Shown: piece by piece, positions 1-64,000 of the stretch
How the letters are laid out: the number at the start of each line of letters is the position of its first letter
Position numbering within the stretch: the first letter of the stretch is position 1
Origin: Dioszegia crocea
Taxonomy: Eukaryota > Basidiomycota > Tremellomycetes > Tremellales > Bulleribasidiaceae
Assembly (NCBI GenBank): GCA_001600615.1
Contig: BCKK01000001.1
Coordinates: 1,899,082-1,963,081, forward strand
Direction: 5' to 3'
Length of the DNA: 64,000 nt
The notes under the pieces: model-generated
The model's input: the letters and a program-made list of their open reading frames with translations, nothing else
What the model was told of the DNA's origin: nothing
The model's database searches: none
Program-made: the position numbers and the translations under genes

Positions 1-773
1 TAATCTGTCCAGCACAACTTGCTTGCTCGTTTCTTCTATTTCGCCCGCTAGGAAGATCTCGTCCAGTATTGCGTATACCTGTCGCGTCAGCTTCAGTGCT
101 CATAAATCTCGTCCAGTCAAGAAGATACAAGGCAGAGAGGGGACAGGGTATCAGGGAAACGATATGGGCAGCCCGGGATTCAAGTCTAGACTTACCTTAT
201 AGAAGGAGAATACCAGATCTAATTCGCACACATTTTGGAAGAAAGCATCTGGTCCAGTCAGCCCAAGCTCATCTATACCAATATGAAGGACGAAGCCCGG
301 CCGCATTCCCCACTCTGTCCTCCAGATGTATCATGCGCGCGTCCACTACAGGCATGACTCACCTAGCACTTCGACAAATAGATGAATTGCCTCCAGGTAC
401 GCAAGTTCATTATCGTTCGAATCAACACAGCAGCAGAAGAAGAGTCCGGCATATCGGCGGTAGACAATCTTGTCGCTTCTGAACTGTAAGTTTGTCAGCT
501 CGGAGCTCCAATTGTGGATACACAGGGAATCCCTGCTGGACGTGGATTGATCTGAGCCAGAACTCACTTCGACAAAGTTAGACTGATATTTCTGATCTCG
601 AGGAGCGATCAAACGGTGCACTTCTCCACGTAACCTAACTTTCTCGTCGTCATCGTATGGCGTGTACCATTTCGATAATCTCGTCTTGCCCTGTCGATTC
701 TACAGGCGAGGTGAGCCTGGACCTGTTGGCATGGGCCGCCGCGACTTACTTGAACGAGAATAAATTTGATCAT
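1..773 (-). CDS. APS2: AP-2 clathrin adaptor complex subunit sigma (partial, 3' end outside window)
   Basis: Small chain of the AP-2 heterotetramer that links clathrin to cargo at the plasma membrane. Joining four exons gives a start MIKFILVQ (773-750), then [20 protein letters not shown], a block with SNFVEF and [11 protein letters not shown], then [18 protein letters not shown] and [11 protein letters not shown], then [19 protein letters not shown], which is cut by the window edge. These blocks match sigma adaptins in order. SNFVEF and the VEVLDAFF..VCELD stretch favour AP-2 over AP-1 or AP-3. The last exon seen begins at 78 after an acceptor preceded by CTGACGCGACAG. The gene is divergent from the peptidase at 1019 with about 245 bp between start codons. 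Identity is strong; the missing part is only the C-terminal residues. Confidence 0.93.
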
Positions 774-1018
774 GTCAACTTTTCTGGGACAGCTTCAGAG
801 CTTCTCGAATTTCCTAGGCGTGTATGACCGATACCCGTACCGTATGACCGTGATATGATGGTGATATGATGAATATACTCATCCATGTCGTCGTTAGGGT
901 CGTTGTCGCCGTCGCATCAACACGGCACCCTGTGCGGTCATCGCCGTGTTGTAGAGTACGTGCAGCAGCCTACCTAACTTTCGATTGATCCATTCTGCAC
1001 CATCTTCTCTCAACAAGC

Positions 1019-4000
1019 ATGTCGGCGTACTCGCCTATACCGGATGCGGCGGGATCGCGGCTACCCTCCGATACCCATGCTATCCGACTTGACGATTCGC
1101 CCCCACCTCCCACCAGGCGGTCTCTCGACTCCGAATCGGACGAATCCGATATCATCTACCGGGACGCGCTGGACGTGGAACCGTTTGATGAGAAGGACAG
1201 GCGATTCAGAGATGAGGGTGTGATGGAGGATGGAGAAGGACCTCATGGGGAAGGCGCGGGATATAGTGTGGAACCTCGACGGGTGCGTCAGAGACTCTCG
1301 ACAGCCTCACTGACTCTTGACTAATTCGCCCAGTTACGACCCAGAAAGCGTTCCAAGAGAATACTAGCTGCTCTGATCGGCATCTTGGTACTTGCAGGCC
1401 TCATCGGTGCTTTTGCCGGCTCTGTCTATTCTGTTCCGACACATCTTGTTAAGTCGGGTACTAAACATATAACGATGGACCACATCTTCAATGGGACATT
1501 TGCTGTGACTACCAAGACGCTATCTTGGGTCAAGGAAGGTAGGTCTGACCTCCCTCGAGCCGCGAGACCACAGCTAAACGTCCAGCCCCAGACGGCACCT
1601 TCTCTCGCCTGTCAGACGAGGGTAATATCATACTCTCGACCGTATCCAACATGACCCACTCGTCCCTCCTCGTGAACTCTACGCGCGTCTTGGACCGCGA
1701 AGGCCGTCCGCTCGACTGGCAGACTTGGCATCTATCACCAGATGGCAAGTATGTCCTTTTCCGCGCGGACTCTTCGCAACTGTGGCGCCACTCCACTCGA
1801 GGCAACTACTGGGTCCACCGACTCTCCGACTCCACCACTTTCCCTATCACCCAGCCCTCCACTCCGCCGCAGACCGCCTTTGCTTCTTGGGCACCCGTCG
1901 GCCACGCCCTGGCATTTGTACAGTCCAATGACCTATATGTCATATCCGAGCGGGAGATAGCATCCTCGAGGCCGGATGCAATACGAGTGACGACGGATGG
2001 GTCGCAAACGGTGTTTAATGGAGTACCAGACTGGGTATATGAGGAAGAAGTCTACGGAACGGACTCGGTCTTATGGTGGTCGCCCGACGGAAGAACGCTG
2101 GCGTATCTCCGAAGTGACGAGACCGAAGTCAAGAACTACAAGTTGCAATACTACAATCCCTCGGGCGACGCTTTCGACGTGCATCAGTATCCCACTGAGC
2201 TGGATATGAAGTACGTATACCGCTGATCTGCGACTGGCTCAGTGCTGATCCAAAGATACCCCAAACCCGGCACACCGAACCCACTGGTATCGGTCCACAC
2301 ATTCTCCCTGTCCTCATATGCCGAAAGCGAATCTATAACCCGCTCCAAGCATGAACTATCATGGGATGAGGCTTTACCGCTTGAGGAACGCATCATATCA
2401 GAAGTCGCTTGGGTGGGAGAGGATACTCTTCTGGTCAAGGAGACTGATCGTGCGGCAAGAAGAGGAAGCGTGATTGTGTTCGAAGCTTCGGACAAGGGCA
2501 AAGTTGTGCGGAAGCTCGGCTCGGAGGGTGAAGAGGGTGATGACGGCTGGATCGATGCGGTATGTCTCTACTGCCATATTCGGAAGATGAGGTGCTGATT
2601 TCTGCAGGGACAAAACGTCCGGCCGGTACATATCGGAGCATCAGGCTACCTCGATATCGTCCCCAAAGACGGGTTCAACAGTCTCGCTTTCTTCAGCCCA
2701 TTCAACGCCACCAAGCCTGTCTGGATCGCGGATGGAGAGAAGGGCGAAGTGACGCAGATTTCAGGTGTTGATGAGGATCAGGGCCTAGTGTGAGTCAGAC
2801 TTCGCCTGCTTTTCTGTCATCGCAGTTTTGCATCATACTTACTTTACCAGCTACTACGTTGTTGCTCAACCATCAATCGACCGCCATCTTTTCTCATCTC
2901 CTATTCCCAACTCGGAGGACTTGGTAGACTACACTCCATCCCGGAAAGCCCTCACGGATGACTCTACTGGAGGATACCATGAAGTCTCTTTCTCACCCGG
3001 TGGCAGATATTATGTCCTTCAGTACAAGGGTCCTGAAGTGCCATGGCAAAAAGTTATCGACACTGGCGTAGACAGTAAGTTTTCGGATTATACGTGGCCT
3101 TGTGCTGATTGCTCAGACTCTGCTCAGCTCCTGGAAGGGAATGAGGGTTTAAATAAGACCTTGAGCCAATTCGCGCGGCCAATCATCACTCGATCTACCA
3201 TAGAAAGTGACGGTTACAGTGAGTGTATCTTCTCGAGCCCTTTATGTAACGAGCTCATGCGGCAGCACTGAACATGCTCGAGATGATGCCCTCGACACTC
3301 GACACCAGCGGTCGTAAGAAGTATCCTGTCTTGATAAGAGTGTAAGTCTGTTCCCTTGGTGTTCGAGCATCGGCTGACGGACAGCTACGGCGGACCTGGC
3401 TCGCAGACTGTATCAAACAAGTGGGAGCAGGATTGGCATACGTACCTCGTCACGGAAAAAAAGTACATTGTCATCATGGTCGATGGACGCGGGACTGGAT
3501 TTGGTGGACGAAAATTGCGAAATCCCGTCCGAGATGATTTGGGCCACTGGGAAGTCGTCGATCAGATCGCCGCAGCCAGGGACGCCGCTAAACGGGTATA
3601 TGTCGATACGAGCCGCATAGGTATTTGGGGTTGGGTACGTGTTTCACCATTCGAGCGAGATTCTCAGCTGACATGAGAAGAGTTATGGTGGATACATGAC
3701 GTGTAAAACGCTCGAAGCAGATTCAGGCATCATCTCACTCGGAATGGCAGTCGCCCCAGTCACCAATTGGCTATACTACGACTCAATCTACACGGAGCGA
3801 TACATGTCCGTACCCAACATGAACGAGCAGGGATACGTCCGATCGGCAGTCAACAATGTCACAGCCTTTGGCAAAGTGGATTTCCTCCTTGCGCACGGGA
3901 GCGGGGATGATAATGTGCATTATCTGAACTCGGCGAGCCTGGTGGATAAGTTGACACAGGAGCAAGTTCGTGGATGGAGATTCAGGATGTTTACAGATTC

Positions 4001-4165
4001 GTGAGTTTACAGTGTCCCCCATTCGAACAAAGGTGGTCCAGACCAAAGCTGATGCGCGACAGAAATCACGCTATGAACAAGCGAGGGGCATATCGTGAGG
4101 TATATGAATGGATGACGGGATATCTGGATGAGAAGTGGGGCAGAGGAGGCACGGTCAAGCACTGA
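1019..4165 (+). CDS. Dipeptidyl aminopeptidase, S9B family, type II membrane protein (Ste13/Dap2-like)
   Basis: Serine exopeptidase that removes N-terminal X-Pro/X-Ala dipeptides, in yeasts acting in the late Golgi or vacuole. The N-terminus is acidic and cytosolic-like, then a basic patch (RPRKRSKR) precedes one hydrophobic segment (LAALIGILVLAGLIGAFAG type), as in type II Ste13/Dap2. The beta-propeller part carries the family motif DWVYEEEVYG. The hydrolase part has the nucleophile in GWSYGGYMT, with an intron (GTACGT at 3637) falling between W and S. It also has the acid in LAHGSGDDNVHY and the base in NHAMNKRGAY. Several short introns interrupt the gene; the first is 1283-1333. All three catalytic residues are present, so it should be active. 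Whether it is the Golgi or the vacuolar form cannot be read from sequence alone. It converges on the copper ATPase with about 150 bp between stops. Confidence 0.93.
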
Positions 4166-4311
4166 GAACAATCCTGTACGGACATTCATATGTATCAGAT
4201 AATCATCAAATCTTGAATGTATGACTATTACTCAACCCAAACCCGCAGAAGATTTGCATACTATGTACAAAGTAGACCCAAGAAAGCAAACTATACTAGA
4301 CTGGTTGAATC

Positions 4312-7300
4312 TCAAATTGGAAGCATTGAATTCTGGCTCCGGTCCATTGGTATAGCCTCATATGCCCCAGTCCCGCCCGATGTAGGACCTGTTCGCCTTA
4401 GACTCAGTCTCCGTAATAACGGCATAGTGCTCGACCGACGTCTAATAGCTTCGCTGACGCCAACAAACGAGCCGATGAAGCCACTTGCGGTCTCTTGGGC
4501 GGAGGAGATGAGGGAGGGGATGCCAGCTGATAAGCCGCCGCGGACGAAGGTCTCGCCTGGCATAATTGAGGACTTGGGTCGGCGCCACCACTGGAAGGTC
4601 AGTCTCGCTATTTGATCACGCTTCAAAAGGACACTCACTTTCAAGGTCAGACTACTGCCCACTACACTGACACTGGAGAACGCCATCGCGGCCGCCGCCA
4701 TCATCGGGTGAAGGTGTATTCCCCAGGGTAACAGGACACCCATCGCCAGCGGTATCATGAGGATGTTGTAACAGCATGCCCAGACCAGGTTGATCCGGAT
4801 CTGCCGATATATCTTCCTCCCAAGATCGAGCGCCGCGACGACATCCAGCAGATCCGAGCGCATAAGCACCAGATCCGCCGCCTCTATCGCCACTGACGTC
4901 CCCGACGACAATGCGATACCGAGAGAAGCGGCAACGAGCGCCGGCGAGTCGTTTATCCCGTCTCCGACCATGGCCACCCCGCCTTCGCCATCCCGCATCA
5001 TCAGATCTCGGACGATCTTGGCTTTCCCGCGGGGGGAGACACCAGCATACACCTCATCTTCATCTATCCCGACTTCTTTCGCGATGGCGCGTGCAGTCAA
5101 CTCCGAGTCTCCCGTCAAGAGGGAGACCATGATGCCCATCCGGAGTAGGGACTCGATAGCGTGCGCAGAAGAAGCTTTGGGCGCGTCGGCGAGGGAGAGG
5201 GAGAGGAGGGGGATAGCGATCCCGTTGCGAACAATCGAGGCGTAAACCACCGTCCGGCCAGCTTTCATCTGTACTAGTTCGAATGACCTCATAGTGGCCG
5301 TCAAGGAGGATTGGCCATAAGCCTCCGATACCTTATCGGCTGACCGGGAGATATAGTCAAGTTTACCGATTCGGACGCGTTCCTCGATTTTGGCATTAGA
5401 AAGGCGGACGACCGCTTCGATACCCTCGCCAGGGACGGATTCGAATTCGGTAACCTCGCCAGTGGGAGTGGGGAGACGGGAATTGACAAGTGTGTCTTTT
5501 CCGTGTGTAGCTACCGCAAGCGCAAGGGGATGCTCCGATTTGCTTTCGGCGAGCGAAAGGAGGGCCAGAACGGCATGTCGCTGGAGGGGGGGAGCGGCTG
5601 TCGAGCGGGATAAGGTGGCCGAGGTGTCGAGGTCGTTCGACTCTTCAAGTGCTGAAGGCAGACTCCCTGCTGGTGCCCAAGACACCGCGACCACCTTCAT
5701 CTTTCCCTCAGTCACCGTACCCGTCTTGTCCAATACGACCCGCCTGATTGCCTTGCACGCCTCTAAAGCCTTTCCGCCCTTGATCAAGATCCCATTCTTG
5801 GCGCCTACACCGGTTCCAACCATCACTGCTGTCGGAGTGCTCAGGCCCAAGGCGCAGGGGCAGGCAACAACAACGACGGAGATGCACAGTTTTAGGCAGA
5901 CGCCGAACTTGGACACTCCCGGTGAGTGGAATACGTCGGGTAGGTCCGAGATGATGTGTGATATAATCATCCAAGAGAAGAAGGTGACGAGGGAGAGGGT
6001 AATGACGGCAGGAACGAAGACGCCCGCCACTCGATCGGCAAATTGTTGAATGGGAGCTTTGGATGTCTGGGCATCTTCGACGAGTTTGACAATCTGGGAT
6101 AGGGCAGTATCGGCGCCGGCGCGAGTGACCCGGAATGTAATGGTGCCGAGGCCGTTGACTGTGCCACCGATGACTTGTGATTCGATGGCCTTGGGCACGG
6201 AGAGTGCCTCGCCGGTGACCATCGATTCGTCCACGCTGGTCGAGCCAGTAAGGACCGTACCATCGGCTGGTATACGCTCTCCAGGAACGACGAGGACAAT
6301 GTCGTTGACCTGGACGAGCTCGGTAGGTATTTTTCTCGTCGCCGCTCCATTATCGGCACCGTCAATGAAGATAGTGGCCGAGCTCGGCGTGAGAGACATG
6401 AGATCTGTCAAAGCCGCAGACGTTTTGCCCTTGGCGAGATTCTCAATATATCGGCCCATCGAGACAAAGGTGACGAGCATGGTAGAGGTGTCGAAGAAGG
6501 TTTGTGGGCGGAAGTCTGGATCTGAGGAGAAGATAGCGAAGATCATACCGAGGACAGAGTAGGTAAAGGCTGCTGAGGTACCGAGTACAACAAGGACATC
6601 CCTGTCTGTCAGCCCGACGTATCAACTAGTCATGGGACGACATACATTGTTGCAGATTTGTGCTTGACCGCCTTCCAAGCGTTCACATAGAATCGTCGTG
6701 CCAAGAAGCACTGCACCGGGATGGTGAGGGCCAGACAGACCAGATCACCCAGATATATCCCGGTACAGATTCGCCACATTGTCCATCCCATCAACCACAT
6801 GGGCATATACATGGACAGCATGCTGACAATGAAGACGGGAATGGCAAACGAGGCCGAGGCGACGAAGATCCGGCGCCATTGCGCCGTTTCCTTGTGCTTC
6901 TGCAATGAGGCGACTTGGTCTGAGTTGGATGTCGAGATGGGGAGGAAGGAGAGTTGAGGGAAAGCGAGGGCAAGGACGTCAATTATGGAGCGGAGAGACG
7001 CGAGTGTGGGAGTGTGCCGGAGGTAAAGGTGGGTATGGGGGAAAGGTAGGGTAGCGACGTGGATACCTGCAATCGGCGTGATAGTGGATAAGATTGTGGG
7101 GACCAGTCCATCGTTCGTCAGGCTGTATGTCAGCGTGATTCGTCAAGATAAACAGGAGGATGACTTACCCATACACTCTCAACTCCACATCCTGAATCTC
7201 GCTGATTTCCACTACACTCGCCTCGAACCCGATATCTTCTACCTCCTCCGCAATCCTGGCATCATCCCATACCATGCCCTTCCCATCCTGGAACGACGGA

Positions 7301-7712
7301 TCATACTCTACGACCCCGCGTTCGGCAAGTAGAGAGATCTGGACAGACGCTATCCCAGGTTGTTTGAGTTGAGATTCGATACTCGCCACACACGCGCCGC
7401 ACTGCTTTGTCAGGACATGTCTGCGTGTCGATAAGACATAATACACACCGTCATTCCCCCAATCTTCAGCTCCACCCGCTCGAGATCCACATGATTCGCA
7501 CTCCCAGAACCTTCTCCCAATTTCGCCTCTTCATCTAGAAATACGCTGGGTGGGGGACTCGAGGGTCGGAAAACGGCGGTGGCGGTATTGAGAATGCTAG
7601 CAAGTATAGAACTAGATTGGCGCCGATGATGTCCTACTTGCCGACCAGCGGCTGAACGGACTGACAGTGTAGGCGATTGGGGTGTGAGGAGGGGAGAGGA
7701 GGGCGCAGCCAT
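4312..7712 (-). CDS. CCC2: Copper-transporting P1B-type ATPase (Ccc2/ATP7-like)
   Basis: Pumps Cu(I) into the secretory pathway to load cuproenzymes such as multicopper oxidases. From the start (7712): a Ser-rich tail, then one heavy-metal-associated domain whose GGMTCGACV motif is split by a 47-nt intron between T and C. Then a second HMA-like fold follows (about 7165-6980) with no cysteines. Membrane segments come next, then the TGE loop (DESMVTGEALSV), CPCALGLSTPTAVMVGTG, the phosphorylation site VLDKTGTVTEG, the SEHPLALAV nucleotide-binding motif, and VGDGINDSPAL. Near the C-terminus the reading frame stays open through a 48-nt segment at about 4594-4641, but this has donor, CTGAC branch and CAG acceptor. 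Splicing it gives SLTLKWWRRP, so it is probably an in-frame intron. A short Ser/Arg-rich tail follows. The glyoxal oxidase at 37.9-40.1 kb is a possible client cuproenzyme. Confidence 0.95.
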
Positions 7713-8093
7713 AATGACGGCCGGTGGAAGAACAGCAAGATAAGATGAATGGGTCGGGGCTGATTAATCTCCCCAGTGTTGAGAGAGGTATTTATTCTGT
7801 AATTCGCTCGCTGGTCGATGTCTGATATGTTGTGTCCCCTGGCGCGGTCCTTCAGGCCATGCTGATATATACAGGCTATGCAAGTCGATTGAGAGGCAAA
7901 TTGTTGTCGTCTTGACAACAATATCTATAACCATCCCCTCCCTTAGCTTTACGTCACCTCGGCTCCTTGGAGCTTGGTTGTCAAGCTACAGTCGTGCGGC
8001 AGCACGAGCTCATGTATTAGTACGTCTTCATCCCTTTAAATAACTACAGATTTGATATTCAAGATATCTACAGGCTACATCTCGCCCAGCTGC
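7713..8093. other. Intergenic, upstream of the copper ATPase
   Basis: About 380 bp between two minus-strand genes, holding the promoter of the copper ATPase and the 3' flank of the Ser-rich gene. I see no convincing ORF, RNA gene or repeat, and could not pick out a clear metal-response element. Confidence 0.5.
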
Positions 8094-10330
8094 TCAGTAT
8101 AGCATGGCTGACATGTTCCCCATGTCGGGCATAAACGACCACGCCTTATCCTTCTTCGCCTTGGGCCTCCCCAAGCTGTCCTTTGAGCCATTCACATCCG
8201 CCTTCCCCCTTCCTCTGATTTCCGCCATGGACTTCTTCGACAACATGCCCCGCGAAGCAGATTCTCGTGGCGAGCTCGCACCATCGAGGTTGTCCTGACT
8301 GGAGCTTCGGCGGATCGGCTTCGATCCTTCGGCACGAGATGGGGCTTTCGGTGTGATGTCCGTCCCAGCTAGCAGCGGGTAACTCGAAGTGGGGGTCACA
8401 GGATCTTCGACAGTGGGGATGGTGACGATGAGGAATGTTGTACTGGCACTCGGGGTGATGACGGCCGCCTCACTGATGCTGCCAACCGAATGGCTCTCGC
8501 TTAGCCCCATTTCCGACCCGAAGCCACTCTCGCCGCTCATATAGCTCCCTCCGCTCTCTTGCCTCCCATGACGTGATGCAATCTCTCTCCCTTGATCCCT
8601 CACCACCGGGAATATCACCACTGCTCCCTCTCGAGGTGGTGGTTTGGCCCAGCGCCAAGTCTCCGCCTCACGTATCGCCTCCATTGTCTCGTTCATACCG
8701 GCGAGACCTATAAGCTTTTGCATCTTATCCGCCTTGGTGTGCTCAGCGAAGGAGCTGGCTCCAGACGTGCGATGCGACGTTGTCACAGGCCGAAGATGGA
8801 CGCATGACCGGGGTGAAAGAGCAGCGTCATAAAGGGGGATTACGATGTCTTGGCTGGATTTGTCGGAATCGACGTGCTCGGCAAAGTGCTCGATCGCGAA
8901 GGGGGATGGTTTAGGGGATGAGAATGCATTGAGTGCGAAGATAGGTCTGCGAGGACGAGATGGGGGGCTCGCCGAGAAGTCAACGTTGGGACAGGATGAG
9001 TTGGCACTTTGGCGTCGGCCGTATCGTGAAGGAGTTGAGGGCATGTCGGATGCGGCCCCCCGCTTGCTCAGATGTGGAGCAGATGTCGTACGGTGGAGAT
9101 GATGACGCTCGTGTTCTTCCAGGCCTGTGAAGGCTATGGCACTGAAATCGACCGGCGAGCTGAGGATGGGTGATAGGGGGTGTAGCGAGAAGGAGCTTGC
9201 TCGGAGTTGTTTCCGCCGTTGGGGGGATAGGGGAGTGGATGTCGTTGGATGTATGAAAGATGGCAGAGCGGGATAGGGGTCCAGAACCGAGATTTCACTG
9301 ACGACAGAGCAGATCGATTGCCTGGAAGCAGTGGACCTCGGGGGAGGAGCAGTGCGGGCGCCTGATGAGGATGGTTTCAAGCTCGATACACGGTCTGGAA
9401 GTGTGGGACGTTTCCTGCTGCTTGAGCGGTCGGGGATGGAAGGTGGATTGGAGAGGTTGGAGCGAAGAGACCGCAGGGATGACGCCGATGAGATGGAAGA
9501 GGTAATGGAGTATCCGTTAGATGGACGGTGGGCATCTGATACGTCAGCTGGTGCTGTGTGGAGAGATCTGCGTCAAATCAAGGAACGGGGGGCTGGACAA
9601 TGTCTTGCTCGAGCGTGAGAACTTCCGAGACATGTACAGCTTACTAGCGGCGAGGCAGTGAGACATGGACTCACGATTTGAAGGCCCAGCTTCCGATAAT
9701 GTTTCCACTTGATCCGCAAGAGTTTCGTCAACCCCTGACTCTCTACCATGATGAGAAACGCCCTCTTCAAGTGAAGCGCCGGTATGAGTCGGCCTTGGTC
9801 TGCTTGATACATCAAGCCACGATGGTGAATCCTCGAGATTCATGCTGATCGGGCCATACCTCGGAACGAGAGGCAACTTCCACTCGTCTAGAGGACTGAG
9901 GAGGGGCGAGGTGTCAGGCCGAGCACTCTCATGCCGGTCCGATATGGGCGAATCGCAGAAGGGGAATGGAGAGAATGTGGCATCTTGGCTTCGAGGAGTG
10001 AGCTGCTCTGTCAGTATGCCTCATAACATCAGAGGCAGAACGAGGTAGACTTACGTTCAGCACTTTGACCAGATCTGAGTCCTCCACTACAAAAACATCA
10101 TCAACCGTCGGTCGGTGACAGGCTTTGAGATTGAGAGGTGGCGGACGGACGTGGGGGCGGGTGATGGAGGTATGCCGAGGCGTCACCAGAGTGGGTGATG
10201 CACTGGTGGACGTCGTGGACGCGCTCGAGGTGGACGCATTCCGCCAAGATCTCGACAGAGCCGGTGTCCGGACGAGCTGAGGTGTGCCCCTCGTGGCGAC
10301 CAAAGCTGAGAAGAAGAAGCCGTCGTCCAT
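8094..10330 (-). CDS. Uncharacterised Ser/Pro-rich protein
   Basis: Not recognised. The start MDDGFFFSALVATRG (10330) opens an exon that ends at VVEDSDLVKVLN; a GTAAGT...CTGACAGAGCAG intron (about 10053-10001) leads to SSRSQDATFSPFPF. That exon continues to about 9690. One or two further introns lie between there and about 9541, and I could not fix their borders. The last exon reads through AHRPSNGYSITSSISSASS to the stop at 8094. Composition is strongly Ser/Thr/Pro/Arg, so most of the chain is probably disordered. Two islands look more constrained: MQKLIGLAGMNETMEAIREA followed by ETWRWAKPPPREGAVVIFPV, and the extreme C-terminus KDKAWSFMPDMGNMSAMLY. No signal peptide or membrane segment is seen. 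Real coding is supported by length and consistent splicing; the function is unknown. Confidence 0.6.
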
Positions 10331-11426
10331 TCTGCGGAGAGTTGATTTTGTCGCAGTAGTCGAACTTTCTGAGACACCAGTGTCAGTTACGCAGGAACAA
10401 AGGGGATATCATGGAGCTGCTCTGAATGTTGGACCCGCCTCTCAAGCTATAATCACTCGTACTGACATTTTTAGACCTCGTGCCTTAGCTCTGCGCCTTC
10501 ACATCCACGCCCCTCGCTCTGCTGCTCCGTTTCTCTGGCACGCAGGCTAGAGGCAGGGAGAGTGGAGGGAAAGGGTCAAGGGCCGGAGGATTTAGCGCAG
10601 GAGCGATCTGAATTTTCGTAATTCCTTCGCGTGTTGCCGGCATCCCCCAGCGTGACGGTGCCTGGATCCTGAAAGGGTAACGGTGAATACGGTGCCGAGG
10701 CTCGGAGGGTGGGAGCCTAAAGTGTCGAGAGCTATATTGGTAGCACTGCACAATAGCAAGCGAGTGAGTACTGGCACCTTTGCGGCGTGAAGAGCTGAAT
10801 TGAGACTGATGTATCACAGAGAGATCATGGCGAATTCGCGTCAATGGAGGGACCTCTTTCGGGAGAAATGAGGCCCAGGAAAAAAGGGACGCGCTAGCAT
10901 CTGTGCGTGTGTGTGCAAGGCATGTCGAGCGCCCTGCTTTTCTAGATTGGGGGTGGGCACTGTGCGAGCTTTCGCTGATGCTGAGGCTGATGAGTTCTGA
11001 TTGGGGCTGATGAAAGGATATGAATCTACTTAGGCATGTGAAGTTTGACAACGCCGGTTCTGCTTCCGATTGAAGGGCGAGCGTGATTTATGGTTGTGAA
11101 GCTTATATCTCGGAAGTCGCTCAATCGGTCATACCAGGTCACCTCGAACATCTATCACACTATGGTCTCCTTGCAGGCCGGGCTACTCTCAACTGATTGG
11201 GTCATTGATGGGCCAGAGAGGCACAGCGTGTGGGGGAGGAAGCCGAGGTCGGGGAAGCCAAAATCGATAATAGAGATTTCTTGCAAGCCCCCGCTCGAAC
11301 GGGGGACACACAGCTCCTATCGTGTGGGTCCTTTGGTCACTAAATACGCCTTGACGTGACCAAAATTTCACCCTTCGCCATTGACACTCATCACCACATA
11401 TTCAGGTACTGTCAAGTACGCCGGTC
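10331..11426. other. Intergenic, divergent promoter of the Ser-rich gene and gene A
   Basis: About 1.1 kb with no ORF I can support. The minus-strand frame at 10485-11051 is low-complexity and has no splice or homology support. The region should contain the promoters of the Ser-rich gene (leftward) and gene A (rightward). Confidence 0.45.
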
Positions 11427-14419
11427 ATGACACCCAGAGTACGTGAACGAACCCCCCCCCCAGACATCACAACGTCGTGTAGAACGTTGGCTGACGTATC
11501 ATCAGCGAAAGAAAGTTCGCCCTCGTGTCGTAACTGTTCAGTGAGTCTCAGCTCTCGGTATCCAAATTGTTGTCCGCTTGCTGATGGCCCTTAGCTGGCC
11601 CCATGTGCGACTCTGCGCTCTTCTCCGTGTCATCGGAGAGAATCCCTCGTATCGTCGGTTCTTTTTCCCATTGGACGATACCATCAACAAGGGATGTCCG
11701 AAAAAAAGTGCGGCACTATTCGCGCTCACCGTCGAGGTCCTTCACGACGAGAAGGATTGGTTCACGGATTTGAAGAAGCGAGGCTACATTACGGGCGATG
11801 AGAGCACTGGATGGAAGAAGGCACAGTTGTGGGACGATAAGAAACATGATCTGAACTTGACTTCTATACGGCAAATCAGAACGTGCGTACGATCCTATGA
11901 CCGACTTCCAGACTTGAGTTGACGCTTGTAGGCTTAAAAAAGAGTATGTCGATGCAGTCAAGGCGGGAATGCTGGAAGAATGGGAGAACTGGGATGATGT
12001 AAAGAGAGCCGACAAGACTGTTCATGGTGCGTCTGAGTGATCTCTTCGTGCTACCCTCAACAGGCCGGAAGCTGAGACAAGGCAGATAAAATGATCGAGG
12101 CGTATCCGCTCTTCTTCAACGTCAAGAAGGTGTACAAGCTTTCCAAAGGGAAGAGTACTGGTCGTCGCACGCCAAACTTCAACTCTCGGCCTACTGTACT
12201 CGTGCCCACCCGACCACAAACTCAGCGTACCCGACGTGCCTCCTCATCATCATCTTCTTCCTCCCAGTCGACGGCTGCTTCCTCGCACTCTGATTACGAT
12301 TCCGACACCTCATCCACTTCATCCTTATCCTCCGAGTCATCCCTATCCGCACTAGAGGACGATGGAGAAACGGAATTTCCCCTTCACAGGGTCGAGACGA
12401 GGAGGGGTCGCAAGCGGCTGGCCGAGGAAGAGGCCGAAGAAGCAGCGGAGATGGTCTTCACTGAGCCGCCGCTCAAGAAACGTCGCAATCTCCCCGACTT
12501 TATCAAAAGGGAGCAAGTCGAGCCTACACCCGACCCTTTCCTTCCCTCCTCCACATCGACCCGCCAGATTCACCATTCTTCCCATGTGACACGGTCCGAA
12601 TCTCTGGAACTCCCTCTCGTTGATGCGCGAGCGAGAGGAGCTCCCAGGCTGTCTCTGCCCAATGCCAATATCTATCGGTCGCCATCGGCCGGTCGTGTAA
12701 CCTCATCCGCCATCAGTACGACCTCAGCTCCGCGTCCAGGTCCGAGTCAAGCCTCTCTCTACCTACCACCCAATACCGAATCGTCTCTTCCAAAGGCAAG
12801 AGACAAAGTCTGCCAAGGTCCAATCTTCCCCTCGAATCCACCCATCCATCATTCGCAATCAGCAGCAGCAGCTTCCGACATCACTGCTGCCATGCCCGGT
12901 TCGGTCACCATTTCAGGCAGTGGCGAGTCTTCCACCGCATCCGGAAACGACGCGCCTAACAATCCTATTTTCACTATCCAGCCGTCAGTTAATTACCATC
13001 ACACTTGTGAACAAATACTGATCATCCAGGATTGACTGGAGTGATTCCCTCAACAGCACTACATTCCTCCACATTCTTTACAATGAGCCCCAGATCCGGT
13101 CTGCGCTCTTGCCATCCCTTCATCCCTTCCCACCCGAAGAGCCCGCCCGAGACGTCCAGAGGATCCAGAGGAACCTTTATGTCCGACTGATGGCGCTGGA
13201 GCCTGGGTGTGTATGGCTGAAGGCGGCAAATCTGCATAGTTGGGTTGGCATACCTGCTGGCAAGGTGGACAAGTGGCGAGCAACGACATTGTGGCCGAAG
13301 CGAGCAATGGACTACGGTTTCGGAGATATGGTGCAAGAGTAAGTCTGATGTCCGATTTATTTGCAGGGCAGGCAGGGCGTTTGGAGGTATCGTCTGACGC
13401 AGAATAGCATGATCCACTTTTGGAAAGAGGACGAGTATGAAAAGGATTTAAAAGGCGAGATCTCAGTCGAAGGTATGTCAGACTTCCCTCTTTGTTGGAC
13501 CTCACAAACGAGGGCTGTACTTATGACATCAGTCAGTCGGGATTGGGAATTGAAAAAAGTCATGTTGACGTTCCTTTTTGGGCCCCCCGGTCTACCTCAT
13601 GTGCCCACTTCGCATATACCTACCGATCAGAATAGCGAACCCTCGGGACAATCAACCAGCACTGTCGACGTTGAATCAGCCGGCCTACCACCGTCGCAAC
13701 AAGCAGCAGTGCCCCTGCAAAAAGCTCTGAAAGCTGCGGCGGACGAGCGGCCCGGCTTCTCAACACCGGCCATCGATCCCTCAGCCATGAGTGACAAGGA
13801 GAGGCAGCTCGCTCGATTCGTCAACTGGGACGGCAGACTACGCCCGCGGGAGGACTATGTCGAAATGATGTGTTCTGCCCTGGACCATTATACGATGATG
13901 GAAGGAGCGCCGAATCAGTCAGACCAGCGGCTGCGGAGCGACTCGGTGGCGAAAGAGTCCGCCGAATGGCTCCTGGATGGCATGATCGGATGTATCCTCT
14001 CGTAAGTTGATTTCCTTTCCTAAGATACAGTACTGATAAACCCAGAGATCAAGCTGTGAAGGGCGATGCCGGCCGACACAAGATCTACCACCGAACCATA
14101 TTCAGCTCAACAACGATACCCTTCCCGCAATTGGTGACGAGACTGGCAAACTTGATGCATGTAACCGGCAGGTAAGCTCTTCTTCTCACAGACGATATAG
14201 ATTACTGATAGATCCAGCACACACCCCGATCGTCCGAGCAATCATGCTCAAAATCGATCACAACCCCGTCATTACCAAATCCACCTCCACCGACCAGCTG
14301 GGTGCCAGCCCTTGGAGAAACAATTGCGCCAGGAAACCAACGGCGTGCTTATTATCGGGCTGCTAGAATACCTGGCGCACTTGACCCAGACGTTGGGGCT
14401 GGTGCACGCGGAGTGGTGA
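11427..14419 (+). CDS. Tandem family gene A: two-module nuclear protein of unknown function
   Basis: Not a family I can name. The start MTPR (11427-11438) is followed by a GTACGT intron and then RKKVRPRVVTVHWPHVRL. Module 1 (about 11590-12160) contains LLRVIGENPSYRRFFFP, WFTDLKKRGYI, GWKKAQLWDD, EEWENWDDV and YPLFFNVKKVYKLS. A long Ser/Pro/Arg linker follows, with PPLKKRRN, a likely nuclear signal. Module 2 (about 13023-13590) begins PIDWSD and contains IRSALLPSLHPF, RNLYVRLMALEPGCVWLKA, WRATTLWP and FLFGPPG. The C-terminal part has GMIGCILSDQAV, FPQLVTRLANLMHVTG and ends LLEYLAHLTQTLGLVHAEW. Introns at 11541-11594 and 11883-11931, and the one after KTVH, sit at the same place and phase as in genes B and C. 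Splicing is by hand, and module 2 has one ambiguous acceptor near 13365-13371. Confidence 0.72.
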
Positions 14420-14923
14420 GGCGGTCACCGATTGGGCGAGAAACCAAGTGGGGTTCGGGGAAGGGCTTGATACGTCCTTGGTGACTGTAATATATTTCCT
14501 TGGCCCCTTCGTCAAGGCTGAACTCATGCAACCCATATGACTGGTAATCTAAGCTTTATCCACATGTCCCATGATTTGGCGTGACCGGATACAAAACCCA
14601 GTGACCAGTGAGGAGCAGCCCGAGCCGCATTTGGATCCCAGTTCCGCCCGTGCTGGACACTTCCCGCCCTGCCTGCCTTCGTAGCCAGCTTGCATGGGGA
14701 CTGTACTCTTACTTGTCCGTCGCTTGGTTCTCCAGTCCTTGGACAGAGCTCAGATCGCGAATCTGAAGATGCAGCTAAGCTGCTAACCCCCAGGCGGCGG
14801 CCTAGGATGCCGGCATCTTATTCGCCACCCACTTTGGTGGAATCGCGTCAGGATTTCAAGACATGTCTCGCTCAGAAACGCGGATAACGTTGTCCTTTGC
14901 TACGCCCTTCATCAAGTGCGGCG
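14420..14923. other. Intergenic between genes A and B
   Basis: About 500 bp separating two tandem paralogs, presumably gene B promoter. No ORF, repeat or RNA gene is evident. Confidence 0.45.
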
Positions 14924-17900
14924 ATGTCAACACCTGGGGTGAGTACAATGATCCCATGACTCCTGTACCTACTGTAGCTGGGAAGACTGCGATGACTGAC
15001 GACTTCGCAGCCACAATCGGCCGAGCTCGCCAAGGCAACTCCCGTTAAGTGAGTGTATTCCTTCTCGCGCCGATCCGACGTGCGAGGATTGCCGTGCGGA
15101 GCCAGAGCTGATATCTTCTAGATGGAACGAAGCCAAAAGATTCGCCCTTTTGAAGACTATCGAGGATGACCCAGTCTGCCGATATCTCCTCTTCACGGCG
15201 TGTAATCCTTCCGACTACAAGGTGCGGAGTGCCGCGCTGTTCGCCCTCAATACGAGATTTCTCGAGTCAAGAGACCCGCTATGGTTCGTGCATATGGAGA
15301 AGAGGGGGATGATTATGCGGGGAGGAGATGGATCATGGCATAGAACCAAGCTCTGGAAAGGCAATACGAGCATTTTACCCACTTACCGTCAAGTCAAAAG
15401 GTAGGTTCTCTCTTGCTCGCTCAGTCAACATTGGCTTAAATGTGGTTGCTGATCCCGCAGCCTTCAGGATATGTTTCAAACGTCTCAACAGGCTGGAATG
15501 CAGGACGGATGGGAAAATTGGAACCAGGTCCAGCAGGCCAATCCGCCTTTATTCAGTATGTCTATCTTTTACTGCCTCCAATTACGTCCCCAGCTGACGA
15601 TGTAAGCCGCTATCAAAGACCAAAATCCCTACTTCTTCAGCGTAAAGAATCTTTACCGGATATCCGAAGAGGAGAGACGCCAGAAGATGTCAATAACGGA
15701 GCCACCGCCTGTCAGCAATCACCTATATTCTACCCCTGCCCCCAAACCTACAACACCGCCAATACACATCTTCCCAAAGCCAGTCTTCTCTTCCTTGGCA
15801 GCTCAGGCCGTAATGGGACGCAAGAGGGAGTCACCGCTTGCAAATGAGGTGAATCTGGATTCGGTCGCGGAGAGACCTCCAAAGCGGCCTAGGGTCACGC
15901 CGACCATCCTCGCTGGGTCTAGTCCCGGCCCGCACGCCACTTCTTCACCGACCATCCAGCGATCTCGGAGTATGCTCGAACTTCGGGCTCGGTCCCGTAG
16001 CGCTTCCCTCGCTTCCCACCCCGACCTGTATCGTGACGACAAACCACTCGTTCAGGATACAAGCAGTTTGTTTGACCAGCTGTTCTCGCCTGATGCCCTC
16101 CAAAAGTCAACTATCCCTCGCTTGCCGACCCCCGAGGAGATCAAGGAATCGATCGTCTCCCCCGATGATGGCGAAAGCACCGTGAAAGTGCCCGAAAAGA
16201 GCCCTGTATCGCAAATGAACGTGGATCCCCGATTACGGTCCAACGTCAAACCTGAGGCCGATTCGGACCTATCTTCAGCAACGGTGCAGGTCGAGTCTCC
16301 TGCGGTCTCAACTCCTGCTGCAACCCCTCCCCCTACGGTCTCTGGCGACACTTCACCAAGGGCTAAATCGCCAGCAACTCGACCGTCAGTCGTTACCCCC
16401 GAACCTCCCACAGTTCCACCTCCCGCACTCCCAACATCTCCAGAACCACCTGCGCTCCCATCATGTCCAGAGATTGTTGAGGTCAAGAGTAATCCAGTGC
16501 TGGAGGAGAGCGAAAAACCAGTGCTCCAGGCGGATGATGCTCCGGCTATTAAGCCGTAAGCTAGCCATTCTAGCTGTCGAACATCAGACTGACCCCTCAG
16601 AATCGACTGGAATGACCCGATGTACACCACCCTCCTCCTCCAAGCTCTTCACTCCACGGATAAGATCCGCGCTGCACTTCTGCCACAAGTAGAGTCTCAA
16701 TCCCCAGGCCCATCATCGGGCAGCTGGAAAGTCGAGCGGGACCTATACTTGGGGATGATGTTGCATGAGCCCGGTCAAAGCTGGGTGATCAAAGCTCGGG
16801 CATGGCAGTGGGCCGGGACGAAACCTGGATCAACGAAGACGCAGGCTACGAAAAAATGGCCGAGTACTGCTACGTATGGATTCAAAGAGAGATTGCAGAC
16901 GTGAGTTCTCAGCCTGGGAGTCATGCGAAGTCGCTGATGTCGGTGAAGGCTGTCAGAATCTTGGGGACGGGGAACATTTGCGACTGATTTCGGTTCACAC
17001 CAGGCTGCAGAAAAGGGTACGTTTCGGATGCGTGCTGCTAGAGGCGAGCTTATACCATAGACTCGACTTGGAATGACATAATGAGTCTACTATTCGGTCC
17101 TCCAGGCGATACCCCGTCGCCTCCAACAGCCGCCGCACCGCCTCGAGAGGCCGATCTACCCCCAGCTGTCATCCACATACCACTTCCCCCACGCCCCAAA
17201 GCGATGGCTTTCTTTGACAATTCGTCCGAAGCCCCGCTCACCGAAAGCCTCGATCGCAAAAAGACTACTGTATCGACATATTCCACGATGCCGATGCGTT
17301 CAAGCTGGGTGTCGACCAGCAGAACACAGTCTGAAAGGGCACGAAGTCCCGCGTCGCCGCCAGAAACCTCACGACAGAGACCGCTGTCGTCCCAATGGTC
17401 CCCCGATCGCTCATCCAATCGATCGTCGGGAATGCCCTCCCCGGCGAAATCACGCCTCATTGAAGGCGGCAGCACTTACCGGCCAGAAGCCGGCGATGCT
17501 CGAGAAGCTTTCCTCGACATGATGGATCTTGCTACTCATAACAGATTCTCCGCATCGGACATGCCGGCAGAACGGCGCAAGGAATATGATTCGGCGCAAA
17601 CCACAGTAGCTGCGAAAGATATACTCGAAAGGGGTCGAGTAGAGATGTACATCGAGGGCCTGCTCGGACTGGTGTCTATGATGTCAGTCTTTCATTCTCC
17701 TTACTATCCCCCCGCCCTAAAACTGCGCTGACTCTTGCCTAGACCGTGGAAACAAAGACGTCGAACGGGCCATACGGTCTGTTGTGATTCCCTTGAGTGC
17801 GATAGGCTACGCGACATAGTGCTGGACTTGCTTGGAGCCACAGGCGGGTGAGTATGAGACAAGCCTCACTAGCTTCTGCGCCTGAAATGAAGTCAGGCTG

Positions 17901-18103
17901 AAAAGATCAGGAAAGAGAAGAAAGCGAAAGAGATGTACGACCTAAACGAATTTCGGCGCGGGCTTCATGTCAACCTACGCCCTTTTATTCGCTCCAAACA
18001 ACGGCCGCTGGAGGAGCGATATAGGAAAACTGGACCCCGTAATGTTTTGGATGTTGAAGTACTGGAGTATTTGAGGTTTCTGGCTAAGGAATATCGGTTC
18101 TAG
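14924..18103 (+). CDS. Tandem family gene B: two-module nuclear protein of unknown function
   Basis: Paralog of gene A. I chose the ATG at 14924 (MSTPG), not the one at 14863, because only it joins in frame across the 14939 donor to PQSAELAKATPVKWNEAKRF. Module 1 has FALLKTIEDDPVCRYLLF, WFVHMEKRGMIM, TKLWKGN, GWENWNQV and NPYFFSVKNLYRIS. A Pro/Ser-rich linker carries RPPKRPRV, a likely nuclear signal. Module 2 starts PIDWNDPMYTTLLLQAL, then IRAALLPQVES, RDLYLGMMLHEPGQSWVIKA and MSLLFGPPG. The C-terminus has VEMYIEGLLGLVSM, LRDIVLDLLGATG and ends VLEYLRFLAKEYRF, each lining up with gene A. Introns 15049-15121 and 15401-15460 match gene A in position and phase. The last junction uses an acceptor just before KEKKAKEMYDLNEF. 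Function is unknown; a nuclear, perhaps DNA-binding, role is inferred only. Confidence 0.72.
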
Positions 18104-18425
18104 TGGTCTGAATCCGTTGTAGGGTACGTTTGGAGTTCGATTGTCTAATGTGCCGAACCTGCTTGCTTACGGTCAGCTTGTCGTATCAATAAGCGGCAAA
18201 TGTGAAGAGGGTCATGAATGCAGGTGCACTACCGATAGCCTGGCTGCAGAGCTTAGGCTTGAGATAGATCTTCTCGCTGTGCCACGCCCGGACGCAATCT
18301 GAAACACACGGGGTACGAGCGCAGGGGTCTATATTAATTTACTGCTTTTGACTTCACTCGGCCACTCGAGCTGTGTGCATCTCTCCATCTCTTCTCTTAT
18401 CATCCCGATATCTGTCCTCTACGCA
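18104..18425. other. Intergenic between genes B and C
   Basis: About 320 bp, presumably the promoter of gene C. A pyrimidine-rich stretch (about 18379-18420) lies directly before the inferred split start codon. Confidence 0.45.
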
Positions 18426-20484
18426 ATGTGAGCCCTCTCCCTGTATGTCCCCTAGTGCTCATAGCTGATCACACTTCCTAGGTCCGAGCCAAAACGACAA
18501 CAGGCGAGGTCATTCAGGTACGCTCGGTCATGTTGCTTCCCCTTCACTGCCCCAATCACAGGCTCTCGGACCGTTCTACCCCTTGCGGAAGCCAGCTGAC
18601 ATGTTATAGATGGACAGAAGACACCACTAAGCAGCTCCTCAACATCATCAGCCTTGATGTAGACTACACCCAAGCGTTCTTCCCTCCCGGTCACGATCCC
18701 TCACCGAAATGGTCTGCGGCGAGGGATGTGTGCGTCAAATTCTTCAATACTCTTACCCCGAGGCCAACTGCATGGTTCCAGCAGCAGGAGATACTAGGGA
18801 GAACTGAACTCGTGGACGGTGTGTGGAGAGCTACCCCGGGATGGACGTCTAGTTACTCTGACCCGGTTACGACAAAATTGCAGTGGTAGGTTTCTGGTCT
18901 TTGGGTCTGTGAAGCGATTTGAACTGACCTCTGAAGCCTACGTGTCACGTACACTAAGATCACGTTAGAAAATGACATCAAGAAGGCCTGGAGGTCGTGG
19001 GAAGATGTGCCACTTCCAATGCTGAGTGAGTACTTCTCCTTGGACTCGTAAAGCCAATGCTCATTGGGACGGAATTCCGGCTGACTGTCTCAGACAAAAT
19101 CAAGAAGGCTGCCCCGTGGTACTTCCTGTACCACTGCCTCAAATATCCCACAATTACCATCGAATCGAGTCTTTCGGAATCTGATCGACAAAAAACGGTC
19201 GCGGCAGCCCGCTCTGGGCAATCTGGCAAAAAGAGAAAGGAAATGCATACAACATCCTCTGCGGACTTCAGCATAGCCCCAGACACCCAATCGAAACGTC
19301 GCTCTCTCCCCAATCTCGAGGTGCACCCCAATTCTCCCTCACCCACGCTCGACACACTGCCTAAACATGAACCTGGCACAACATCTGCGATTGCCGCCGG
19401 TCACAGTAGCCCTCAGCCTGGCGTGGCCATGACAAGCTGCAAGGCCGAAGTGGCGGTCTCCTCGGCTCCCCCCCCCCCACTCGAAGTACACTCCGAATCC
19501 GCAGCTGCAATCAAGCAGTAGGGGCATCAAACGTCCATCTGGCACCCCACGGGGACTGGGCGAGGGCGAAGGCGAGGACGATGATGAGGATAAATGGACC
19601 CCGGAAGAGGCGGAGTCGGCGAAGAAAGACAAGTCTCGAGCGCGTGGATCTACAGCAAATCGACCGATCTCAATTTCCTCTGACGAAGAGGACGACAATT
19701 CGGATGAGGGAAACGGTCCCGAAGCCGGTCAGCAGACCACTTCCGCCGGGGAGCGCGATTCCGAACGAAGGAGGATTTGCCGAGATGTTTTGGCCAGTCT
19801 GAGGGACCTACGAAAGAGGGTCGTTTATGCTCCTGGGTTGAGAGCAGGTATGAAGGCGAAAGTGGGAGCTGAACGGGCGGGATTCTCGGAGAATCGGAGG
19901 GCTGCGCTGTTGATCTTATACCACCACATTCTGGCCGAACATGGGTGAGCAGGTCGGGAGAGCTATTCATTACCTACAACTGACATGGTCAGATTCAAGT
20001 CGCGCCTATCCGTCGCTATTGCTGTGAAACTTCCCGCTCTAGAGACTAATACTGGCCTAGACACATACGGCGGGAGGGTCAAAATGTTCCAGAATATTAT
20101 ATCTTCTTCTCACGGGTATGTCTGCGTCTTTCCGTCTGTATTACTTTTAGCCCACCCTGCAGGGTGATTGTCCAAGGAGATGAGTGGCCCCAACATCAGA
20201 AGCGATACGAAATCTGTAAGGGTATCAACGCAAATACTCGGAAGGATCCTGGTGCAAGAATCGTCAAGACCTCTATGGAATTGATGATTCGCTTCCATGA
20301 TCGGAACTTCGTCGCGAAATATGGGGACAACAACGTCGACGCTATCTTGATGGCGGGCATGGGCGGTCGGGCCGGTAATATGGGCGGCGGGGCCAAGGGT
20401 TTGAAAAAGGGGGAAGGCGGAATTCAAACGAGTCGTGCACGAAAGGGTGTGGGGAAAGCCAAGTCTAGCGCTCAGCGTAAATAG
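18426..20484 (+). CDS. Tandem family gene C: one-module paralog with a frame break
   Basis: The most diverged paralog. The best start places an intron inside the initiation codon: AT (18426-18427), intron 18428-18481, then G, giving MSEPKRQQARSFRWTEDTTK. The module reads KQLLNIISLDVDYTQAFFP, WFQQQEILGRTEL, KKAWRSWEDV and APWYFLYHCLKYP. Introns 18518-18609, 18886-18936 and the one after PLPML match A and B in position and phase. A Ser/Pro linker with basic KKRKE and KRRS patches follows. At a run of eleven C (about 19468-19478) the frame changes: the upstream frame stops at 19521, while the frame from YTPNPQLQSSS onward is open to 20484 through two more good introns. The C-terminal part (LRDLRKRVVYAPG, ALLILYHHILAEHG, ELMIRFHDRNFVAKYG) is not like A or B. 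One C fewer would restore a single frame, so this is either a sequence error or a natural lesion. Confidence 0.6.
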
Positions 20485-20927
20485 AGATCAACGCCGTCGT
20501 TTTCGTTATACCCATGATTACTGCAGCGAGCCTTGCAAACTGTACAATAAACCAATGCAAGGTACTACTACATACGAACCAAACAATCTCCCGATCTCTC
20601 CCGATTGAGCTCCGGGAACCGCACTACGTCACACAGTCAGGCGACTCATCTGATCCCAACACCGTCCCAAGCTTTGTATACTCGGTGTCCCAGTGGCGCT
20701 ACTGACTGATCGGAGCAGAGAGGTGTCCGGGCAATCATGTTGATCAGTGTCGACGACTAGTGTCAAGGCTGCACTGCCCTCTCTGATTCACCTAAGGCTT
20801 GAGACGGAATTCGGGTCTGATCTCGCTCACACAGAGTCTCACTCATCGTCACAAACCCTGTGATCCTTCCAGTCCCTCGGCCACCAGCTATCGGCGCATC
20901 GTCTCTGCTTAGTCCCCGACGGTCAGA
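20485..20927. other. Intergenic, upstream of the lipase
   Basis: About 440 bp between gene C and the lipase gene. It holds the lipase promoter; no ORF or repeat is supported. Confidence 0.45.
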
Positions 20928-22292
20928 ATGAAGCTTCTACTCACTCTCACAATCATCTCCACAGCCATTGCAGCAGTAAGTTTCTTCCACTCTTCGCAAT
21001 TCGACAGCCCTGCTCTGTGTCTCAGCTGACTCTGCCAGCCCCTCCAAAACACCCTAAACCCTCGCGCCGCCTCGGTTGCCTGTGCCGGAGCTACTGGCGA
21101 TGCGCCGTACAGTTTGAGCTGCGAAGAGCTCGCCACTCGGATCGAGTACCCTCTGGGCGATGTGGGCAGCAAGGACGGCGGGATCGTCTTTCTTGTACAC
21201 GGTACTGGAGGCACCGGAAAGGATGTTTGGGGGTTCGGGCCATATCTCAGCATTCTGCCATATAAAGGGTCAGTCTTCACAGATCATACGGTACCATGAT
21301 GAACTAGTGGATTGCTGACAGTACAGCAAGGGGTACGACATTGCATGGTTCAACTCTCCGACGCATTCGCTCGGTGACGCTCAGATAACGGCCGAGTATA
21401 TCGCTTACAACATCAAAGCGCTGGCTCAGAAGAGTAAGACTGGTAAGGTCTTCATCATTGGTCACTCGCAAGGGAACATCAATATCCAATGGGCCCTGGC
21501 GTTCTTCTCTAGTATTCGACAATATATCAGTGGCTTCTCGTCCCTAGCTGGAGATTTCCACGGTGAGCACACATGTGTCGAGGCTCCCAAATGTTGGCCT
21601 AACGTCCACAGGTACTGCCGAGGGCCCGCTTCTCTGCACTGTACAACAGATCGCTCAGGGTGGATGTCATCCCAGTGTGATCCAGCAGAGTGTAGGCTCG
21701 AAATACCTCGCTGCGCAGAATGCGGCCGGTGGAGCTGCACTCGTCAATACCCTGAGCTTGTTCACGACGTATGACGATATCATTCAGCCCGAGGTCATCA
21801 ATCCGACGAGCGTGCTGCCTGGTGCGAACAATGTCAGGGTTCAGGGTGAGTCGCTCATTTTCTGTGGAGGAGGGCATGTCGCTGATTCGGCGCAGACCTT
21901 TGCACACCGGCATATATCACTGATCACTTTGGGTCAGTCCTTAATTGGGATTGGTCAGTATCATCTCTGATCTAGCAGAATGACTGTTGCTGCGCCAGCC
22001 TTCTATGCGACTCTCGAATTGCTCACTACCGGCTCATTTGATCGATCAAAATTCAATCCGCTTCAACACTGTACATTCTTGTCGGACAGCACGTAAGTCG
22101 TACCGATATTCCCGTATGCAGTGCTGATTCTACCGCAGTATACCCAACCCCTTCGTGACCGTACCTGGCGTCATCAAGGAAGCTGCATTTGGCTTTTTGG
22201 CCATAGGCCTCCAGCCTGGCAAAGTTCGGGTCGAACCAAAATTGCGGAGCTACGTCTGTCAACGCGGCGCGGCGTCGACGTATTGTCTATAG
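20928..22292 (+). CDS. Secreted lipase, Candida antarctica lipase B-like
   Basis: Predicted extracellular alpha/beta hydrolase. The start MKLLLTLTIISTAIAA is a clean signal peptide, cut by an intron right after it. The mature part has an oxyanion-region loop VHGTGGTGKDVWG, the nucleophile elbow IIGHSQGNINIQWALAFF, the acid in TYDDIIQPEV and the base in YITDHFG. All line up with the lipase B pattern (TWSQG, ATDEIVQPQV, VIDHAG), as do GDFHGT and the C-terminal VRVEPKLRSYVC. The serine motif here is GHSQG rather than TWSQG, so the residue before Ser is the more common His. An intron of 46 nt (GTCAGT...CTGATCTAGCAG) joins HFG to MTVAAPAFYATLELL. The stop is at 22290-22292. Substrate is not predictable; ester or lipid hydrolysis is the family activity. 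Confidence 0.88.
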
Positions 22293-22586
22293 GTCAAGGC
22301 CCAGGGACAATCTTATCTTCAGTAGATCAGCATATCTCGGATTGATGTGCTGGAGCGTTAGAAGTTGAGATGCTCTTCGGATTAGGTGTGCTAGTACTGT
22401 AGTCGTAGTCGGCAATATGCCACCTGTAGCCATGGTGATGAATCCTCACCCGTTCTTGCCATTATCATTCCTAGACCCCGGCCCGCCCGCATATTCCGAA
22501 ATTGAAGGCCTTGTCAGTGAATCCGGGTCCTCAAACCCAAAGATGAGCGGGTGGGTATACCTTTTCAACCAAAATTCATAGAAAGA

Positions 22587-25624
<3,038 letters not shown>

Positions 25625-25785
25625 GCTGGGTAGATGACCGCTGTATAGATGGGGGAGTGATTGGGACGTATAGTAGGGTCGAAGTGCTATCTAAGCTCTA
25701 GCTAGGGCGATAAAGAAAAGCGGAGGTTGCCGCGGACAACGACTCAGATCTAGTGGGCGGCAAGTGCCGCCTGTAGAGATAAGCT

Positions 25786-25829
25786 CACGTGGCTTCAGGG
25801 TTGACTGCCACGTCAGAGCCATCCACGTG
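25786..25829. promoter_or_regulatory. Cluster of ACGT-core motifs in a divergent promoter
   Basis: CACGTG at 25786-25791, CCACGTCA at 25808-25815 and CACGTG at 25824-25829, within 44 bp between ARG5,6 and the kinesin gene. CACGTG is the E-box bound by bHLH factors, and CCACGTCA resembles bZIP sites. The stretch TTGACTGCC next to the middle site also recalls part of a Gcn4 site. Binding is inference only. Confidence 0.4.
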
Positions 25830-25915
25830 CTTATCAAACTCTTCGCGACTGCCTTTGACTTTGGGTGTAAACATCACATCCCATGCCAAATCACGCCCTT
25901 ATACTCACAACTATC

Positions 25916-28703
25916 ATGGCAGAACAAGACCAGGAGAATGTCGTATGTCTGATGAGCCGCCATGACCTTTATCCAACTGATCATCAGGCCCCGGTATCGC
26001 GCATACCTCGACCAGCAGGCTTATCCCCCGCTCTCAAATCCGGCATCCCAACCCTATCAGGTCTAGGCATGGGCGCCATCAAGCGCAAAGCCCCCTCCTC
26101 GCCTATCCCACAGCCTACCAAGCGCGTAGCATCCGGCTCGAACCCCAGTAATCTGGGCCAAAGCACATCTCGAAAACCCTCATCAGGCTTTCTGCCAACC
26201 GCTCGCCAACCCGTTCCTGGCACGCGGTCGGGCTCAGTACCCCTCGGTCGCGCATCGACATCTACCGCGAGATCTGGGAGTTTGGCAAGTAACTCAAGTG
26301 CTGGATCTTCGTCTTCTGCTGTGCGCGCCAGACCGGCGGGTATCGGAGCTACCAAACGGCCTCCAATGAGCGCGTCGGCGTCCAGTACGGCTATCCGACC
26401 ACCTGCGGCGGGGACTTTGGGCAGAGGGGTACCGGGAAGAGGCGTCAGTCCGGGATCTAGTAGGATTGGATCCGGAGTCGCGAGTGCCGCGCAGTCCAAG
26501 GTATGTTGTTCGCTAGTCTGACTAATCGGCGAATGCTGAAGTTCGCACAGAGCCAAGACGGACGTTTAGAGACAATTGAACGAGGTTTGGCACAGCTGCT
26601 AGCGCAGGAACAAGCAAAAGGTGATTCCACCGTCTTCTTTCATGACAATCTCGGACTGATTCATCAGCATTGAACGATCAGCGGATGCGAGAAGCCGATC
26701 AAGCTCGACATGCTTCGAACCAAAGTATCGAGCGGGAAGCGCGGCGTAATCTGTCGAATGCAAGCGAAGAGATTGCGTCGATGAAGGCGAGTCATCAGCG
26801 GGAGATTGAAGAGCTGGAGAAGCAGGTCCAGAGGAAAGACCGGGAAAAGAAAGGACTAGAGGAGGAATTGAGAGATAGTAGGGATGAGATATCACGAGAG
26901 CGACAAACCGTGCGGGATCTCAGGGTGAGCAGATTCTTGAATACCAATGTCAATAGCTAACACGAACAGCAATCAATGGCGGAGCAATCCACACAACACA
27001 TGACTCTCTCCGCTCAGCTTGTTGCTTCTCAAACCCAACTGTCCATCCTCCAGGCCGAAGTCCAGCGGGCTACAATATCGGTATCGAGTATGAAGGCCGA
27101 GCTGGAGGTTGGGCGACAGAAGGCTCGGGATGCTGAAGATCGGGCATTGGATAAGATAAGGGAAGCAGAGGAAGATCGCGATAGGCGGATAGCAGAGATT
27201 GAAGAGGAATTGAGGGCGGCAGAAACGATAAGGCGGAAATTGCATAATCAGGTGCAGGAGCTTAAGGGGAATATAAGGGTGTTTGCGCGTGTTCGGCCTG
27301 CTTTGCGTGAGCTCTCTATTTTCATCGAGCATGAGAGAATGAGGGCTGACTGAAATAGCTCACGAGTCTCAGTCGCCCGACGGGGTAGCAGAGATCCAAT
27401 ACGGCGACGAGCGTAAAGAAGCCGAAATGGGTCAATCGGAGATAACGCTCAAGAGCCGGTCTGAGACTGCTATGGGTAAAGAGAGAGAACAGGTGCATTC
27501 GTTCTTGTTCGACAAGGTGTTTAAGCCGGCTTCGGGCCAGAAGGATGTGTTTGAGGAGATTTCAATGCTGGCGCAAAGTGTTCTGGACGGGTACAATGTA
27601 GGTTTTGGGCTCAGCATGGTAGAAATAGGAATATGCTGATGTGGGGTATAGGTATGTATCTTCGCGTATGGCCAGACTGGATCGGGGAAGAGTTGGACAA
27701 TGGAGGGAGGCGATGTAAGTCCACAGCTATGTTTATGGGGCTCAGGGCTGATCATCTAGTCTGAGGAAACGGTGGGTATGATCCCTCGAGCTATCGACAT
27801 GATCTTCAGTGCGTCAGCACATTTGAAAGATAGAGGATGGAAGTATCAGATGGAGGGGCAATTCCTGGAGGTGTACAATGAAGTGGTAAGTGTTTCGATT
27901 CATCTCAAGTCAGGGCTAGCTAACGCCCACTGCAGATCAACGACCTGCTAGGTAGTGGACAATTCGATAGCAAGAAGCATGAGATCAAGCACGACAAAGA
28001 GGGTAACATGAGCGTTACCGACGCCGTCAGCAGTAAGTCCAAAACCTTCTGCAAATGTACCAGTGCTTATCCCCGCAGTACCACTCAGCAACCCTCGTCA
28101 AGTCCATACCCTGCTCGACCGTGCCAAATCCCGCCGAGCAGTCGCTGCGACATTGATGAATGAGCGCTCGTCCCGCTCCCATTCCGTCTTTACGCTGAAA
28201 GTACGGGGCGTCAATCCATTGACTGACGAGCGATGCGAGGCGATGCTCAATCTTGGTAAGTCTGCCTTTACCCAGCTAGGTCTCCAGAATGACCACTCAC
28301 ACTCCCAGTTGACCTTGCCGGCTCTGAACGCTTGACGTCTTCAGGGGCAGATTCAAACAAAGATCGTCTGAAGGAAACCATCAATATCAACAAGTCACTC
28401 TCTGCGCTTGCGGATGTTATTGGCGCGTTGGGGCAGGGACAGGCAGGGGGTCATGTACCGTACAGGAACTCGACCCTTACTCGACTACTACAGACGAGTC
28501 TGAGCGGTGAGTTATAGGCATGGCTCGTCGACTTCGCTCCCGCTTGAGCTATAGCTGATCCAGACAGGATCGAGCAAAACGCTCATGATGTGTAATCTGT
28601 CGCCTCTTTCTGCGCACCTGGGCGAGACTTTGTGTAGTCTAAGATTCGCGACTAAGGTGAATAGCACGGTGGTAGGCTCGGCGAAGAAGCAGATTGCAAA
28701 GTA
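25916..28703 (+). CDS. KAR3: Kinesin-14 (C-terminal motor, Kar3-like)
   Basis: Minus-end-directed microtubule motor for spindle and nuclear fusion functions. The start MAEQDQENV (25916) is followed by a Ser/Pro/Arg-rich basic tail ([14 protein letters not shown] onward) and then a long coiled coil (about 26560-27260). The neck [15 protein letters not shown] leads into a motor at the C-terminus, the arrangement of kinesin-14. The nucleotide site is [14 protein letters not shown]. Switch I is [15 protein letters not shown] and switch II is VDLAGSERL, the latter split by an intron. [30 protein letters not shown] and [13 protein letters not shown] close the motor. The stop is at 28701-28703, directly after AKKQIAK, so there is almost no tail after the motor. 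At least ten short introns are present; the first joins ENV to APVSRIP. Confidence 0.95.
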
Positions 28704-28940
28704 GAGTAGTGTATGAGGTGGTGGAATGTGGGGTTTACGGCGGTTTGATTGTGCTAGTACCGGACAATTTGCAAGGGCTTGATGTACTTGGATGAACGAT
28801 CCTGGCGTGTGGCCATTTCGCAAGGTCGAGCTGCACATAGTCCAGTTCTGACCAGTCCTTACAGTGAATCTCTCGATGCTAGCTGCTGCCACGCTGCAGA
28901 GAAGTTAATCGAATGCTTGCATCTCCTCCTGCTACACATG

Positions 28941-29690
28941 TCATGATGACTCTTCTCCCTCCTTCGGTCCCGTCCCTAGCTCTATATCCCCCACTCTCAA
29001 TCTCGTCCACCCTTGCTTATGCTGTATAGTCTTCTTGTACCCCTGCCTTCTCTTCTTCTTGACAATAAGCTCGAGCGGGCTTTTCGTGTGTTCCAACACC
29101 GTCAATCCGCACTTTGCAACCCAAGAAGGCACAGTATCAACCTTCCAACTCCCATCTTTCCGCTCTGGATCTCTCAACTCTCGCCGTATCCCATGCCCAC
29201 CCGCTGCTGGAGATCGGATCGCATAATCTCGACTGCCAACTTCCAATATCCGCGTCAGGGCAAGCACGGTACCCGGTGGCGAGAGAGGTTTGAGGGTGGG
29301 GACAGTAAGGATGTCTCGGGGGTGGAGGAGGTATGTCCGGCTGTGTAGCCGAGCGAGGAGGTATCGGCCTGTAGAGGGAGTGGATTGGGATGCGATGAGG
29401 GAGAGGGCGGAAGTCGTGTTATCGGGTGTGGGTGTCGAGGGGGGTAGTAGAGGCGGGAGCCGGGATGAGGAGGGTGGTGAAGGCGTGGAGGATGACGAGG
29501 CATGGGGGAATGTACTGGGGCTGGCGGGTGGGAGAGGGGCTGAGGTTTGGAGGTGTCGCAGAGACGACATCAAAACTGGAGGTGTGAGCTTATGCATGCA
29601 TACGTGTTCTATGCGGTGGAAATGTATAGAAGATGGGAGACGTCAGGGAATGGGAAACTCACCCTTAGGTATTCCTGCTCGGCCAGACAT
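28941..29690 (-). CDS. Mitochondrial large-subunit ribosomal protein bL21m
   Basis: Component of the mitochondrial 54S subunit (yeast Mrpl49 family). The best start is at 29690, MSGRAGIPK, spliced (GTGAGT donor, CACCTCCAG acceptor) to VLMSSLRHLQTSAPLPPASP, which gives a plausible presequence rich in Ser and Arg. The conserved part has GRYLLARLHSRTYLLHPRDI, LKPLSPPGTVLALTRILEVG, DYAIRSPA and the C-terminal basic block TVLEHTKSPLELIVKKKRRQ followed by GYKKTIQHKQGWTRLRVGDI. This is the usual L21 KKKRRQ.Y....GHRQ type signature. An alternative start inside the intron frame (MHKLTPPV, 29597) is less likely. It is divergent from ATP1, another mitochondrial gene, across about 400 bp. Confidence 0.87.
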
Positions 29691-30091
29691 GATGATGAGA
29701 ATAGACACAGAAGATCTTGGTCCTTGATCAATACGCGCCAACGCTCCAAGCTATCAAGATGAGGATTTTTCGGGTCCTTTCGGGTGTAGAATCGCTCGCG
29801 ATTCGGATGAGTATCAGGCTGCTATATGCAGGTGATAGCTATGTGTACTTGACTTGAGTGTATAAGATGAGATGTATGTACAGTATAGACTGGAGTGGAC
29901 CTGAAAATTAGCTTCCGTGACTGCCACACGAGCGCAAAACGCCGAATAGCCCCGGCACTACCCTGGATTCCATCCCCCTTCCTGCCATCCCCTCCCCCCT
30001 GCCTCCGCTTCCGTTGAAAACTCACCCTACCCTCACCCTATACATCCCTCCCCCCCTCCCCACTCAATCCAACCAAAAGCATACCTACAGG
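29691..30091. promoter_or_regulatory. Divergent promoter of bL21m and ATP1
   Basis: About 400 bp between two start codons of nuclear genes for mitochondrial proteins. It holds a 24-bp element at 29903-29926 that recurs upstream of ILV5, and a pyrimidine-rich tract (about 29960-30060) before the ATP1 start. Confidence 0.6.
29903..29926 (+). promoter_or_regulatory. 24-bp element shared with the ILV5 promoter (copy 1)
   Basis: Begins GAAAATTAGCTTCCGTGAC and ends TGCCA; 22 of 24 positions equal the copy at 42385-42408. It lies 166 bp before the ATP1 start codon (end of element to ATG) and 213 bp from the bL21m start. Function is inferred from the sharing alone. Confidence 0.55.
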
Positions 30092-32248
30092 ATGCACTCC
30101 GCTATCCGATCAATCAGAGTCGCTTCACGCGCGGCTGCTGGCCAGGCCGTAAGTTTATACACCGAACAGAAGAGGAGGGAGTCGTCGGGAAGAATCGGGG
30201 TTGCGTTTGGAGATGCGTAGAGTGTTGAGGAATGAGTCAACAATGCCCAGATGGAATAGGGCCATGTGGAGATGAGGGGAAGCGATAGGGCAAGCTGTGA
30301 GGAGGAGAGGAAGCGGGATGGGGAGGACGATCGGGATTGGCTGGAATTCGACGAAATGTGCAACCCCGGAAATAATTGCTGATCTTGCAGTCCCGCACCA
30401 AGTTCGCCCCCGCCGTCGCTGCCCGGGCCTACGCCACTGCTAAGCCTGGTGAGTTCTTGCGTGTACACCTCTGTTTATCGCGATGCTAACTCATTAGCCG
30501 CTTCCGAGGTCTCCTCCATCCTCGAGTCCCGGATTTCCGGCTCGAACGTGGGCGGTGATGTCCAGGAGACTGGCCGAGTCTTGAGTGAGTACTCTCATCC
30601 AGCTTGCAGAGTACACAGCCTAACCTATCAGCCATCGGTGACGGTATCGCCCGTGTGTACGGTCTCCGAAACGTCCAGGCCGAGGAAATGGTTGAATTCT
30701 CGTCGGGTGTCCAGGGAATGTGCTTGAACCTCGAGGCCGACAACGTCGGTGTTACCATCTTCGGTAACGATCGTCTCATCAAGGAGGGTGACACCGTCAA
30801 GCGTACCGGTCAGATTGTGGACGTTCCCGTCGGGCCCGGTCTTTTGGGCCGTGTCGTTGACGCGCTCGGAAACCCCATTGACGGCAAGGGACCCATCGAC
30901 TCTGTCGGCAGGACTCAGGCCCAGTTGAAGGCACCCGGAATTCTCCCCCGTCGATCCGTCCACGAGCCCATGCAGACTGGTCTCAAGGCCGTTGACGCTT
31001 TGGTCCCCGTAAGTTTTGGCTGGGCTGGCTGTGGAGGATTTTGCTGACGGCTCAGATCGGCCGTGGTCAGCGTGAGCTCATCATTGGTGATCGTCAAACC
31101 GGTAAATCCGCCGTTGCCATCGACGCCATTCTTAACCAGAAGAAGTGGAACGACGGTGCCGACGAGAGCAAGAAGCTTTACTGTGTCTACGTCGCCGTTG
31201 GCCAGAAGCGATCTACCGTCGCCCAGCTCGTTCAGACCCTCGAGCAGAACGACGCCATGAAGTACACCATCATTGTCGCTGCCACCGCCTCTGAAGCCGC
31301 CCCCCTTCAGTACCTCGCCCCCTTCTCGGGATGCGCCATGGGAGAGTGGTTCCGTGACAACGGCAAGCACGCCTTGATCATCTACGATGACTTGTCCAAG
31401 CAGGCCGTCGCCTACCGTCAGATGTCCCTCCTGCTCCGTCGTCCCCCAGGACGTGAGGCCTACCCCGGAGATGTAAGTTGTTCACCTTGGCATACCCTCA
31501 AATACTAATTGCCAGGTCTTCTACTTGCACTCGCGTCTGCTCGAGCGAGCTGCCAAGATGCACGAGAAGTACGGTGCCGGCTCCTTGACTGCCCTCCCCA
31601 TCATTGAGACCCAGGGTGGTGATGTGTCCGCCTACATTCCTACCAACGTTATTTCCATCACCGGTGAGTCTACCTTGCCAGGATTCTAGAATTGCGCTCA
31701 TTATTTAGACGGCCAGATCTTCTTGGAAGCCGAACTCTTCTTCAAGGGTATCCGACCTGCGATTAACGTCGGTCTTTCCGTCTCCCGAGTCGGTTCCGCC
31801 GCCCAGACAAAACTCATGAAGTCTGTCGCCGGATCGCTCAAGCTTTACTTGGCCCAGTACCGTGAAGTCGCTGCCTTCGCCCAGTTCGGTTCCGACCTTG
31901 ACGCCTCCACCCGATACCTCCTGAACCGAGGTTCGCGTCTCACTGAGCTGCTCAAGCAGCCCCAGTACAACCCCATGCCCACCGAGATCATGGCTCCCCT
32001 CATCTACGCCGGTGTCAACGGTATGCTTGACAAGGTCCCCGTTGACCAGATTGGCGCGTGGGAGCGATCTTTGTGAGTTACACTCCCCATCTTGCGGCCG
32101 AACCAAAGCTGACCTCTTCAGCACCGAGCAATTGAAGAGCCAGCAGTCTGCCTTCCTCGAGAAGCTCGGCGGTGGTGTCTTGACAAAGGAGATTGAGGAG
32201 GAGATGAAGAAGCTCATCACTGCGCACGTTGCCGACTTCAGCGCTTAG
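30092..32248 (+). CDS. ATP1: ATP synthase F1 subunit alpha, mitochondrial precursor
   Basis: Alpha subunit of the F1 head of complex V in the mitochondrial matrix. The presequence [19 protein letters not shown] is followed by an unusually long first intron (30149-30390, 242 nt), then [19 protein letters not shown]. The mature protein carries [32 protein letters not shown], the P-loop [36 protein letters not shown] and the alpha signature region [17 protein letters not shown]. It ends [16 protein letters not shown]. The pattern of codon choice (strong preference for C-ending codons such as GTC, ATC, AAG) is that of a highly expressed gene. All junctions are clean with CTGAC-type branch points. 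No defects were seen. Confidence 0.98.
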
Positions 32249-32529
32249 ATTGAAGATTTTCGGCGCTTTGGGACAGTAACGGTGTAGAGTGGGTGTAGAG
32301 CGGGTGATTTGGGGAAGGAAGAAGGTGGTAGAGGTAGCGATTTGGAGGCAGGGAAGTGGCGCGGATGGGGTGTTGACTTGCGAAAAAATGCATTCGTGAA
32401 AGCTAGCAGTAGGCTCACACAATTGCGTCGGTGTCTAGCTGACTAGATGTGCTCATGGAGACATCTGCGCTGATGACAAGCCAATAATGATATCCAAACA
32501 TGTCCATACCAATGTCCATTCAATACTTA

Positions 32530-33254
32530 CTACCCACGTACAATATACAATCCCTGCTCAGCACAGTGCTCGAGACAATTACCACACGCTCGCACCCGCA
32601 ATCTCTTAGCCTCCTGTTCTAGAATTGGTAGAGTCTCGGTGTGAGCCAGGACGGCGTCGACGTTGGTGGCCGTTTTCTTGACCTGCGCAGGGATCAGCCA
32701 GAGCTTCGAGGCGTCAACACGTAGAAGAAAAACGTACGACGGTGTTCATAGCCGTAACCTTCTTATTCACCAGCTTGACTTCTCTTTGTGACTCCTCGGA
32801 CTGATCTTGAAAGCTCTTCAACGCCATCTGGAACACCTGCCGATCCTTCTTCGCCAGCCCTAACTCTTCTATCATGCGCGACGCGATCACACCATTCTCT
32901 GTGCGGAGACCTGCTACCTCCTCTGTGAGCTGACAGACTTGCTGTCGCAGCGCCAAGCTCTCCCGATGGGACCAGTCAAGTTTCTGGTTCATCTCGCTGC
33001 GCATGGTCGAGTTAAGCTTAACAAGGTGGTTGACCACTCCCATCAGGTCGGCCATGCTGGGTTGGGCTTGGGCTGGCGGAGCAGGGGGAGCTTGGGCGGC
33101 CTGGGGAGCCGAGCGGGCAGTCTGAGGAAAGACAACGCCGGTGGGGAAGGTCATGATTATTGCAGAAGCTGGAAGGATCAGCTGAGATACTTGGTGGGAC
33201 ACTCGGACACGGTCTAAATGGCTTACCTTGCTGGTTCGGGGCTGTATAGAACAT
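32530..33254 (-). CDS. Small coiled-coil protein, tandem copy 1
   Basis: Not a recognised family. Three exons: MFYTAPNQQ (start 33254), then after a GTAAGC intron ASAIIMTFPTGVVFPQ, a Pro/Ala/Gln-rich stretch, MADLMGVVNHLVKLNSTM and a predicted coiled coil (RQQVCQLTEEVAGLRTENGV to VKLVNKKVTAMNTV). The last exon reads VKKTATNVDAVLAHTETLP, and the protein ends CAEQGLYIVRG. The neighbour at 33785-34419 has the same exon layout and aligns along its whole length, so the two arose by tandem duplication. A TATA-like GTATAAAG lies about 80 bp upstream. No signal peptide or membrane segment. The leading MFYTAPNQQ exon could be short because the true start is elsewhere, but the paralog supports it. Confidence 0.68.
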
Positions 33255-33784
33255 GATAGTTGGGTGGGTGAGAGGAGAGAAGTGGGCAGTGGGAGACTTG
33301 CTGGGACACTCACCCAAATTCTGCTCAACTCTTTATACCTACATCGCGATGCGGAGCCACAGTGCGGATGATGATCCAAGAAAATCAACACTTGGCCTGG
33401 CGCCATGTCCAAGATCCTTTTTTCTGCTATCCGATGATTACTGATGATTAGCGCTCGATAAGCTTTGGGGCGTGTCCTGTGGGATGGTATGGCTCGATGC
33501 AGGCTCGGTGTTGGGTATGTACGCTTTGTGCAAGTTGTTGACATCCTAATTTCGGGGTATGGGGCCCAAGAGCTGTCCCAAGCCGCAATGACAAGACCGC
33601 ACGATCAAATCAGGCACAGATCTTACGTCTTGGCTGTTGACACCAACTTGGCCCAATTGATCAGAGCTGATAAGACATTGATGACTAGCTTGGCACCAAC
33701 GAGCACTTACTGGCGGTACTCATACCTACTCATACATGCATATTTGCCGCGCTGAATACAATTCGATGTTTATATGAGAGTATG
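33255..33784. other. Intergenic between the two coiled-coil paralogs
   Basis: About 530 bp holding the promoter of copy 1 (TATA-like site at 33331-33338) and the 3' flank of copy 2. Nothing else supported. Confidence 0.45.
33331..33338 (-). promoter_or_regulatory. TATA-like site of coiled-coil copy 1
   Basis: GTATAAAG on the minus strand, about 80 bp before the start codon at 33254. The paralog has a similar site at nearly the same distance. Confidence 0.5.
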
Positions 33785-34419
33785 CTACGTATCCGCATAG
33801 AAGTCCCTCCATTCCTCCATGAAGCCAGGTAACGTCTGAGTGCAAGAGTGTACAGCATCGACTGTGGTGGCCGTCTTGTCCACCTGTAGAGGGATCAGTC
33901 AGGGCTGCAGGGTTTAAACACAGACGGAGTCGTACGATAGTGCTCAGAGCCACCACCTTCTGATGGACCAGGTTCACTTCTCTACGCGAGTCCTCTAATT
34001 GGCTATTGTACCTTGACAGCGCCTCTGTAACCACTTGTCGTTCCATGTTCGCCTGAGCCATCGCGTGCGATGTGATCCCGCCATTCTCTGTCCGTAGAGA
34101 TGCAACCTCCCCCTGTAGCTGGCCGACTTGGTGTCGTAGCGCCACGCTCTCCTGAATGAGCGCCGAAACGAGGCTGCACAGTCCCTCGATCACCCCCATC
34201 AGGTCGGTCATTGTGGGTCCGGATTGGGCCGGGGGAGTGAGGGAACCTTCGTAAGCGGGTGGACATTGTGTAGCGGAGAAGGCGGAGTGAGGGTAGACAA
34301 AGCCGGGGAAAGACATGAAGTTTATGGTAGGGGCTGAACGTATCAGCTGTGTTACTTGATGAGACTTCCTATCAACGTCGAGATGGCTCACCTGCTTGAG
34401 TTGAGGCTGCAGTGAACAT
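33785..34419 (-). CDS. Small coiled-coil protein, tandem copy 2
   Basis: Paralog of the gene at 32530-33254. Exon 1 MFTAASTQA (start 34419), exon 2 APTINFMSFPGFVYPHS, then a Pro-rich stretch, MTDLMGVIEGLCSLVSAL, and a coiled coil (LRHQVGQLQGEVASLRTENG to VNLVHQKVVALSTI). Exon 3 VDKTATTVDAVHSCTQTLP ends EEWRDFYADT. Intron places and phases match copy 1. Conserved points between copies are M.DLMGV, LR.QV.QL..EVA.LRTENG, REV.LV..KV.A and V.KTAT.VDAV. The C-terminal tails differ in sequence and length. Function unknown. Confidence 0.66.
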
Positions 34420-34499
34420 GGTGGTGGGCGTCAGGAGGGAGTTAGGCACCGAAGGACTTGAAGGCTTGATGGAATGCACACTTGCCCAAGTACAGCTCT

Positions 34500-34509
34500 C
34501 TTTTTATAC
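34500..34509 (-). promoter_or_regulatory. TATA-like site of coiled-coil copy 2
   Basis: GTATAAAAAG on the minus strand, about 85 bp before the start codon at 34419, matching the position of the TATA-like site of copy 1. Confidence 0.5.
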
Positions 34510-35161
34510 CCACAGCGCAGTCATCGATTCATCCTTCACAGTGCTGTTGTCGACCCAGGATTGCCAATGATGCTCGCTGTGCCTCCCTCTGCAAGTTGCT
34601 GTGTCCTGTCATTTGTAAATAGGCTGTGCAAGAGTTGTCCTATGGCATGGTATGCCAGTCAGCGTCCTGAAACAGGTCGCCTTGCGCCACTGTTTGCGCC
34701 TCACGCGGGCGGTGCTCTATGATTTGAAATCCTAGAGAGTAAGACTCATCCGGTAGGTAAGAGAGAGCAAGAGGCGGACAAGAACTGGCAAAAGACGGCT
34801 TCATAGCTTCAAGGTTGTTGTTGATACAGTAATACGCTCATACCAATCCGCTCACAGCATCGGGGGCGGCTTGGGACGAGCGTATTGACACAGCTTGAGG
34901 AGCCTTGACGCCAAAGTTGAATGTGAAAAACACTCGCGTGAAACAGATCCGGACGCGACTGAGGAATGTTGAGTTCCGGCTTTGTTTTCCGGGAGTTTCC
35001 GGGACCGGACAGCAATTGCAACCCCTGGCCTGGTCACGTTGCAACCGGTAACCCCTCACTCCATGGCCACCTCCACCAGCAAGAATGAAGGGTGTGAGGA
35101 TGTGAGCTTCATCACACAGCCAATCCCATCGAGCTGTATACATCATCAAGGTAGCTTGAGG
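34510..35161. other. Intergenic, divergent promoter of coiled-coil copy 2 and the OPT gene
   Basis: About 650 bp. The frame of the OPT first exon is open back to 34982, so the real OPT start could lie at 35063 or 34982; the sequence there does not look strongly coding. Confidence 0.4.
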
Positions 35162-37716
35162 ATGTCGCGGTACCAGCAGAGCCCGGCCCGGCATCGTCCT
35201 GAAGTGGAGGATGATTGGGAAGAGCGAGAAGAGCAGGAGCAGGTCATTGAGGGTGATCTGACTGTCCGAGCGGTGGTTGTTGGGCTTCTCGTCGGGTGAG
35301 CTGCTGCCCCATTCCTATTCTTAGGAGGACATTAGGCTCACCTATGTAGCGTTGTGTTGTGCATGACCAATATCTACTTCGGTCTCCAGACCGGTAAGTC
35401 CACCTCCCACTCATAGGCAAACTTCAAACTGACCTTCAGGTTGGGTCTCAATGATGTCCCTTCAATCGGCCTTACTAGGTTATGCCATCTTCCTCGTCCT
35501 CCCCAAACTCCTTCCCCGCCTCAGGACCAAACCGTTCACACCGCAAGAGAACGTAATCCTCCAAACCACCGCAGTGGCCACCGGTACAATGCCGCTCGCC
35601 GCTGGGTTGGTCGGGATCATTCCCGCCCTAGAGATGCTAGATCTGAAGCTGGACGGTCGAAGCCCCATACATCTCTCAGCGACACATATGATTGCCTGGT
35701 GTATGGCAATTGCATTCTTTGGGGTCTTTCTGGCTGTGCCCCTGAGGAGACAGGTGATCGTCAAGGAGAAGCTGGTGTTTCCAAGTGGGACAGCCACGGC
35801 GCAATTGATTGCGCTTCTTCATAAGGCACCACCGCCACGGCAGGACTCGGTCGACGGAGCGGGAGAGTATGCGAGAGTGCCTCGGGACTCGGGGGAAGTG
35901 GGACTTGTGGGTCCGGCTGGGCCAGGAAGGAGGGAGGAGAAGGAGCAGGTCATGGGTGGCTCGGGGTGGTGGGCGCTAGGCTGGAGTTTTGCAGCAAGTG
36001 GAGCTTTGACAGTGAGTGCATCTTGTTTGGGCAGTCTCAAAGGTGGTGTTCTGATGATGGACAGTTCCTGAGCTTCCTCTTTCCCGTCTTGTATGCAATC
36101 CCAGCCTTTGACATTTTCAGCCGGCCATTCGGCGTCAGCTTAGCTGCGAGCTGGATGTGGTGGTTCACCCCATCTTTGTCATATGTCGGTCAAGGTGAGC
36201 TTTTGCCCTGTCGGGCGTTCTCTCGTATAAGTCGACGCTGACAAGCAGGTATTATCATGGGCTTCCCCGTGACGGTATCGATGAACCTGGGAATGGTTGT
36301 CGGATGGGCAGTGTTGTCTCCTATATCAAAGCACCTAGGCTGGGCACCTGGACCAATCAGCTCGACAACAAACGGTGCCAGGGGCTGGATCGTGGGTCTT
36401 GTCCCACTCGCTTCTTCTACATCGGTCACTGACGCTTCAGCTCTGGGTCGCCTTAGCCATAATGATATCCGAATCCCTCATTTCCCTTCTTCCCCCTTTC
36501 CTCGCCTCGGTCCAACGCCAGCTATCCCACATGCGTCAAAACAAGCGCCCGACAAAGATTTTCGCCCATCCTTCTTCTCCGCGCACATCACACGATGCCC
36601 AAGGTGGGGATGACGACTACTATGAGCCAGAAGACGAAGAGGATGCAGAGCATGAGCCGCCGAGCCGCCTAGTGCCGCTCTCGTGGGTGCTCTGGGGACT
36701 GGGCGTGAGTGCTGTAGGCGGTGTAGGTCTTGTATGGGTTGTCTTCGGGGATGACGGGATTAAGCCGTGGGCGACGGTTGTGGGGCTCGTCTTGGCTAGT
36801 GGGCTGGCGGTGGTGGGTGTAAGGGCATTGGGCGAGACGGATATAAATCCCGTGAGTTTGGCTCTATCAACCAGTGAAGGAGGTCTGACAAGACCAGGTA
36901 TCAGGCATTGGCAAAATCAGCCAGCTCCTCTTTGCCATTCTCCAACCTGGAAACGTCGTAGCGAATCTTATTGCTGGCGGAGTCGCTGAGGCCGGAGCGC
37001 AACAGTGAGCTATGAATCTGTCTGAATCGTACGCGGAAGCTAACCAAAACCCAGGGCAGGCGACCTCATGCAAGATCTCAAGACGGGCCACCTTCTCCGC
37101 GCATCTCCCCGATCACAATTCTACGGCCAGATGATTGGAAGTCTCGCCAGCGTCTTCGTTTCCACAGCAGGCTACAAATTTTACACCTCGGTATACGAAA
37201 TACCTGGCCCTCAATTCGCCGTCCCTTCTGCTGGTGTCTGGTAAGTTTGGCCAAGAACCCACTTACTGATTACCCAGGCTGAACCTCGCTCGCTTGCTGA
37301 ACAACGGTCACCTTCCATCTCACGTCATACCATTCATGGTTCTCTTTGCCACCCTCTTCGGTCTCATATCATTATTGAAAGCCCTTCGCTCTCGTCTCAA
37401 TCTAGATCCCGCATCACCGCTCTCTCGGACCATCACCCATTTACCATCCGGTATAGCCTTCGCGGTCGGATTCCTGAACTCCCCGTCATTCTCCATTGCA
37501 CGCCTCATTGGGGGGTATATAGCGTACAAGACGGCGCAAAGGAATGAGAGGGGGGAGACGCCGCTGATGGCGATTGTGGTGGCGAGTGGGTTTGTGCTCG
37601 GGGAGGGTGTCCTCAGTATTGTCAGTTTGGGATTGACGAGTGCTGGATATGGAGCTGTTAGTTGTTGGGGATGTGGAGTAGGAGGAGGGGGTTATTGTAG
37701 TGGTGGATGTACGTGA
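35162..37716 (+). CDS. OPT-family oligopeptide/metal-chelate transporter
   Basis: Multi-pass plasma or vacuolar membrane symporter. The first membrane block, LTVRAVVVGLLVGVVLCMTN followed by IYFGLQTGWVSMMSLQSALL, is typical of the OPT family. Later hydrophobic blocks include IIPALEMLDLKL, FLSFLFPVLYAIPAFDIF, SLAASWMWWFTPSLSYVGQ, GIIMGFPVTVSMNLGMVVGW, WVALAIMISESLISLLPPFL and VPFM-like segments near the end. The protein finishes with a Gly/Cys-rich tail. I preferred the start at 35162 (MSRYQQSP) because the stretch before it looks non-coding, but MATSTSKN at 35063 is possible. A donor GTGGGT joined to CTC TGG gives GWILWVALAIM. Substrate (peptide, glutathione or metal chelate) is not readable; the family resemblance is to the yellow-stripe-like side. 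Confidence 0.87.
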
Positions 37717-37861
37717 GAAGGTGGGACAACATGTGTCTATAGCAATCGATTTTGTGAAGTGCGTAAAGCTACATCTAGGATCTCATTCTGTACCTTCAGG
37801 CAAACCCGTCTATAATGTCCGTTTGTCGTGACCACCGTCATCCCCGTCGTCATACGATTGA

Positions 37862-40089
37862 TCAACTCCACCCCAAGACCGCCAAGCCACCAACCAGCAG
37901 ACTGGCCACCCCTCCCCATCTCGGCAGATCCAGCGCACTCTGTCGCGCAGCACCACTGCTCGTGCCCAGCCCATTCGTCACCGCGAAACTTCCTCCGTAC
38001 TGCGCCACGAGCTGTGCTGGGATTGTCGACCGAGGCAGTGTGCTTCGAGGGTTGAGGGTATGTTTGCCGATAATGCCATCTCCGACCATTATCCAGCTCG
38101 CATTGGATGGAACGCCATTGACGACTATGAAGAACATCGCTGGGCCCGGTGCTGCAAATTTCAACTCATATCCTCGCATGGAGCATAGCAAGTATCATGA
38201 AGCTCACCTAGAATCGCAGGGTTGGGCTCCATCTGTGCAACATGCAATATTGCACTCCCATCATCTTTACTCGTAAAGCTGCTCTCGAGCTCGATATGCC
38301 TCATGCCCATATTCATCGTATGTGTGCTGAAGCCACTTCGAATGATGACGGCTTTGGTGCGGTTGATATTGAGACCATTATTGCCTAGGTCCGCGAGAGT
38401 GAGGGAGACGTTGAAGTAGTCGCCGCCGTAGGTGATGGTCGAAGGCATCCCTTGGGGTTTAGGCTTGGGCTTGTCGTGGCTGGAAGTTCAGCTGGGAACT
38501 CCGGATCTGTGAAACCCGTCTCCAAAACTCACTAGTCAGGGTAGAAGATCTCGACCTGGTATTGCGTCACATAAGTCGCAGTTGGTACAATGACCTTATC
38601 GACATCTGGCCCATCAGTCTCGACTTTATCAGATTCGAGGGGGAGAACTCACAATCGGCATTCGGGTTACTTCCAGATACCATGACAGTTCCATCGGGAA
38701 GCAAAGTGGCGGAAGAGTGGTACATTCTCGGTATGGATGATACGCCCGCTTTTGCCCATCGTTGACCGGTCGGCTTGCTAGGGTCGAAATACCATGATTG
38801 ATATTGTGGACTATCGGCGTATGACTGGCCAATAGCCCAGGTATCATTACCGTATCCCGCTGTCCCTAGCGCTGCACCGTTGACTTGGAACAATCGGCCA
38901 TCGGGCAGGTTGATGAGCTGTAGCGTCAGCTTTGGCCCCAATTCGTCATGAATCGACAGCTCACATTTCCCATAGATCGGCCAGAGTCCAGCGAATCATC
39001 ATCATACCACGTCAAATCCACATCCGGGCTGATCCTGACACATGTCTTGTCCGCAGCGTACTTTGAGATTGGCCAAGTAGTCGTCCACTGATCCTGCCTC
39101 AGATTTGTACCTCCGCAAAACAGGACAGTCATTGTCCAGTTGTTCTGAGGTGTCTGGGGGAAAGTCGCCGTTCCTGCACTGGCAGGATAGACACGAACGG
39201 CGTAAGGGATATTAGCGATGGGGTATTCGATCGAGCGTTTATAGTCGTATATCTCCGCTTGGAATTCTGCTTGGATAAAGAGGTTGCCAGAGGGTAGAAG
39301 CCAGACGAGGGGGAAGAGGTTGACCGGCATGGTTTTGAGTAGGAATTGAAGGGTGAATGGTGCGCCTTTCGATGGCCAGTACTGCTAAATTAGCGGACAG
39401 ACGGGACTGGTGGGCTAATTACTCACCTCGACCGTAGGGTTGTTTTGCGAGTCCGCATAATTTACATATCCGCCCCATTCACATCCACCTAATATTATCG
39501 CCGACCCATCCTCTAACGTCTCAACAGTAGGATACCACCTCCGTGTCGACATGTACATTGCGGGATTGTCGACCCACTCGCACGACTCATCATCGCATGG
39601 ATCGAGCACACGCACAGCCTTCCCGCCGTCCCAATTCTTATAGGGACTTTGGCCAGTCTGCCCAGTTGCGGTGGCCCCTCCGTACGTGATGGCCTGATTC
39701 CCGCCGACGTTAATCCAGGTTCCGTTACCCAGGACTGTACCGCCCGCGCAGAAGGCGTTGGACAGAACGTCCATCGATCGGAAAGTATTGGTCGCCAGAT
39801 CGTACTCTGTCGCCCACGCTGGATGACCATTGACCGTTGCGTTATTGCGCTCTACTCATTCAGCTCGCGTCCACTTTCTGTTGACGTGATGCCTACCAGT
39901 CTTGTCGACAATGTAAACCTTGCCCGGTCGGCCCAAAAACATCTGTTGGGCCGATACGCCCGATAGCCCAACGTATTTGAAGGTATTCGCGGTTTGCGCC
40001 GTCACGAAGGGTACTAGGACCGTAGCGAGGGCCAAGACGTGCATTAGCCGACGGCGGCTGGAGCTGCTGGGGTCGAGCATGGCGCTCAT
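37862..40089 (-). CDS. Glyoxal oxidase-like copper radical oxidase, GPI-anchor candidate
   Basis: Extracellular enzyme that oxidises aldehydes to acids and makes hydrogen peroxide. The start MSAMLDPSSSSRRRLMHVLA (40089) leads into a signal peptide ending VPFVTAQ. All expected copper-site residues are visible: the cysteine of NAFCAGGTVLGNG that crosslinks to the radical tyrosine, that tyrosine in TRRWYPTVETL, the Tyr-His pair in PRMYHSSATLLPDGTVMVSG, and the late His in RSGFSTHTMNMGMRHIEL. A galactose-oxidase-type C-terminal domain follows. The protein ends with small residues (TSSGAARQSA) and a hydrophobic tail (VASLLVGGLAVLGWS), which fits GPI anchoring and a wall or membrane location. It needs copper loading in the secretory pathway, the job of the ATPase at 4.3-7.7 kb. 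Confidence 0.92.
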
Positions 40090-41415
40090 GATGATTGGGT
40101 GTCGGTTCACGAGGAGGACGGGAGGAGATGGACAGCAGCGATGATGTGTGGTGCGTAACCTCTTCTGCGACAGCTGTATGTTGAGGGAGGCCGGCCTAGC
40201 GACGCGCTCGAGGGATGTATAATATGCACAGAGGAGAGATGTTAGAGGAGAGTGTTCTCTTTTGCGACAGTGCAATCCGGCAGCTGGAAATAGCATGGGC
40301 TGTGCGGGTAACGTAATACCGGGCATTGACGCACGGGCCAAGGGAAACTTGAAACATCGGGTGGCGAAGAGGCGTTTCAGGTCACTCCTGCTCGTCGCCA
40401 CTCGCCGCGAGTCGACCTACCTGACCTACTCGTACAAGTGAGGCTGTTGACCTTAGTGCTTTCTCTGTTCTTGGAAAGTTGGCGTCTTTTCCTCTAACAC
40501 GCCTCAAGTCGAAAAAGTGCGATTGGGGCAAATGTGGAACCTCCGAAGTGCGCAGCTTGATGGCCAGGCCAGTGTACTGTCTCATGCCCAATGCAGCTTT
40601 GGGTCTGTTCATTACTCCGGATCTCAGCGATACATTCCCGCCAGCTCAAAAGCCCATGTGGTTCTGGATCATTTCTTGATGTCACTTTACCTATATCCCA
40701 GTGTGCTCATGTCTCGATCACCCAGATGATATATGTCCACATCCTCAAGTCCCAGATTTATGCGTCCGGGTCGATCGCGGAATGGGAAATCCAACATGGG
40801 CTGCTCGATGTCAGCCACGCCCGTGAAAGCCGCGTCAGTCTGAACGGGGCCGCAAATGAATCAGTGGTCAAGGATCGCGAATGGCGAGCCAAGGTTTCAT
40901 GACTCATACGAGACACGCAGATGAGCTCATAGCAAGCGAGCTTGTGTATCACTCCGTATCACAGTCCAGCACAAGCTTAAAAGCCTTTGATATGCAAGGC
41001 CTGAGATGCGGACGTCGATGACCAGCGCTTCGGTGCAACGCCAGAATGGATAGAGGACTGGAAATATACGAGTAGTACGAGCGAGTCATCTGCAATACAA
41101 AGGCACTCAGATAAGGTGTTGTGAGACTTGATGGTCGTTTACCAGTAGGCATGCTGAAGCCAGGTAGCTGACCTTGCGGTTATTGACAACTTGGCGCTTG
41201 AGGCGAGGAATCGATTCTTGGTGGTGAAAGTGAGTGAGAGTTTGATTCGACGACCACTCTAGTTAGACATCAGACCATCGAGGAGCTCGTGCTTTCAGCT
41301 CCAATCCATGCTCGCTCGGGCAAACAGGAGTGCGGCCCCTGTTAGACCAACCAGTCCACGCTCTACAGGACTCTTTCTCTGCACCCAAAGAGATCTGCGA
41401 GGAGTTGCATCAAAA
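40090..41415. other. Long intergenic stretch
   Basis: About 1.3 kb between the glyoxal oxidase start and the end of the lumazine synthase gene. All frames are broken into short pieces and none has a convincing splice pattern or homology. It should include the glyoxal oxidase promoter. No repeat or tRNA was seen. Confidence 0.4.
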
Positions 41416-42254
<839 letters not shown>

Positions 42255-42384
42255 GGTGATTGTTGTGGGTGGACAGTAATAGGTTGGCTGGCAGCTGTAC
42301 TTGAGTGGGGGGAGTCAGCATGACGTGGCATTTTATCCGGCGCCAAGTGCGATTTCGGCCGAAGATTACCCGATAGGCCGACTC

Positions 42385-42408
42385 GAAAATTAGGTTCCGT
42401 GACAGCCA
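42385..42408 (+). promoter_or_regulatory. 24-bp element shared with the ATP1/bL21m promoter (copy 2)
   Basis: Begins GAAAATTAGGTTCCGTGAC and ends AGCCA; 22 of 24 positions equal the copy at 29903-29926. Its end lies 75 bp before the ILV5 start codon. Confidence 0.55.
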
Positions 42409-42482
42409 AAAATGTTTCGAAACATCGTCCCCCTGAGTGCCCCGAGCCTAACCCGCCTTTCTTCATCTCACACCTAACCATC

Positions 42483-44056
42483 ATGTCGTTCCAGAGAACT
42501 TCTACAAACGCTGCAAAGCTCGCGGCGAAGGCTGTTGCCCCCAAGGCCGGCCGTGCCGTTGCGCAGAGGGCTTACTCCCTCCTCGCTCGTCAGGCACCCC
42601 AGGTCGCCATGGGCGCGCGATTTGGCGTGAGTTTGATTGGCTGATAAGCTCGGGCGGTGAGAATGTCGGATGCAGGCTGTCGAGGTCGAGGCGGTTTGGA
42701 TATTGCGGGGGAGAGGAAGACGCGCTGCGGAAACATGTACTGACAGTCAGGCCGTCCGAGGTGTCAAGACCCTTGACTTCGCCGGTACCAAGGAGCAGGT
42801 CTACGAGCGTGCCGACTGGCCCCTCGACAAGCTCCAGGAGTAGGTTTACTACATGGCGCATACCGCTACTTCTGTGCTGACCCATAGCTACTTCAAAAAC
42901 GACACCCTCGCCATGATTGGTTACGGTTCGCAAGGCCACGGCCAGTCCCTTAACGCCCGAGACAACGGCCTCAAGGTCATTGTCGGTGTCCGCAAGGGCG
43001 GAGAGTCATGGAAGCAGGCGCAGGAGGACGGTTGGGTGCCCGGAGAGTCTCTCTTCGACATCCCTGAGGCTATTGAGAAGGGGACCATCATCATGAACCT
43101 CTTGTCCGACGCTGCCCAGAGTCAGACCTGGAAGGACATTGCTCCCCTTATCACCAAAGGCAAGACTCTGTACTTCGCCCACGGTTTCTCCGTCGTCTAC
43201 AAGGAGGACGTAAGTTTGTCTTTCAGAACATTGGGATCGTCACTGATCATTTCAGACCAAGGTCGTTCCCCCCAAGGACGTCGATGTCATCCTCGTCGCC
43301 CCCAAGGGATCCGGCAGGACCGTCCGAACCCTCTTCCTCGAGGGCCGTGGTATTAACTCGTCCATTGCCGTCTTCCAGGACGTCACCGGTAAGGCCAAGG
43401 AGAAGGCCGTCGCCCTCGGTATCGCCGTTGGGTCCGGTTACGTCTACGAGACTACGTTTGAGAAGGAGGTGTTCTCTGACCTTTACGGAGAGCGTGGTGT
43501 CGTGAGTTGTCGGAACCTTAATCCTTTGGCACAGCTAACCCCACAGCTTATGGGCGGTATCCAGGGAATGTTCCTCGCTCAGTACGAGGTTCTCCGCAAG
43601 AACGGCCACTCCCCCTCTGAGGCCTTCAACGAGACTGTCGAGGAGGCCACCCAGTCCCTCTTCCCCTTGATCGGCAAGTACGGTATGGACTACATGTACA
43701 ACGCTTGCTCCACCACCGCCCGACGAGGTGCCCTCGACTGGGCCCCCAAGTTCAAGGAGTAAGCTTTGCGCCTTAACGATGACCGATTCCAACTGACAAT
43801 CGCAGGGCCAACCTTCCCGTCTTTGAGGCTCTCTACAAGTCCGTCAAGGACGGATCTGAGACTCGCCGATCGCTCGAATTCAACTCGCGCAAGACATACC
43901 GCGAGGACCTCCAGAAGGAGCTTGACGAGATTGACAACCAGGAGATCTGGCGCGCAGGCAAGACCGTCCGTGGTCTCAGGGTGAGTAATGTGTTTTTAGG
44001 TGTACTGTCCTCGTACTGACAATTTGCAGCCCGACGCCGGCAAGGACGAGCTTTAA
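42483..44056 (+). CDS. ILV5: Ketol-acid reductoisomerase, mitochondrial precursor
   Basis: Second step of branched-chain amino-acid synthesis in the mitochondrial matrix. The presequence is MSFQRTSTNAAKLAAKAVAP. After a first intron of about 120 nt comes AVRGVKTLDFAGTKEQVYER, then FKNDTLAMIGYGSQGHGQSL with the NADPH-binding GYGSQGHG, then FAHGFSVVYKED. The KARI C-domain follows with SGYVYETTFEKEVFSDLYGE and LMGGIQGMFLAQYEVLRKNG, which carry the metal-binding acidic residues (DLYGE). It ends GLRPDAGKDEL. Five or more introns are clean. Codon choice is strongly biased, like ATP1, as expected for an abundant enzyme. Confidence 0.97.
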
Positions 44057-44622
44057 TCGGCTTGAACAAGTCATCGGCCCACCTACCCTCATCTTTCCCC
44101 CTCCCCTTCTTACTCCTCCCCCGGACTCGAGTCCCTTCTAAAAGCCGGTTTTGTCGTTAGGTATACCCCTGCGCGGAATATGCATATGATTGTGTCTTAC
44201 TGGAACCGGTCATGAGCTGAAGAATCGGATGGTTGTTGCTCGAAGAGTACGTGAATTGCGGTGTGCAGGGCCCAGTGTTGCCTTCATGACTCTGCATCTC
44301 AGATATTGGCATGGCCATGATCTGGATCAAAGCGATACATTGTTGGGCAAAAGTAGCCAGGCTATGAGTAAAGGAAAGGATATCTGGGGTCTACTCTAGA
44401 AAGCTGTCGGAGGAACTGTTGTACATGTGTTCTGTCGTCTCGCCCATGCCTTCGGCCCCCATCTGACATTCCCCCCTCTTTCCTCTACCCATCTATGTCC
44501 AAACCCCCCAACCGTCCTGTAAATAGTGGCCCTCCACGCTATCACCCCTCTGCCCCCNCCCNCCCCGCCCCAGACTCACCCCACTGAGACTTCCTCAATC
44601 CCCTTATCGGCATAGCCCACAA
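44057..44622. other. Intergenic with ambiguous bases in a C-rich tract
   Basis: About 560 bp between convergent genes. A pyrimidine-rich tract near 44550-44575 contains two undetermined bases (44558 and 44562), which marks a weak spot in the assembly. No gene seen. Confidence 0.5.
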
Positions 44623-47181
44623 TCACGCCTTCCCGGCCCCCCCACTTGCCCGTCCTCTAGCCCTCTTCGAAGGCGACCCCGCAGTCTGCTCCACCCCTTT
44701 CGACAATTGCGCATAATTTAGTCGTTTCCTCACCCGCCCTCCGCCCACATCCCCAAAGAACGATTTCTCGTACAAAGGATTCTTGAGCCGCTCCACCTCC
44801 TTCTCAAACTCTGACATCTTCTCTTCAGGCAGGCCCTGCGCCTGACGAGCCTGACTACGCCTGCTATTGATTTCATTGATGATGAGTTCCCAGTGACCAA
44901 TGGCTGATTCGGCCGCGAGGGAGTCTAGGCATAGCTTGGCCAGGTTGTAGATTGTGTCTTCGGATGGAGTGTCAGCAGGTGCAGGTGCGGCGACGATGGG
45001 TGTGGGAGCTGGGATCTGGGTTGCGGGAGGGTCGAGGGGGATGGTAGCCTCTTCGGTGGGCATAGCCCGAGCAGGTGTTTGGGGACTAACTTCGGGGACA
45101 GGAGGTGCGAGTTCGGAATCGACGAGAGGTATCTCAGCTTCTGATGGCTCTGCGTCCACCTGACGTGGCGCAGCTGGCTCTGTATCTGCGCCAATCTGAT
45201 CATCCGGCCCCATAAAGACATCTGCTGCCTTGTCTGTCTCGGGGTTGGGAACAGCCGCCTCGGCCGACTCTGGCTCTGCTTGGATGTCGCCTGGTACCAC
45301 CTTCTCAGCCCCAGCTGTTGGCGATGATTCCGTTTCGGCCGAGGCGGACTGCTGTGTCTCCCCTCCAACACCACCCGCAGCCTCCAAGCCTGTACCAGCA
45401 CCTGCCTCGGCTCCCGACATCGACTGGGATTCTCCTGCCTTCGCGTCGACGTTCAGCCCTGTGACTATTCCGACATCGACTCCAGTCTCTGGCCCAGCAA
45501 GATCACCCGCTCCTGCTTCTCCGTCCTCTGGCGGCGCTACCTCCGCGTCATTGACAATCGGTGCTTGTATCTCTGCTGCTGTCTCCCCCTCCGCTGGGAC
45601 TGGCGCCTCGCGCTCCTCGGCCATATCCAGCTGTGGAAGCTCCTGCTCCTGTCCTCCGAGCCTTGCCATCATTTCCGCCTCTTCCGCACTAAGAACAGCA
45701 TTACCCTTATTCTTTGGGTGGAAGGCAAGAAGAGTCTCCGTTTCGGTCGAGGCGATACATATCCGAATGATGACTTCTGGAATCAGGACAAGTTGTAGGA
45801 AATCGCGTTTGTGCTGATCGTTGAGGTTGTTGAAACGGTCAGAACCGCTCGGGATCGCTTCCGCGTCAACCTAGAAGTCAGATTATTGCCCGCACCTTGA
45901 TCGAAGCCATCTTACCTGTCCGCCCAAATCAGGCTTGCATCCTCTCATCCACCTCTGCAATTCGGGAATAAAGACCTCGACAACTTCGTCCGAGCTGATA
46001 TCTCCGTACTTCACATATTGTCTCAGGCTGGTGGTGCTTCCGTGGTATGTCTTGTAAAACAAATCCAGTCGTGATTGAGCTGGTGCGTATCGCTCGTTGA
46101 TAATATCGTGCAGGTGCGGCCGAAGATGACGGATTTGACTTGTACGAGGGAGACTGACAAATTCTTCGAGAGGTGGGAGAGTGGCGTCGGGGCCATTGGG
46201 GAGTTCAGGGGATTGGGCGCGGGTACGGGCATCGCAAGGGAAACGGCGTTCTTCAGAATGGATATGACCGATCTGACACGTCAACGGGAATCCCCGTTGT
46301 TCGGTCGGGACAAGAACTCACTGTACAGCCCGCTAATCTTTCGTCGTCAAGGTACATGATGTCTTTTTCTCTGACCGTCTTGGAACCCTTCCACCCGGTG
46401 GCTGGATGCGCCTCCACCTGCCACATGTTCTTCTTCCCACTTGCCTCCTCCTCGAACGTCCGGACTGGGAAGAAATTGACCAAGTACCCCGGAAACCAGT
46501 TGTGTTGCGATTTGACAAGAAGGGGAGGTTTGGTATCGTACTCTTGCATCCTGAAGGTCAGCATCAGTGTGAGCCAAAAGAGTCGCCCACATACCTTAGA
46601 GGAAGGATCTTGGGCACAAAATCAGGCTTCGACGGTCCAGGCGTTGGCGATCTGGTCTCAGGAGCCACATACGCATCCTCCACATCCTCATCTTCCGGCG
46701 GATCCGATAAAGGATCGTCCGAATCAAACTCTTCCTCTCCCATTTGCCCTACCATGGTCGCAGAGGAAGATCCCTTGCCCAGCTTGGCCCCTTTCTTGCG
46801 CTTCGCCAAAGTAGCAGCAGGCGGCGCCGAGACGATTTTGATATGCTCGATATCGTCTCCCGTCCCCACGTTCAATTGGCGATTGATGTCGGAGAAATCA
46901 TACCACGGCCTCCCATTTACGTACGGCGTACTGTATTTGCCCGTAGTACTCGTCTCGGTCTGCTGGGAACTGTTGAGAGGGGCCGAAGTCTTCCGCCTCT
47001 TCGCCGGTGAGGGGATAACGGTAGATTCTGTCGATGTAGGGGATACGGTATCGACCGTGGTGTCTTTGGCAGCTGCACGCTTCTTACTTGGAGCCTTGGC
47101 TTTGGGGGCGGGTTTGGCCTTGGGTTTTGCAGGCGCAGCAGCTGGCTTGGACGGGCCTGCCGCGGCGTTTTTCTTGGCCAT
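44623..47181 (-). CDS. Uncharacterised, probably nuclear protein with a barrel-like domain
   Basis: Not recognised by name. The start MAKKNAAAGPSKPAAAPAKP (47181) opens a Lys/Ala/Pro-rich, histone-tail-like segment; a folded part follows (TPYVNGRPWYDFSDINRQL). Exon 2 holds LVKSQHNWFPGYLVNFFPV and NMWQVEAHPATGWKGSK, which recall a Tudor/PWWP-type barrel. Next come a helical part (LRPHLHDIINERYAPAQSRL, DEVVEVFIPELQRWMRGCKP) and LNDQHKRDFLQLVLIPEVII. A very acidic Ala/Pro/Glu-rich linker of over 200 residues leads to a charged C-terminal helix region (AKLCLDSLAAESAIGHWELI, EKMSEFEKEVERLKNPLYEK). Exons join cleanly (CTAAG to GATGCAAGAG; TGTACA to ATCGGTCAT). It is divergent from the BRPF-like gene with about 340 bp between starts. 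A chromatin role is inference from composition and position. Confidence 0.65.
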
Positions 47182-47517
47182 TTGGGGAAGGTGTCTCGTG
47201 AAGGGGAGAGGACGGTGTGGGAGGAGTGGGTGGTGTGTGTACCGAAGGATGGTCGTACCGAAGGATGGTCGAGGTATGTATGATGTATGAATTGAGCTGT
47301 TTGGGCGCGAAGCTTGTGATCGCCTCCGGATAATCTAGGACGCGCACGGATGAGTTTAACCGGGCAAGGCGGCGAAGGCCGCTGGGCGTGTTGATGCGCG
47401 TCCACCACAGTCACAAGTGTATGATCTCCATCTATATCAAGTCTGACTAAGACAGCTCACCTACTATATAGCCTGCACAGGCTAGGCTAATGAGCCGGCA
47501 TTGAAAATTCCGCAAGA
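47182..47517. promoter_or_regulatory. Divergent promoter of the barrel-domain gene and the BRPF-like gene
   Basis: About 336 bp between two start codons. A short direct repeat (CCGAAGGATGGTCG, at about 47241 and 47257) lies near the leftward start. Confidence 0.5.
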
Positions 47518-50500
47518 ATGCCGCAGCTCGAGAGCCCAGCGGACGTGCAGTATCAATACCAGCTCCCGACGGTCAGCTATCGTGTGATCGACGATGATCC
47601 ATCCCTCAATGCACCGGCCGGGGTGCACTCGGTACGTCCTTACCTTGCTATCGTATATCTTGGTATGATGCTGATTGGACAGGAGCAGGTTCGACATTAT
47701 GGGTGTAAGGCGACGAGTCGACTTGCTCAGAGCTGAGCTGATGGTGTAGACAATGACTTTACCGATTTCTCTCGACCAGAGCATTACATACGGTACATAG
47801 GTACGCTCATCTATCGACTCCTGTGCCTTCGTGCGCATTTGCTGACCCGTAAGAACCGATAGAGTCTGAATTAGCTGTTCAGGTGGAGTATGACATGGAC
47901 GAGCAAGGTAAGCTAATCCTTACTCAAACCGAAATGATATCTAAACTGCATAGACCAAGCTTGGTTAGACGCGATCAATACCGAGAGGAAGAAAGATCAG
48001 TCAGGTCCAATACCATATGAGGTGTTTGAAATCATCATGGACAAGCTGGAGAAGGAGTGGTTCAATCTGGTGAGTGATTGGCGAATCGGTGGCTGTGGAA
48101 CACAGGCTGACCTGTCAGGTCAAACGGATACCGCAGCCGGCATCACATATGCCTGTTGAAGACTCCAAGTGCGCAGTATGTGATGATGGGGAGGGTGAGA
48201 ATTCGAACGCTATCGTATTCTGCGATGGCTGTAATTTGGCTGTTCATCAAGGTGCGCCATCATGATCCTCGTGTGAAACAATCTGAACTGACCTCGGCAG
48301 ACTGTTACGGCGTGCCGTATATCCCAGAAGGTCAATGGCTCTGTAGGAAATGCACCGTCTCGCCTGAGAATCCGGTAGTGAGGGGATCTCCTTTTTTGGC
48401 GTAGAGCGGCGCTGACGATGGTCAGTCCTGCCTGGTATGCCCAAACGAAGGAGGTGCTTTCAAGCAGACCACATCCGGTCATTGGGCGCACCTATTGTGT
48501 GCAATTTGGATACCGGAGTTGACGCTTGGCAATGCAATCTATATGGAGCCGATCGACGGAGCCGAAGCGATCCCGAAGAACAGGTGGAAATTGGTAAGTT
48601 GTGTCTCTACGGGTCTGGTCTTTCGCTGACTGGTCAGATTTGTTCAGTGTGTCGGGAGAAGATGGGTGCATGCGTCCAATGCGACAACCGGAATTGCTTC
48701 ACCGCATTTCACGTCACTTGCGCTCGACAAATGGGTTATCTGATGCCTATGAAGTCGGTGCATAACGATGGGAGTCTCAAGGCGTTCTGCGATAAACACA
48801 TGCCGGTATGTTTCGAATATTTAATGAGAGCTGATCATCAGGATGAAATGCGTAAAGACACATTCGACGATGAGTTCGACCCTGAACATTCAACGACAAC
48901 AGCTCCCAAAAAACGGCGCGAGAGCAGGAGTGGTGGTGCGGCTGTGACGACCAAGACCGCTCGGGCACATACCAAAGCCTATAGACCTGGCCCGCCAATC
49001 GTGCCCCATGTCATCGTCCAAACTCTGAACGAATATGTCGCCAAATTGGCGATTCGCAAGAAGGCGGGCTTTATGGAGAGGCTGTGTCGGTATTGGAGTT
49101 TGAAGCGGGAAGCAAGGAGAGGCGCGCCATTACTGAAGCGTCTCCATCTGGAAGTAAGCCGCAATCGGCCTTGTCATGTGAATGCCACAGCTGACTCCCA
49201 GCCCTGGACAGCCTCCAACGCCAGTCGACAACAGACTGAAGCTGAAAAGGCTCTCAAGCTGTCTTTCCTCCGAATGCTACGAAACGACCTTGAGAAAGTC
49301 CGTATGTTGGCTGAGCAGGTCCGTAAGCGGGAGCGGGAGAAGCTGCGTCAGGCGCAAGTCATCAAGGAAATTGTGGATGGTTTCATATTCCCTGGATATG
49401 AGCATCTGCGCTTGACTCTGGAGAAGATATCTGCGTGAGTGCCTAGATTCTGACGAAAGGATAGTGGCTGACTGGCAGTCTCGATCGAACTGAGCTATTC
49501 TTACATCCTGTCAACCGATTTGAAGTTCCGGATTACTTTACAGTAATCAAGGAACCCATGAGCTGGATGCAGATGGATGATAAGTTGGAGAAGAATCTAT
49601 ACAAGGACATTACCAGTTTTAAGGTAAGTCATCCGTCAGATTTATGGTCGTTCTGCTGACCTAGACAGCGCGACGTCGACCTCGTTCTTGATAACGCTAT
49701 GATCTACAACAAGGCCGACACCACCTTCCACAAAGCCGCCAAGCGCATGAAGACGAATGTACAGCCTCTTCTACAAGAATTGGACAGCGTCGTCAGCCAA
49801 TCTACAATCCTCCCGCCCGACGAGGAAATCGACATATCTGCCGTACCCGAAGAGGCTATCGGAGACCTCGAGCCGTCACTCCTCCTACTCAAATCCCTCC
49901 TTCACACCTCCACCGTCGTTCCGGAAGGAGACAATCTCGCCTCTGTGTTCCTATTCGAAATGACACGTCCTCGACCGCCTACTCCTACACCTCCACCCAG
50001 CCCCCCCAAGGAAAAGGAGGCGAAACGGAATCGATGGCAGGAACGCCAGGCGGCAGCCAAGGATCGTATTGTCCCTGTGCCTCGGGCAACGCGTTCGGTC
50101 GTCAATGCCAATACTGCATTCGCACAGGAGGCCGGACTTGCGCCATCGCCTTCGGAAGAGGCACATTCGCGGCAGAGTTCAGGCGAGACCAAGGCGCCGA
50201 TAAGGCGCAGTGGACGATCGTCACTCCTTCCTGCTGTCGAGCAGGCTTTGGAGGTGCCCAAGAGGATCCGCCCAAGGAAAGATCTGGTCTCCGTCGAGAT
50301 GCCTGCCGAAGCTTCCTCCTCGGTTGTCCTGGACACGCCCAAGAGAATCCGCCCAAGGAAACCACCAGTGCTCGAGGCGCCCGTCGAAGCTTCGCCTGCC
50401 GTCGTAGTGGAGACGTCCAGGAGGGCCCGGCCGAGAAGGACTTCGCCAGCTATCGAAATCCCTGCTGAAGCTTCCTCTTCAGTGACTTTGCAAGTGCCCA

Positions 50501-53194
50501 AGCGGAATCGTCCGACTAAAGCATCCTCATCTGTCGGGACTCCCGCTGAAGCTTCTTCGTCGGAGACGCGGTCGGAAACTCGGGTTCGAGGTAGACAAAT
50601 TGGCGTAGCAGCTGTGGAGACTGTCCCCTTCGTCAGTGATAAAGAAAGGCGACAACGGGAATTGGAGCTCGACCTTGTTACGGAAGAGGTGGATGGTATG
50701 GATCAGTTCAAGCGATTCAACGTCGGATGGGTGTTACCAGCGGGCACGAAGCGGAAGAGGCCCGAATCTTCGTCAGGTGGAATGCTGGGTGTACCCCGAG
50801 GTGAGTTGGCAGGTGCCGTGTCAGAGACGGTTACAGAAACTGACATTACTGCAGGAAGGACCGTGACCACCTCTCCGCTCGTCCCTTCTGTGCCATTACC
50901 CTCTACACCCCCTGCCCCTGTCGAAGAGATCGTACGGCGCGCGGCTCCTCCCCCTCCCAGCAGCCCGCTCAGCGATATCTCGTCCGAAAGTCTCACTCCT
51001 GCCGAGTCGGAGGATGATGAGCCTGGACCTTCGTCGAAGAAACCAACCGCACTGCCTGTTATTGCAGACGAAATTGAGACTGAGGAGCCGGATACTGTGG
51101 ACGAGCCTAGTGTAAAGGCCACGGCGAAGCGGAACGGCAAGCGGAAGCGCCAGCCCAGGCTTAGCGGTAGGAATCGAAAGCGGCAGAGGACCAGTAAAGC
51201 GGCCAGGGTTGATGACGATATGGAGGTGGACGAGGGGGAGTCGATGGTCGTTGATGATGCTGAGGGGGACATGGAGGTGGATGGAGGAGCTGAGGAGGAA
51301 GAGGAGCTGGAGCCGGTGGCGTCGGCCGAGGTGGAGGAGATTGCTCCAGCGAAGATGACGGAAGTGGAGTCAGAAGATGACTTAACGCCCGTTCCGGACG
51401 AGTTGACGCCTGTTCCGGAGACGGAAATGGAGATTGACGTTCCACCTGCAGTCCCTGCACTATCGACACCCACACCCGAGCCCGAACCCGAGCCTGAGCC
51501 AGCGCTACCGGCACTCCCACCACCCACCCCAACAACTTACTCGAGACGGAGAACACGGCGCTCCGAGATTGTTCCTGCGACCGAACCCGAGCCCGAGTCC
51601 GAGATCGCCGAACCCATCGTCCCTCCCACTTCGCCACCAAAGACTTCTCGCAAAAGGGCAGGGAAGAAATCAGCTGTTGAAGCTGAAGTCGTCCCTGACT
51701 CCGAGCCAGTAGTCGAGCCGACCGCTTTAGCGGAAACTCCCGTCAAAACTGATGTCGCTTCGGGTTCGAGGAAGAGGAATGGGCGGTCTAGAAAATCTGA
51801 TCCGGCGCCTGAACCCGGACCTGTACCCGAATCTGAAACCCGGCCCGAGCCTAATCCCGCACACGAACACCTACCAGAGGCGGGGCCTGACCCCGCGGTC
51901 GAGCCCGATCTCATAGAACCGGAAGTCCCGCAAGCGCCAAAACCAGCCGCGGGGAAACGATCTGGGAGAAGGTCGAGAGCGGCGCCGGACGCGGAACCGA
52001 TAGTCGAAGTGGAGCTCGAGGCGGAACGGGAGCAGGAGATTGAGCCCGATCTTGAAGAAGCGGATGTTGCTTCGAAGCCTGCTGCGACGAAACGATCTGG
52101 GAGAAAGTCAAAGGTCGCGCTGGATGCAGAGCCCATTGTCGAGGTGGAAATTGAGGCGGAAAGGGAGCAGGAGGTTGAGCCAGAGGTGGAGGTTGAGCCT
52201 GAAGCCGAGCCTGAAGTCGTAGCTACAGAGACCGCTCGTCTTGCGACCAAACCATCCGTAAGGAAGAGGTCGGCAAGGATCTCGAAGGTCGAGCCTGAGC
52301 CTGAGCCTGAGGTGATGGCTGAAATAGGGCCTGAGGTTGGCCTAGATACTGAGGTCGATCCGGAGCCTATACTCGGAAACGAGCCCGCACCGGTCGAGGC
52401 GCCGCATGCCCAATCTTCAACTCCGAAGAGGCGGTCGGCGCGGAGGTCTAGGGCGGCGTCTGTGGTCATTGTCGAGCCCCAGCCAGAATCAGGGTCTGGA
52501 GTCGTTGAGGCTGAAGCCGCAGAGGCGGAGGAGGAGGAGGAGATGGCCGTGGTCGACCCGATTGAAGAAGCGGAAGAGGAGGAGGAGGAGGAGGTGGCCG
52601 AGGGAGGTCTCTTCCCGACGGGATCATTTGGTACGTGCCGTTGATGCGGATCCATCAGAAGCGTAAGAAACCACACTGATCATCCTGTAGTCTGGGCGAG
52701 GGTACCAAGCTTTCCATATTTCCCGGCGGAGGTTATCGATCCGTACGATGATGATGTCGATATCCCCGAAGCCGTCCTGGACCTTCAGCCCGAAACGGAG
52801 GAAGAAGAGTACCACTGGCTCATTCGATTTTTCGATTCAATGCGAAGTTACGCTTGGGTCAAACAAGGGAAAATGGTCATGCTGGGTGATGCGGAAGGTG
52901 AGCAATCTTGGGCATTCTTTTGGAGAACTTCATTGCTGATGGTCTTATAGTCGACAGACAGTACTTGGCTGTAAGTGTTGAGTGGTAGTTTTCTCCTCGA
53001 ACTTGTACTGATACTTGCAGGGCAAAGATGGTCATCGCGGTAAAGGCTTCAGGACCAAGGCGCACAAAACGGCAGTCATAAAGGCATTCCAGTCAGTAGC
53101 CTGTTCATTCCACTCGAAATTGACGCGTACTGAATGCTCTAGGGAAGTCGAGGTACTCAAGGCTGCCCAGAATGAGGAAGCCGAAGTGGAATGA
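47518..53194 (+). CDS. BRPF/Nto1-like chromatin reader: EPL1-PHD-ePHD-bromodomain-PWWP
   Basis: Scaffold and reader subunit of a MYST-type histone acetyltransferase complex (NuA3 in yeast). Domain order from the start: an enhancer-of-polycomb-like part ([20 protein letters not shown]); a PHD finger ([20 protein letters not shown], with [20 protein letters not shown]); a zinc knuckle and extended PHD ([43 protein letters not shown]). A bromodomain follows ([38 protein letters not shown], with the acetyl-lysine Asn present). Then about 900 residues of charged, repetitive sequence, and last a PWWP domain ([37 protein letters not shown]). Yeast Nto1 lacks the bromodomain and PWWP, so the layout is closer to metazoan BRPF. 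The stop is at 53192-53194. Exons in the conserved parts are secure. Confidence 0.93.
50254..50562 (+). repeat. Coding tandem repeat, basic RIRPRK units
   Basis: Four to five imperfect units of about 25 residues in the BRPF-like protein, each with a basic box ([35 protein letters not shown]) followed by [12 protein letters not shown] spacers. The RPRK boxes resemble AT-hook-type DNA contacts; this is inference. Confidence 0.65.
51544..52462 (+). repeat. Coding repeat, KRSGR.S boxes in acidic linkers
   Basis: About seven basic boxes ([65 protein letters not shown]) separated by Glu/Pro/Val-rich runs. Two adjacent units (about 51950-52190) are nearly identical ([19 protein letters not shown] and [19 protein letters not shown]). 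Confidence 0.65.
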
Positions 53195-53460
53195 TGCGCG
53201 ATTTGCCTTTCCCATTGTAGACAACGTCTTCGTGCATGACAGTGGTATTTTTCCAGCGTACAGATGTCCCGCTCACGCCTGGGGTTTGATTGGTCTGCTC
53301 ATAAATCCAATTCCGTTCGTTGTGGTACCCTACCACATATTCTGCATTGAAGTGACATCGCATCTATCGACAGGTGTATATAGACAAAGCTATGATTTGA
53401 CAGGACTGTTTGCAGATCTCCCACTCCCATAAGCTCTTCGCAATCCCCCGCAACTGTCGC

Positions 53461-55241
53461 TCAACCTCCTAGTATCGCCAGCGCCTTCCTCAACTCCAGC
53501 CTGGCCGTTTCGGCATCATCAAACTCCAGCGCGCTCACTGCCCACCGAGCGTGTTTTTGCGTCTGCTCCACCTGCTTTCGCGTCAACTTGGGAATGGGAT
53601 TGTTGTGCGGCGTGGCGGGTGGCATAGCTGACATTGGGGGCGCCGAGGGTGACGGGGAAGTAAGCCCAAGCCCGTTCGGCTGGGCGGTAACAGGCGGGAC
53701 TGAGGGATAAGAGACGAGAGAAGGAGGTGGTGGAGGCGGAACGACGGCCGGACGCGCTGGTGGAAGATCGTGCTTGTTTCCAGCTGACGGGGAAGCCTTG
53801 GCTGGTGCCCGACTGGCATTACTATCTCCTCTCGCTCGACTCGATGCGCTGTCCCCTGCCCTGCCCACACCGCCACTCCCACTGATGGTCGTCCCGCTCG
53901 AAGCGGTAGTAGGGGCCGAACCACTGGTTGATCGAGAAGACGACGAATTGTCCTCCTTCTTCAAAGCGGGAGGTGAATGTTTCCGAGTTGGACTTCCGCC
54001 ATGTACTGAAGGTGGAGGGGCGTCTGGCGTGTCGTACGAGTCCACAGTCATGTGTGTTTGGGCCGGACTAAGGGGTGCACCATCCGGACCGGTGAATCGT
54101 ACATTCTTCTTCTCTTCCCCGTTCCCGCCGCTTCCTCCAGGTGGAGATCCCCTATCGTCCGACAGCCCGGCAGGTGGGACCGTAGGTAAAGCAAAGTGTC
54201 GCTCAATCTCATCCTCCTCCGTCAACCCGGGAGTGGCGACAGTTGACCAGGCTCCGCTGGCTGTACTTCCGTTTCGACCTAGGGGTCGGTCGTCGCCTGA
54301 AGTGTCTAGGCCCGGGAGGTTGGGTCGGGGCTGAGAAGCAGGAGAGGGCCGTGGGGAAATGATGGGTGTGATAGTGTTGTTGTTTGACTGGGTGGGACGG
54401 AGGAGAGGCGTGGTCTGGGCTGACGAGCTGAGGTTCTGGGAGTTGGTCGATGGGGAGCCGGAGGGTAGTTCGGGGAGGGAGAACTCGACGTCGGGAATGG
54501 CTAATGATCAGCTTGCGCCACAGGTAAGTGGATGCAGACTCACGAGGGCCAGATGTGGGCGCGCGTCCTTCACGTAAAGCCTTTGCGCCATCTGCAGCTT
54601 TCCATCTGGCGTACTGTAACTTCTGTTCCATCTGCATCATCAGCACGCGTCTCATTCACCTGGAGTGGAAGACTCNCCTCCTCGGTCATGCCATTTTCAA
54701 AGCACCGTAGAACTTCGATGAATTGGCCAGCTACTACGAATTTTCTTATGGTCGCCCTGATGGTCAGCCCTTCCCATCCACTGCAGACAAGATGTAGAGC
54801 TCACTTTCCGCTAGTCCCGTTTCTATCGTCATTGTCGGCACTCATAAACACCTTGAGAGCAAAGTTCTCAATGTACGCCGCTCCAGCCGCTTCATTAGTC
54901 ACCGCATCGTTATTGGCGAGGACAATTTTCATCTGGAAAGATCAGCTTCTGAAGACTCTCCTTCGCTTGGTTCTAGCTCACCTGCTCCAGAGCGTCCAGT
55001 AGCGACATCAGGAAGACCGTATCCTCCTTGGACCTATTCCGGGCATCTAATGCTTTCTGAGCGGCAGCAAAGCAGCCTGAAATCTGTCAGCTGATATTCC
55101 GGAGTCATAGGGAATTCACAACTCACACCAGTAAGTCACAACAGGCTCCACCTTCTTGACCTCCTTGCCCCGCTTCAGGATCTGCTCACATGCCTTCAGA
55201 CCCTCCGGAACCCGCTCTGACGGAATATCGACTGCGTCCAT
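53461..55241 (-). CDS. VTA1: Vta1/LIP5-like regulator of the Vps4 AAA ATPase
   Basis: Activates Vps4 during ESCRT-III disassembly at multivesicular bodies. The start MDAVDIPSERVPEGLKACEQ (55241) begins the N-terminal MIT-like module: VVTYWCFAAAQKALDARNRS, DTVFLMSLLDALEQMKIVLA, GAAYIENFALKVFMSADNDD, KFVVAGQFIEVLRCFENGMT and QKLQYARWKAADGAKALREG. A long Ser/Pro linker follows. The Vps4-binding C-terminal domain is KLTRKQVEQTQKHARWAVSA, then LEFDDAETARLELRKALAIL. An undetermined base at 54676 sits exactly at the second base of the donor after MTEE (GNGAGT on the minus strand); reading it as T gives a normal intron ending GATGATGCAG. Several introns with standard signals. Confidence 0.92.
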
Positions 55242-56080
55242 TCTCGCCAGCTGGGCGTGAGTGAAGTAGGGATTCTTGCGTGGATGGATTTAGACTATGT
55301 ATTCGTCTGTCTGTGCGAGTGGCGAGGAACGTAAGGGTTGAAAGCGGCGCATGGTTGTGAGTGGGGAGTGGCGAGAGTAGGGGGTAGTCGACGAGAAGAA
55401 GAAGAATGTCAGTCTATACCATATATGTATACCTCGAACAGATCCCCCTCGAGGCTGAGTAGCAACTCGGCTTTATCGACGGATTGCCGAATGGCAAGAG
55501 GGGTGCAGGTCATGGACATCCTTGGTAAAGCTCACTTACGGCCGTACAGATAGATAAGGCGTGATTCCAGCCCCTGGAGATAAAGAATGAGGGTAGTCTT
55601 AAGCTATTACTTCGCGAGATTCCAGGGACGTGGGACCGTGCTGATTCACTTGGTATTCCAAAGTGTGGGCGTGTCCGTAACGGGGGCCACGTTGGCGTGC
55701 GAGAGCAATCCCTTCGGGCGGATCTTGCTGTGTGCGTCGAAGCGTGGCTGGACGGAAGCCCACGGGGATGGTGCCTTCGGAGGGAGTCTTCGGTCTCGAT
55801 ATGAGATCTGTTCTGGCTCTCAGTGGTCTAAGGGGCTATGAGACTCTTCGGCTACTGTGGATAGATGAGAGATGTGAACAGGGTTGACCTGCTGGCGTTG
55901 GCTCGGTCAGCGCCAGTAAGGAGCGCACGGATTACGGTACGAGTGAAACCTCTTACGTCATATTTTCCAGGCACGTGACTACACATTCCTCAACCGCGAT
56001 TCCTATACAACGCCTATAGACCTCTTCCTCCTTCTTCCTCCTATGTATCCCCACCAACAAAGACATCCTACAGCACCTCA
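55242..56080. promoter_or_regulatory. Divergent promoter of VTA1 and the Sfr1-like gene
   Basis: About 840 bp with no supported ORF. A CACGTG occurs at 55972-55977, about 105 bp before the Sfr1-like start, followed by a long pyrimidine-rich tract. Confidence 0.45.
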
Positions 56081-59000
56081 ATGACATCCATCAATACGTG
56101 TAAAGTTCTCATACCTTGGCGTCAGACGTACGGACCTGCACAAGACGTTGAATCCAGCGTAATGGTAAGCCTCCCTATCCGTCCTTCCTCTTCCCTTCCG
56201 GTCGTACCCCAGGCTTGATCCACAGCTGACTCCGAAGGCCCAGGATCTATTTCTGATTCTCAAATCACTCCTATCCTCGACAGAACCAAATCCGCACCTA
56301 CCTCCGATTAAGATTATCGCTCCCATCACCCAACTCTCACCTTTCTCCCCTTCCTATAGCTTCCTTCCCCCACCTCTGGCCCCCATCCAAGCGCTACCAA
56401 TCTTTAGCACACTCGAAGAACCAAACAGTCCTGCCGAAATGTCAACAGCCGTCCCGGACGCAGACATACGGACGGACGAGGCGGAGCTCGAGAAGGAAGT
56501 TGAGGCGATCACGGATAGGGAAGAAATGGCGAATCCGGAGCTTCGTTTCATTTGGGTGACTCAGCCCATTACGGAGATCATAAGCTCTGAGAATATGACT
56601 CAGAAGGAAGAGGTCGGGTGCTCCGTGGAGATGGAGGGATCGAGGGATCAGTGGGGGACTGTTGAGGGAGGTTCTACGCTTTTCGAAACAGACGTTGGGG
56701 ATGTGGAAATGGTGATGGAGCCTGAAGCCGGAGTGGGATCACCGACAGAGGACATAGATAAAGAAGAAGATCTGGCAGAGATGGCTCTCAGTGAGGTAAA
56801 AGCGGGAGCAGTGGGAGTAGGAGGGGTGCGAGAGGGGGAGGAGAGAGGGAACGAAGAGGGAGTTATGGTCGAAGAACGGGATGTCGAGCCGGTGAGAGAG
56901 GTCCAAGCTTTAGGACAGGGAGGGGAAAAGCAGGAGATGGAGCTTGGACCTCCAGAAGCCATATCACCTCCTTCGACCTTCGGTATAGGCCGGGAAGCCC
57001 TCGACTGTCACTCTTCCGTCGTAATCATTTCACCCATTTCGGCAATAACCAACTTCGCCAAGAATCACGTCGAGACCTCTATTCCTTCCCTCTCTGCTCT
57101 TACAACTCAGGAAGCTATCCTTCATCACTCTCCAGTCGGCCCGACAGCGACCGAGGAAGTGCACGGACCCCCCTCACCAGCCATCATCGCGGATATCACG
57201 CCTGATACCACAGCAGCGACAGACACATCTCTTCGTTCGATACAGTCTTCTGATCCCATAGAGAATCTCGCTCAAAGCGTCGTTGTCGAGAGCTGTACCT
57301 CAGCTCCAATCGAGTCAATCGTATATGCGCCAGAGACGTCCAACCATATCGGTTCCACCGACATAGAGATCTCGGAAGCTCTTCCAGCTGCGTACGAGCC
57401 ATCAACGCCATCGCACCCAACTACCCAAAGCGGACCTCAAGACACTCCCCTCTCCGATCCTCTCACAGTCGAAAGACCTCAAGAAGCCACACTCCATACC
57501 GAAATCCCAACACCTGTTTCCCCTATCCTCCCTCGACCTAAATTCGCATCCTTCGCTACTCCCGCTCCTACACTATCCCGCTCCCTTAAACGGAAAGATA
57601 CGATGGAAGACTTGTTCTCAACTCTGATCCCGACCAAGCGGAAGAAAGTCGAGCTTGTCACGATCCGAAAAGATCCTGTCGACGTCGAGCCACCTCAGGC
57701 GGATATCATCGAGCCGGATCTCGCGAACGATGCGCCGGACGAGCCTGAATGGCACTCAGATGACACATCAGCGCCGATGGAGCAGCCGGAATTCGAGGCG
57801 CTTCAGAGCGAAGACGAGCCTGAGTCGCCTGAGGATGCCCAGAAGGATCAGTGGCGTGTAGGAAGGCTTCCAGGTCATCAGGGGTCGCATATCCGACGAC
57901 GGGACGTAGGGGATGGAGTAAACGGGGTAGAGAAGGAAGCTGGATCAAGGGGGAAGAAGAGGTCTTTGGGACAGGTGAGTTGCCTAATGGATCTCATTCT
58001 CATGGAAGACAGCGAAACTGACTCAATGTAGAGCATAACAGACTCAGCCGAGAAGGTGTTGAAGAAGCCCTTCCGACTGCCCGCTCGAGTTATTCTGAAA
58101 TCATCACTCAAACCCAACCGGCCCCAATCAGTATCGCCTCCCCCATCCACTCCCTCGCCGCCATCTTACGCTTCACTCGCCGATGGGCCGGCTTCCTCCC
58201 CTCTGAAGTCAGACTCGGGCCCTACGATAGATACCTACTCTCCCCGCCCGAAATCCACTGCGCCCAGCGCCCGGATCAACTCAAGACCGTTCGCTGTTCC
58301 TCGCAAGATTGCCAAACCTGTCTTCTCCGAGCTGTTCCCCAGTACGCCCAGAACTGGCGGCAACAACACCGTGTCTGTGCAAACCCCTTCGACACCCGTA
58401 TCTAAAGCTACTTCAGCCACGAGCAGCTCGACCGTCACAGACACCGCTTCATCCCCCTTCAAGCCCAGTCCGACATACTCCAAACGCCTGTCTAAACCAT
58501 TCAAACCGCCCTTTTCTCGCTCTACCGCTCCTTCCCCGGCCTCCGCCTCTGCTGGCTCTACCCGTGCCAAGGCGAAAAACACTCGGGACTTGATTATGGA
58601 GTTGGAGAAGGAAGAGCGGACATTACGGAATGCAATCAAGTATCATACTCAGCCCGAGGAGGACGAAAGGCTGGTGGAGCTTATACAAATTTGGAGGGAG
58701 GCGGGGCAGCAGACTGCGGATCTGTTATTTGGGGTTCAGGCCAAGCCTGAGGCTGGAGCAGCGGGAGTTGGAGGAATGGGAGGATCGATGTTTGGTGGTG
58801 ATTCAGGTGGTCAATCATCGTTCTTCTTCGAGGTGGACTATACGCCTGAACAGCAGAGACAGTTGGCTCGGATGAGGAGGGACGGGAATGGAGATCCGAT
58901 TGACGATGAGGGGAATCCGATCTTTGGTGGTGGAGCGCGTGAAGGCGGGCAGGGGGTATCAGAAGACACATCTGAAGGTAAAGGCCAAGAAAAGTGAGTT

Positions 59001-59201
59001 ATTGTATCCTCTTGACATGCGGCTAGATGGATCAAGGATATAGCTGACATTTCCAGTGAAGACGGAGATGGCAGCGTGGCGAAAGCGGCGGCATCGGATG
59101 AATGGACAATCGGGACGATGTTGGCTAGGATGGGAGTGGATCCGGTCATGTACGCCTGGGATGCGGATGCGGAGGATTGGGGAGTTCCAGAGGAGGATTA
59201 G
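56081..59201 (+). CDS. Sfr1/Mei5-like recombination accessory protein with a long N-terminal extension
   Basis: Sfr1/Mei5 partners Swi5 to stimulate Rad51/Dmc1 strand exchange. The C-terminal region shows the family pattern: LIMELEKEERTLRNAIKYHT, DERLVELIQIWREAGQQTAD then LLF, and the end EWTIGTMLARMGVDPVMYAW DADAEDWG. Upstream are short basic-aromatic motifs KKPFRLPARVILKSS, RPFAVPR, KPFKPPFSR, which recall the DNA-binding motifs of Sfr1. The first exon (56081-56164) joins to DLFLILKSLLSSTEPNPHLP. About 600 residues of acidic, Thr/Ser/Pro-rich sequence follow. The join KRSLGQ to SITDSAEKVLKK (donor about 57976, acceptor ending TGTAG) keeps frame, so I treat it as one gene. Known Sfr1 proteins are about 300 residues, so the N-terminal part is unusual. 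A last intron joins GQE to NEDGDGS. Confidence 0.75.
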
Positions 59202-59436
59202 GCGGGTGGGCGAGGAAGGGCGATGATCAGAGAGGATGTACGGGGAGGCAAGTGTGCTTGTGTATATGGCCGGACGGTATCCCTTTTCAAAACATACAGT
59301 ATGTATATAGAGATCCAGGTTATTTGTACGTAGACTGTCCGAATCAGATAAGAAAGACTGCATATGCATGTAACTAGCTCCTCCTCCTTCGACTGCACAA
59401 AGACTCAAGACACACCTCTTTCTCCTCCGGCCCAGC

Positions 59437-62400
59437 CTAGTTCTTCTTCTTCCCCTTGGCTTTAACGACCTTAAACCCTACATCCTCCTTCTTTGCCGGC
59501 GCACTCTTAACCACATCCGCCAGACTATAACCCCCACCGCCTCCTCCTGAGACTTTCCCACTCCCACCCCCTCCGACCCGCTTCGCATCCACCTTCCGCT
59601 TCTCATAAAACTCCAGTGCAAACCGTCTTCCGTCCAAAGTTGACGAATTAGCATAAACTGAATCAGAGATAATCTCCAGCATCTCCGATCGGCTACTGGC
59701 CGGCGGATCAATTGGGAAAGTAAGGAGCATCTGAATGAAATCGTCCGCGGGCGTTTTAAGACCCGTTAGGGCTGATTTCACCCATTTGAGGAAATCGCCA
59801 GAAGCAGGTTGGAGATCGTCATTCGATGTGGTTGATCCGTTGGATTTCTTAGTTGGGGTTGAAATGATGCTAGGTTTAGGAGTGGTAGATAAGGGTGTGA
59901 GGGTAGGTTTTGTCGGTGTGGCCACGCCCGTCTTGGGCGCTGCGCCGGGGATGACTTTCCCACCTAGTCCGACGGTCGACCATCCGGCCGGAGGAGCAGA
60001 GGGGGCGGCAGCATTCGCAGCCAGATCGGCATATCCTCTTTTTGACGATACGCCGCCGGCCCCACCAGCTGCTACGGCCTTGGCCATAGCTGCCGCCTGG
60101 ACAGCCTTCTTGCGCCGCTCTTCCTCCTCCTGAATCTGCTTCAGGGTCTTCTTGGGTCCCGCATCTCCAGATCCCCAGGCAGGGACGGGAGTAGCAGGCG
60201 AAGCTGGGCCAGGGGCGTTATTCGCATTCTTGCCTGATCCAGAGGACGGTAGACCCCATGACATGTTGGAAGGCACGTCGGCGTCTGCAGTGGAGGAAGT
60301 AGGTGTCTGTGCGGATGCACGAGCTTCCGAGAGTGCTGCCCGGCGAAGATCGGCCGCTTTGGCCTCGGAATCCTGGATGTCCCGCAGGCTCGGTCCGGTA
60401 GGTGTTGATGGCCGGTCCTCCTTTGCTGCCCAGGGTGCAGGAGCGGGTTTGGATGTCGGCTGAGTAGACGGTGTCGCGGGGGATGGTTTGGACACAGTGT
60501 CAGTGACCTGGGAGGGGATAGCGATGGGTTTAGGGGGGAGTGATGAAGGGGCGGGTGGGAGTTGCTTAGCCGCTGCAGTAGGTGCAGGGATTGATACGGG
60601 AGCAGCCTCGGCGATGGACTGTTTACGAGGTGTGACCTGACCCCAGACCGACGTGGGGGGTGCGGATGGTGTTTTGTCGGCCGGAGTGGGAACCTCAGGC
60701 TCGACAGTAGCAGGCGCAGGGGATGGGGAGGGCTGGGACAGCTGAGGGCTTTGGAATTGCTTCTTGGCCGCTTCGTATGCTGCCTCTTCGACCGATTGCT
60801 GGGGCTCAGCCTCAGCCTCGGCTTCGACAGGAGGGAAGTAGCTCGGCTCGTCAAGGACGACTTCTCGGGGTGAAGGTTCCGGCTGGAATTGCTGCTGCTG
60901 CTGCTGCTGGGGTTGTTGCTGGGGTTGCTGCTGCTGGATAGACTGAGGGTGGTACTGTTCCGGCATGGGCGAGAGGATGGGCTGACCAGGAGCCTGGTTG
61001 TACATCGGCATCTGAGCGCTCAGACCAGGCTGCGCCATCCCGCCCGGCACACCCCACGGGTTAGGATTGGGAGGAGGTACACCGTACGGCTGCTGAGCGT
61101 AAACCGGGGCGCCCGGGGCGGGCGAGTAAGGCTGGGGTCCACCAGCACCGATGAATTGATCGCCGCCGAACGGAGATCGGATCCCAAAGTTGTCGACAGG
61201 TCCACGAGGTGGTAGACCGCCCCATGGAGCCGCAGCGGCCGGCGAGCCAAAGCCAGGAGATTGGATCTGCTGTTGCTGACCGAATTGGCCATACTGATTA
61301 CCAGAGAAGGGAGTGCGATCAGGCATGTACTGGTTGTATGCTGCCTGGGGGATTGGGTTGATGTTGAGGTTTCGGAAGGCGTCGGCCGGAGGGCCATTTA
61401 TTCCGGGTGAAGACATAGGAATGGCAGATGAGGGGATTGGGAGGTTAGGGGGAAGACGAGGTCGAACAGGTGATAGGAAAGGCTGGACGCTGTTGCCCGT
61501 CGCTGCTTTGAGCTCGGACAAGGTATGGAACCCCGTCTCGTGTTTACGTCGGAGGGGGAGATCGTCGGTGAAGTAAGCGTGGGAATACCAATCGTGCATC
61601 TGAGTTCCGGTAAAGGAGCCTAAAATGTCAGCTCGGTGTCCGAAATGTCAGAATGGGGTAAACTCACCCTGCTCATCACCAGCGGGATCTCGGTAGAACC
61701 AGAGCACCGAACCCAAATCCTCCTTCTCCTGTGCCTCACTCTGCGGTGCGGGAGCATTAGACTGAGGGACAGTAACATCCCGCACAGTCGCATCGCGCTC
61801 CGGGACCGGGGTAGCCGAGGCGGTCGCGACGACAGAGTCGGACATCGCCATGGATGGAGTAGGCATTTCGAGACCCTGCAAATTTAGCCCATCAACATTT
61901 ACGGCAAAGACTGAGGGAATTACCTTGTCACTGTCGACTCCAGCGGCCATACGCCACTTCTTCTGGCCATTGCCCCATCCTGGTCCGCCGCCTTTCCCGT
62001 AAGTCGGCTCCGGTGCCTCTTCAATCTTCTCCCTCTCCAACCTCTCCTTATCCAACCGTTCCTTCTCCTGCCTCTCACGCCATCCCGGAGCCACTCCACC
62101 AATCGCCTCTGAAGCTGCATTGGCCGGCGCAGACGGTGTCTGGCCGAATCCAAGAACTCCCTCGAAAGTGCCAGAAGTAGTTCGGGTTGTGCGCCACGGA
62201 GCAGCAACTCGCGGAGCAGGAGCGTCTATCAGTTAGTCTCAATGTAATCTTCTGCGATATCGCAACTCACCAGAACCCAAATCGGTACTTTCAGTCCTAC
62301 GACCCAGACGCTTCGGCACACCGCCGAAACCTCCGCCCATCGTTCCCGGTCCTCTCGTCTCCAATCCTGCCGAGAGTGGTCCAGATCCGATCGTGCCAAT

Positions 62401-63126
62401 CTTTCCACCCCCGAACGCGCCTCCCTCACCTCGTCCAAATCCGCCAAAGACACCTCGACCACTACCGGGAGCGGCCGACATGTCCTTTCCGTTCGTGGGG
62501 GGAGGAATAGGACGACGAATGACGTGTCCATTCGCCTGCTCCCTGTCGTTCCTATCCACGCGATCCGGTCGGTCGTTGGTAGCCATTCGCTGTCGAGCGG
62601 GATTGGTAGGATGGACAGAAGTGGCGAGAAGCTAGAATAAATCAGCACATTGTCCCTTTGTAATGAACAAAAGACGGACCTTCTTCTCCACTTCACTCAA
62701 ATCCCTCATTCCGATAGGCTTTACCACCTCTTTACTGACTAGAACACCTCCATGCTCCATCAACTCCGCCAGCTCGATCGGGACTTCCTTGACTTTGACC
62801 TCATCCCATAGCCCAATGATGAAGTCACGCGAGTACCTGAACGGGCGCGTATTCCCATTCTGCTCTTGCGCTTGTGCTGCGTTATCGGCAGGGAAGCTAG
62901 GAGATTGAGGAGATTGCGCGTTTGTAATTTTGGAATAAGACATGGCGGGGTTGGAAGGAGCCGGGACGATGGAAGGAGAGGCACGACCCGGGTTTAGCGC
63001 TGGGAAAGGGTGCGAAGGGGTTGATTGGTGGGTCTGCCTGGTAGACTGAGGAGCGGCGTCGCCACTGTTGAGGGCGGCAGTAGTCTTCATGGGTTTGACC
63101 CATTGTGGGGCGAAATGCATAGACAT
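59437..63126 (-). CDS. GYF-domain protein (Smy2/Syh1, GIGYF-like)
   Basis: GYF proteins bind proline-rich PPG ligands and act in mRNA repression and vesicle traffic. The start MSMHFAPQWVKPMKTTAALN (63126). An early conserved stretch RPFRYSRDFIIGLWDEV resembles the eIF4E/4EHP-binding motif region (Y....L-hydrophobic) of GIGYF proteins, with Ile in place of Leu. A Gly/Arg-rich region follows, then a charged helix (ERQEKERLDKERLEREKIEE). The GYF domain spans an intron: VLWFYRDPAGDEQG joined to SFTGTQMHDWYSHAYFTDDL. The QG.F and WY....F core is present, but Ser replaces Pro in the usual GPF. Then Gln/Pro-rich low complexity (CAG-type run near 60890-60945), a coiled-coil-like EEERRKKAVQAAAMAKAVAA, and a C-terminal helical domain (DFLKWVKSALTGLKTPADDF). 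Stop at 59437. Confidence 0.88.
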
Positions 63127-63640
63127 CTGGGAATGTCAACTGGAGCGGCGGGGGGCGGGGATGAGGGGCCTAAGGGGGGCCCGGTTGATTTCACTCACTT
63201 TTGAATTGACTGATGAGTGTGTTCTTGGTGAGCTTATAAGAATATCTAGTGTGTGATTGATTGCAAGGTGAGGTGAGGTGAGCAAGAAGATATAGGGCGG
63301 AGAAGAGAGAAATTCGCAGAGGACAGAGCCAGGCGCGACGGAGCGTGACAGTCACACCCTACACCCGGTCATCGCCGCTTCAGCTCACCCAGCCAGCCAA
63401 GCGGCGTTTCGGCAATAACCCCGCCAGAGTAAAATGAGCGAGTGGCAATGTGGCACCCTGTCCGTGCGTTCTCCTCCTTTCCGGCGGAAAGAACTTTGGC
63501 TGAGCCTCAGCGATCTGAGCTGGGTGGAGGCCAGCACTTGGGTCAACTTTCATCTCACCGTAAGCAGTGACTCCATCTACAGATCATCCCAGGTCACAGT
63601 AGACTCTTCCTGAACGCACGAATACGAGTGAGAGACATGG
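63127..63640. other. Intergenic, upstream of the GYF gene
   Basis: About 510 bp holding the GYF-gene promoter. No gene or repeat is supported. Confidence 0.45.
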
Positions 63641-64000
63641 TTATCGGACGGAGATAAAGCAGGTGGCCACCAAGCCGTCATGTCCAGCAAAGTCATCGAT
63701 CCATTTCCTACACCTCCTCACCTCGTCCCTCATATCGAGAGACATATAGCCAGGCCATGCGCTTCCATGTTGTAAGTCTACCCTTACTCGATCATATGAC
63801 CCCAATGATGGCTCTGTTATATACCCGACGATACCTCCGCTCACACGCCAGCTCGGCATCGGATCCATCGGCACCCTAGTCTCCCACCATCTCCGCCACG
63901 CCACCCTCTCCCCCATCTCCCTCATATTCCGTCATGCAGCCCATATCCGGAATAAGAACGCCGATGATCCTGTTAAATCCCCATTCGGCCTCTCGGTCCA
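63641..64000 (-). CDS. Possible 3' end of a gene entering from the right edge
   Basis: An open frame (63641-63925) ends with MRDEVRRCRKWIDDFAGHDG then LVATCFISVR and looks protein-like, but has no homology I recognise. Just upstream a second frame (GVLIPDMGCMTEYEGDGG) is open to the window edge. They could be joined by splicing, but I could not find a convincing donor and acceptor pair. Treat as tentative. Confidence 0.25.

What the first reader, a model, noticed from the sequence alone, without database searches (positions are those of the whole stretch)
11427..20484. Three tandem genes form an unrecognised nuclear protein family with conserved intron positions
Seen: A, B and C lie head to tail and each has a module with the same ordered landmarks: an aromatic start (HWPH, KWNE, RWTE) followed by LL..I; then FFP or a similar patch; WF....KRG or WFQQQE; a W before an LW or GW; WE.W or W.SWEDV; and a final P.[FY]F...K.LY-like stretch. 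Three introns within it fall at matching places and phases: phase 2 one codon or less before the first W (11541, 15049, 18518), phase 2 at the T/S/C-L join (11883, 15401, 18886), and phase 1 before the last part. Each protein then has a low-complexity linker with a basic nuclear-signal-like motif. I know of no named family with this layout. The W..LL..I start faintly recalls Myb/SANT-like domains. Inference: a locally expanded, fast-evolving nuclear family.
Basis: partly seen in the sequence, partly recalled or inferred. Interest (0 to 1): 0.85.

Follow-up and report, generated by a model that had tools for sequence, protein, structure and literature searches.

The report
Small fungal family with duplicated module
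Three neighbouring fungal genes, plus a fourth one nearby, appear to encode relatives built around the same 145-residue module that the protein-family libraries searched do not recognise; they are probably nuclear proteins, but what they do is unproven.

Summary
A and B are ten-exon paralogues whose nine introns correspond in order and phase. C shares the N-terminal module with the same 2-2-1 intron phases. A and B each carry a second, diverged copy of the module with the same phases. A fourth gene, D, lies 3.7-6.4 kb past the window end on the opposite strand. D was found with a profile built without it (E=1.8e-5); its best gene model also has 2-2-1 introns. Eight protein searches of the whole genome returned only these four loci, within 60 kb of one contig.

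Pfam and NCBIfam do not recognise the module. The Myb/SANT suggestion is not supported: only consensus sequences match, below cut-off, over 16-19 residues. Low-confidence AlphaFold2 models of part of the module give four helices then a beta-hairpin, hinting at a winged helix; the second model found no fold match. Best guess: a locally duplicated family of nuclear DNA- or chromatin-binding proteins. The family is well supported; the function is a guess. Distribution in other fungi could not be tested.

The parts
11427..14419 (+). gene A, 832 aa, exons 11427-11438, 11506-11540, 11595-11882, 11932-12026, 12086-12983, 13030-13338, 13408-13472, 13533-14001, 14046-14171, 14218-14419; intron phases 0,2,2,1,2,2,1,2,2
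   Evidence: nine GT-AG introns of 44-69 nt; CTGAC or CTGAT in 13 of the 18 introns of A and B
11539..12150 (+). A module 1 (HWPH...VYKLS), over three main exons
13031..13597 (+).
   Evidence: (E 2.3e-13 to B module 2)
13793..14419 (+). A C-terminal region, split by two phase-2 introns
   Evidence: A-B local z 3.9, 3 of 1000 shuffles; semiglobal z 4.2, 0 of 1000; a genome search with B's C-terminal region did not find A's
14924..18103 (+). gene B, 883 aa, exons 14924-14938, 15011-15048, 15122-15400, 15461-15555, 15619-16555, 16601-16900, 16949-17016, 17061-17682, 17743-17847, 17911-18103; phases 0,2,2,1,2,2,1,2,2
   Evidence: nine GT-AG introns of 44-73 nt
15047..15671 (+). B module 1 (KWNE...LYRIS)
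16602..17113 (+). B module 2 (IDWND...FGPPG)
18426..20484 (+). gene C: exons 18426-18427 (split start codon), 18482-18517, 18610-18885, 18937-19025, 19094 on to an unresolved frame change between 19433 and 19521, then to 19944, 19993-20115, 20163-20484
   Evidence: the last two introns are phase 2 and 2 as in A and B
18516..19158 (+). C module (RWTE...WYFLYHCLKYP)
12391..12495 (+). A linker basic motifs RRGRKR and PPLKKRRN (nuclear-signal-like)
   Evidence: 14 of 2000 shuffles reach the motif count
15810..15902 (+). B linker basic motifs GRKRE and PPKRPRV (nuclear-signal-like)
   Evidence: 46 of 2000 shuffles reach the motif count

Best explanation
Shown: A and B are paralogues along most of their length, and C and the nearby D share their first module of about 145 residues, spread over three exons (intron phases 2-2-1). 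Suggested but not proven: the second module of A and B is a copy of the first. Inferred: the proteins are nuclear, carried in by basic motifs in their low-complexity linkers. The module, helices followed by a beta-hairpin, is most likely a diverged winged-helix domain that binds DNA or a chromatin partner. In A and B the two modules, tethered by a linker of about 280-295 residues, would engage two sites or partners, and the C-terminal region would hold subunits together. Duplication inside a gene and then between genes produced the cluster.
For: Intron phases and order; shuffles and profile comparison; D found at E=1.8e-5 by a profile built without it, with no hit at E<=3 in the reversed control for that profile; eight whole-genome protein searches return only A-D. 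The four-module-1 profile ranks the two module-2 exons as its best non-member hits, E=0.007 and 0.074. Winged helix: four helices then a hairpin in both AlphaFold2 models, and the 50 Foldseek rows shown (of 99) for A's exon are mostly proteins I know as winged-helix (classification recalled). Basic motifs in the A and B linkers.
Confidence: 0.42

Rival explanations
1. The module is a strongly diverged Myb/SANT-like (trihelix) DNA-binding domain: first helix W..LL..I, second helix WF..LEKRG, third helix RQIRTLKKEY, closing aromatic stretch.
For: Two typed consensus sequences match the first 16-19 residues of Pfam Myb_DNA-bind_4 at E 0.065 and 0.17. The order of helix-like motifs resembles the trihelix layout (recalled).
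Against: None of the six real modules matches a Myb model at E<=10. A whole-genome search with PF13837 does not ring at A-D; its one hit, on contig 4 (E 0.019, 19.6 bits, below the cut-off of 27), looks by eye like a Myb protein; none of its 14 control genomes rang. PF12776 rang nowhere, controls included, so says nothing. The predicted hairpin between the second and third helix-like segments is not part of a Myb repeat (recalled).
Confidence: 0.18
2. The module is a protein-protein interaction or scaffold domain of another, perhaps unseen, fold with no nucleic-acid binding; A-D are nuclear or cytoplasmic adaptor proteins.
For: No match of any real module above a library cut-off; the second exon model gave no useful fold match; several conserved Trp residues could form an interaction surface.
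Against: Basic nuclear-signal-like motifs in the A and B linkers; the hairpin predicted in both models.
Confidence: 0.3
3. A and B are true paralogues, but C or D belong to other families and the likeness is convergence plus flexible choice of splice sites.
For: C alone finds neither A nor B, and D alone finds only itself, in whole-genome searches; a profile without C finds C only at E=0.08; D against A1+B1 is not significant; the C-terminal region of C is unrelated to A and B by sequence; splice sites were chosen knowing the expected phases.
Against: 0 of 1000 shuffles reach the A1-C1, B1-C1 or C1-D1 scores; profile A1+B1 against C1 E=5e-5 across the module; D found at 1.8e-5 by a profile without it, and its gene model fits the same three phases.
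Confidence: 0.05

Closest known systems
Winged-helix proteins (e.g. MntR, DtxR, MCM8 WH, RovA in the Foldseek list)
   Same: order helices, helix-turn-helix, beta-hairpin in the one-exon models; L..KRG.I....W...LW resembles a recognition-helix-plus-wing pattern (recalled)
   Different: no significant sequence or fold match; extra N-terminal helices and a C-terminal aromatic part (W..W..V ... P.[FY]F) that the models do not include
Myb/SANT-like domains (Pfam Myb_DNA-bind_3 PF12776, Myb_DNA-bind_4 PF13837)
   Same: short W..LL..I first-helix motif; sub-threshold consensus match over 16-19 residues
   Different: no match of any real module; long insertion with a predicted hairpin between the second and third helix-like segments

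Membership tests
The A-D family (defined here) | module with W, LL..I or LV..I, WF/WM...G, W, Q[IVL]..L, aromatic closing stretch | tested here: met
   module 1 of A, B, C, D (D's link to A and B is weaker than to C); module 2 of A and B is only weakly linked to module 1
The A-D family (defined here) | three introns at phases 2, 2, 1 at matching places in the module | tested here: met
   six of six modules; splice sites inferred from DNA and chosen knowing the pattern
Winged-helix domains | helix-turn-helix followed by a beta-hairpin wing | tested here: inconclusive
   predicted, mean pLDDT 58.5 and 66.0; no significant fold match
Winged-helix domains | significant match to a winged-helix profile | tested here: not met
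   Searches (Pfam, E<=10; NCBIfam, E<=1): none reported
Myb/SANT-like (PF13837, PF12776) | significant profile match | tested here: not met
   genome searches are weak tests because no control genome rang
Nuclear proteins | functional nuclear localisation signal | not testable with these tools
   basic motifs only

The most novel reading that the evidence does not exclude
A-D found a previously undescribed DNA- or chromatin-binding domain family of this fungal lineage, spread as a three-exon cassette first within a gene (two modules in A and B) and then by local duplication, leaving a 60-kb cluster of diverged nuclear regulators.
Probability: 0.28. Interest if true: 0.6.

Novelty: new variant of a known kind. 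Interest (0 to 1): 0.38.

Why it matters
Fungal genomes hold many lineage-restricted proteins without domain assignments (general knowledge). Here gene structure and profiles link four of them that single-sequence searches with C or D alone do not connect, giving a seed profile for a domain not recognised by the Pfam and NCBIfam copies searched. If the module binds DNA, it is a new regulator family with an internal duplication whose order of events can be read from introns. If not, it remains an ordinary orphan family.

Tried and rejected
Led nowhere: three searches of the large protein set predicted from public genomes and metagenomes (7990, 543 and 131 candidates scored, none at E<=1; it may hold few fungal proteins, so no absence claim follows); solved-structure sequence searches with two module alignments, only hits of E 0.6 or worse; NCBIfam with the four module-1 sequences; Rfam over 9000-22000, none at gathering score; repeats of 25 nt or more in 10000-21500, one weak inverted pair only, so no sign of recent DNA duplication; tRNAs in the window, none. 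Literature: three answered searches, listings only, no paper opened: 15 of 104 papers listed; 0 papers; 10 of 47 listed; no listed title names such a family, which does not show it is unpublished.

Rejected or left: a fifth member at L036:7010-7123 (E 0.12 with the four-module-1 profile, 0.45 to 4.8 with others; a lone 38-aa frame). L031:9093-9245 (E 0.07 with the module-2 profile, 1.7 with the five-module profile) was not followed. A shared C-terminal domain for C: its last two introns match A and B in phase but the sequence does not; the profile AC+BC+CC finds C because C is in it. Reading C as one certain protein: one search lists 13 GT-AG introns of 31-115 nt that would join the two frames, none with a consensus-like donor by my reading; a wrong length of the C-run is the other possibility; left open. 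In the VIA-align results, families not listed are not excluded.

Full report
What is there. The window is C1:1899082-1963081 of a 20.57-Mb, 17-contig genome. Gene models built from the sequence give A (832 aa) and B (883 aa), each with ten exons and nine GT-AG introns of 44-73 nt, phases 0,2,2,1,2,2,1,2,2 in both. On a full-length alignment seven of the nine introns fall in the same column, one in the adjacent column, and one (columns 858 and 882) in a poorly aligned stretch. Among identical residues (Met and Trp left out) 22 of 41 in module 1 and 33 of 45 in module 2 use different codons, as expected for old, selected coding sequence. C has the same first module, but the open frame changes between 19433 and 19521, where there is a run of 11 C; I could not settle whether a short intron or a run-length error explains it.

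Caution: some acceptors (A exon 7, B exons 7 and 10, D exon 4) were chosen over nearby alternatives because they keep the frame open, with the expected phases in mind.

Is it more than chance? Against 1000 shuffles each, local alignment gives A1-B1 z=24, A2-B2 z=24, A1-C1 z=5.4 and B1-C1 z=6.8, with no shuffle reaching the score. Between module 1 and module 2: B1-B2 z=4.5 (1 of 1000), C1-A2 z=3.2 (4 of 1000), C1-B2 z=2.9 (13 of 1000), B1-A2 0.6, A1-A2 0.9, A1-B2 -1.3. Profile-profile comparison gives A1+B1 against C1 E=5e-5 over 128 columns; C1-D1 0.0048; A1+B1 against D1 0.11; the four module 1 sequences against module 2 0.0014, in register over 69 columns; A1+B1 alone against module 2 0.22; C1 against module 2 0.046. 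A module-1 profile ranks the two module-2 exons first among non-members in 264 kb (E 0.007 and 0.074). I regard an internal duplication as likely, not proven.

A fourth member. A profile of the five modules run over 6660 translated frames of the window plus 100 kb on each side (flanks) gave one further hit at E=1.8e-5, on the minus strand of L028; the next frame outside A-C was at 0.9. The reversed control gave none at E<=3. In the same call narrower profiles saw it less well: A1+B1+C1 0.006, A1+B1 3.2, A2+B2 not listed. The hit lies in a gene, D, that I model with four exons and 831 residues (C1:1969455-1966750). Its introns are again phase 2 in the codon before the W, phase 2, and phase 1; its third exon is 95 nt, as are the corresponding exons of A and B, while that of C is 89. 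D1-C1 z=5.5 (0 of 1000), D1-A1 4.0 (1 of 1000), D1-B1 2.7 (10 of 1000), D1-B2 2.0 (40 of 1000), D1-A2 0.7 (247 of 1000). D has a long low-complexity tail and no second module that I recognise. Held-out tests: B is recovered at 3.4e-9 and C at only 0.08 by profiles without them.

How many copies. Eight protein searches of the whole genome, including one with a family consensus that recovered all four genes, found no place outside A-D. Single-sequence searches with C or D alone do not find A or B, and one with B's C-terminal region finds only B, so distant members elsewhere may be missed; the profile itself was run on only 264 kb.

What it could be. Pfam: the full A and B proteins and two pieces of C gave no match at E<=10. 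Among the six modules, two typed consensus sequences and the C-terminal regions of C and B, four sub-threshold matches appeared: a WXG100-like model for B module 2 (E 0.34), a Rap1a model for the B C-terminal region (0.14), and Myb_DNA-bind_4 for the two consensus sequences (0.17 and 0.065, first 16-19 residues only). NCBIfam at E<=1: 0 of 4 module-1 sequences matched. Solved-structure sequences: hits of E 0.6 or worse. Myb_DNA-bind_4 over the whole genome rang once, below cut-off, on contig 4, at frames that by eye look like a two-repeat Myb factor, and not at A-D; none of the 14 control genomes rang. PF12776 rang nowhere, controls included, so says nothing.

Linkers. Basic, nuclear-signal-like motifs in A (RRGRKR, PPLKKRRN) and B (GRKRE, PPKRPRV) are more frequent than in shuffled linkers (14 of 2000 and 46 of 2000 shuffles reach the count). 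Those in C and D were seen by eye only.

Verdict. A genuine, old, small, local gene family whose module is not recognised by the libraries searched. The nuclear DNA- or chromatin-binding function is my best guess. Orphan families of this sort are not rare in fungi (general knowledge), so interest is moderate. Whether relatives exist in other fungi, the fact most wanted, could not be tested because no collection of fungal genomes was available.

Noticed in passing
window 32714-34430 (minus strand): Two adjacent frames of similar layout (FP-rich start, then [AT]DLMGV...LRTENG coiled-coil-like stretch) look like another tandem pair.
   Followed up: no
window 19468-19478: Run of 11 C in gene C, in the stretch where the open frame changes; assembly length error or short intron.
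   Followed up: partly
L050 (G000:C4:1680400-1681600): Two Myb-like repeats (RWTKAEEAQLL..., SEEDCRARWRD) in frames resembling Reb1/TTF1-type factors by eye.
   Followed up: partly
L028:3669-6374 (minus strand): Gene D, the fourth family member, with a long tail rich in Ser, Pro and acidic runs (SDSDSDSD) and basic motifs.
   Followed up: yes
L031:9093-9245 (plus strand): Short frame at E 0.07 with the module-2 profile; may be chance.
   Followed up: no
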